Assembly (NCBI RefSeq): GCF_018780625.1
Contig: NZ_JADMJK010000082.1
Span: 1 to 41,714 of the forward strand
Direction of reading: 5' to 3'
Length of the DNA: 41,714 bases
Source of the DNA: Polaromonas sp.
GTDB lineage: Bacteria; Pseudomonadota; Gammaproteobacteria; Burkholderiales; Burkholderiaceae_C
In this document: in pieces, positions 1-41,714 of the stretch
Layout of the letters: each line of letters begins with the position of its first letter
Position numbering within the stretch: position 1 is the first letter of the stretch
Program-made: the position numbers and the translations under genes
The notes under the pieces: model-generated
Seen by the model: only the letters and a program-made list of their open reading frames with translations
What the model was told of the DNA's origin: nothing
Database searches by the model: none

Positions 1-675
1 CTCGCCGCCGCGCAGCGGGTAGTGCACCAGGTGGCAGTTCGGGCCGACCCAGATGGCGGCCGCGTTCCACTGCAGGTCAGCCGGGAAGTCCTTCTTGTCG
101 ATCACGGCGCGGTAGACCACATGGCCGGTCACGCGGGCCAGGTCGCCCACGAACTGCTCGCGCACCACCGACTTCACACCGTCGGCGCCGATCAGCGCAA
201 TGCCCTTGTGGGCGGTGCCGCGCTGGTCATGGACCGTCACGCTGCGCTCGTCCTGCTCGATGCGCTCGGCGCGGGTGGAGGTCAGGAATTCGACCTTGCC
301 GGTTTCCTGCGCGCCTTCCAGCAGCGACTTGTGCACATCGACGCGGTGGATCACGGCGTAGGGGTTGCCGAAACGCTTGCGAAATGCCTCGCCCGTCGGG
401 ATCCGGCCCACCAGGGAGCCGTCGACCGCGTCATGCATCACCATCTCGTCGGTGTAGACCGCACGGCTGCGGGCCTTTTCTCCGATTCCCAGCGCATCAA
501 AGGCATGAAAGGCATTGGGGCCGAGCTGGATGCCCGCGCCGATCTCGCCGATCTCGGGCGCCTGCTCCAGCACCTTGACGGCAAAGCCGCGCCGCACCAG
601 GGCCAGCGCTGCGGCCAGCCCCCCAATGCCGCCGCCGGCAACGAGAACGGGCAGGTCGGCTGATTTGTCGCTCAT
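1..675 (-). CDS. FAD-dependent 3-hydroxybenzoate 6-hydroxylase-like monooxygenase (partial)
   Basis: Only the N-terminal 225 codons are present; the gene runs off the left edge. The protein starts MSDKSADLPVLVAGGGIGG, so a Rossmann GxGxxG FAD-binding motif lies at about residues 14-19, and a later IGADG segment is the second FAD/NAD contact of group A flavoprotein monooxygenases. The family hydroxylates aromatic acids with NAD(P)H and O2. The overall pattern resembles 3-hydroxybenzoate 6-hydroxylases (NagX/XlnD/MhbM class), which make gentisate. The start is the ATG at 675, preceded by an AGGAG ribosome site at about 683-687. It diverges from a MarR regulator, which fits aromatic-inducible control. 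Salicylate 1-hydroxylase is the main alternative, because the C-terminal part is missing. Confidence 0.82.
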   Translation of the reverse strand, partial: MSDKSADLPVLVAGGGIGGLAAALALVRRGFAVKVLEQAPEIGEIGAGIQLGPNAFHAFDALGIGEKARSRAVYTDEMVMHDAVDGSLVGRIPTGEAFRKRFGNPYAVIHRVDVHKSLLEGAQETGKVEFLTSTRAERIEQDERSVTVHDQRGTAHKGIALIGADGVKSVVREQFVGDLARVTGHVVYRAVIDKKDFPADLQWNAAAIWVGPNCHLVHYPLRGGE

Positions 676-747
676 TTTTTTACTCCTGAAATGGTTGAGA
701 GGTTGAAAGTTGCTAGGCTATGGGCAATATCGGGAATACATACAAAG

Positions 748-786
748 TACACTGATGATTAGTGTAGTGATGATGCAAATAATCAT
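748..786. promoter_or_regulatory. Two inverted repeats, candidate MarR operators
   Basis: TACACT (748-753) and AGTGTA (761-766) form a perfect inverted repeat with a 7-nt spacer. A second repeat, ATGAT (770-774) and ATCAT (782-786), also has a 7-nt spacer. The two centres are 21 bp apart, about two helical turns. They sit between the divergent monooxygenase and marR genes, where MarR dimers usually bind. Assignment to this regulator is an inference. Confidence 0.6.
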
Positions 787-818
787 AAATCCGGGAAAAC
801 CCTTAGACTTGAAAATAT

Positions 819-1301
819 ATGGAAACAAAGCCGCGCAAGACCGTTCACATTGACCAGATGCCTGGTCACGCCATTCGTCGGCTGCACCAGATCTCGGTGG
901 GAATCGCGCACCAGGAAGCGCAAGCGCTGGGTATCACGCCGGTGCAGTACGCCATCCTGCAGTCCGTGCACAACCATCCGAACACCGACCAGCGCACGCT
1001 CGCCAACCTGGTGTCCCTGGACACATCCACAACGGCGGGCGTCGTGGACCGGCTGGAGGCGCGCGGTCTGCTCACGCGAAACGCATCACCCGATGACCGC
1101 CGGGTACGCTTGCTGACCCTGACCCTGGCGGGCGAAGAATTGCTTGCCGATGCGATTCCGTGCATGGCAAGGGTCCAGGAGTTGATCCTGGCGCCGCTGA
1201 CGCCCAGTCAGCGCAAGGAGTTCATGCACCTGCTGAACCAGTTGGTGACCGTAAACCAGGAACTCAGCCGCGCGCACAGCGAAACCGGCAAGCTGGCCTG
1301 A
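819..1301 (+). CDS. MarR-family transcriptional regulator
   Basis: This 160-residue protein has the usual MarR length. Its central winged helix (about residues 50-105) reads TLANLVSLDTSTTAGVVDRL, then a wing with SPDDRRVRLLTLT, matching the family's recognition helix and DxR wing. MarR proteins are dimeric repressors released by phenolic or aromatic ligands. The gene diverges from the aromatic monooxygenase and shares its 143-bp intergenic region, so control of that gene and of itself is likely. The ATG at 819 has no strong ribosome site; no better in-frame start is seen. The ligand is inferred to be a hydroxybenzoate. Confidence 0.88.
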   Translation: METKPRKTVHIDQMPGHAIRRLHQISVGIAHQEAQALGITPVQYAILQSVHNHPNTDQRTLANLVSLDTSTTAGVVDRLEARGLLTRNASPDDRRVRLLTLTLAGEELLADAIPCMARVQELILAPLTPSQRKEFMHLLNQLVTVNQELSRAHSETGKLA

Positions 1302-1317
1302 GGATGGTTCAACAAAG

Positions 1318-1391
1318 CCCTGACAGCCCTCGGCCTGTCAGGGGAAACAACAATTTCCCGTCATTCCCGGGGGACGCGGGAAGTTATTTTT
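1318..1391. terminator. Two hairpins between convergent marR and parC
   Basis: A perfect 9-bp stem (1318-1326 with 1335-1343, 8-nt loop) has no U-run on the plus strand. A second hairpin with TTCCCG (1355-1360) pairing CGGGAA (1377-1382) is followed by a T-run at about 1387-1391, so it probably ends marR. The first could stop parC transcription on the other strand. Both lie between convergent genes. Confidence 0.5.
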
Positions 1392-1439
1392 AGCCATGGC
1401 CTCATGGCTGGCCACCAGCCCGCCCGGCAATGGGTTTCA

Positions 1440-3803
1440 TCACTCCACCCGGGTTATCGCGGCCGGTTTGAAGCCCAGGTCCGCCGCCTTGCCCTTGCGC
1501 GCGCGCGCCGCCCTGGCGTTGTTCAGGCTGCGGATTTCCAGCGTTTCCTCGCGCACCTTGCCGCCGCGTCCAATGCCTTCAATCTTCACGCTGCGGGTGT
1601 AAGCGGCGGCACCGGCCAGAGTGTCCTTGGCATCCAGGTCGATCAGCACCAGGCCGCGCCCGCCCTTGTCCATCTGCTTGAGCTCGCTGATCTCAAACGT
1701 CAGGATGCGGCCGCCGGTAGACGCGCAGGCGACATGCGTGGCCGGCAACAAAGGCTGGCTGCCGCTGCTGCCCTGCGCATGCGAGGGACGGCACAGGGTT
1801 TCGCCTTCGCCCAAACCGATGAAGGCCTTGCCGCTCTTGTTGCGCGACACCATGCTTTCGACCGTGGCCAGAAAGCCGCAGCCGCCCGAGCCGGACAGCA
1901 GCAGCAGGGCCGAAGGCGGTCCGGAAAAGTAATGCACCAACTGGGTGCCCGACTCCAGTTCGATCAGCGTGGTGACGGGCTGGCCGTCGCCGCGCGCGCC
2001 GGGCAGCGCGGCCACCGGCACCGAATACACCCGGCCATTGCTGCCAAACGCCAGCAGCATGTCCACCGTGCGGCATTCAAACGTGCCGTACAGCCCGTCG
2101 CCGGCCTTGAAGGCAAAGCTGGCGGCGTCGTGGCCATGGCCGCCCCGGGCCCGGACCCAGCCCTTGCTGCTGACCACGACCGTGACCGGTTCGTCCAGCA
2201 CCTTGATGTCGAGCACCACCTTTTTCTCGGCCTGGATCAAGGTGCGGCGCGGGTCGGCAAACACCTTGGCGTCAGCCTCAATTTCCTTGATCAGCAGCCG
2301 GCGCAGCGCCGTCGGGCTGCCCAGGATTTCCTCCAGCCTGCCCTGCTCCTCGCGCAGGGCTTTCAGCTCCTGCTCGATCTTGATGGCTTCCAGCCGCGCC
2401 AGCTGGCGCAGGCGGATTTCCAGGATATCTTCTGCCTGGCGGTCGCTCAGCGCAAAGCGCGCGATCAGTGCGGCCTTGGGCTCGTCAGCCTGGCGAATGA
2501 TGGCAATCACTTCGTCGATGTTGAGCAGCACCAGATGCCGCCCCTCCAAAATGTGGATGCGGTCCAGCACCTTGTCGAGCCGGTGCTGCGAGCGCCGCTG
2601 CACCGTGGTCTGGCGAAACGCGATCCACTCGACCAGTATTTGCCGCAAGGACTTCTGCGTCGGCTTGCCGTCCAGCCCCACCATGGTCAGGTTGATGGAA
2701 GACGAACTCTCCAGGCTGGTGTGGGCCAGCAGGATGTTGATGAGTTCGGACTGCCCGATCTTGCTGGTCTTGGGCTCAAACACCAGGCGCACGGCGGCGT
2801 CCTTGCTGGACTCGTCGCGCACCAGATCCAGCACCGACAGCACGGTCTGCTTGAGTTGCACCTGGTCCTGGCTCAGCGCCTTCTTGCCGGTCTTGATTTT
2901 CGGGTTGGTCAGCTCCTCGATCTCTTCCAGCACCCGCTGCGTACTGACGCCGGGCGGCAACTCCTGCACCACCAGACGCCACTGGCCGCGCGCCAGCTCT
3001 TCAATCTTCCATCGCGCGCGCACCTTCAGGGAGCCCCGGCCGGTGTTGTAGGCCGACGCAATTTCCTGGGCGTTCGAAATGATTTGCCCGCCGCCGGGGT
3101 AGTCGGGGCCGGCAATCAGCGTGTACAACTCCTCGTCGCTGAGCTGCGGCGTTTTGATCAGGGCGACACAGGCGTCCGCCACCTCGCGCAGGTTGTGGCT
3201 CGGGATTTCAGTGGCCAGGCCCACGGCAATGCCACTGGCACCATTGAGCAGCGTGAACGGCAGGCGTGCTGGCAACTGCCGGGGCTCCTCGGTCGAGCCG
3301 TCGTAGTTCGGGATGAAATCGACTGTGCCCTCGTCAATCTCTTCCATCAGCAGACTCGTGATGCGGGCCAGTCGCGCCTCGGTGTAGCGCATGGCCGCCG
3401 CGCCGTCGCCGTCGCGGCTACCGAAGTTGCCCTGGCCGTCGATTAGCGGGTAGCGCTGCGAAAAGTCCTGCGCCATGCGCACCAGCGCATCGTAAGCGGC
3501 CTGGTCGCCGTGCGGATGAAAGCGGCCCAGCACATCACCGACCACGCGGGCGCTCTTGACGGGCCGGGCACCGGTTGCGTTATTGGCGCCACCAAAGCCC
3601 AGGCCCATGCGCGCCATGCTGTACAAAATGCGCCGCTGCACCGGCTTTTGGCCGTCACACACATCAGGCAGCGCCCGGCCCTTGACCACGCTGAGCGCGT
3701 ATTCAAGGTAGGCACGCTGCGCGTAGGCGGCGAGCGAATCCTGATCGGCAGGCTCAGGCGTTGGAGCGGGGACCGGGGCGTCCGGCGTAAAAAGATCCGT
3801 CAT
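1440..3803 (-). CDS. parC: DNA topoisomerase IV subunit A
   Basis: This 787-residue GyrA/ParC-family protein is the DNA-cleaving subunit of topoisomerase IV, which decatenates daughter chromosomes. The catalytic tyrosine is Y140 in AAMRYTEAR, and the quinolone-determining loop is [10 protein letters not shown] (residues 96-105). Q101 takes the place of the usual Ser80 (E. coli ParC) and D105 that of Glu84. The C-terminal third is the beta-pinwheel region. ParC rather than GyrA is indicated by length and by the operon, which begins with parE. The ATG at 3803 is 80 bp downstream of the GGDEF-like gene. The last codons run into the marR-parC terminator region. Confidence 0.95.
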
Positions 3804-3883
3804 GAAATGGCTCGGTTTTTTCAGGTTATGCGGGTATGCGGGTCATGCCATGCCGCTGCGCCCGAAGGGCAGCAGTCAAGGCG

Positions 3884-5086
3884 CTAGTAGTCGGAGTCGA
3901 TTTTGGGTCCGTCAGGCTTGAGGGTGTCGCCCTCGGCAACGAGCCATATGCTGCGCGAACGGTGGCTGCGGGGCCAGCGCCTGAATTGCCCGGTCAGCGA
4001 CGTCAGCCAGGCATGCGTCGCAGCGAGCGCCATCGGGCGCATCGATGTCAGGTGGCTGACGATGACGCGAAACTGGAGCTCCACGCCGGACAACTGGGGG
4101 CTGTCGATGCGCAGGCCGCTCACCACCAGCCGGGTCGCCATCGCATTGATCTCGGCCACCCCGGACAAGCCTTGCGCCAGCACGGCAAACCGGCCGCCGC
4201 TGATGCGGGCAGCCAGATCATTGTCGCCAATGGAGCGCCGCAGGCGCAGCGCCGCTTCCAGCGACATTTTTTCACTGGAATCAGGCCCCAGCTGATTCAG
4301 CAGCCCCTGCCAGTTCTGCACTTCAATCAGAAAAACCGCGCTGCTGACCGTGCCTTGACGGGCACGCGACATCACGCGCATCAGCCGTTCCACCAGCACC
4401 TGGGAGGTCGCCAGCCCCGTCAGTGGGTCGGTAACATTGGCAGAAATGCTGCGCACCCGGCTTTCATTGAGCAGGCGGCTACGCCAGACCAGCGCCAGGT
4501 AAATCGGCGGCACCTGCACCAGGAGCATCAGCACCACCGGCGCGTGGGCTTGCCGGGCCACGGCAAACCCGGCCAAAAACCACAGGGCTGTCGCCAGCCC
4601 GGCAACATGCCCTGCCAGCAGCCACCATTTCCAGGGACCTGCGGTGTCCCGGGACTGCACCACGGCGTAGGCGGAAATAGCCAGCAGCACCAAGACCCAG
4701 GCGAAAGCAGCCACTGCCAAATAGTCATTGGCACCAGGGACCGCATAAAAACCTGCCAGGGCCAGCGTGGTCAGTGCCAGCAGGGTCAGGGCGGTCTTGA
4801 TCTGCCCCATGGATTGCCGATTTTTCAGCAGCCACATCTGGAGCCCGGCCAGCATCGCAGGACCCGCCACCAGCGGCAGGCGCTGGAGCAATTCGCCATG
4901 GGCCTGCAGTCGCTGCCCCGCGAGCGTCACCACCACCATGAGGCACAGATAGGCCGCCAGCCCCAGCAGCGTGCGCTCCCCGTAGGCGTAGCCAACAATC
5001 AGGCTGAGCAGCAGCACCAGCCCCAGCACACCAACCGCAATACCCAGCGCAAAAATACCCGGGTTGAACACAAGATGCAGGTCCAT
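3884..5086 (-). CDS. Membrane protein with degenerate GGDEF domain
   Basis: The 400-residue protein has an N-terminal half of about six hydrophobic segments (residues 10-200). After it comes a GGDEF-like domain opening with VTDPLTGLAT (about 218-227). The signature that should read GGDEF is SGGRF (296-300, context ARISGGRFAVL). The acidic metal-binding residues are therefore gone, and the upstream metal-site segment reads VFLIEVQNW. Diguanylate cyclase activity is very unlikely. Such domains can bind c-di-GMP or GTP or act as scaffolds. Its ATG overlaps the transglycosylase stop (TGATG at 5084-5088), implying translational coupling inside the parE-parC operon. Function here is unknown. Confidence 0.8.
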   Translation of the reverse strand: MDLHLVFNPGIFALGIAVGVLGLVLLLSLIVGYAYGERTLLGLAAYLCLMVVVTLAGQRLQAHGELLQRLPLVAGPAMLAGLQMWLLKNRQSMGQIKTALTLLALTTLALAGFYAVPGANDYLAVAAFAWVLVLLAISAYAVVQSRDTAGPWKWWLLAGHVAGLATALWFLAGFAVARQAHAPVVLMLLVQVPPIYLALVWRSRLLNESRVRSISANVTDPLTGLATSQVLVERLMRVMSRARQGTVSSAVFLIEVQNWQGLLNQLGPDSSEKMSLEAALRLRRSIGDNDLAARISGGRFAVLAQGLSGVAEINAMATRLVVSGLRIDSPQLSGVELQFRVIVSHLTSMRPMALAATHAWLTSLTGQFRRWPRSHRSRSIWLVAEGDTLKPDGPKIDSDY

Positions 5087-5979
5087 CAGTCCCGCACGGC
5101 CTTCACTTCTGGGGAGGGGCCGGACGCCACTTGGAGGGGGACCATGTTGCCGCGACCACGGGTGCCCCCCATCATTTCCATGCGCACTCGACCCGAAGCG
5201 GCCATCGCTCCGGGCGGCTTGAGGTGGTTGTAAAGCTGCATCACGGTTTTGACGTAATTTTTGGTTTCCGGGTAATTCGGTATCTTGTTGCCCGCCCGCT
5301 GCACGGCGCCCTCGCCTGCGTTATAGGCCGCAAGGGCCAGTTCAAGCTGGCCGGGGAACAGCTTGATCAGGTAACTCAAATACCTGGATCCTGCCCCGAT
5401 GTTGGTGCGGGGGTCTGTCAGCTTTTTCTGGATCGCAGACGTCTTGTCGGCTCTGACGCCATAGCGCTCGGCTGTCGGCGGAATCAGCTGCATCAGGCCA
5501 ACGGCGCCCTTGGGTGAAACGGCGTGGGTGTCAAACCCGGACTCGGTAGCGATCAGGGCCTGCAGCAGTTCATAGTCAATTCCGTGCGCCAGTGAAGCTT
5601 CGCGCAGCAAATGCCTGACCGCCTTGTAGTTGGGCGATACGTCAAAAAAGGCCTGTAGTTTGGGCGGTACCCCTGCCGCGCCCGCCGCCGGGTAGGCGCT
5701 ACGGCCCGACGCTTCGCCGTTATCGCCCGCGTTGAAACTCTCGCCGCCGCCGCCGCCGCCGCCGCGAAAAAACAGCTCGTAGCGCTCATCCAGCCTGGTC
5801 GCTGAAAAGTGCGCCGTGCCCTGCGCATTGACATAACCCCATACATCTGCCCGGGCAGGGACGGCCTGCAAAGCCGCGACCAAGATGAGCAGCAAGGAAA
5901 AACCCAGCGCGCGCCAACGGGTGGCCCCGCCCCAAGCTGGCCGTGGCAACAACGAAACTAACTTGGCGCAAGGGTTCAT
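5086..5979 (-). CDS. Lytic transglycosylase (SLT domain) with DUF4124-like N terminus
   Basis: The protein has 297 residues from the ATG at 5979, which shares one base with the parE stop; a TTG one codon upstream is less likely. A signal peptide ends near PARA (residues 41-44). A short segment beginning DVWGYVNAQGTAHFS resembles DUF4124. A tract of seven glycines spans residues 73-79. The SLT domain contains catalytic Glu146 in ALIATESGF, then SPKGAVGLMQLIP, and later LALAAYNAGEGAV. It should cleave peptidoglycan glycan strands to 1,6-anhydro ends in the periplasm. Position between parE and parC is unusual for a wall enzyme and suggests co-expression with chromosome decatenation. Confidence 0.88.
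   Translation of the reverse strand: MNPCAKLVSLLPRPAWGGATRWRALGFSLLLILVAALQAVPARADVWGYVNAQGTAHFSATRLDERYELFFRGGGGGGGESFNAGDNGEASGRSAYPAAGAAGVPPKLQAFFDVSPNYKAVRHLLREASLAHGIDYELLQALIATESGFDTHAVSPKGAVGLMQLIPPTAERYGVRADKTSAIQKKLTDPRTNIGAGSRYLSYLIKLFPGQLELALAAYNAGEGAVQRAGNKIPNYPETKNYVKTVMQLYNHLKPPGAMAASGRVRMEMMGGTRGRGNMVPLQVASGPSPEVKAVRD
5743..5764. repeat. GCC triplet microsatellite encoding polyglycine
   Basis: About seven consecutive GCC/CCG triplets lie inside the lytic transglycosylase and encode Gly73-Gly79. Length changes by whole triplets would keep the frame and alter only the linker after the N-terminal domain. Confidence 0.8.
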
Positions 5980-7949
5980 CAAATATCAATTTCTACGGCA
6001 TCGCCGTGCAACTCCATCAGTTCGCGGCGCGCCGCTGCTTCGCCTTTGCCCATCAGCTTGGTAATCAAGCCCTCGGTTTGCAGGAAATCCTGGTTACCCA
6101 GTTGCACGGGCAACAGCCGGCGCGTGTCGGGGTTGAGCGTGGTGTCCCACAATTGCTCGGCGCTCATTTCACCCAGGCCCTTGAAGCGGCTGATGCTCCA
6201 GGCATTTTCACGCACGCCATCCTTGCGCAATTTATCCAATATGGCGTTCAATTCCCCTTCATCAAGGGCATACACCTTGGAGGCCGGTTTTTTGCCGCGT
6301 GCCGGCGCATCCACGCGAAACAACGGTGGCTTGGCGACAAAGACATGGCCGGTTTCAATCAATTTGGGAAAGTGGCGAAAAAACAGCGTCAGCAGCAGCA
6401 CCTGGATGTGCGAGCCGTCCACGTCGGCGTCAGACAGGATGCAGACCTTGCCGTAGCGCAGGCCGCTCAAATCCGGCGTGTCGTTCGGGCCATGCGGATC
6501 GACGCCGATAGCCACTGAAATGTCGTGAATCTCGGTGTTGCCAAACAGCCGGTCACGGTCGACTTCCCAGGTGTTGAGCACCTTGCCGCGCAGCGGCAAG
6601 ACCGCCTGGCTTTCCTTGTCCCGGCCCATTTTGGCACTGCCGCCGGCCGAGTCTCCTTCGACCAGAAACAGCTCATTGTTCGCCAGGTCCTTGCTTTCGC
6701 AGTCGGTCAGCTTGCCGGGCAGCACGGCCACGCCCGAGCCCTTGCGTTTTTCAACTTTTTGACCTGCCTTTTGCCGCGTTTGCGCCGCCTTGATGGCGAG
6801 TTCAGCGAGCTTTTTGCCGTACTCCACATGCTGGTTCAGCCACAGCTCCAGCGCCGGGCGCACATAGCTGGAGACCAGCCGCACCGCATCGCGCGAATTC
6901 AGGCGTTCCTTGATCTGGCCCTGAAACTGCGGGTCCAGCACCTTGGCCGAGAGCACGTAGCTGGCGCGGGCAAACACATCTTCGGGCAAGAGCTTGACGC
7001 CCTTGGGCAGCAGCGAATGCAGCTCTATGAAGCTCTTGACGGCCGTGAACAGGCCGTCGCGCAGACCGCTTTCGTGCGTGCCGCCGGCGCTGGTCGGAAT
7101 CAGGTTGACATAGCTTTCGCGCACCGGCTGGCCGAATTCGGTAAAGGCCACGCACCAGCTGGCGCCCTCGCCCTCGGCAAAACTGTCGTGCGAGGCGTCG
7201 GCGAAGCCTTCCCCTTCAAACAGCGGAATCACCGGGTCGCCGGTCAGCGTCTGCATCAGGTAGTCGCGCAGGCCGCCCTTGTAAAGCCAGGTTTGTGTTT
7301 CCCTGGTTTTCTCGGTGGTCAGCGTCACGCTGACGCCGGGCATCAGCACTGCCTTGCTGCGCAGCAAATGCGTCAACTCGGCCATCGGCAGCGCGGGCGA
7401 CTCAAAATATTTGACGTCGGGCCAGGCACGCACCGTGGTGCCGCACTTGCGGTCGCCGTCGCCGTTCTTGCGCAGCACCAGCGGCTCAATCACGTCACCA
7501 CCGGAAAACGCCAGTTGGGCCACCTGGCCTTCGCGGTAGGAGGTGACTTCCAGCCGGGTCGACAGCGCATTGGTCACGCTGACGCCGACACCGTGCAGGC
7601 CCCCTGAAAAACTGTAGGCGCCGCCCTTGCCCTTGTCGAACTTGCCGCCCGCATGCAGGCGGGTGAACACCAATTCCACCACCGGCGCATTTTCTTCCGG
7701 ATGCAGGCCAAACGGAATGCCGCGGCCGTCGTCTTCAATACTGACAGAGCCATCGGCGTGCAGCGTGACCCGGAGCTTTTTGCCGTGCCCGGCCAGCGCT
7801 TCGTCGGCCGAGTTGTCCAGCACCTCCTGGATGATGTGCAAGGGGTTGTCGGTACGCGTGTACATGCCCGGACGCTGCTTGACGGGCTCCAGGCCCTTGA
7901 GCACGCGTATCGAGCTTTCAGAATAGTCGGTAAGTAGTTTGTCGGCCAT
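5979..7949 (-). CDS. parE: DNA topoisomerase IV subunit B
   Basis: At 656 residues the protein is close to ParE length and lacks the extra insertion of proteobacterial GyrB. The Bergerat ATP fold shows EVLDNSADEALAG (E42, N46) and a later GLHGVGVSVTNALS. The TOPRIM domain has LVEGDSAGGSA at about residue 430 and LSDADVDGSHI at about 505. It supplies ATP-driven strand passage to ParC. It is the first gene of a four-gene minus-strand operon and its TGA stop shares a base with the next ATG. A LexA-like box lies 48 bp upstream of its start and overlaps the likely -35 region. Confidence 0.96.
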   Translation of the reverse strand: MADKLLTDYSESSIRVLKGLEPVKQRPGMYTRTDNPLHIIQEVLDNSADEALAGHGKKLRVTLHADGSVSIEDDGRGIPFGLHPEENAPVVELVFTRLHAGGKFDKGKGGAYSFSGGLHGVGVSVTNALSTRLEVTSYREGQVAQLAFSGGDVIEPLVLRKNGDGDRKCGTTVRAWPDVKYFESPALPMAELTHLLRSKAVLMPGVSVTLTTEKTRETQTWLYKGGLRDYLMQTLTGDPVIPLFEGEGFADASHDSFAEGEGASWCVAFTEFGQPVRESYVNLIPTSAGGTHESGLRDGLFTAVKSFIELHSLLPKGVKLLPEDVFARASYVLSAKVLDPQFQGQIKERLNSRDAVRLVSSYVRPALELWLNQHVEYGKKLAELAIKAAQTRQKAGQKVEKRKGSGVAVLPGKLTDCESKDLANNELFLVEGDSAGGSAKMGRDKESQAVLPLRGKVLNTWEVDRDRLFGNTEIHDISVAIGVDPHGPNDTPDLSGLRYGKVCILSDADVDGSHIQVLLLTLFFRHFPKLIETGHVFVAKPPLFRVDAPARGKKPASKVYALDEGELNAILDKLRKDGVRENAWSISRFKGLGEMSAEQLWDTTLNPDTRRLLPVQLGNQDFLQTEGLITKLMGKGEAAARRELMELHGDAVEIDI

Positions 7950-7971
7950 GGCAGTTCAAATGATTGCAGCA

Positions 7972-7977
7972 ATTGTA
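7972..7977 (-). promoter_or_regulatory. Candidate -10 element for parE
   Basis: On the minus strand the sequence reads TACAAT, one mismatch from TATAAT, 22 bp before the parE ATG. The matching -35 position falls at 7995-8000 and has a poor hexamer, overlapping the LexA-like box. Confidence 0.35.
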
Positions 7978-7996
7978 GACCGCTGCCCGGAACTAG

Positions 7997-8012
7997 CTGT
8001 ACAAATACACAG
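7997..8012. promoter_or_regulatory. Candidate LexA (SOS) box
   Basis: CTGTACAAATACACAG matches the CTGT-N8-ACAG core of the gammaproteobacterial and betaproteobacterial LexA operator, and 7 of the 10 inner positions agree with the alternating TA core. It lies between divergent parE (start 7949) and the MFS gene (start 8113). Binding would block the predicted parE promoter. Which gene is controlled is an inference. Confidence 0.5.
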
Positions 8013-8112
8013 CCCAGCCACTGCACGAGCCCAAGACAGGTCTGACACCCTGGCGACGCAACAGGTGCGCAGCGACGCGGCAGCCTCGCCAGATTTTCGT
8101 TACAGTCAAGAG

Positions 8113-9354
8113 ATGGCTTCAAGTACCCACTCTTCACCAAAATCCATTTCAATGTTCCAGGTGCTGGCCTGCGGTGCGGCTATTGTGACGCTGTCCATGG
8201 GCATTCGCCACGGTTTTGGACTGTGGCTGCAGCCCATCACCCAAGCGCAGGGCTGGACCCGCGAAACCTTTGCCTTTGCCATTGCCATACAAAACCTTGC
8301 CTGGGGAATTTTCGGCATTTTCGCGGGCATGGTGGCCGACCGGTTTGGCGCCTTTCGAGTGATTGCGGGCGGCGCCGTGCTGTATGCGCTGGGTCTGGTG
8401 GGCATGGCGCTATCCCCGACGGGCCTGCTGTTCACGCTGACCACCGGCGTGCTCATTGGCGCAGCCCAGGCGGGCACCACCTATGCCGTGATTTACGGCG
8501 TGATTGGCCGCAATATCTCAGCCGACAAGCGCTCGTGGGCCATGGGGGTTGCCGCTGCAGCGGGGTCGTTTGGCCAGTTTTTGATGGTGCCGACCGAAGG
8601 CTTCCTGATCAGCAGCCTGGGCTGGCAAACGGCCTTGCTGGTGCTGAGCGGCGCGGTGCTGCTGATCGTGCCGATCGCGATGGGCCTGCGTGAGCCCGGC
8701 TTTGCAGGCGGAGCGCCCGCCAGGCGGGCGCAGAGCATTGGCCAGGCGCTGCGCGAGGCACTCAAGTACCCGAGCTTTCAGCTCCTGATGGCCGGCTACT
8801 TTGTTTGTGGCTTTCAGGTGGTGTTCATTGGCGTTCACATGCCCAGCTACCTCAAGGACAAAGGCCTGTCGCCGCAGGTGGCCGGCTATGCGCTCGCGCT
8901 GATTGGCCTGTTTAACGTGTTTGGCACCTACATTGCGGGCTCGCTGGGTCAGCGCATCGCCAAACGCAAGATATTGGCCACCATCTACCTGTCGCGCGCC
9001 GTCGTCATCGCCGTATTTCTCGCCGCGCCACTGAGCCCGGCCAGCGTCTATATTTTTTCCAGCCTGATGGGCCTGCTGTGGCTGTCGACGGTGCCGCCGA
9101 CCAACGCCATGGTGGCGCAGATTTTCGGCATCCAGCATATGTCGATGCTGAGCGGCTTCATTTTCTTTAGCCACCAGATCGGCTCGTTCATGGGCGTGTG
9201 GCTGGGCGGCTACCTGTATGACCGGACCGGCAGCTACGACATCGTCTGGTACATAGCGATTGCGCTGGGTGTGTTGGCAGCGCTGGTGAACCTGCCGGTG
9301 CGCGAAACGCCGATTGCCAGGCCCCACCATGGCAAGCTGCCGCAGGGGGCATGA
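8113..9354 (+). CDS. MFS transporter, OxlT/CynX-like
   Basis: From the ATG at 8113 the protein has 413 residues and about 12 hydrophobic segments. The frame stays open further upstream, but the extension is not hydrophobic and would cover the parE promoter, so I chose this start. The loop MVADRFGAFRVIAGG between helices 2 and 3 is the MFS signature. An N-terminal SMGIRHGFGLWLQPI segment is typical of the monocarboxylate/oxalate-formate antiporter group. The substrate is not visible. It diverges from parE and is followed one base later by a 39-codon ORF that may be co-translated. Confidence 0.88.
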   Translation: MASSTHSSPKSISMFQVLACGAAIVTLSMGIRHGFGLWLQPITQAQGWTRETFAFAIAIQNLAWGIFGIFAGMVADRFGAFRVIAGGAVLYALGLVGMALSPTGLLFTLTTGVLIGAAQAGTTYAVIYGVIGRNISADKRSWAMGVAAAAGSFGQFLMVPTEGFLISSLGWQTALLVLSGAVLLIVPIAMGLREPGFAGGAPARRAQSIGQALREALKYPSFQLLMAGYFVCGFQVVFIGVHMPSYLKDKGLSPQVAGYALALIGLFNVFGTYIAGSLGQRIAKRKILATIYLSRAVVIAVFLAAPLSPASVYIFSSLMGLLWLSTVPPTNAMVAQIFGIQHMSMLSGFIFFSHQIGSFMGVWLGGYLYDRTGSYDIVWYIAIALGVLAALVNLPVRETPIARPHHGKLPQGA

Positions 9355-9355
9355 C

Positions 9356-9475
9356 ATGGCGCAAAAGCTGATTCTGTGGACGCTTGCCGGCATGGCGTTG
9401 CTGGCGGTGTTTGCCCTCTACACACGGCCTGACTTCCTGTTGACCGTGGCAGACCAGGTCTGGAGCTGCTTTTAG
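9356..9475 (+). CDS. Small membrane protein, 39 residues
   Basis: The ORF starts at the ATG one base after the MFS stop codon and encodes MAQKLILWTLAGMALLAVFA followed by LYTRPDFLLTVADQVWSCF. One hydrophobic helix (about residues 5-21) is followed by a short polar tail with a Trp and a terminal Cys-Phe. The tight spacing suggests translational coupling to the transporter. I recall similar tails ending LADQVW.CF in related bacteria, but that is from memory and untested. Function is unknown; an accessory of the transporter is possible. Confidence 0.55.
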   Translation: MAQKLILWTLAGMALLAVFALYTRPDFLLTVADQVWSCF

Positions 9476-9486
9476 GCCGCTTGCGT

Positions 9487-9551
9487 CATATTTAAGCTTT
9501 TTAGCCCTTAGCCCAATAAGGGCGGGGATACCTAGCTACCAAAAACGTATC
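9487..9551. repeat. Hairpin plus degenerate GCTA...TATC palindromic element
   Basis: In the gap between the small membrane ORF and the methyltransferase, GCCCTTA (9504-9510) pairs perfectly with TAAGGGC (9517-9523) around a 6-nt loop. Eleven bases later, 9535-9551 matches the 17-bp element in coaBC at 12 of 17 positions. No U-run follows the stem on the plus strand, so a simple terminator is less likely. It looks like a longer, decayed copy of a dispersed repeat. Confidence 0.45.
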
Positions 9552-9597
9552 GGTTAACTTTTCCCTGCTGATCCCTCCACCACAAAGAGAATTTCCG

Positions 9598-10167
9598 GTG
9601 AAAGAACCCATAGATTTGCACGACACAGTGCCCCCATCAGCCTGGGTCCAGCGCTGGTCGCACCTTGTTGCCCAACACGGCGTGGTGCTGGACGTCGCCT
9701 GCGGACAAGGCCGCCACGCCCGCTGGTTTCATGAGCAGCATCATCCGGTGGTGCTGGTGGACCGGTCGCGGGAAGCGATTGAATCCATTGCCCTTCCGGC
9801 ATCTGCCTGCGAAGCCGTCGTCGCTGACATTGAAAATGGCCCCTGGCCGTTTGCGGGCCGGCAGTTTGACGCGGTAGTGGTCACCAACTATCTGTGGCGC
9901 CCCTTGATGCGCACGCTGCTGGACAGCCTGGCGCCCGGCGGCGTGCTGATTTACGAAACCTTTACCCAAGGCAACGAAACGGTCGGAAAACCTTCCCGGC
10001 CCGACTTTTTACTTCGGACCGGTGAGTTGCTGGACCTCTGCAAGGAACTGCGGGTCGTCGCCTTTGAAGAAGGCTACCTGGACGCCCCGCCCCGCTTCGT
10101 GCAGCGGATTGCCGCAGTCCGGGAAAGGTCTTCAACGGGAACCGTGGCCCGCTACCCCCTCAGCTAA
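9598..10167 (+). CDS. Class I SAM-dependent methyltransferase, TehB-like size
   Basis: The 189-residue protein starts at a GTG (9598) and carries SAM-binding motif I VLDVACGQGRHARWF near residues 30-44. Motif II has a VVLVDRSREAI acidic turn, and the post-II region reads FDAVVVTNYLWRP. It is a single-domain Rossmann methyltransferase. The substrate cannot be told. The gene stands alone on the plus strand and converges on the Bug gene, with 21 bp between stops. Weak AAAGAGAA upstream is the only ribosome site seen, and no ATG fits better. Confidence 0.8.
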   Translation: MKEPIDLHDTVPPSAWVQRWSHLVAQHGVVLDVACGQGRHARWFHEQHHPVVLVDRSREAIESIALPASACEAVVADIENGPWPFAGRQFDAVVVTNYLWRPLMRTLLDSLAPGGVLIYETFTQGNETVGKPSRPDFLLRTGELLDLCKELRVVAFEEGYLDAPPRFVQRIAAVRERSSTGTVARYPLS

Positions 10168-10188
10168 TGGCCTTGTAGCGGGCAGCCA

Positions 10189-11160
10189 TCAATCGAGCTT
10201 GACGCCGGCGTCCTTCACCAGCTTGACCCAGAACTTGGCATCCTCATTCAGAAACGTTGAAAACCGCTCGGGCGAAGCCGACAGCGCAACCTCCGTGCCT
10301 TCGCGCGCCAGTGCGGCCTTGACCGAGGGTTGTTGCATGGCAGTGGTCGCAGCATCAAATATCTTCTTGACAACGGCGGGGGGCGTGCCTACTGGCACAA
10401 ACAGCCCGTACCAGAACTCGATGCTGTAAGCCGGCAAACCGGCCTCGGCCATGCCCGGCACGCCGGGAACCAGGCTTGACCGCTCCCGGGTGCTGACGGC
10501 CAGGCCGCGCAAACGGCCAGCCTGCATCATGGGCAAGACCGAGGGCGGCGTGCCAAACGTGAGTTGCGTGTCACCCGCAACCACTGACTGCACGGCCGGG
10601 CCACCACCGCGGAACGGGATATGCGTCATTTCCACACCGGTCAGTTGCAGGAACAGTGCGGCGCCCAGATGCGGCGCCGAGCCGTTGCCCGATGTGGCGT
10701 AGTTGAGCGTGCCGGGTGATTTTTTGGCCTGGGCGATCAGGTCCTGCACCGAATTGATGCCTGATGCGGGGTTGGCGGCAATCACCAGGGGTGAACTGCT
10801 CACCTTGGTAATGGGCATCAGATCACGTGCCGTATAGCCCAGCTTGCTATTGAGCGCAGGGTTGACCGAAATGCTGCTCGGGCTGGCAATCAGCACGGTG
10901 TAGCCGTCCGGCGCGGACTTGGAAGCCAGTTCCGCCGCAATGCTTGATCCAGCACCTGCACGGTTTTCAATCACGATGGGCTGGCCCATGGCCTTGCCCA
11001 TCGCGTCGCTCATGGCGCGCGCCACATAGTCCGCTGCACCACCTGGCGCAAATCCGACCAGCAGCCGGATCGGCTTGGCAGGATACGCGGGCGCCTGGGC
11101 GAAGGCACCCAGGCTCAGGCTGCCAAGAACCAGCGCCAACAGAATGTTTGATTTTTTCAT
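10189..11160 (-). CDS. Bug/TctC-family tricarboxylate-transporter-like binding protein
   Basis: This 323-residue periplasmic binding protein has a signal peptide ending near GAFA-Q (about residue 21). It then shows YPAKPIRLLVGFAPGGAADYVAR, the family's ligand-binding opening, and later PDGYTVLIASPSS. Bug proteins bind carboxylates or other small acids, and many have no dedicated TctAB permease. None is visible here. The ATG at 11160 follows a strong AGGAG. It is the last gene of the CoA-transferase operon, 38 bp after the MDR gene, so its ligand is probably the pathway substrate (inference). Confidence 0.9.
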   Translation of the reverse strand: MKKSNILLALVLGSLSLGAFAQAPAYPAKPIRLLVGFAPGGAADYVARAMSDAMGKAMGQPIVIENRAGAGSSIAAELASKSAPDGYTVLIASPSSISVNPALNSKLGYTARDLMPITKVSSSPLVIAANPASGINSVQDLIAQAKKSPGTLNYATSGNGSAPHLGAALFLQLTGVEMTHIPFRGGGPAVQSVVAGDTQLTFGTPPSVLPMMQAGRLRGLAVSTRERSSLVPGVPGMAEAGLPAYSIEFWYGLFVPVGTPPAVVKKIFDAATTAMQQPSVKAALAREGTEVALSASPERFSTFLNEDAKFWVKLVKDAGVKLD

Positions 11161-11198
11161 GATGTGTGTCTCCTTTTTTTGATGATTCGAAATGCGGT

Positions 11199-12185
11199 CT
11201 AGCGTTCGCCCGGGATGGCCAGCACAATCTTGCCGAGATGTCCGCTGGCTTCCATATGCGCCTTGGCCTCGGCCAGTTGCGCAAAGGGAAAAACCTTGTC
11301 CACCAGCGGCCTGATGCGGCCCGCCGCAATCGCCGGCACGATGTCGTTGATGAAGCCTGGCACGGCCTGGGCGCGCTGCTCAGGCGTGCGCTGCTTGTTG
11401 GAGACACCGAAAAACGTCAGGCGCCTGGCATGCAAGGCCTCGACGTCGATCTCGGCCTTGAGCACGCCATCGACATAGCCGACCGTTGCATGCCGCCCCT
11501 GAAACGCCATGCAGCGTACACTTTCGGCAAACACCGACCCGCCCACGGTATTGACGACCAGGTTCACGCCTTTGCCACCGGTGGCCTGCATCACGGCGTC
11601 GTGGAAATCAGCGGCGCGCGTGCACAGGCCCACATCCAGGCCCAGCGGCGTGAGGCGAGCGAGTTTTTCGGCCGAGCCGGACGTGCCTATCACCTTCGCC
11701 CCCAGGGCCTTGGCGGTCTGCAAGGCGGCCACACCCACCCCGGAAGACACACCATTGATCAGCAGCCACTCATCGGCGGCCAGGCGGCCCTGCAGTACCA
11801 GCATGTCATAGACCACCAGAAAGGTCAGCGGAACACTGGCCGCCTGCTCCCACGACAGGTTTGCGGGCATCAACATGGCTTCGCGCAAATCCATGACGGC
11901 ATATTCTGAAAAGGCTCCCGGACAGCGGCCCATCACCCGATCGCCCAGCTTCAGGCTGCTGACGCCCGCTCCCAGCTTGACCACCTCGCCTGCCCCCTCG
12001 GCGCCCACGGCCTTGGCGGTGCCCGATGTGCCGTGCAGCCCATGGCCGGCAATGAACTCGCCCCGATTCAGGCTGGCTGCGTGCAGGCGCACCAGCACCT
12101 GCTGTGGGCCGGGCTCGGGCTGCGGTACCTCGCGCAATTCCAGTTCGGCCTGGTCCCCGGTCATCTTCATCCAGTAAGACTGCAT
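11199..12185 (-). CDS. MDR-family NAD(P)H:quinone oxidoreductase-like enzyme
   Basis: The 328-residue protein has the GroES-like fold at its N terminus (PQQVLVRLHAASLNRGEFIAG). It lacks the Cys-rich zinc ligands of true alcohol dehydrogenases. The cofactor motif is NGVSSGVGVAALQTAKALGA near residues 145-165, followed by a TSGSAEK NADPH-type loop. It probably reduces an enoyl-CoA, quinone or similar conjugated carbonyl. It lies 48 bp after the crotonase gene and before the Bug gene in one transcription direction. The exact substrate is unknown. Confidence 0.85.
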   Translation of the reverse strand: MQSYWMKMTGDQAELELREVPQPEPGPQQVLVRLHAASLNRGEFIAGHGLHGTSGTAKAVGAEGAGEVVKLGAGVSSLKLGDRVMGRCPGAFSEYAVMDLREAMLMPANLSWEQAASVPLTFLVVYDMLVLQGRLAADEWLLINGVSSGVGVAALQTAKALGAKVIGTSGSAEKLARLTPLGLDVGLCTRAADFHDAVMQATGGKGVNLVVNTVGGSVFAESVRCMAFQGRHATVGYVDGVLKAEIDVEALHARRLTFFGVSNKQRTPEQRAQAVPGFINDIVPAIAAGRIRPLVDKVFPFAQLAEAKAHMEASGHLGKIVLAIPGER

Positions 12186-12233
12186 GGGTGTGGTTCTTTC
12201 TATCTGTTTTATTGAGGCTGAAATGAAGCGCGC

Positions 12234-13043
12234 TTATTTCCCGGTAAAGACGGGCTTGCGCTTTTCCATGAAGGCCTTGCGGCCCTCGGCGTAGTCGGCA
12301 CTGTCAAAGCAGCCGCGGATCAGTTGCTGGCACAGCGCCCTGTCCAGGTCAGGCGAAGGCTTGAGAATTTCAGCCGTAATGGCCTTGGCCGCGCGTATGG
12401 TCAGCGGCGCATTGACCTCCATTGCAGAGGTGTACTCGGCCAGCAGGGCAGGCAGTTGCTCGGGCGCGCACACCCGGGAAATCAGCCCCATCGATCTGGC
12501 CTCGCTGGCGTCGATCTTGCGCGCCGTGAAAAACAAATCCTTGGCGGCGCCGGGACCGATCAGGTCCACCAGGTTTTTCATGGCCGAGTAACGGTAGCCC
12601 AGGCCCAGTCGGGCAGCGGGAATCGAAAATACCGAGTCGGTAGAAGCAATGCGGATGTCGCAGCTGATCGCCACATTCACCCCGCCCCCGATGCAATAGC
12701 CGCGAATGCACGACAGCGTAGGCTTGCTGAAGTCAAGAATGCTCATCAGCGCGTTTTCCGCCATGTGCTCGTAGCGCGTCACCGCCTCCTGGGCGGCGCG
12801 CATGTCTTCAAATTGCGAGATATCGGCGCCGGACACAAATGATTTTTCACCGGCGCCCGAGAACACCACAAGCCGCACCCGGTCGTCGGATTGCGCCTGG
12901 TGCAGGAGCGCGGGGACGGCCTCCCACATGTCCACCGACAAGGCGTTGTGGCGTGCCGGGTTATTGAAGCGGATATGCAGCGTGGAGGCATTGAGCCAGG
13001 TCTGCACGCGCTCGGTGGGGGACTCATAGCTTGTCGTTGTCAT
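12234..13043 (-). CDS. Crotonase-superfamily protein lacking hydratase glutamates
   Basis: The 269-residue protein has the crotonase fold, with oxyanion-hole segments SFVSGADISQF (about 68-78) and RGYCIGGGVNVAISCDI (about 114-130). In enoyl-CoA hydratases the two catalytic glutamates lie in GGGCELAM and GQPEI. Here those positions are N123 and A143 (GGGVNVAI and SIPAARLGLGY). It therefore probably does not perform ordinary syn-hydration; an isomerase, hydrolase, decarboxylase or C-C lyase activity is possible. Its ATG shares one base with the CoA-transferase stop (TGATG, 13041-13045), so the two are translationally coupled. Confidence 0.85.
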   Translation of the reverse strand: MTTTSYESPTERVQTWLNASTLHIRFNNPARHNALSVDMWEAVPALLHQAQSDDRVRLVVFSGAGEKSFVSGADISQFEDMRAAQEAVTRYEHMAENALMSILDFSKPTLSCIRGYCIGGGVNVAISCDIRIASTDSVFSIPAARLGLGYRYSAMKNLVDLIGPGAAKDLFFTARKIDASEARSMGLISRVCAPEQLPALLAEYTSAMEVNAPLTIRAAKAITAEILKPSPDLDRALCQQLIRGCFDSADYAEGRKAFMEKRKPVFTGK

Positions 13044-14233
13044 CAGTACACTCCAGTTGATTTCATGCGCGCCAGGTCTGCAGCGCTCAAGCCCAGTTCA
13101 CCCAGGACTTCCTCGGTATGCTCGCCCCGGCGCGGGGCGGCACGGGCAATCGTGCTGGGCGTGCGCTGCAGTTGCATGGGCTGGCCCACGAGCCGCTGCG
13201 CGCCCAGATGGGTGGACACCACGTCCTTGACCATATCGAGGTGCTGAATTTGCGGCTCCTCAAACACTTCCTTCATATTGCTGATGTGGCCACAGGCGAC
13301 ACCACCCGCATTCATACGCTCGATCCAGTAAGCGCGGTCCTGCTCGGCCAGTCGCCGGTTGATTTCGGCATTGAGCGAATCGCGGTTGACCGATCGCCCC
13401 TTTTTGTCTTTGTAGCGTTCATCGCTGACCCACTCCGGTGCGCCCATGATGTCGCAAAACCGTTCCCATATTTTGGAACCGAACACGGCGATATTCATAT
13501 ACCCGTCACGCGCCTTGTACACCCCGGTCGGGATGCTGGTGGGGTGAAAATTTCCCGCCTGGGTGGCAATTTCACCATCAATCAGCCAGCGCGAGGTCTG
13601 AAAATCCATCATGTAGACCATGGACTCCAGCAGCGACGTATGCAACCACTGGCCCTTGCCGGAGCTTTCGCGCTCCAGCAGGGCCACCAGAATGCCTTGG
13701 GCCGCAAATATTCCAGCGCACAGGTCGGCAATCGGAATGCCCACGCGCATAGGTCCCTGCTCGGCCAGACCGGTCACAGACATCAGCCCGCCCATGCCTT
13801 GGGCGATCTGGTCAAAGCCAGGGCGCCCGGCCAGCGGACCCGACTGTCCAAACCCAGAAATGCTGGCGTACACCAGGCGCGGGTTGTCCACGCGCAGGCT
13901 TTCATAGTCGATGCCAAGGCGAAACTTGACGTCGGGACGAAAGTTCTCCACCACCACGTCCGCGCCGGCAATCAGGCGCTTGAGGACGCTGATGCCCTCG
14001 GCCTCCTTGAGGTTCAGGGTGATCGAGCGCTTGTTGCGGTGCGTGTACTGGTAGTCCGAGCCCTCCTGCCCGCCCAGCGTGTCATCGCCGCGCATGTGCT
14101 CGGGCATCTGGACCTGGATCACATCCGCCCCCCAGTCGGCCAGTTGGCGGCAGGCCGTCGGCCCGGCCCGGACCTGGGTGAGATCCACCACGCGAAAGCG
14201 CTGGAGTGCAGAAGATGCAGGCATGTGAGGCAT
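13043..14233 (-). CDS. Class III (CaiB/BaiF) acyl-CoA transferase
   Basis: From the ATG at 14233 the protein has 396 residues, the normal family length. A second ATG at 14224 is possible, and the upstream extension to 14278 looks non-coding. The N terminus reads FRVVDLTQVRAGPTACRQLADWGADVIQV, the conserved CoA-transferase opening. The catalytic aspartate is D170 in GIPIADLCAGIFAAQG, and VVVENFRPD is also conserved. It should activate a carboxylic acid by transferring CoA from a donor acyl-CoA. It heads the four-gene operon opposite a GntR regulator, so it probably performs the first step of an acid degradation route; the acid is unknown. Confidence 0.92.
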   Translation of the reverse strand: MPHMPASSALQRFRVVDLTQVRAGPTACRQLADWGADVIQVQMPEHMRGDDTLGGQEGSDYQYTHRNKRSITLNLKEAEGISVLKRLIAGADVVVENFRPDVKFRLGIDYESLRVDNPRLVYASISGFGQSGPLAGRPGFDQIAQGMGGLMSVTGLAEQGPMRVGIPIADLCAGIFAAQGILVALLERESSGKGQWLHTSLLESMVYMMDFQTSRWLIDGEIATQAGNFHPTSIPTGVYKARDGYMNIAVFGSKIWERFCDIMGAPEWVSDERYKDKKGRSVNRDSLNAEINRRLAEQDRAYWIERMNAGGVACGHISNMKEVFEEPQIQHLDMVKDVVSTHLGAQRLVGQPMQLQRTPSTIARAAPRRGEHTEEVLGELGLSAADLARMKSTGVY

Positions 14234-14268
14234 GTTTGAAATCCAGAAAGAGACAAAAAAACAAAATG

Positions 14269-14326
14269 CAAGTGTCATCTCACCACGACTTAAGTGTCAA
14301 CACTTTTTTCAAAATAGACAACACTT
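14269..14326. promoter_or_regulatory. Repeated AAGTGT/ACACTT half-sites, candidate GntR operator
   Basis: AAGTGTCAACACTT (14292-14305) is a 6-2-6 inverted repeat. A further CAACACTT occurs at 14319-14326, 21 bp after the same word at 14298-14305. A further AAGTGTC occurs at 14270-14276, 22 bp before its copy at 14292. This helically phased cluster sits between the divergent CoA-transferase and GntR genes. Binding by the GntR protein is inferred. Confidence 0.6.
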
Positions 14327-14418
14327 CGACGCGTCAAAGGCCATCCACCCCTTCTTTCAGTTACCATCCGGCCACGTGCTCCACGCGTCCATACCCTACG
14401 CAACCGGCACCTCCAGCC

Positions 14419-15096
14419 ATGACTTCACCCAAAGAAAAGCCCGAACAGGGACTGCCGCTCTTCATTGCGGATGCGCTCAAACACCTGATTTACACGGGCG
14501 CGCTCAAACCTGGCGAACGCCTGAATGAGGCGGCGCTGGCGCTGCGCATGGGGACCAGCCGCGGCCCCATCCGCGAGGCCATTCGCATGCTCACGGGCTT
14601 GGGGCTTGTGAAGGCCGTGGTCAACCGCGGCGTCTTTGTGCGGCAGATCTCGGTCCGCGAGATGCTGGAGATCTACGACTTGCGCGCACTGGTCTTCGGA
14701 TTTGCCGCCGAACGCGCGACCGAACATGCCCATGAAGAGCACAAGCAGCAATTTGAACAGTTGCTCACCCAGATGGATGCCGCCTGCGACGCAGAAGATT
14801 CGGACCGCTATTACGACCTGAACCTGCAGTTTCACGCGCTGATCCTGCGCCTGTCCAACAACCAGCGGGCCCATGAAACTTATGACGACTATGTCAAGGA
14901 GTTGCACCTGTTCAGGCGCCGGTACTTCAATTCGCCCGGCAACATGCGGCGCTCCAACATCGAACACCGGTCTATCTATGAGGCCATCATCAAAGGCGCC
15001 AGGGCCAAGGCAAAATCAGCCGCCGAACGCCATGTACTGTCGGGGCGCCAACGCTTGCTGGCCAGCATCGACGACGACAGCCCCCTGTCCGGCTAG
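14419..15096 (+). CDS. GntR-family regulator, FCD subgroup
   Basis: From the ATG at 14419 the protein has 225 residues; the open frame upstream to 14206 covers the operator region and is not expected to be translated. The N-terminal winged helix shows LIYTGALKPGERLNEAALALRMGTSRGPIREAIRML (in two adjoining parts), the classic GntR helix-turn-helix. The C-terminal all-helical FCD ligand domain includes DLNLQFHALILRLSNN and IEHRSIYEAI, with the Asp/His residues that often hold a metal. Such proteins respond to acids or acyl-CoAs. It diverges from the CoA-transferase operon, its likely target. Confidence 0.9.
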   Translation: MTSPKEKPEQGLPLFIADALKHLIYTGALKPGERLNEAALALRMGTSRGPIREAIRMLTGLGLVKAVVNRGVFVRQISVREMLEIYDLRALVFGFAAERATEHAHEEHKQQFEQLLTQMDAACDAEDSDRYYDLNLQFHALILRLSNNQRAHETYDDYVKELHLFRRRYFNSPGNMRRSNIEHRSIYEAIIKGARAKAKSAAERHVLSGRQRLLASIDDDSPLSG

Positions 15097-15175
15097 CGCA
15101 CTGAGTAGAATGCAGGATTGGCCCGACACGCTGATCTAACCGCCAGTATCCGGCCCCTCAACCAGACCCAAAGAC

Positions 15176-16060
15176 ATGAAAACCATTACAGGCAGCATCG
15201 TTGCATTGGCAACCCCCATGCATGAAGACGGCAGTGTGGACTACCCCGCCCTGCGCAAACTGGTGGACTGGCACATCGCCGAAGGCACTGACTGCATCGG
15301 CGTGGTCGGCACCACCGGTGAGTCGCCCACTGTCAATGTCGACGAGCACTGCGAAATCATCCGCGTCTCGGTCGAGCAGGCTGGCAAGCGCGTGCCCATC
15401 ATGGCTGGCTGCGGCGCCAACTCGACCGCGGAAGCGATTGAGCTGGCCCGGTTTGCCAAGCAGGTGGGCGCCGACTGCCAGTTGCAGGTCGTGCCTTACT
15501 ACAACAAACCCACTCAAGAAGGACAGTACCTGCACTTCAAGGCAATTGCCGAGGCCGTGGGGGATTTGCCCACGGTGTTGTATAACGTCCCCGGCCGCTC
15601 CGTCGCCGATATGCAGCACGCGACCGTGCTGCGCCTGGCCCAGGTGCCCGGCATTGTGGGGATCAAGGAAGCCACCGGCAACATCGAGCGCGCGCAATGG
15701 CTGATCAAGGAAGTCCCCAAAGGCTTTGCCGTGTATTCGGGCGATGACCCGACCGCCGTAGCCCTGATGCTCTGCGGCGGACAGGGCAATATCAGCGTGA
15801 CCGCCAACGTCGCGCCCCGGCTGATGCATGAGCTGTGCATGGCCGCGCTGGCAGGCGAAGTCAGGCACGCCATGGAGTTGCAGTTCAAGCTGCTGCCGCT
15901 ACACAAAAACCTGTTTGTCGAAGCCAACCCGATTCCCGTCAAATGGGCCATGGCCCGGATGGGGCTTTGCGGCGGCACCTTGCGCCTGCCCATGACACCG
16001 CTGGAAACGTCGAATGAAGCGGCCGTAGAAAACGCACTGCGTGCCTGCGGCCTGATCTGA
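15176..16060 (+). CDS. dapA: 4-hydroxy-tetrahydrodipicolinate synthase
   Basis: At 294 residues this is full-length DapA, which condenses pyruvate with aspartate semialdehyde for lysine and meso-diaminopimelate synthesis. Visible motifs are [12 protein letters not shown] near residues 42-53 (Thr pair), [14 protein letters not shown] with the active-site Tyr, VLYNVPGR, and GIKEATGN with the Schiff-base lysine. The ATG at 15176 starts the frame. It is 17 bp ahead of bamC, and the dapA-bamC pairing is common in proteobacteria, so one operon is likely. Confidence 0.96.
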
Positions 16061-16077
16061 TTTTTAAGGAATACCAC

Positions 16078-17244
16078 GTGAAGACATTGCCGACGACGAC
16101 ACCTACTTTCTCCGAGCGCTCAGCCTTGACGAAAGTCCAAAGCGCCGCAGCGCTGTCTGCGCTTCTTGCTGTCAGTTTGCTGGCAGGCTGCTCCACCCTC
16201 AAAGACGTCATGGAAGGCGAACGGGTCGACTACAAATCGAGCGGCGCTAAAGCCCCTTCCCTCGATATTCCGCCCGACCTGACCCAGTTGACCCGTGAAA
16301 CCCGCTACGTCGTTCCCGGCGCAGCGGTCTCAGCAAGCAGCTACCAGGTGGGCCAGCCGACCCAGACCGTGGCCACGGCAGCGGCTACCGTGGGCGACGT
16401 GCGGGTCGAGCGCGCGGGCTCACAGCGCTGGCTGGTGATCAACCGCCCTGCAGACAAGCTCTGGGACCCCGTACGTACTTTCTGGCTTGAGAGCGGATTT
16501 TTGCTGGCGCAAGACCAGGAAAACCTCGGCATCATGGAAACAGACTGGGCCGAAAACAGAGCCAAGCTGCCGCAGGACTTCATTCGCAACACCCTGGGCA
16601 AATTGCTGGACAGCGTTTACTCCACCGGGGAGCGTGACAAGTTTCGCACCCGCCTTGAACGCAGGCCCGACGGCGGCACCGAGGTCTACATCAGCCATCG
16701 CGGCATGGTCGAAGTGGTGACCGGTGGAAAAAGCGGTGGCACGGGTGACGGCACGATCTGGCAACCACGTCCGGCCGACCCAGAGCTGGAGGCCGAATTT
16801 CTGCGCCGCCTCATGGTCAAGCTGGGCGTGACGCAGGAACAATCGAAAGCGCTCGTAGCCGCAGGTGTTGCCAGCAAGCCAACGTCCCGCGTCGCCGCGG
16901 TGAACAACCTGCCCGTCGTGCAGATCGATGAAGGATTCGAGCGCGCCTGGCGGCGGGTCGGCCTGGCGCTGGACCGCACTGGTTTTACAGTGGAAGATCG
17001 TGACCGCAGCCAGGGCACCTACTTCGTGCGCTACGTGGCGCCTTTGACCGACAAGCGCGAAGCGGGCTTCTTCAGCAAACTGTTCAGTGGCTCAGCACCC
17101 GCAGTGAAGCCGCTGAAGTACCGCATCACCCTCAAGAGCCAGGGCGAAAACACCACGGTGTCCGTTCTGAACGAGCAAGGTGCGCCCGAATCGTCCTCCA
17201 ATGCGCAACGCATTGTTCAGGTGATTGCCGACGACCTGAAGTAA
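16078..17244 (+). CDS. bamC: Outer membrane assembly lipoprotein BamC
   Basis: The 388-residue lipoprotein starts at GTG 16078 with AAGGA seven bases upstream. A signal with lipobox LLAGC places the lipidated cysteine at C38. The segment after it has DYKSSGAKAPSLDIPPDL, the conserved BamC (NlpB) unstructured N-terminal region that binds BamD. Two helix-grip domains follow. It is part of the BAM complex that inserts beta-barrel proteins into the outer membrane. It follows dapA and precedes the MBL hydrolase in the same direction. Confidence 0.88.
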   Translation: MKTLPTTTPTFSERSALTKVQSAAALSALLAVSLLAGCSTLKDVMEGERVDYKSSGAKAPSLDIPPDLTQLTRETRYVVPGAAVSASSYQVGQPTQTVATAAATVGDVRVERAGSQRWLVINRPADKLWDPVRTFWLESGFLLAQDQENLGIMETDWAENRAKLPQDFIRNTLGKLLDSVYSTGERDKFRTRLERRPDGGTEVYISHRGMVEVVTGGKSGGTGDGTIWQPRPADPELEAEFLRRLMVKLGVTQEQSKALVAAGVASKPTSRVAAVNNLPVVQIDEGFERAWRRVGLALDRTGFTVEDRDRSQGTYFVRYVAPLTDKREAGFFSKLFSGSAPAVKPLKYRITLKSQGENTTVSVLNEQGAPESSSNAQRIVQVIADDLK

Positions 17245-17284
17245 GCGCAGGTCTATTTGAATCGATATATCCGCGCATGCCACC

Positions 17285-18055
17285 GTGCTGAGGTTTAAAA
17301 GCCTGGGCAGTGGCAGCACCGGCAACGCCACGCTGGTAGAAGTCACCAGCCGCAGGCCCCTTCGGCTGCTGGTGGATTGCGGTCTTGGACTCAAGCAGCT
17401 TTCTGTCCGCCTGGCTGGCGCGGGCTTGGCCGATGAAGATATCGATGCCATTTTTATCACGCACGAGCACAGCGACCATATTGGATGTGCCCGTCAATTT
17501 TCGCGCCGTCATGGTGTGCCGGTCTGGATGAGCAGCGGCACCTACGAAGGCATAGGCTCGCCTGACTTCGGCGGCCTGCTCCACACCGCGCGCGACGGCG
17601 AAGCCATTGACCTCGGTGACCTGCAGATCATGCCGTTTACGGTGCCCCATGATGCCCGGGAGCCGTTGCAGCTAAGCTGCACGGATGGCGCGGCGAAACT
17701 GGGAATTCTGACCGACCTCGGCCACGCCACGGCGCACCTGCTGGCACATCTGGAGCACTGCAATGCCTTGCTGCTCGAGTGCAATCACGACAGCGACCTG
17801 CTGGCACAGTCGCGCTATCCGCCTTTCCTGAAGCGTCGCGTCGGCGGAAAATACGGCCACTTGTCGAATCATGCGGCCGGCGCAATTGCCCAATCCCTGG
17901 CACACGAAGGACTCAAGCACCTGGTAACAGCCCACCTGAGTGAGCAAAATAACCGCCCGGAACTCGCCTATCAAGCCATGGCGGACGCACTCGGGAGCAT
18001 GACCGAAGTCACTATTGCAGATGCAGGCAGTGGCACACGCTGGCTTTCAGTTTAG
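17285..18055 (+). CDS. MBL-fold metallohydrolase, WalJ/YycJ-like
   Basis: The 256-residue protein begins at a GTG (17285) with MLRFKSLGSGSTGNATLVE, the opening of the YycJ/WalJ group. Metal ligands are in THEHSDH (H60, H62, D64, H65), with later DLGHATAHL, ECNHD and HLSEQN segments supplying further ligands. Relatives are reported to be 5'-to-3' exonuclease-like nucleases, but the substrate here is not proven. An ATG at 17277 is out of frame. It lies 40 bp after bamC and ends before a bidirectional terminator. Confidence 0.85.
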   Translation: MLRFKSLGSGSTGNATLVEVTSRRPLRLLVDCGLGLKQLSVRLAGAGLADEDIDAIFITHEHSDHIGCARQFSRRHGVPVWMSSGTYEGIGSPDFGGLLHTARDGEAIDLGDLQIMPFTVPHDAREPLQLSCTDGAAKLGILTDLGHATAHLLAHLEHCNALLLECNHDSDLLAQSRYPPFLKRRVGGKYGHLSNHAAGAIAQSLAHEGLKHLVTAHLSEQNNRPELAYQAMADALGSMTEVTIADAGSGTRWLSV

Positions 18056-18117
18056 GCCTGGTGAAGACCATGGGCTGGTTTCAAGTCCCGTGACCCCGCG
18101 CAAACAGCAGCAGGCAC

Positions 18118-18144
18118 AAAAAAGCCGCCCGGAGGCGGCTTTTT
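18118..18144. terminator. Bidirectional intrinsic terminator
   Basis: GCCGCC (18124-18129) pairs with GGCGGC (18134-18139) around a 4-nt loop, flanked by A6 on the left and T5 on the right, which also pair. It can end the MBL gene on the plus strand and the Ala-rich lipoprotein gene on the minus strand. Confidence 0.85.
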
Positions 18145-18161
18145 CATGAATCACGAAGTGA

Positions 18162-18407
18162 TTACTTCTTTGCTTCGCTGGCAGCAGATGCAGCTGCGTC
18201 AGTGGCAGCAGCAGCAGCGGCGCCGGCGGCAGCGGCGGAACCAGCTGCTTCGGAAGCGGAAGCAGCGGCTGCTGCGGCTGCAGGTTCAGCAGCAGGAACA
18301 ACCACAACCGGTGCTGGCGTTACAACGATGGGGGCTTCTTCTTTTTTACCGCAGGCAGCCAGTGCAACAGCGGCAACAATTGCTGCCATAACGAGTGATT
18401 TGTTCAT
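18162..18407 (-). CDS. Small Ala-rich lipoprotein
   Basis: The 81-residue protein has a signal and a lipobox ALAAC with C19 as the acylated cysteine. A charged GKKEEA follows, then a Val/Pro stretch and some 45 residues of nearly pure Ala with Ser, Glu and Thr. Such low complexity gives no fold-level clue. It might be a spacer lipoprotein. A promoter with perfect TTGACA lies upstream, and AAGGAT precedes the ATG, so it is probably a real, well expressed gene. The DNA is rich in GCA/GCN repeats. Confidence 0.75.
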   Translation of the reverse strand: MNKSLVMAAIVAAVALAACGKKEEAPIVVTPAPVVVVPAAEPAAAAAAASASEAAGSAAAAGAAAAAATDAAASAASEAKK

Positions 18408-18424
18408 TTTTAGATCCTTGATGA

Positions 18425-18454
18425 ATTAAGAAAACTGTTTCCGGAGTTTGTCAA
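18425..18454 (-). promoter_or_regulatory. Promoter of the Ala-rich lipoprotein gene
   Basis: On the minus strand TTGACA (18454-18449) is separated by 18 bp from CTTAAT (18430-18425), a 4-of-6 match to the -10 consensus. The start codon is 18 bp further on. Confidence 0.55.
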
Positions 18455-18694
18455 AAGAAACCCAAACCAAAATTCAAGTTATGTTTTGACCAGGGAAAGA
18501 ATTCGAACTCTTTCTACCCAGCCACAAATTATATGTCGGAATATACAAGCATGAAAACCCTTAGAGGGCTCATCGTGACGCCACGCTCGCAAGTAGTTCC
18601 AAAAAAACCACAGCCCGCCAGCACACATCAAAAAAATCACTTCAGAGGCTGAAGCAGGCTTGTTCGCGCCCGTCGGTTCCTGACACACGCCCAA

Positions 18695-19207
18695 CTACAG
18701 CCCAAGGATAGTCGCAGGAAACGCAGGCACACTTTTCAGCAGCAACGCATTCAACCGCTCCTTCAAGGCAACGCGACCAAGCGCGTCAGCGCTTGCGATG
18801 CCGGCACACCGCTGGAGGTCTGTTCGCTCAAAGGCCCAAGCGGGTCCCCAGAACGCGCTGGGCAGATCAGCGGCAGGGGTCGTGCCCATTGCACGGCATT
18901 CCACAAGATGCGACCAGGTTCGCCGCCAGGTTACAAAGCGCATGTGCCTTCGCTGCACCTCATCGTAGTTTTTGGCGAGTATCGTGAGCTTGCGCCCGGC
19001 TTTGGACCAGTCTTGCAGGGACTGGGCAACAGCGCGCTCACCCAGAGGCCAGTCTGCAAAGTCGGGGTCACACCAAATGATTTCACGCCATCCCTTCAGA
19101 GCAGCGACACCCAATGAGTGGCGAATCAGTTCTGTAAACTCGCTGCGGCCGCTAAATCGACCTTCAAGCAAGGCAGCAGGCAAAGCGGGAGGTGATTGAG
19201 CATCCAT
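18695..19207 (-). CDS. Hypothetical protein following RoxA
   Basis: I do not recognise this 170-residue protein. It has no signal peptide or membrane segment and is rich in Trp and Arg. Visible stretches are GWREIIWCDPDFADWPLGERAV and a helical region with Arg/His/Trp residues (RRHMRFVTWRRTW), which could bind nucleic acid or phosphate. The first half has an alternating strand-helix pattern. It lies 55 bp after the ribosomal oxygenase gene in the same direction, so co-transcription is likely. The ATG at 19207 is the start. The 287-bp stretch 18408-18694 after it holds only the lipoprotein promoter. Confidence 0.7.
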   Translation of the reverse strand: MDAQSPPALPAALLEGRFSGRSEFTELIRHSLGVAALKGWREIIWCDPDFADWPLGERAVAQSLQDWSKAGRKLTILAKNYDEVQRRHMRFVTWRRTWSHLVECRAMGTTPAADLPSAFWGPAWAFERTDLQRCAGIASADALGRVALKERLNALLLKSVPAFPATILGL

Positions 19208-19262
19208 GCGATTTTCCCGTTGGCTTGGTCTGATTTTTCGTTAAATTAGCGCCGCTCAGGCA

Positions 19263-20498
19263 TCAGCAATCAGCACCCGGCGATTCAGGCAAATCCTGCA
19301 GCAACCAGCCTGCGCCATGCCAGTCCTCCAGCAGCGCCAAAGCCGATGCACTGGCCTTGCGCAACGCCTGGGGCAGCAGGCTGCGCTGATCCGCCAGAAG
19401 GCGCATGAAACGGGCATCGGCGCCTTTGGCGCGGTAGCTTTCGCCGTTGATAAACACGTGATCACCGTCATACATCATCCGGGTACGCGCATCCAGATGA
19501 ACACTGCTTTGGCCCGATTTTGCGGCCTCCTCAGACCATCCCTGCACAGGCTCGTCAAACCAGACCGTGGGTTTGGGTGCCGTCATGTACTCGCCCAGCG
19601 CGCAGTGAAGGGCCAGCGGGTCCTTCAGCGCATCAAGCACGGCCTGCCCGGCAAAGGCGGCCAACGAGGCCGGCAACTCGGCCGGGGTCGCGGTTGCGGC
19701 CTGACCAGGGTCCTGGTACAGGCGCGGCGGGCGTCCGGCCCGGCGCCGGCCTTCGCCACTGGCCTGGGCTTCTTCCTCGTCCTCTGAAAACTCTGCCAGG
19801 CGGCGCAGCAATTCGGCGGCCAGCTCACTTCGGCTCGGGACCCGAAAACCCACAGAATAAGTCATGCAGTCAGCGGGCTTGCCGTCGCTGCCAAGCGCCG
19901 CTTCAGCGATGCCATCATGCGCATAGCCGGGCGGCAGGTAAAGCATGTCGCCCGCCTCAAGCACAAACTCTTCTTCTGGCTCAAAGTTCTGCAGTATCTT
20001 GAGCGGCACGCCCGGCTGCAGCGTCAGGTCTTTTTGCCGCCCTATCCGCCAGCGCCGTTGTCCGCTGGCTTGCAACAAAAACACATCGTAGCTGTCAAAG
20101 TGCGGACCTACGCCACCGCCAGGCGTTGCATACGAGATCATCAGGTCGTCCAGCCGGGCATCGGGGACGAAACGGAACTGCTGCAGCAAGGCATGCGCAC
20201 CAGCGTCATGCATGTCCACGCCTTGCACGAGCAAAGTCCATCCCGGCTTGGCCAAAGGGGGCAGAGCTCTGGGGCCCATAGGCCCCTGCTTCATGCGCCA
20301 GCCGTTGGATTGCTGAACAATCAAGCGGGATTCAACCTGCTCGCGCGTCGCCAGTTTGAACAGCGCCGCCCGGCTCAATACAGGCTTGAATCCGGGAATA
20401 GCCTGGCGCACAAGAAGCGGCTTTTTTTGCCAGTGCCGATGCATGAATTGCGCTGGGCTCAGGCCAGCGAGGAGGTCAAGAGGTTGATTTATATCCAT
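19263..20498 (-). CDS. roxA: Ribosomal protein L16 3-hydroxylase-like JmjC/cupin oxygenase
   Basis: The 411-residue protein has a JmjC-type cupin. Iron ligands are visible as H133 and D135 in GPHFDSYDVFLLQ and H194 in PPGYAHDG. The N-terminal AQFMHRHWQKKPLLVRQA is diagnostic of the YcfD/RoxA family. It is a 2-oxoglutarate- and Fe(II)-dependent oxygenase whose E. coli relative hydroxylates Arg81 of ribosomal protein L16. At 411 residues it is longer than E. coli YcfD (373). The extra part includes a Glu-, Arg- and Pro-rich insert around residue 235. Its start codon is only 14 bp from the divergent SlyD-like gene. Confidence 0.88.
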   Translation of the reverse strand: MDINQPLDLLAGLSPAQFMHRHWQKKPLLVRQAIPGFKPVLSRAALFKLATREQVESRLIVQQSNGWRMKQGPMGPRALPPLAKPGWTLLVQGVDMHDAGAHALLQQFRFVPDARLDDLMISYATPGGGVGPHFDSYDVFLLQASGQRRWRIGRQKDLTLQPGVPLKILQNFEPEEEFVLEAGDMLYLPPGYAHDGIAEAALGSDGKPADCMTYSVGFRVPSRSELAAELLRRLAEFSEDEEEAQASGEGRRRAGRPPRLYQDPGQAATATPAELPASLAAFAGQAVLDALKDPLALHCALGEYMTAPKPTVWFDEPVQGWSEEAAKSGQSSVHLDARTRMMYDGDHVFINGESYRAKGADARFMRLLADQRSLLPQALRKASASALALLEDWHGAGWLLQDLPESPGADC

Positions 20499-20512
20499 GG
20501 GACAATTGTCGG

Positions 20513-21037
20513 ATGAAAATCACCCCACAATGCGTCGTAGCCCTTACATGGACGCTGAAAGATACTCTGGGCGATGTACTGGACGAACTGGACGAGTCCG
20601 TCGAATTCCTGCTTGGCGGCGACGATTTGCTGGTCAAAATTGAAGAAGCCTTGCAAGGCCACGAAGCTGGAGACGCACTTGAGCTGCACCTGGAGCCCGA
20701 ACACGGGTTTGGCGACTACGATGAAAACCTGGTTTTCCTGGAGCCACGCGCCATTTTTCCGGCCGAACTTGAAGAGGGCATGACCTTCGATGGCGCTGCC
20801 CTGCCAGAAGGCGCCAGCGGGGAAATGCCACAAGACTTCATCTACACGGTGACGGAAATTTACCCTGAACATGTGGTGCTTGACGGAAACCATCCCCTTG
20901 CTGGAATCGCCATTCGCCTGGCCATCAAGGTCGAGTCGGTGCGTGATGCCACCGAGGACGAAATCGGACAGGGCACCATGGGCACCGGTTTTTTCAAGCT
21001 GGAGCCGCTCATTCCTGGCAACGACACCCTGCACTGA
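20513..21037 (+). CDS. FKBP-type peptidyl-prolyl isomerase, SlyD-like
   Basis: The 174-residue protein has the SlyD split of FKBP halves around an insert-in-flap domain. VVALTWTLKDTLGDVLDELD opens the FKBP part, LEPEHGFGDYDENLV leads into the flap, and NHPLAGIAIRLAIKV is the conserved closing strand. It lacks the His/Cys-rich metal tail of E. coli SlyD. It should catalyse prolyl isomerisation and act as a chaperone in the cytoplasm. Only 14 bp separate its ATG from the RoxA ATG, and no strong ribosome site fits in that space. Confidence 0.88.
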   Translation: MKITPQCVVALTWTLKDTLGDVLDELDESVEFLLGGDDLLVKIEEALQGHEAGDALELHLEPEHGFGDYDENLVFLEPRAIFPAELEEGMTFDGAALPEGASGEMPQDFIYTVTEIYPEHVVLDGNHPLAGIAIRLAIKVESVRDATEDEIGQGTMGTGFFKLEPLIPGNDTLH

Positions 21038-21056
21038 TAACGCTGCCCGGTGGCAC

Positions 21057-21099
21057 AAAAAAAAGCGGCGCTGCAGTTGAACTGCAGCGCCGCTTTTTT
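21057..21099. terminator. Strong bidirectional terminator
   Basis: A perfect 13-bp stem (21065-21077 with 21081-21093) has a TGA loop and is flanked by A8 and T6. It lies between the convergent SlyD-like gene and the glycine-zipper lipoprotein gene and can serve both. Confidence 0.92.
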
Positions 21100-21113
21100 A
21101 TGAAAGCCGATGA

Positions 21114-21665
21114 TCAATAACGGAACAGTTGCCCGTTTTCAATACGGACGCGGTCACCCGGACGCAAGTCGCCGGTAGACCCGAGGTCGAAGGAGCGGCG
21201 GGCACCGTTGTCGGTTTGTACAGAGATACGATAGGTTTCAATGACCTGCGTTCTCGTATTTTTCTCAATGGCATTGCCGGCCAGCGCGCCGCCTACAATG
21301 CCGGCGATTCGGGCAACGTCGCGTCCCGAGCCACCGCCAACCTGGTTACCAATGACACCGCCAGCAAGACCGCCAATGATGGCTCCTGCGCCGGTGCCCT
21401 GGCCTTCGCCTTGGGTTCGGATGACTTCGATATTGGTGACGCGGCCGTATTCAACATAGGCAGGATTCACGTTCCCGGCGGGATAGGACGATGACGGATA
21501 GGTTGCAGCGGGATAAGTCGCTGCCGGGTAAGTCGCCGCCGGATAGGTCGACGTAGGGTATGAACCCATCGGTGCCATGCTGCCCATGGGCTGCGCGCAA
21601 GCGGCAAGGCCTGCCAGCACGACGATGGATGAAACTACGGCCGTAATGCGTAATGAACTGCGCAT
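21114..21665 (-). CDS. Glycine-zipper outer membrane lipoprotein (SlyB/Pcp-like)
   Basis: The 183-residue protein has a lipobox LAAC with C23. A Tyr-Pro-rich linker with repeated TYPAA units follows (about residues 35-62). A glycine-zipper 2TM segment (GAGAIIGGLAGGVIGNQVGG and IAGIVGGALAGNAIE) and a C-terminal small beta domain ending RVRIENGQLFRY complete it. This is the layout of SlyB/Pcp-type outer membrane lipoproteins. The ATG at 21665 begins the signal. Expression level and role, perhaps envelope stability, are inferred from the family. Confidence 0.85.
   Translation of the reverse strand: MRSSLRITAVVSSIVVLAGLAACAQPMGSMAPMGSYPTSTYPAATYPAATYPAATYPSSSYPAGNVNPAYVEYGRVTNIEVIRTQGEGQGTGAGAIIGGLAGGVIGNQVGGGSGRDVARIAGIVGGALAGNAIEKNTRTQVIETYRISVQTDNGARRSFDLGSTGDLRPGDRVRIENGQLFRY
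21481..21555. repeat. 15-bp tandem repeat, five units
   Basis: Five imperfect 15-bp units starting ggata encode the TYPAA repeats of the glycine-zipper lipoprotein. Unit boundaries are at 21481, 21496, 21511, 21526 and 21541. Unit loss or gain keeps the reading frame. Confidence 0.8.
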
Positions 21666-21867
21666 GAAAATCTCCTGTGATTAACATCAAAACAGTGCGC
21701 CAAGCCTGAAGGCTGCCCGCCAGGCGAGCCGCCTTAGTTGGCTTCACTGCTGATGAGTGTATTAAATGCCCCAGCCAGCCCGGAGGCGGTGGGAATTGCA
21801 CCAACGACGCCGTCAGATAAGCTGAGGCACCCGTGTAGGCGAACACGCCTTGGTGCGGCAAGCGCTC

Positions 21868-22314
21868 TCAGCCCTTGCCGGTGGAGCCGTAGCCGCCCTC
21901 GCCGCGTTCGCTGGCTGGAAATTCTGCCACCACATTGAACTGAACCTGCGCAACGGGCACGATCACCAGCTGGGCAATCCGCTCCATGGGCTCAATGGTA
22001 AACGGCACATCGCTGCGATTCCAGGCACTGACCATCAGCTGGCCCTGGTAGTCGCTGTCGATCAGGCCCACCAGGTTGCCCAGCACAATGCCGTGTTTGT
22101 GGCCCAGCCCGGAGCGCGGCAGAATCAGCGCCGCAAAACCGGGGTTGTGCAGATAAATGGCGATTCCAGTGGGCACCAGTTGCCACGCATTGGCACCCAG
22201 TGTCAGCGGAGCATCCAGGCAAGCGCGCAAGTCCAGGCCGGCACTTCCGGGCGTGGCGTAATTGGGGAGATTGCCCTGAAGGCGCGGGTCAATGATCTTG
22301 AGGTCGATTTTCAT
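21868..22314 (-). CDS. dut: dUTP diphosphatase
   Basis: The 148-residue enzyme hydrolyses dUTP to dUMP and keeps uracil out of DNA. Motif 1 is [10 protein letters not shown], motif 2 is [12 protein letters not shown] with the Ser and Gly of the phosphate site, and motif 3 is [11 protein letters not shown]. The Gly-rich C-terminal tail [14 protein letters not shown] is motif 5, which closes over the trimer active site. It lies 46 bp after coaBC, the same pairing seen in many proteobacteria, so the two are probably one operon. Confidence 0.95.
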
Positions 22315-22360
22315 AAATTGGCAGCATTGATTTCTTTAAAACTATTCCAAGCGTGCGGTC

Positions 22361-23614
22361 TTACGCGCCGATTCTGCTTGCGATCTCCTGAACCAGCCGG
22401 CGCGCGAGCGAGAGCTTGGAAGCTCTGGGCAGCGCAGTGTTGCCCTGCGCGTCCACCAGCAGCAGCGCATTGTGGTCCTGGCCAAAGGTATCGGGTCCGA
22501 TGTTGCCCACCAGCAGCGGCACTTTTTTGCGCAGGCGCTTGGCTTGGGCGTTCTCCAGCAGATCGTGGCTTTCTGCGGCAAAACCCACGCAATACAACGC
22601 GCCCGCCTGGGCCGCGGCAGACCGGGCGACGGTGGCCAGAATGTCGGTATTTTCAGCAAATTCCAGTTGCGGCGCGTGGCCAGAACCATCCTTCTTGATT
22701 TTTTGCATGGCGGGCGCTGCGGGCCGCCAATCGGCCACAGCGGCAGTAGCTATAAAAATAGTAGCAAACTTGGCATGCGATACAACGGCATCAAGCATAT
22801 CTGATGCCGACTTCACATCCACCCGCGTAACCCCGCGCGGCGTGGGCAGGCTCACCGGCCCCGCAACCAGCGTCACTTGGGCGCCGGCCTCACGCGCCGC
22901 GCGTGCAATCGCAAAGCCCATTTTTCCGCTCGACAGATTGGTGATGCCGCGCACCGGGTCGATCGCCTCGTAGGTCGGGCCAGCCGTCACCAGCACCTGC
23001 TGGCCGGCCAGTACCTTGGGCGTAAAAAACGCAATGACGTCCTCCAGCAACTGGTCGGGCTCCAGCATGCGGCCGTCGCCGGTCTCGCCGCAAGCCTGAA
23101 AGCCTGTCCCCACGCCCAGCACCGTCGCGCCATCCGCCGCCAACTGAAGCAAGTTGCGCTGGGTCGCCGGATGCGCGTACATCTCGCGGTTCATCGCCGG
23201 CGCCAGCAGCAGCGGCACCTGGTCGAGCGGCCTGGCCAGACACATCAGGCTCAGCAGGTCATCGGCCCGGCCATGCAGCAGTTTGGCCATAAAGTCGGCG
23301 CTGCAAGGCGCAATCAAGATTGCGTCGGCTTCCCGAGACAGGTTGATATGCGCCATGTTGTTGGCCTCACGGCTGTCCCATTGGCTGGTGTAGACCGGCC
23401 GACCACTGAGCGCCTGCATCGTGACCGGGGTGATGAACTGCTCGGCCGCCTCGGTCATGACCACCTGCACGGTGGCGCCGGCCTTGATCAGTGCACGGCA
23501 CAACTCGGCCGCCTTATAGCAGGCAATCCCGCCCGACAAGCCCAGCAAGAGATGTTTGCCGGCCAGATCCTGCGTACAGTCGCCACTGCTCGGGCCGTTT
23601 GTTTCATTTGTCAT
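22361..23614 (-). CDS. coaBC: Bifunctional phosphopantothenoylcysteine decarboxylase/synthase
   Basis: From the ATG at 23614 the protein has 417 residues; the longer open frame to 23659 is less likely. The N-terminal CoaC half starts HLLLGLSGGIACYKAAELCR and has an FMN-binding Rossmann-like fold, with PAMNREMY as the PxMNxxMW substrate clamp. The C-terminal CoaB half has VTAGPTYEAIDPVRGITNLSSGKMG and then AAVADWRP. It makes 4'-phosphopantetheine from phosphopantothenate, cysteine and CTP. Near residues 284-289 the sequence ATIFIA is encoded by a 17-bp palindromic element. Confidence 0.95.
   Translation of the reverse strand: MTNETNGPSSGDCTQDLAGKHLLLGLSGGIACYKAAELCRALIKAGATVQVVMTEAAEQFITPVTMQALSGRPVYTSQWDSREANNMAHINLSREADAILIAPCSADFMAKLLHGRADDLLSLMCLARPLDQVPLLLAPAMNREMYAHPATQRNLLQLAADGATVLGVGTGFQACGETGDGRMLEPDQLLEDVIAFFTPKVLAGQQVLVTAGPTYEAIDPVRGITNLSSGKMGFAIARAAREAGAQVTLVAGPVSLPTPRGVTRVDVKSASDMLDAVVSHAKFATIFIATAAVADWRPAAPAMQKIKKDGSGHAPQLEFAENTDILATVARSAAAQAGALYCVGFAAESHDLLENAQAKRLRKKVPLLVGNIGPDTFGQDHNALLLVDAQGNTALPRASKLSLARRLVQEIASRIGA
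22749..22765. repeat. 17-bp GCTA-TAGC palindromic element inside coaBC
   Basis: GCTATAAAAATAGTAGC (plus strand) lies inside coaBC. On the coding strand it reads GCTACTATTTTTATAGC, giving ATIFIA with GCT in codon phase. It is AT-rich in a GC-rich gene and matches the DUF455 copy at 15 of 17 positions. Confidence 0.55.
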
Positions 23615-23723
23615 GCCCGGCAATGTAGCAGCTAAACACGGCCGCTCAAGCGCAGGCAAAGGGGTCCGGCTGCGAATGTTTCAGTTTGGTCAGGGGGCTG
23701 GCGGCGCTCGCGCGCCCACCCCC

Positions 23724-25471
<1,748 letters not shown>

Positions 25472-25473
25472 CC

Positions 25474-26328
25474 ATGAAACTGTGCGGATTTGACATCGGC
25501 CTGGACCAGCCCTTTTTCCTGATTGCAGGGCCCTGCGTCATTGAATCGGAGCAATTGCAGATGGACACGGCGGGCACGCTGAAGGAAATCACTTCCGCGC
25601 TGGGCATTCCGTTCATTTTCAAGAGCAGCTTTGACAAGGCCAACCGTTCGTCGGGCAGCACTTTTCGCGGCCCCGGCATCGACCAGGGCCTTGCGATTCT
25701 GGCCAAGGTCAAGCGCGAACTTCAACTGCCGGTGCTGACGGACATCCACGACGCATCGCAGATTGCCCAGGTTGCCAGCGTGGTGGACGTGCTGCAGACC
25801 CCCGCCTTTTTGTGCCGCCAAACCGACTTCATCCGTGCTGTTGCGCAATCGGGCAAACCGGTCAATATCAAGAAAGGCCAGTTTTTAGCGCCCGGCGACA
25901 TGAAAAACGTGATCGACAAAGCGCGCGCTGCAGCCCGCGAAATGGGGCTTGATGAAGACAACTTCATGGCCTGCGAGCGTGGCGCCAGTTTTGGCTACAA
26001 CAATCTGGTCTCCGACATGCGCAGCCTGGCGATCATGCGCGAAACCAACGCACCCGTGGTGTTTGACGCCACCCATTCGGTACAGCTACCCGGCGGCATG
26101 GGCACCAGCAGCGGCGGCCAGCGTGAGATGGTGCCCGTACTGGCACGGGCGGCAGTCGCGGTTGGCATTGCCGGCCTCTTCATGGAAACCCATCCGGACC
26201 CGGCCAAGGCGATGAGCGACGGGCCCAATGCTGTTCCGCTCAAGCACATGAAAGCGCTGCTGGAGACGTTGCTTGAACTGGACCGCGTGACCAAGAAGAA
26301 TGGTTTTCTAGAGAACAACTTCAACTGA
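25474..26328 (+). CDS. kdsA: 3-deoxy-8-phosphooctulonate synthase
   Basis: The 284-residue enzyme condenses arabinose 5-phosphate with PEP to make KDO-8-phosphate for lipopolysaccharide. It opens with [13 protein letters not shown] and shows [17 protein letters not shown], and [18 protein letters not shown] with the metal-binding and phosphate residues. Later motifs include [13 protein letters not shown] and FMETHPDP. The ATG lies two bases after the pyrG stop, so the two genes are coupled. Confidence 0.97.
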
Positions 26329-26345
26329 ACCCACCGGAAAAGACC

Positions 26346-27963
<1,618 letters not shown>

Positions 27964-27998
27964 ACGCCAGGCACTGACTGTACCCAGCTGAGCATCCC

Positions 27999-28274
27999 GT
28001 GGTAAACCGCATTGTCCCTGCCATCCTGATTGCGCTGCTGGTGTTGTTTCATGCGCAACTCTGGAATGGCCGGGGCAGTCTTCCCAGCGTACGCGAGATG
28101 CAGCAGCGGCTGGACAAGCAACTTGCAGAAAATGTGCAGGCCCAGGCCAGCAACGACCAGTTGGCCGCCGAAGTCAAGGATCTCCAGGAGGGCCTGGAAA
28201 TGGTTGAAGAAAAGGCGCGCAGCGAGTTGGGCATGGTCAAGCCCAACGAAATTTTTGTGCAAATCACTCCTTAA
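27999..28274 (+). CDS. ftsB: Cell division protein FtsB
   Basis: The 91-residue protein starts at GTG 27999. An N-terminal membrane helix (about residues 4-18) is followed by a coiled-coil with repeated leucines and glutamines (PSVREMQQRLDKQLAENVQA). The end motif EKARSELGMVKPNEIFVQI is diagnostic of FtsB. It bridges FtsL and FtsQ in the divisome. It follows eno by 35 bp, the eno-ftsB pairing found across proteobacteria. Confidence 0.9.
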   Translation: MVNRIVPAILIALLVLFHAQLWNGRGSLPSVREMQQRLDKQLAENVQAQASNDQLAAEVKDLQEGLEMVEEKARSELGMVKPNEIFVQITP

Positions 28275-28289
28275 ACGCAAGCGGCCCTC

Positions 28290-28314
28290 CCCGCGCCTTG
28301 CAGCGCGGGCTCTT
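28290..28314 (+). terminator. Candidate terminator after ftsB
   Basis: CCCGCGC (28290-28296) pairs with GCGCGGG (28303-28309) around a 6-nt loop, followed by CTCTTTTA. The U-run is short and interrupted, so efficiency is uncertain. Confidence 0.5.
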
Positions 28315-28350
28315 TTATCCCTGCGTTTTACTTGATCTTCTGGCCTGACG

Positions 28351-28830
28351 ATGCTGAAAATTGCCTTGGCTGGCGCAGCCAACACGGGGAAGCTGGAACT
28401 GGCGGCGGCCTTGACCCGGGCGCTGCAAGCCTGCGGGGAACATGCATTCGAGGTGGTGGTGGCCGACACGCCAGAACGCCTGACAGGCCTTGCGCCAAAC
28501 AACCTGACCCTGCTCATGGGGCTGAAAATCCGGCAAGCATCGGCATGCTCCGCAGGAACACTGGAAGCCGAGGACGGACTGATTCGGACTGCATTGGCAA
28601 ACGCTGGCGTGCCTTACCAGGTGATTTACGGCGAGGGCGAGGAACGCCTTGCCCAGGCGCTCCAGGCGGCTCAACGCCTGCTGTTGCCCCGCTCTTGGAT
28701 GCTGTTGCCAGGCGGCCAAGCCGGCAAGCCCAAGACCAGCCCTTGGGTCTGGATGTGCGATAAATGCAGCGACCCGCAGTGCGAACATCGGCTGCTGAGT
28801 GCGCTGCTGGCCCACCGCAGCAAGGCTTGA
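28351..28830 (+). CDS. Uncharacterised protein with degenerate P-loop and C-terminal Cys cluster
   Basis: I do not know the family of this 159-residue protein. The N terminus MLKIALAGAANTGKLELAAAL looks like a Walker A region, G8-x4-GK14, but the Ser/Thr after the lysine is Leu15. The middle has strand-helix alternation (EVVVADTPERL, TLLMGLKI). The C terminus contains C136, C139, C144 and H146 in the pattern CxxCx4CxH, suggesting a bound zinc or Fe-S. It lies after ftsB, separated by a terminator-like hairpin, and converges on hslO with 17 bp between stops. Function is unknown. Confidence 0.75.
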   Translation: MLKIALAGAANTGKLELAAALTRALQACGEHAFEVVVADTPERLTGLAPNNLTLLMGLKIRQASACSAGTLEAEDGLIRTALANAGVPYQVIYGEGEERLAQALQAAQRLLLPRSWMLLPGGQAGKPKTSPWVWMCDKCSDPQCEHRLLSALLAHRSKA

Positions 28831-28837
28831 GCCGCTT

Positions 28838-28859
28838 TATTGGACCGTTATTGGACCGT
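28838..28859. repeat. 11-bp tandem duplication at the hslO stop
   Basis: TATTGGACCGT occurs twice in tandem (28838-28848 and 28849-28859). The hslO TAA stop lies at the junction, so the duplication affects only its last codons and the 17-bp gap to the neighbouring gene. Confidence 0.85.
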
Positions 28860-29810
28860 TGAAGGCGGCTGATGGCCCTGATGGGTAAAAACCTGCGCCG
28901 CATCCACGGGATCGAACACGTACTGCGCCCCGCAGAACTCGCACCCCACCTCGACGTTGCCGCGTTCGGCAATGATGCCTTCAATCTCATCCGTGCCCAG
29001 ACTGCGCAGCATGTTGCGCACGCGCTCCCGCGAGCAGCTGCATGCAAAATGCGGCGTCAAGGGCTCAAAGCGCGTGATGGGCTCTTGCCAGAACAGACGA
29101 TGCAAAATCGTATCCACATCCAGCGTCAGCAGCTCTTCCCGCTTAAGCGTGCCGGCCAGCAAGGCAATGCGCCGGTAGTCTTCATTCACGCCGATCTGGT
29201 CTTCATTGGCATCGCGGTCGGTCTGCCCTTCAAGGTTGCCCTCCCCCTTGACAGGCAGGCGCTGGATCAGCAGGCCCGCCGCTATGTTCCCGTCCGCGGC
29301 CAGAATCAGTTTGGTGTCGAGCTGCTCGCTTTGTAGCATGTAGTGCTCCAGCACTTCGCTCAGGTTTTCAAGTTTTTCGCGCTGGTCGCCAAACAGCGGC
29401 ACCACGCCCTGGTAAGGCTGCTGACCCGGAAACTTGTCTTTTGGGTCCAGCGTGATGGCGCAGCGCCCTTCGTTATTCACGTTGACCAGCTGGCTTAGCG
29501 AGCTACCCTGATCCACAGAACCCGTCACGGTCGCGGTCGCGCGCAGACCCAAGTCGGGCTGTACCTCGGCCACGGCCAGCTTGACTGGTCCATCGCCAAA
29601 AATCTGCAGCACCAGCGCGCCATTGAACTTGATGTTGCCCTGCATCAGGGCGCCCGCCGCCGTCATTTCACCGAGCAGGTGCATCACCTCGACCGGGTAA
29701 CCGCCGGCCGCCTCGCGGCGCTTGAGGATTTCTTGCCAGGAATCGGTCAGGCGCACGAGCATGCCGCGCACGGGCAGGCCGTCAAAGATAAATTTATGGA
29801 GTTCGGACAT
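28848..29810 (-). CDS. hslO: Redox-regulated chaperone Hsp33
   Basis: The 320-residue protein is Hsp33, a holdase that becomes active when four zinc-binding cysteines oxidise. The cysteines are visible as CSC at about 257-259 and CEFC at about 289-292 near the C terminus, the CxC...CxxC redox switch. The N-terminal domain opens LHKFIFDGLPVRG and has GDGPVKLAVAEVQPD. It is downstream of the gamma-carbonic-anhydrase-like gene by 53 bp in the same direction. Confidence 0.95.
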   Translation of the reverse strand: MSELHKFIFDGLPVRGMLVRLTDSWQEILKRREAAGGYPVEVMHLLGEMTAAGALMQGNIKFNGALVLQIFGDGPVKLAVAEVQPDLGLRATATVTGSVDQGSSLSQLVNVNNEGRCAITLDPKDKFPGQQPYQGVVPLFGDQREKLENLSEVLEHYMLQSEQLDTKLILAADGNIAAGLLIQRLPVKGEGNLEGQTDRDANEDQIGVNEDYRRIALLAGTLKREELLTLDVDTILHRLFWQEPITRFEPLTPHFACSCSRERVRNMLRSLGTDEIEGIIAERGNVEVGCEFCGAQYVFDPVDAAQVFTHQGHQPPSTVQ

Positions 29811-29863
29811 GGCTTAGGCGTAAAAGAGTGCAGGCTGAGTGGAAGAAAACGAAAGCTGGCCGC

Positions 29864-30388
29864 TCAGGCCAGCTTCTTGAGCCCGGCTTTATAGCGACGG
29901 GCATTGTTTATATAGCGCTGGGCGCTCATTTTTAAACCCTCTATCTGCTCTTCAGAGAGCTGGCGCACCGCTTTGGCCGGACTGCCGAAGATCATGGATC
30001 CGTCGGGAAACTCTTTCCCCTCGGTCACCAGCGAGCCCGCGCCCACCAGGCAATTTTTGCCAATTTTGGCGCCATTGAGGATCACGGCCTGAATGCCGAT
30101 CAGCGAGCCGTCGCCAATGGTGCAGCCATGCAGCATGACCTGATGGCCCACGGTCACGTTTTCGCCAATGGTCAAGGGCACGCCCTGGTCGGTGTGAAGC
30201 ACGCTGCTGTCCTGGATATTGGAGCCCTTGCCCACCGTAATGGCGTCCATGTCGCCCCGGATCACCACGCCAAACCAGACGCTGCTGTCCTCGGCCAATG
30301 TCACGTTGCCCATGACCTGCGCGCTGTCAGCGACCCAAGCGGATGGATGCAGGGTGGGAATCAAATCGTCGAGTTGATAAATCGCCAT
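29864..30388 (-). CDS. Gamma-carbonic-anhydrase-like left-handed beta-helix protein
   Basis: From the ATG at 30388 the protein has 174 residues; the longer open frame to 30553 overlaps the divergent gene and is rejected. Hexapeptide repeats such as [43 protein letters not shown] and [16 protein letters not shown] form a trimeric beta-helix. Three histidines (HTD, GHQ and MLHGC) match the gamma-class metal site. Family members include YrdA and CaiE-like proteins; activity as carbonic anhydrase is not assured. It precedes hslO. Confidence 0.88.
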
Positions 30389-30478
30389 GGCGTGTCCTTT
30401 AATAGGTGGTCTGCGGTGTGTTGGGGTAAGCCTGGATTGTACGGAGCCGCCTTCGCGCCCGTCGTCGACAATCCAGCC

Positions 30479-31300
30479 ATGCCCAACACTCGCCTCCCCG
30501 CCGAATTGCGACAGCTTGCCCTGCAAGCCCTGATGGAAGCTGATCCACAACAAAAAGTGCTTCTAGCCCATGCCTTGCAAGAAAACTCTGCTGCTTTTTT
30601 TATAGCACATGATACTGTTTTACAGCCACCGACCGGCCTGCCCGGGTGCCCGGCGCGGCCGGAGTTGCGAGTCCACCTGGACATGCCCAGGCGTTCGGCC
30701 TTCACCCAGGAAGGTCTGGCCGCCCTGCTGCACGCCGTGACGCACATTGAGTTCAACGCCATCAACCTGGCACTCGATGCCGCCTGGCGTTTTTCAGGCA
30801 TGCCGCCCGCGTACTACCTGGACTGGGTGAAAGTGGCGGCTGAAGAGGCGCAACACTTCAGCCTGCTGCAAGCCCTGCTGCAAAGCATGGGTTACAGCTA
30901 CGGCGACTTTCCCGGGCATACTGGCCTGTGGGACATGACTGAAAAAACCGAAGGCGACGTGCTGGCGCGCATGGCCCTGGTGCCACGCACGCTGGAAGCC
31001 CGGGGGCTGGACGCCACGCCCCCCATGCAGGCCAAGCTGCGCAAGGTCGGCACCCCCGACGCCCTGCGCGCGGTCGCCATTCTGGACATCATTCTGCGCG
31101 ACGAAATCGGCCACGTAGCCATCGGCAATCACTGGTACCGCGTGCTGTGCGCCCAGCGCGGCCTGGAACCGCTGGCCACCTACGCCAGGCTGGCCCGGCA
31201 GTACGGCGCACCCCGCCTGAAGGGCCCGCTGAACCTCGCCGCCCGCCGCGATGCCGGGTTTGACGAAGCCGAACTGGCCCTGTTGAGCGCAAGCACCTGA
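30479..31300 (+). CDS. DUF455 ferritin-like protein
   Basis: From the ATG at 30479 the protein has 273 residues. It has a ferritin-like di-iron pattern: [12 protein letters not shown] (about 89-100), [13 protein letters not shown] (about 122-134) and later [14 protein letters not shown]. The Glu and E-x2-H residues are those of DUF455, which is related to MiaE-type hydroxylases. The substrate is unknown. Residues 38-43 (AAFFIA) come from a 17-bp AT-rich palindromic element near the N terminus. It diverges from the gamma-carbonic-anhydrase-like gene with 90 bp between starts. Confidence 0.85.
30590..30606. repeat. 17-bp GCTG-TAGC palindromic element inside the DUF455 gene
   Basis: GCTGCTTTTTTTATAGC encodes AAFFIA with GCT in codon phase. 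It matches the coaBC coding-strand copy at 15 of 17 positions. The gene is otherwise GC-rich. Confidence 0.55.
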
Positions 31301-31385
31301 GGCTACGCTTTGTAACAACGAAAAAAATTGAAGGGCGCTAGACTGAAACCGATCAAAAAAAGTAGGCACCACAGGGAGGTAGCTC

Positions 31386-32660
31386 ATGATCCGGTACTTC
31401 GCTCCAAGCATTCCATCGCGTCTGCCTGCAGACATCGCGCTGCAGTTGCCGCAAGGCCAGCATCTGGGCCAGCCCGATGCGCCGGTCAAGCTGTCGTTTT
31501 CAAAATGGTCGGGCATCGCCCGCCTCAAGGCCGGCCAGATCGGTGCGCTGGCCGAAGACTATGTGGAGGGCAAACTGCAGATTGACGGCGCCATGCGCGA
31601 TGTCATGCGCGCCGTCACCACGCTGCTGCCCGGAAACCCGGTGGAAAGCAACAGCGGCTGGTGGTCCGGGCTGCTGCAACACGCCAGATCGCTGGGCGCC
31701 CACACGCCCGCAAAAGATGCCGCCCAGGTGCAGTTTCATTACGACGTTTCAGACGCGTTTTATGCGCTGTGGCTGGACCCGCGCCAGGTCTACTCATGCG
31801 CCTATTACCGGGACTTCAGTGCGTTGACCGACACGCCCACCGCGTTGGCGCGCGCCCAGGAAGCCAAACTGGACCACATCTGCCGCAAGCTCATGCTGCA
31901 ACCCGGCGAGCGTTTTCTGGATGTTGGCTCGGGCTGGGGCGCGCTGCTGCTGTGGGCGGCCGAGCATTACGGCGTCGATGCCACCGGCATCACGCTGTCA
32001 AGAAACCAGCATGCCCATGTGCAGCAACTGATTGCGGCAAAAGGCCTGGGCCACCACGTGCGGGTGGAACTGCGCGACTACCGCGACCTGGCCGAAGACC
32101 AGCCCTTCAACAAAATATCTTCCGTTGGCATGTTTGAGCATGTGGGGCGCGAGAACATGACCGCCTACTTTGAAAAGGTCCTGCGCCTGCTCACCCCCGG
32201 CGGCATGGTGCTGAACCACGGCATCACGGCCGGCGGGCTTGAAAACCGGCAGCTGGGCGCCGGCATGGGTGACTTTATTGAAAAATACATCTTTCCGGGC
32301 GGTGAGTTGCTGCACGTCAGCGCCGTGCTGGAGCACCTGTCGCGCGCCGGGCTGGAGATGGTCGACACCGAAAACCTGAGGCCGCACTACGCCCGCACGC
32401 TGTGGGACTGGTCGGACGCCCTGGAGGCCAGGCTCGATGAAGCCCGGCAGGTGCTGGCCGCAGACGGCGGACCGGAGCGCGCCGAGAAAACCCTGCGCGC
32501 CTACCGCCTGTATCTGGCCGGCAGCGCCACGAGTTTTGAACAAGGCTGGCTGTCGCTGCACCAGATCCTGGCGACCCGGCCCTCGGGCGACGTGCGGCAA
32601 TTGCCAATAAAAGGCGCCCGGTCGGTATACCCTTTCAGCCGGGACTATATGTACCACTGA
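31386..32660 (+). CDS. cfa: Cyclopropane-fatty-acyl-phospholipid synthase-like methyltransferase
   Basis: The 424-residue protein has the CFA/mycolic-acid-synthase fold. An N-terminal lipid-interacting part runs to about residue 115, then YDVSDAFYALWLDPRQVYSCAYY gives the family start motif. SAM motif I is FLDVGSGWGALLLWAAE, and a later VGMFEHVGRENMTAYF is strongly conserved. It adds a methylene from SAM across cis-unsaturated acyl chains in membrane phospholipids, often during stationary or acid stress. The start ATG follows a strong GGGAGGT. Other SAM-dependent acyl modifications are possible, since several paralogues exist in this family. Confidence 0.85.
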   Translation: MIRYFAPSIPSRLPADIALQLPQGQHLGQPDAPVKLSFSKWSGIARLKAGQIGALAEDYVEGKLQIDGAMRDVMRAVTTLLPGNPVESNSGWWSGLLQHARSLGAHTPAKDAAQVQFHYDVSDAFYALWLDPRQVYSCAYYRDFSALTDTPTALARAQEAKLDHICRKLMLQPGERFLDVGSGWGALLLWAAEHYGVDATGITLSRNQHAHVQQLIAAKGLGHHVRVELRDYRDLAEDQPFNKISSVGMFEHVGRENMTAYFEKVLRLLTPGGMVLNHGITAGGLENRQLGAGMGDFIEKYIFPGGELLHVSAVLEHLSRAGLEMVDTENLRPHYARTLWDWSDALEARLDEARQVLAADGGPERAEKTLRAYRLYLAGSATSFEQGWLSLHQILATRPSGDVRQLPIKGARSVYPFSRDYMYH

Positions 32661-32693
32661 GCGTCCTGGCCGTGCGTCTGGCTGGTTTGGAAT

Positions 32694-33611
32694 TCAGCCG
32701 CGCGGATGATGCTCCGCATGCAGCGCCTTGAGGCGCTCCCTGGCCACATGGGTGTAAATCGTGGTGGTCGAAATATCGGCATGCCCCAGCAGCAACTGCA
32801 CGGCGCGCAGGTCAGCGCCGTGGTTCAACAAATGGGTAGCAAACGCATGGCGCAAAGTATGCGGCGACAGCGGTGACGTGATTCCCGCCAGGCCCGCATA
32901 CTTTTTGACAAGCTTCCAGAACATGACCCGGCTCATGCCATGGCCGTGGCCTGTCACAAACAAGTCCTCGGTTTGCTGGCCGCCCAAAATCGCCGGCCGT
33001 GCCTCGGCCAGATACAGCACCACCCATTCCCGCGCCACCTGCCCGAAAGGCACCAGCCGCTCCTTGCCGCCCTTGCCCATGACGCGCAGCACGCCTTCAT
33101 TGAGCCCGAGGTGAAAGGTCTTGAGACCGACCAGCTCGCTCACGCGCAGGCCACTGGCATACATCAGCTCCAGCATGGCGCGGTCGCGCTGCCCCAGCGC
33201 TTCATCGTCGGCGGGCGCTGCCAGCAAGGCATCGACCTGGGCTTCGCTCATGGTTTTGGGCACCCGCAGCGCCTGCCTGGCCGCCTGGAGCTTCAGCGTG
33301 GGATCTGCCGCAATGAGACGCTCACGCAGCGCCCAGCGAAAGTAGCGCTTGAACACCGTCAGGCGCCGGTTCGCGGACGTTGCCTTGGTGGCCTCGTGCA
33401 TCGCGGAAAAGTACGCTGCCAGATCGCTCTCCAGCGTCTCGTCGAGCAGCCGGCAACGCTGCTCGGGCGCGCCCAGCCAGCGCGCGTAAAGCGTCAAATC
33501 GCGCCGGTACGCCTCCAGCGTGTTTTTGCTCAAGCCGTCTTCCAGCCACACAGCATCGACAAACCCGTCAATGCTGTGCTGGCTGGCGGGCAACAAACCC
33601 GACGACCGCAA
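32694..33611 (-). CDS. xerD: Tyrosine recombinase XerD
   Basis: The 305-residue recombinase has the N-terminal SAM-like core-binding domain (IDGFVDAVWLEDGLSKNTLEAYRRDL) and all catalytic residues: R156 in SGLRVSEL, K180 or K183 in MGKGGKERLV, H251 and R254 in HTLRHAFATHLL, H277 in LLGHADIS, and nucleophile Y286. With XerC it resolves chromosome dimers at dif. The start appears to be TTG at 33611, since an in-frame stop lies just upstream and no ATG fits. It lies 13 bp after the second Bug gene in the same direction. Confidence 0.92.
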   Translation of the reverse strand: MRSSGLLPASQHSIDGFVDAVWLEDGLSKNTLEAYRRDLTLYARWLGAPEQRCRLLDETLESDLAAYFSAMHEATKATSANRRLTVFKRYFRWALRERLIAADPTLKLQAARQALRVPKTMSEAQVDALLAAPADDEALGQRDRAMLELMYASGLRVSELVGLKTFHLGLNEGVLRVMGKGGKERLVPFGQVAREWVVLYLAEARPAILGGQQTEDLFVTGHGHGMSRVMFWKLVKKYAGLAGITSPLSPHTLRHAFATHLLNHGADLRAVQLLLGHADISTTTIYTHVARERLKALHAEHHPRG

Positions 33612-33624
33612 TTTACTGACTCAC

Positions 33625-34605
33625 TTACTCAAGCTTGAGCTTGGAAGTCTCGACCACCTTCTTGTAGACCTCGTACTCAGCCTTGATCTGCGCCGCAAAC
33701 TGCTCTGGCGTGTTGGCAACGACCAGCGAGCCCGTGTCCTCAATGCGTTTACGCACAGCCGGATCTTCAAGCGACTTCTTGACACCCGCATTGAGCTTGT
33801 CAACGATGTCTTTTGGCAGGCCCTTGGGGCCCAACATGCCGTAGTACGCCATGCGGTTCACAGGCTCCAGCCCCACTTCCTTGAAGGTCGGCACATCGGG
33901 CAACACTGCCAGCCGCTGGGGCGCGGCCACCACGATGGCGATCAGTCGCTTTTGCTGGATGAAAGGCAGCGCGGAAGGCAGGTTGTCAAAAATGACGGGG
34001 ACCTGGCCCGCCACGGTGTCGTTCAGGGCCGGGCCAGCGCCGCGGTAGGGAATGTGGGTGATGAATGTGCCGCTGAGGTTTTTATACAGCTCCATTTGCA
34101 GGTGGCCAATGCCGCCCGTGCCCGAGGAGGCGAAGGAGTACTTGCCAGGGTTCTTTTTAAGCTCCGCCACGAACTCCTTGTAGGTCCTGGCCGGAAAACT
34201 GGGGTGCACCGCGATCACATTGGGGGTTGCGGCAATATTGATGACGGGCGTGAAGTCGGTCAGCGGGTTGTACGGAATTTTGGGGTTGATGGCCGGATTG
34301 GCCGCCGTGGTGGACACCGTCGCCATGCCCAGCGAATAGCCGTCCGGCGCCGCGCGGGCCGTTTCAGAGGCACCGACCACACCACCGCCACCGGCCTTGT
34401 TTTCAACAATGACGGTTTGGCCCAGCGCCTTGCCCAATGGCTCGGAAATCACACGCGCCACGATGTCAGTCGTTCCGCCCGGCGCAAACGGCACCTGCAG
34501 TTTGATGACCTTGCTGGGATAGGCCTGTGCCCAAACGGAACCGGTCCCGGCGAGGAGCGCCAGAGCAGAGAGTGTGGACAAGGAAAAAAGAAAACGGCGT
34601 TGCAT
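33625..34605 (-). CDS. Bug/TctC-family periplasmic binding protein
   Basis: From the ATG at 34605 the protein has 326 residues; the open frame to 34689 is an upstream extension before AAGGA (ribosome site) and is rejected. A signal peptide ends near SVWA-Q (about residue 27). AYPSKVIKLQVPFAPGGTTDIVAR is the conserved Bug opening, and later PDGYSLGMATVSTTAANP is typical. It captures a small carboxylate in the periplasm. No TctAB permease gene is visible. It shares direction and 13-bp spacing with xerD. Confidence 0.9.
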   Translation of the reverse strand: MQRRFLFSLSTLSALALLAGTGSVWAQAYPSKVIKLQVPFAPGGTTDIVARVISEPLGKALGQTVIVENKAGGGGVVGASETARAAPDGYSLGMATVSTTAANPAINPKIPYNPLTDFTPVINIAATPNVIAVHPSFPARTYKEFVAELKKNPGKYSFASSGTGGIGHLQMELYKNLSGTFITHIPYRGAGPALNDTVAGQVPVIFDNLPSALPFIQQKRLIAIVVAAPQRLAVLPDVPTFKEVGLEPVNRMAYYGMLGPKGLPKDIVDKLNAGVKKSLEDPAVRKRIEDTGSLVVANTPEQFAAQIKAEYEVYKKVVETSKLKLE

Positions 34606-34720
34606 AGTCACATCCTTACGATAAAAAGACAGCCTGAATGGTAAGCGCAAGTGGAAGGCTTGCTTATTGTGGATTACGCATAAGGGCAAACCCGGACATT
34701 TTGCGGTTATTCTCGGGCCG

Positions 34721-35626
34721 GTGAATTACGCCCAGCTCCTTTTTCCCGACTTTTCCCTGATTATTTGTGGCTACCTGGTCTGCCGCTACACCGCGCTCAA
34801 CCGCACGGTGTGGGCACAGGTGGAAAGCCTGGTGTACTACTTCCTGTTTCCGGTGCTGCTGTTTCAGTCGATTGTCAAAAGCCCGCTCGACCTGGTCGCG
34901 GCTTCCAGCCTGATCAGCGCCGGGCTGCTGATGGGACTGGCCGGCATTGCCATGGCCTACAGCCTGCCGCACCTGCCCTGGCTGGGCCGGTACATTGACA
35001 GGCGGGAACATGCGGCCAGCGCCCAGGTGGCCTTTCGGTTCAACTCCTTCATTGGCCTGGCGCTGGCCGAGCGGCTGGCGGGCAATGAAGGCCTGCTGCT
35101 GATTGCGGTGCTGATAGGTGTTTGCGTGCCGCTTTTTAATGTAGCGGCGGTCTGGCCCATGGCCAGGCATGCGCAGCGCGGCTTTCTGCGCGAGCTGGCG
35201 CGCAACCCGCTGATTCTGGCCACCGCCAGCGGCCTGGTGGCCAATCTGCTGGGGTTTTCGATGCCGCCCTGGCTGGAACCCACGGTCACGCGCATCGGGG
35301 CAGCCTCGCTGGCACTGGGTTTGATGGCCGCTGGCGCAGGCATGCAGTTTGGTCATTTGTCCCAGGCCAAAACCCTGGCGGTGGCGGTGCTCTCGATACG
35401 GCATCTGCTACTGCCGCTGGTGGCGCTGGGCCTGTCCACGGTATTCGGCCTGTCCCCCACGCAAACCACCATCCTGCTGGCATTTTCAGCCTTGCCTACC
35501 GCCTCCAGCGCCTATGTGCTGGCAGCGCGCATGGGCTACAACGGCGGCTACGTCGCGGGATTGGTGACACTGTCGACCGTGCTCGGCGTGGCGAGCCTGG
35601 CGTTTGCGCTAGGCGTGCTGCGCTAG
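34721..35626 (+). CDS. AEC-family (auxin efflux carrier-like) transporter
   Basis: The protein has 301 residues from the GTG at 34721. A TTG at 34667 would add 18 hydrophilic residues, so I prefer the GTG. About ten hydrophobic segments occur, with the characteristic LVYYFLFPVLLFQSIVK near residue 40, NVAAVWPMARHAQRG in the middle, and SALPTASSAYVLAARMGYNGGYVAGL near the C terminus. The family includes malate and auxin efflux carriers; the substrate here is unknown. It diverges from the Bug gene. Confidence 0.85.
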   Translation: MNYAQLLFPDFSLIICGYLVCRYTALNRTVWAQVESLVYYFLFPVLLFQSIVKSPLDLVAASSLISAGLLMGLAGIAMAYSLPHLPWLGRYIDRREHAASAQVAFRFNSFIGLALAERLAGNEGLLLIAVLIGVCVPLFNVAAVWPMARHAQRGFLRELARNPLILATASGLVANLLGFSMPPWLEPTVTRIGAASLALGLMAAGAGMQFGHLSQAKTLAVAVLSIRHLLLPLVALGLSTVFGLSPTQTTILLAFSALPTASSAYVLAARMGYNGGYVAGLVTLSTVLGVASLAFALGVLR

Positions 35627-35694
35627 GGCCAGATGCCGAATTCAAATTGACAATTTCCGGATTCGGCCAAGGCTTGAGCGGTGAGTGAGGCTGA

Positions 35695-36795
35695 TCAGGA
35701 AAGGGCCCACAGCACATGCTCCCTGACCAGCGCACTGGGGTGACTCCTGCGCGCCAGCAAGCTGGCTCTTATTTCGGCGTCCCCGACCGCTTCGCCAGCG
35801 CCCGCATGCAGCGCGTTTCCCATCGCCACCGCCAGGTTGCGCAGCCAGCGTTCGTGGCCAATCCGGCGAATCGGGCTGCCTTCGGTGAAGCGCAGGAACG
35901 CTTCCTCGGTCCAGGCCATCAGCGTCACCAGTTGCTGCCCCGTCAGGCCCTGGCGCTCGTCAAAGTCAGGCAAGGCGCTGCGTTGCGCAAACTTGTTCCA
36001 GGGACACACCAGCTGGCAATCGTCGCAGCCGTAAATGCGGTTGCCCATCAGCGGCCGCAGTTCCAGCGGAATCGATCCGGCATGTTCAATCGTCAGGTAA
36101 GAAATGCAACGGCGTGCGTCCAGCCTGTAAGGCGCCACGATGGCCTGTGTCGGGCACACATCGATGCAGGCGCTGCAACTGCCGCAGTGCGGCGTCACGG
36201 GTGCACTGGGCGGCAGCGCCAGGTCGACATAGATTTCACCCAAAAAGAACATCGACCCGGCCTCCCGGTTCAGCAGCAGCGTGTGCTTGCCGCGCCAGCC
36301 CTGGCCGCTGCGGGCGGCCAGCTCGGCTTCAAGCACCGGAGCCGAGTCGGTAAAGGCGCGGTGCCCCAGCGTTTGCACCTGCGCGGCAATCCGTTCAGCG
36401 AGCTTTTGCAGCCGCGCACGCATGACCTTGTGGTAGTCGCGGCCCCTGGCATAGACCGACACAATGCCCTCGGCAGGCCGCGTCAGCCGGCTCAGTTCCA
36501 GCGCCTGCCATTCGCCGGGCCGGGTCGGCGTGGCCGCCGGCAAATAATCCATGCGCGCCGTGATGACGCTCACGGTGCCCGGAATCAATTCGGCTGGACG
36601 GGCCCGTTTAAGCCCGTGCGCCGCCATGTAATGCATGTCACCCTGGAAACCTGCGGCCAGCCAGGCTGATAATCCGGGTTCTGCGGACGATAAATCAACG
36701 CCCGCAATGCCAATTTGCGAAAATCCAAGCTCGCGCGCCCACGTTTGAATTTGACTGACCAGTTGATGATTGAATTGATGACTGTTAAGGAGCAC
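35695..36795 (-). CDS. queG: Epoxyqueuosine reductase
   Basis: From the GTG at 36795 the protein has 366 residues, matching E. coli QueG length and N-terminal spacing: LVSQIQTWARELGF aligns with the E. coli helix at the same distance from the start. Open frame beyond this to 37284 is opposite tsaE and is rejected. It reduces epoxyqueuosine to queuosine in tRNA using cobalamin and two [4Fe-4S] clusters. The clusters are bound by HCGSCSACIDVCPT and YGCDDCQLVCPW. The catalytic Asp probably lies in the N-terminal domain. The 5' end overlaps tsaE on the opposite strand by 18-30 bp. Confidence 0.92.
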   Translation of the reverse strand: MLLNSHQFNHQLVSQIQTWARELGFSQIGIAGVDLSSAEPGLSAWLAAGFQGDMHYMAAHGLKRARPAELIPGTVSVITARMDYLPAATPTRPGEWQALELSRLTRPAEGIVSVYARGRDYHKVMRARLQKLAERIAAQVQTLGHRAFTDSAPVLEAELAARSGQGWRGKHTLLLNREAGSMFFLGEIYVDLALPPSAPVTPHCGSCSACIDVCPTQAIVAPYRLDARRCISYLTIEHAGSIPLELRPLMGNRIYGCDDCQLVCPWNKFAQRSALPDFDERQGLTGQQLVTLMAWTEEAFLRFTEGSPIRRIGHERWLRNLAVAMGNALHAGAGEAVGDAEIRASLLARRSHPSALVREHVLWALS

Positions 36796-37272
36796 CCGCT
36801 GATTGTAAAAAACATTGCCTGGCAAAACGAAGCCGGGACGCAGGACTTTGCGCAGGCCCTGGCCAGTCGGCCTGCGATTGGCCGCGCCCTGATTGAACTG
36901 CAGGGTGACCTGGGTGCCGGTAAAACGACCTTTGCCCGGCACCTGCTGCAAAGCCTGGGCGTGGAAGGCCGCATCAAGAGCCCCACCTATGCGGTGGTCG
37001 AGCCCTACACGCTGGGCCCCTCCAGCCTGCATCCGGGCCTCCATATCTGGCACTGCGACTTTTACCGATTCAATGACCCGAACGAGTGGGAAGAAGCCGG
37101 GTTTCGCGATATTTTTGCCAGCCCCGGGCTCAAACTGGTCGAATGGCCCGAAAAAGCGGGTAGCCATTTGCCGCAACCCGATCTGCGCATCCAGATCGAC
37201 CTGCAGGCCGACGAATCGCGCGCTGTCACGCTGACCGCACTTACCGCCACAGGCTCGGAACTGCTCACATGA
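36766..37272 (+). CDS. tsaE: tRNA threonylcarbamoyladenosine biosynthesis ATPase TsaE
   Basis: The protein is about 168 residues from ATG 36766; ATG 36778 is an alternative. The Walker A motif GDLGAGKTTFARHLL, the conserved IKSPTYAVVEPY and the HCDFYRFNDPNEWEEAGF stretch identify TsaE. It binds TsaD and TsaB to support t6A modification of tRNA. It diverges from queG, another tRNA-modification gene, with overlapping 5' ends. Its stop overlaps the next gene's start as ATGA (37269-37272), which links it to amiC. Confidence 0.92.
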   Translation: MIELMTVKEHPLIVKNIAWQNEAGTQDFAQALASRPAIGRALIELQGDLGAGKTTFARHLLQSLGVEGRIKSPTYAVVEPYTLGPSSLHPGLHIWHCDFYRFNDPNEWEEAGFRDIFASPGLKLVEWPEKAGSHLPQPDLRIQIDLQADESRAVTLTALTATGSELLT

Positions 37273-38642
37273 AACAAACCGCAATACCGCTCAGCCGTCG
37301 CAGCGCCCTGCAACTGGGCAGCGTGGTGCTCTTGCTGGGCGTGCGGCACCTCGCGCATGGCGCCACGATTCTGGCGGTGCGGGTCTGGCCTTCCAAAGAC
37401 TACACCCGGCTGACCATCGAGTCGGATGCGGAAATCAAGGCACAGCAGTTCTTTTTGACCAATCCCCCGCGCCTGGCGGTGGACATTCAGGGCGTTGACC
37501 TGATTCCGGCCTTGCGCGAACTGGTGGCCAAGGTGAAATCAGACGACCCCAATATTTCCGGCATTCGCGTCGGCCAGAATGCGCCGGGGGTGGTGCGGCT
37601 GGTGATGGACATGAAACAAGCCATGCTGCCGCAGGTGTTCACGCTCAAGCCCGTCGCCGCCTACCAGCACCGCCTGGTGTTTGACCTCTACCCCGCGCAG
37701 GTTGCGGACCCGCTGGAGGCCCTGATTGCGGAGCGACTGGCCAGCAAACCGGAGGCCGTGGCGCCCGCGGCAGAACCGACGCCAGACCATGACCCGCTAG
37801 GCAACCTGATGGCGCAGCAGTCCGGCAAAGCCGCCCCCAGCGCGCAGCCCCCTGCGCCGGCCATTGCCGCGGCACCCAGACCTCCGGCCGACAGCGCCGT
37901 CCCTGTCCCAAGAACCGTCGAGGCCAGAACCGACCGGCTTATCATCGTGGCACTGGACCCGGGCCACGGCGGCGAGGACCCCGGCGCCATCGGCCCTGGC
38001 GGCACGCGTGAAAAAGATGTGGTGCTGCAAATTGCCCTGCGCCTGCGCGACCGCATCAACCAGCAGCCCAACATGCGCGCCTACCTCACGCGGGATGCAG
38101 ACTTTTTTGTGCCGCTGCACATCCGCGTTCAAAAGGCGCGCCGCGTGCAGGCCGACCTGTTCATCAGCATTCACGCCGATGCCTTTTTTACCGACAGGCC
38201 GCAGGGCGCCAGCGTATTTGCGCTGAGCGAACGGGGTGCCTCCAGCAGTGCCGCGCGCTGGATCGCCGACAAGGAGAACTCCGCCGACCTGGTGGGCGGC
38301 ATCAATGTCAAGGCCAAGGATGCCCAGGTTCAAAAAGCCCTGCTGGACATGAGCACGACCGCACAAATCAGCGACAGCATGAAGCTCGGCGGCGCCATGC
38401 TGGGCGAGATCGGCGCCGTGGGCAGGCTGCACAAACCCCGGGTCGAGCAGGCCGGGTTTGCCGTCCTCAAAGCGCCCGACATTCCGAGCGTACTGGTGGA
38501 AACCGCCTTCATCAGCAACCCTGAAGAAGAAGCCAAACTGCGCAGTGACGGCTACCAGATACAGCTCGCCGATGCCCTGATGCGCGGCATTGCGCGCTAC
38601 TTCTCCAGGAATCCGCCGCTGGCGCGAAACCGCGCGTTGTGA
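37269..38642 (+). CDS. amiC: N-acetylmuramoyl-L-alanine amidase AmiC-type
   Basis: The 457-residue protein begins with a Tat signal, SRRSALQLG with R10 and R11, and a hydrophobic stretch to HGA. An AMIN domain (about 35-140) targets the division septum. A long Pro/Ala linker (about 155-220) leads to the Amidase_3 domain with zinc residues in ALDPGHGGEDPGA, DLFISIHADAF and VLVETAFISNPEE. It cleaves the amide between MurNAc and the peptide during daughter-cell separation. The ATGA overlap with tsaE indicates coupling. Confidence 0.93.
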   Translation: MKQTAIPLSRRSALQLGSVVLLLGVRHLAHGATILAVRVWPSKDYTRLTIESDAEIKAQQFFLTNPPRLAVDIQGVDLIPALRELVAKVKSDDPNISGIRVGQNAPGVVRLVMDMKQAMLPQVFTLKPVAAYQHRLVFDLYPAQVADPLEALIAERLASKPEAVAPAAEPTPDHDPLGNLMAQQSGKAAPSAQPPAPAIAAAPRPPADSAVPVPRTVEARTDRLIIVALDPGHGGEDPGAIGPGGTREKDVVLQIALRLRDRINQQPNMRAYLTRDADFFVPLHIRVQKARRVQADLFISIHADAFFTDRPQGASVFALSERGASSSAARWIADKENSADLVGGINVKAKDAQVQKALLDMSTTAQISDSMKLGGAMLGEIGAVGRLHKPRVEQAGFAVLKAPDIPSVLVETAFISNPEEEAKLRSDGYQIQLADALMRGIARYFSRNPPLARNRAL

Positions 38643-38809
38643 GCCTGCGCAGGCCAGCCGCACAAAAACCGGGACGACGGGGAACGGCGGCCTTCTCCTA
38701 CAGATGGGCCGCGCCCGAGGGCCTATAGTCAAATCACAGGTAGCGCCAGGACACAAGTCCCCAAACAGCTGAAAATGTCCCTAGGAAAAGCCTGAAACTT
38801 TTAGAAAAG

Positions 38810-39031
38810 ATGAATATTATGAACACGAAAATTTTGATCTCCGTCGCCGCTGCCGCCCTGATTACCCTGACCGGCTGCGCCAGCAACCCCACCAATGCGC
38901 AAATCGGCACCGGCGTCGGCGCCGTTGGTGGTGGCCTGTTGGGCAACGCCGTTTTCGGCAGCACCCTGGGTACGGTGGGCGGCGCCGCAGCTGGTGCGCT
39001 GATCGGCAACGAAATCGGCAAGAAGCGCTAA
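38810..39031 (+). CDS. Small glycine-zipper 2TM lipoprotein
   Basis: The 73-residue protein has a lipobox TLTGC with the cysteine at 23 (or 20 if ATG 38819 is used). After a short NPTNAQIG linker, two glycine-zipper helices follow: GTGVGAVGGGLLGNAVF and GTVGGAAAGALIGNEIGKKR. It resembles osmotically inducible lipoproteins such as OsmB. The starts at 38810 and 38819 are both possible. The preceding 38643-38809 holds a GC-rich palindrome (38645-38654) and a TATAGT that could be a -10. Confidence 0.8.
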   Translation: MNIMNTKILISVAAAALITLTGCASNPTNAQIGTGVGAVGGGLLGNAVFGSTLGTVGGAAAGALIGNEIGKKR

Positions 39032-39090
39032 GAACCGCGCGCGGCCGCGAGGCCGCGCCGGCGGGTTGAGGTTTCAGCCTCTTGGCCCGC

Positions 39091-39128
39091 AAAAAAACGA
39101 CGCCTGAATTTCAGTGCGTCGTTTTTTT
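39091..39128. terminator. Bidirectional intrinsic terminator
   Basis: AAAAAAACGACGC (39091-39103) pairs with GCGTCGTTTTTTT (39116-39128). The loop contains an inner CTGAA/TTCAG stem. It separates the convergent glycine-zipper lipoprotein and dedA genes. Confidence 0.9.
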
Positions 39129-39155
39129 ATGCCCCGTCAACGGGGCGGATGGGTG

Positions 39156-39818
39156 TCAAGGGTTGATGGCTGGCGCTGGCGCCTTGTTGCGGCTGGCCTT
39201 CCAGGCCCCGTACAGCACGATGAGCCCGGGAATCAGGATCATGGCCCAGATGATTTTGCTCAGATTTTCCTTGACCCAGGGGAAGTTGCCAAAAAAGTAG
39301 CCGGCGCTGCACAAGCCCACGACCCAGATCAGGGCGCCAATCACGTTGAAGGCCGTGAATTTTCCGCGGTTCATTTCCGCGACACCGGCCACAAAAGGCG
39401 CAAACGTGCGAATAAAGGGCATGAAGCGCGCAATGACGATGGTGATGCCGCCGTAGCGTTCATAAAATTCGTGCGCCTGGTTGAATGCCCGCTTGTTGAA
39501 AAACCGCGACTGCTCCCACTTGAACACCTGCGGGCCAAAGTAGCGGCCTATCGAGTAATTGCACTGGTCACCCAGAACCGCCGCCACCACCAGCAAGCCC
39601 ATGGCCAGCGGCAGGCTCAGCAGGCCGACGCCGCACAGCGCACCCACAATGAACAGCAAGGAGTCGCCGGGCAAAAACGGCATCACCACCACGCCGGTCT
39701 CGACAAAAATAATCATGAACAGCAGCGCGTATACCCACATGCCGTAGCTTTGGGTAAAGGCCTCCAGGTGCCTGTCCACGTGCAGGATGAAGTCGATCAG
39801 AAAAGTAATTAGTTCCAT
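39156..39818 (-). CDS. DedA-family membrane protein
   Basis: The 220-residue protein has about five hydrophobic segments. The DedA hallmarks are ETGVVVMPFLPGDSLLFIVGAL, with the conserved E and PGD, and IVIARFMPFIRTFAPFVAGVAEMNRGKF. DedA proteins are undecaprenyl-phosphate or phospholipid scramblase candidates that support membrane homeostasis. The ATG at 39818 is the start. It converges on the glycine-zipper lipoprotein gene and diverges from mutL with 92 bp between starts. Confidence 0.9.
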   Translation of the reverse strand: MELITFLIDFILHVDRHLEAFTQSYGMWVYALLFMIIFVETGVVVMPFLPGDSLLFIVGALCGVGLLSLPLAMGLLVVAAVLGDQCNYSIGRYFGPQVFKWEQSRFFNKRAFNQAHEFYERYGGITIVIARFMPFIRTFAPFVAGVAEMNRGKFTAFNVIGALIWVVGLCSAGYFFGNFPWVKENLSKIIWAMILIPGLIVLYGAWKASRNKAPAPAINP

Positions 39819-39910
39819 GGCGGGGATTTTGACACGCGGGTTTTACCAAGAACGTGGGCCAGGGCGCCACCCCTGCCGATGCCGGCGCCCTCTCCCCTAA
39901 AATCAGGACT

Positions 39911-41714
39911 GTGACCAACGCCTCTTTACCTTCCCCCTTGCCCGGCACGCGCCGCCCCATACGCGACCTTCCCGACGAGTTGATCAGCCAGATTGCCGCC
40001 GGCGAAGTGGTTGAACGCCCCGCCTCGGTGGTGCGCGAGTTGGTCGACAACGCGCTGGACGCCGGAGCCCGCCAGGTCACGGTGCGGCTGATGGCCGGCG
40101 GCGTGCGGCTGATTCTGGTTGAAGACGATGGCCTGGGCATTCCGCGCGAAGAGTTGCCTGTGGCGCTGCGCCGCCATGCCACCAGCAAGATTGCCTCGCT
40201 GCAAGACCTGGAGGCGGTGGGCACCATGGGTTTTCGGGGCGAGGCCCTGGCCGCCATCAACTCCATTGCCGACATGAGCCTGCTGTCCAGAACGCTGGAC
40301 ACCGAGCACGCCTGGCAACTGGACGGCCGGACCGGCGAGCTGACCCCGGCGGCGCGTAACCGCGGCACCAGCGTGGAGGTGCGCGAGCTGTTTTACGCCA
40401 CCCCCGCCCGCCGCAAATTCCTGAAAACCGATGCCACCGAGCTGGCCCACTGCATTGAGGCCGTGCGCCGCCACGCGCTGGTGCGGCCCGACGTGGGCTT
40501 TGCCATCTGGCACGAAGGCAAGCTGGTCGAGCAGTGGCGGGCCTGCAGCGGTGCTTCTGCGCATGACCAGCGCCTGGCCGACGTGCTGGGCAGCGACTTC
40601 GTGGCGCAGTCGGTGGCCGTGCAGTACGAAAGCCCGGCGCGCCGGGCCGACGGCCAGCCCGCGGTGCGGGTCTGGGGCCGCGCCGGCATACCGGACGCCG
40701 CCCGCGCGCGCGCCGACCAGCAGTTTGCCTATGTCAATGGCCGCTTCGTGCGCGACAAGGTGCTGACGCACGCAGCGCGCAGCGCCTACGAAGATGTGCT
40801 GCACGGCCACCGCCAGCCGGTGTATGCGCTGTACATCGAGATGGACCCGGCCCGTGTCGACGTGAACGTGCACCCGACCAAGATCGAAGTGCGCTTTCGC
40901 GACAGCCGCGAGGTGCACCAGGCGGTGCGCTACGCCACCGAAGACGCGCTGGCCCCGCCCCGCGCCGCCCTGGCGGCACAGGCCGACAGGCCCGACACGC
41001 CGCCACAGCCCGCCGCCGAAATAATCAAGGAAAAACTGCCGTTTTCCCAACAAGGATGGGCGCAACCAGCTATTAATTTAAGAGCAGCCCAGGACGGACG
41101 CGTCGCCGACTTCGAAGCAACCTGGCCGGCGCGTTCGACCTCAAGCAGTCCAGCTCCCGCTGCAAATCTGGACACAGCCCCCAGCGCAGCGGCCGACAGC
41201 CTGCCGGCCTGGCCGCTGGGCCGCGCCATCGCGCAGCTGCAGGGCATTTACGTGCTGGCCGAAAACGCCCAGGGGCTGGTGATTGTCGACATGCACGCCG
41301 CCCACGAGCGCATCGTCTACGAACGGCTGAAAAGCCAGCTCGACACCGCCACCGCCCGCATTGCGAGCCAGCCGCTGCTGATTCCGGCCACCTTTGCCGC
41401 CAGCCCGCAGGAGGTCGCAACGGCCGAAGCCAGCGCCGAAACGCTTGGCACGCTGGGCCTGGAGATCACCGCCTTTTCCCCCCGGACGCTGGCGGTGCGC
41501 GCCGTTCCCACCAGCCTGGCACTGGGCGACGCGGTGGAACTGGCGAGAAGCGTGCTGGCCGAACTGGCTCAAATGGATTCCAGCAGCGTGGTTCAGCGGG
41601 CGCATAACGAGTTGCTGTCGACCATGGCCTGCCACGGTGCCGTGCGCGCCAACCGGCGCTTGAACCTGGATGAAATGAACGCCCTGCTGCGCCAGATGGA
41701 AGCGACCGAGCGAT
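39911..41714 (+). CDS. mutL: DNA mismatch repair protein MutL (partial)
   Basis: The gene starts at GTG 39911 and runs off the right edge; 601 codons are present. The N-terminal GHKL ATPase has RELVDNALDAGA (E43, N47), EDDGLGI and GTMGFRGEALAAI. The C-terminal domain contains DMHAAHERIVYE (460-471), which fits the D-x-HA-x2-E-x4-E nicking-endonuclease motif. That is expected in bacteria without MutH. The linker includes a 17-bp palindromic element encoding residues from 387. Confidence 0.95.
   Translation, partial: MTNASLPSPLPGTRRPIRDLPDELISQIAAGEVVERPASVVRELVDNALDAGARQVTVRLMAGGVRLILVEDDGLGIPREELPVALRRHATSKIASLQDLEAVGTMGFRGEALAAINSIADMSLLSRTLDTEHAWQLDGRTGELTPAARNRGTSVEVRELFYATPARRKFLKTDATELAHCIEAVRRHALVRPDVGFAIWHEGKLVEQWRACSGASAHDQRLADVLGSDFVAQSVAVQYESPARRADGQPAVRVWGRAGIPDAARARADQQFAYVNGRFVRDKVLTHAARSAYEDVLHGHRQPVYALYIEMDPARVDVNVHPTKIEVRFRDSREVHQAVRYATEDALAPPRAALAAQADRPDTPPQPAAEIIKEKLPFSQQGWAQPAINLRAAQDGRVADFEATWPARSTSSSPAPAANLDTAPSAAADSLPAWPLGRAIAQLQGIYVLAENAQGLVIVDMHAAHERIVYERLKSQLDTATARIASQPLLIPATFAASPQEVATAEASAETLGTLGLEITAFSPRTLAVRAVPTSLALGDAVELARSVLAELAQMDSSSVVQRAHNELLSTMACHGAVRANRRLNLDEMNALLRQMEATER
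41069..41085. repeat. 17-bp GCTA-GAGC palindromic element in the mutL linker
   Basis: GCTATTAATTTAAGAGC encodes AINLRA and keeps GCT in codon phase. Read on the other strand it matches the coaBC copy at 11 of 17 positions. It lies in the disordered linker between MutL domains, where a foreign short segment would be tolerated. Confidence 0.45.

Follow-up and report, generated by a model that had tools for sequence, protein, structure and literature searches.

A putative 68-bp DNA recognition sequence on the chromosomes of part of the Comamonadaceae, spelled with synonymous codons in coaBC and mutL

Three genes in a stretch of 41,714 nucleotides from Polaromonas sp. (hereafter the window, meaning the whole stretch that was analysed) carry copies of an element of 68 bp that, as its matches indicate, is dispersed over the chromosomes of numerous bacteria from water and soil, all members of one family. 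We infer that this element is a putative chromosomal sequence recognized as duplex DNA in part of the Comamonadaceae. Constraint on the DNA itself, coupled with a trans-acting reader, is very probably the best explanation of the patterns described below. Such a reader would recognize the element as DNA, and lineages losing it would lose the motif everywhere. More tentatively, motif-carrying DNA would be preferentially acquired through uptake and recombination, and the resulting molecular drive would fill tolerant places and shift the spelling of the element genome by genome.

Architecture of the element and its copies in the window

The initial annotation of the window described a dispersed 17-bp palindrome-like unit with four copies, starting at positions 22749, 30590 and 41069 and, in decayed form, at 9535. 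The copies at 22749 and 30590 match the search pattern without mismatch, the copy at 41069 belongs to a strong full-length element, and the copy at 9535 proved weak. The 17-mers of coaBC and DUF455 indeed agree at 15 of 17 positions, and GCT is a codon in coaBC, DUF455 and mutL alike. The unit, however, is not 17 bp long. The 17-mer is the 3' palindrome, in gap-free register, of a 68-bp element that is recovered when 70 copies from four genomes (that of the window, G000, together with G024, G055 and G075) are aligned over 68 columns with zero gaps. Information in these copies begins some 46 bp ahead of the palindrome and ends a few bases past it. The 68-column consensus, TTTTTnAAnnAAATnnGCCnnTnGCGCAnnnnnnnnnnGCGCnAGnAGCTATTATTTTTATAGCAAnn, displays three blocks in fixed register: a left part that is T-rich and then A-rich, a GCGC/GCCC dyad, and the AT-rich GCTAT..ATAGC dyad that constitutes the palindrome. 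No inverted termini were seen in this consensus. A covariance model derived from the alignment (R1) excludes three genic copies, namely those in coaBC of G000 and of G055 and the one in DUF455 of G000; the mutL copy of the window is also absent from its rows, the gene identity of which was established for part of them. Despite the omission of known coaBC and DUF455 copies, R1 detects coaBC copies across all 68 columns with scores of up to 50.4 bits. When applied to 400 kb of the G024 chromosome it retained 60 copies, 59 of them exactly 68 nt long, with a GC content of 29-56%.

The features of the window that concern the element are the following:

9488 to 9544, plus strand: weak decayed copy, probably intergenic (R1 12.3 bits, E 0.23)
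22361 to 23614, minus strand: coaBC, with Pfam Flavoprotein and DFP; the start is our choice inside a longer open frame
22745 to 22812, minus strand: 68-bp element in coaBC (R1 19.7 bits, E 0.0021, columns 1-68), residues around KSASDMLDAVVSHAKFATIFIAT, synonymous codons
22749 to 22765, minus strand: 3' palindrome of the coaBC copy, GCTACTATTTTTATAGC, the 17-mer of the initial annotation (pattern match, 0 mismatches)
30479 to 31300, plus strand: DUF455 gene (PF04305), with the start deduced from the reading frame
30543 to 30610, plus strand: 68-bp element in the N-terminal part of the DUF455 gene (R1 24.3 bits, E 1e-4), at the same place in orthologues
30590 to 30606, plus strand: 3' palindrome of the DUF455 copy, GCTGCTTTTTTTATAGC (pattern match, 0 mismatches)
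39854 to 41713, plus strand: mutL open frame with an uncertain start, continuing to the window end; Pfam DNA_mis_repair and MutL_C flank the element
41022 to 41089, plus strand: 68-bp element in the MutL linker, peptide around EKLPFSQQGWAQPAINLRA (R1 43.8 bits, E 4e-10)
41069 to 41085, plus strand: 3' palindrome in mutL, GCTATTAATTTAAGAGC (4 positions differ from the pattern)

The pattern GCTRCTWTTTTTATAGC, with up to 3 mismatches, occurs three times in the window against 0.16 expected, and none of 100 composition-matched shuffles reached three, so that the copy number exceeds chance as the initial annotation anticipated. The third of these matches, at 8795, gave no match to the 68-column R1 model, and the mutL copy is the best full-length member in the window although it falls outside the list of matches with up to 3 mismatches. 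The coaBC palindrome is also matched by R1 in the opposite orientation, at 22.8 bits and with an insertion, and a clear copy is present in relatives at the neighborhood matching positions 9488-9544. The coaBC gene of the window is 94% identical to that of a Polaromonas MAG, and the nearest named relatives of the window are Polaromonas. Elsewhere in the window, positions 21056-21102 hold a 23-bp inverted repeat, 96% complementary and flanked by A and T runs, which looks like a strong bidirectional terminator between genes.

The dyads are not accompanied by covariation. The named structure pairs in 74.6% of cells versus 76.3% in shuffles; 493 of the 500 shuffles equaled or exceeded the observed value, and the RNAalifold consensus fold has 3 pairs and no more. 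No Rfam family was found in the window at the gathering threshold. A mutual-information scan had hinted at pairs -21/-7 and -24/-4, and the corresponding hairpin was rejected by the comparison of pairing with shuffles. Since covariation is absent and the A- or T-runs of the element may lie on either strand, we read the dyads as features of duplex DNA.

Synonymous-codon constraint in coaBC, DUF455 and mutL

The initial annotation suggested that a mobile or gene-converted short element had added peptides to the genes that carry it. Comparison with orthologues contradicts this for coaBC. The CoaBC segment aligns gap-free with the solved CoaB proteins 6tgv, 1u7u (which we take to be E. coli CoaB) and 5int, and consequently nothing was inserted in coaBC. 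The DUF455 site keeps its location in Polaromonas, Acidovorax, Giesbergeria, Simplicispira and others, and none of the 43 other DUF455 orthologues lacks the approximately 22 codons as a block, with lengths varying by a few residues in some of them and Hydrogenophaga being longer. In MutL, the element lies in the linker over the peptide W-A-Q-P-A-I-N-F, which presumably resembles a beta-clamp-binding motif. Motif-free mutL genes from four genomes encode three similar peptides (WAQPGMDF, WAQPAMDF and WRQPAIPF), mostly with GC-rich codons, and one different peptide. The linker is too variable to tell the presence or absence of an insertion; the coaBC and mutL peptides, however, are not added by the element.

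The coaBC peptide A-x-[IV]-F-[IV]-[AS] is widely common to loci with and without the motif (three rows are partial), and the DNA beneath it is either the palindrome, spelled with rare codons (GCT ACT GTT TTT ATA or GTA), or else a run of ordinary GC-rich codons. ATA represents 2.4-3.8% of Ile codons and GTA 3.2-5.2% of Val codons elsewhere in coaBC genes, and one or the other is used at the palindrome position in 30 of 80 genes. The palindrome occurs anywhere in coaBC in 26 of these 80 genes, whereas 200 within-gene synonymous permutations gave 1.66 such genes on average and 6 at most. This set comprises the window and 79 of 80 loci, locus L049 being left out even though its site bears the motif. 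The recurrence of the same amino acids where the DNA motif is missing, which the initial annotation had named as an outcome that would count against a DNA element, was thus found for coaBC and in part for mutL; the synonymous codons are nevertheless constrained.

This constraint extends well upstream of the palindrome. Genes were grouped by the palindrome only, and the 46 upstream columns, which represent the independent part of the test, were scored against synonymous permutations. All motif-bearing genes scored above the null: 28 of 28 for coaBC (means of 8.0 versus -12.0 bits), 13 of 13 for DUF455 (16.1 versus -2.3 bits), and 21 of 21 for mutL (27.2 versus 5.3 bits, with duplicate loci L172, L177, L199 and L200 left out), a mean excess of 18 to 22 bits. 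Motif-free coaBC genes showed a small excess (34 of 52 above the null, mean +3.4 bits, p 0.0016), and the element site was still the best-scoring window in 31 of these 52 genes. Motif-free DUF455 and mutL genes were above the null in 12 of 24 and 4 of 5 cases, respectively; one of the five mutL genes (L171, genome G041) looks like a decayed copy. The excess over synonymous permutations indicates that the DNA of the whole element, and not just the protein, is constrained in the three genes. Translated in frame 0, the 3' part of the consensus gives AQAATIFIA, a sequence similar to the coaBC peptide in numerous species. This similarity, together with the high-scoring site in motif-free coaBC genes, makes it attractive to think that the family may have originated from the coaBC segment, but a pre-adapted peptide under selection would give the same picture.

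Distribution over genomes, chromosomes and genes

The genome of the window (3.62 Mb in 259 contigs) contains 52 pattern matches with up to 2 mismatches versus 5 for the reversed pattern. Palindrome counts, also with up to 2 mismatches, were 105 in this genome and 0 to 355 in 24 genomes of the same genus, with G013 and G018 at zero. In 16 genomes from other families of the order the counts were 0 to 14 (reversed control, 0 to 27), and in 49 named genomes searched with a slightly wider pattern they were 0 to 454 (reversed control, 0 to 21). Genome counts far above composition-matched and reversed controls therefore uphold the earlier proposal of a frame-tolerated family dispersed in the Comamonadaceae. 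The full model, applied to 45 genomes, returned at least 100 copies in 21 of them. Two Comamonas had at least 84 and at least 55 copies, eight genomes had between 1 and 11, and 14 genomes had 0; these per-genome counts are lower bounds, as at most 114 candidates were scored in each genome and the filters were stricter. G014 and G046, and likewise G020 and G041, are apparently the same genomes under two handles. Within the genus, G013 and G018 hold 0 and 1 full copies, and their comparison with the other genomes offers a natural way of finding the reader by gene content. The one Ramlibacter genome is without the 68-bp element; two Ramlibacter loci (L054 and L064), in the spacer orthologous to L060:6987, have other short repeated dyad-like sequences that differ per locus. 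Palindrome counts fall with GC content (rho -0.52), and palindromes are about equally frequent on both strands. An apparent strand polarity along the chromosome was an artefact of listing that disappeared on recount.

We examined 400 kb of the chromosome of G024, which is most likely Polaromonas naphthalenivorans CJ2, with contigs C1 and C5 being 100% identical to two plasmids of this strain over the 20 kb compared. With E values not exceeding 0.0053, 60 copies were counted in this stretch, an average of one every 6.7 kb that would, if extrapolated, give about 660 copies on the 4.41-Mb chromosome. These are the copies kept from 76 R1 matches, the other 16 being weaker (E 0.02 or more) and many of them the reverse reading of a palindrome already counted. 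The small contigs, which are plasmids, gave in contrast a single R1 match versus about 20 expected (Poisson 3e-8) in 136 kb taken from eight contigs totaling 956 kb. This sole match (L244:8337-8404, 26.3 bits) may represent a copy proper to the plasmid or else a chromosomal segment that the plasmid carries. A blastn search of plasmid and phage collections with a single 68-mer, an insensitive search given the degenerate query, gave no match.

According to our simple gene caller, 31 of the 60 copies are intergenic, 12 lie across a gene end and 17 are inside genes, 9 of these on the gene strand and 8 on the opposite strand. The caller misses genes, and the copy at 272949, called intergenic, is suggested by relatives to lie in a coding frame. 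The miaA-like gene that bears one of the opposite-strand copies had no orthologue in the loci compared. The palindrome places its G at the first codon position in 14 of the 17 genic copies, and in a 15th if a shift of 1 nt is allowed. Stops close one reading phase in 70 of 70 alignment rows, and this accounts in part for the shared codon phase. The two remaining phases are open at similar frequency, and genes mostly use one of them; this preference for phase 0 probably reflects which peptide is tolerated.

Copies are often found just past stop codons or between convergent genes. Among spacers of at least 50 bp, 13 of 32 convergent ones contain a copy, compared with 27 of the 173 remaining ones (p 0.0026). 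The presence of a copy often goes together with a greater spacer length than in relatives whose corresponding spacer has none (at L045:4837, 13 of 16 relatives are shorter and 3 longer), and no precise empty-site junction was found among the spacers of relatives that were compared. Copies are spaced more evenly than random in the one 400-kb region (coefficient of variation of 0.74 versus 0.97, with 0.75% of simulations as even, p 0.0075). The first 0.5 Mb of the G024 chromosome (contig C9), a bin picked post hoc, holds 26 of 100 listed palindromes (114 sites in total) versus 12.9 expected (p 0.0009), and the first 0.5 Mb of G058:C1 holds 15 of 78 versus 10.4 expected (p 0.10). The remaining 0.5-Mb bins of G058 and of G024, for the 100 of 114 sites listed, revealed no clear trend.

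Some element positions are kept across species and genera. When 73 sites (69 of 82 R1 matches and the four of the window) were clustered across loci, 17 were unshared. A conserved Polaromonas copy, probably coding, lies about 9 kb from coaBC in six loci (L032:19233, L034:18749, L036:19011, L037:19346, L038:19023 and L039:14808), with a peptide that resembles VDRAQEAIESIA. Another copy is located at the start of a dehydrogenase-like gene, GCTATGAAAATAATAGT (L032:19484, L034:19030, L037:20373 and L039:15791); the palindrome spans the ATG in three of the four loci, L032 being a variant without it, and this copy may influence translation start. A further copy, at L211:19216 (219216 in the coordinates of the joined G024 stretch), has an ATG of its own and would encode a signal-peptide-like sequence.

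The behavior of the element is coherent genome by genome. The element score of coaBC tracks the palindrome count of the genome (Spearman rho 0.80 in 48 of 49 genomes; 0.71 with GC removed). By our grouping, exceptions in the motif-free group are L083 (255 palindromes), L034 (106), L091 (72), L102 (30) and L093 (24), and in reverse L048, L074, L081 and L089 bear the coaBC motif with 21-29 palindromes. Spelling is also genome-specific. Position -21 is G in 62 of 65 copies of G024, 24 of 25 of G075 and 14 of 17 of G055, and C in 27 of 33 copies of G000; these four genomes were typed with at least 15 copies each, and several others with 1 to 5. The Ala codon at this position in coaBC and mutL follows the spelling: C-type genomes have GCC at 16 of 19 sites, G-type genomes at 2 of 7 (Fisher p 0.014). 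The association is modest (p 0.037 with one site per genome), both values being uncorrected for phylogeny.

Gene content was compared with these counts for two candidate systems. RAYT is present in 43 of 45 genomes, zero-copy genomes included, and was not found in one genome with at least 84 copies. A copy lies within 360 bp in 6 of 20 RAYT loci, and overall density there is ordinary (12 copies in 86 kb). Mobilization by RAYT was rejected, since its presence does not track copy number. ComEC, found in 41 of 43 genomes, is nearly universal; it is also present in the motif-free genomes that were searched and does not separate them from the motif-bearing ones.

Explanations, known systems and significance

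An uptake-like molecular drive, analogous to that of the uptake sequences of Neisseriaceae and Pasteurellaceae, is a serious candidate to which we give slightly less than even chances. Preferential uptake would explain the many weakly constrained copies in tolerant places, the coherent spellings, the equal strands, and the rarity on plasmids, which we would also expect of sequences of the uptake type. Several observations count against it: the length of 68 bp with two dyads, the bias toward convergent spacers, the longer spacers around intergenic copies (as insertions would give), the occurrence of ComEC regardless of the motif, which does not separate the genomes, Acidovorax GW101-3H11, which has 255 palindromes but none in coaBC, the modest strength of the dialect association, and the description of uptake sequences as neither palindromic nor very evenly spaced (PMC1939737). 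Copy density is also several-fold below the 1543 to 3770 copies per genome given in an excerpt of PMC3630211. The element could alternatively be the binding site of a protein that organizes or segregates the chromosome (of nucleoid, condensin-loading or division-site type), with each copy under selection and all sites freed once the protein is lost. We consider this the main rival, though less likely than not. The two dyads, the A/T runs on either strand and the lack of covariation fit a dimeric protein that binds duplex DNA, and the even spacing, the preference for the chromosome over plasmids in G024, the positions kept across species and genera, the disappearance of the motif in sister lineages and the post hoc excess in the first 0.5 Mb of G024 and G058 point the same way. 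Hundreds of sites, however, would each have to follow a changing spelling, a heavy selective demand, and bins beyond the first 0.5 Mb gave no clear trend.

Movement of a small mobile element (MITE or REPIN-like, and perhaps moved by the single RAYT, the one candidate transposase that we checked) into spacers and tolerant in-frame regions, with genic copies as old insertions, is improbable. It would account for the fixed length, for genome-specific spellings that resemble element subfamilies, for the longer spacers and the enrichment between convergent genes, and for the copies close to 6 of 20 RAYT loci, and intragenic palindromic elements do exist in Rickettsia (excerpt of PMC10969869). It is nevertheless refuted for coaBC by the gap-free alignment with solved CoaB proteins, no DUF455 orthologue without the block was found, an old insertion would not hold synonymous codons across genera, and neither the occurrence of RAYT nor the density of copies at its loci supports it. 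A structure in RNA or single-stranded DNA, such as a terminator or a processing or regulatory hairpin, is very improbable: it is invited by the dyads and by copies right after stop codons or between convergent genes, but is contradicted by pairing no higher than in shuffles, by the consensus fold of 3 pairs, by genic copies on both gene strands, and by the absence of Rfam hits in the window above the gathering threshold. The explanation that we find hardest to credit is chance, AT-rich codon bias or convergence at the protein level. The coaBC peptide and partly the mutL peptide are conserved without the motif, counts fall with GC, and motif-free coaBC genes display a small excess; yet in the 49 named genomes reversed-pattern controls do not exceed 21 per genome when palindromes reach 454, the synonymous permutation null is exceeded, the correlation survives the removal of GC, and 43 of the 60 copies are not wholly within genes. 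DNA-level constraint with a trans-acting reader remains our preferred explanation.

It is useful to place the element among known systems. Uptake sequences are about 10 to 30 bp long with a short core of about 9-12 bp, and we know of none that approaches 68 bp with two dyads. To our knowledge, they are established in two families only, Neisseriaceae and Pasteurellaceae. According to excerpts of PMC1939737, a large share of them lies within open reading frames without orientation bias, they are not palindromic, drive is given as their explanation, and their spacing is significantly even (citing others), yet not very even. Their dialects are conserved within species (excerpt of PMC3630211). The element resembles the DUS of Neisseriaceae and the USS of Pasteurellaceae, as far as these excerpts describe them (PMC1939737, PMC3630211), in its many dispersed genic and intergenic copies on both strands, some evenness, and species dialects. 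It differs in being longer, endowed with dyads, rarer, biased toward convergent spacers, and located in another bacterial family. By the features used to recognize DUS and USS, we found over-representation without strand bias and coherent dialects, but no short non-palindromic core.

REP sequences and REPINs have a hairpin kept by compensatory change, and their copy number tracks RAYT. As short palindromic repeats that are frequent near gene ends and form genome-specific families they are similar to the element, which in contrast shows no covariation, is not extragenic (17 of 60 copies are fully genic and 12 lie at gene ends), has a copy number that RAYT presence does not track, and is under synonymous constraint. 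The sites matS, SlmA or Noc sites, and parS are likewise chromosomal palindromic sites for a dimeric protein; the 68-bp element is much longer and more numerous. The palindromic elements of Rickettsia also resemble it as repeats read in frame inside protein genes (excerpt of PMC10969869). Those elements, however, are insertions of about 150 bp, whereas the coaBC segment is no insertion. The beta-proteobacterial repeat element BRE (Bordetella, Polaromonas and others) is a dispersed repeat that occurs in Comamonadaceae with some copies inside genes; an excerpt of PMC3110155 describes it as about 90 bp long, 64-79% GC in Bordetella, with at most 29 copies per genome and tandem arrays. Identity with BRE was rejected on this description rather than on its sequence, as the 68-bp element has 29-56% GC and far more copies. 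Our literature search found no description of the 68-bp element. The genome paper of Polaromonas JS666, which an excerpt of PMC10969869 cites for MITEs, lay outside that search, and the element may have been mentioned before. In term look-ups in two REP surveys (parts of PMC12306157 and PMC3733652), the genus names looked for were absent.

With somewhat more reserve than for the drive itself, we entertain the possibility that the element represents a third, independent kind of self-DNA recognition, in which Comamonadaceae chromosomes would be watermarked by hundreds of composite 68-bp sites rewarded by a reader, with coaBC and mutL re-spelled in rare synonymous codons according to the spelling of each lineage. 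That essential or central genes such as coaBC and mutL spell the element with rare synonymous codons suggests that the DNA itself is read in the cell. Because species with and without the motif occur in one genus, the choice between drive and function is testable. If the proposal is true, the element would be a lineage-wide DNA watermark beyond the two families with uptake sequences, or else a new chromosome-organizing system in a large environmental group. Either way, genes such as coaBC carry a long DNA-level signal beneath the protein code, and this affects analyses of codon usage and selection.
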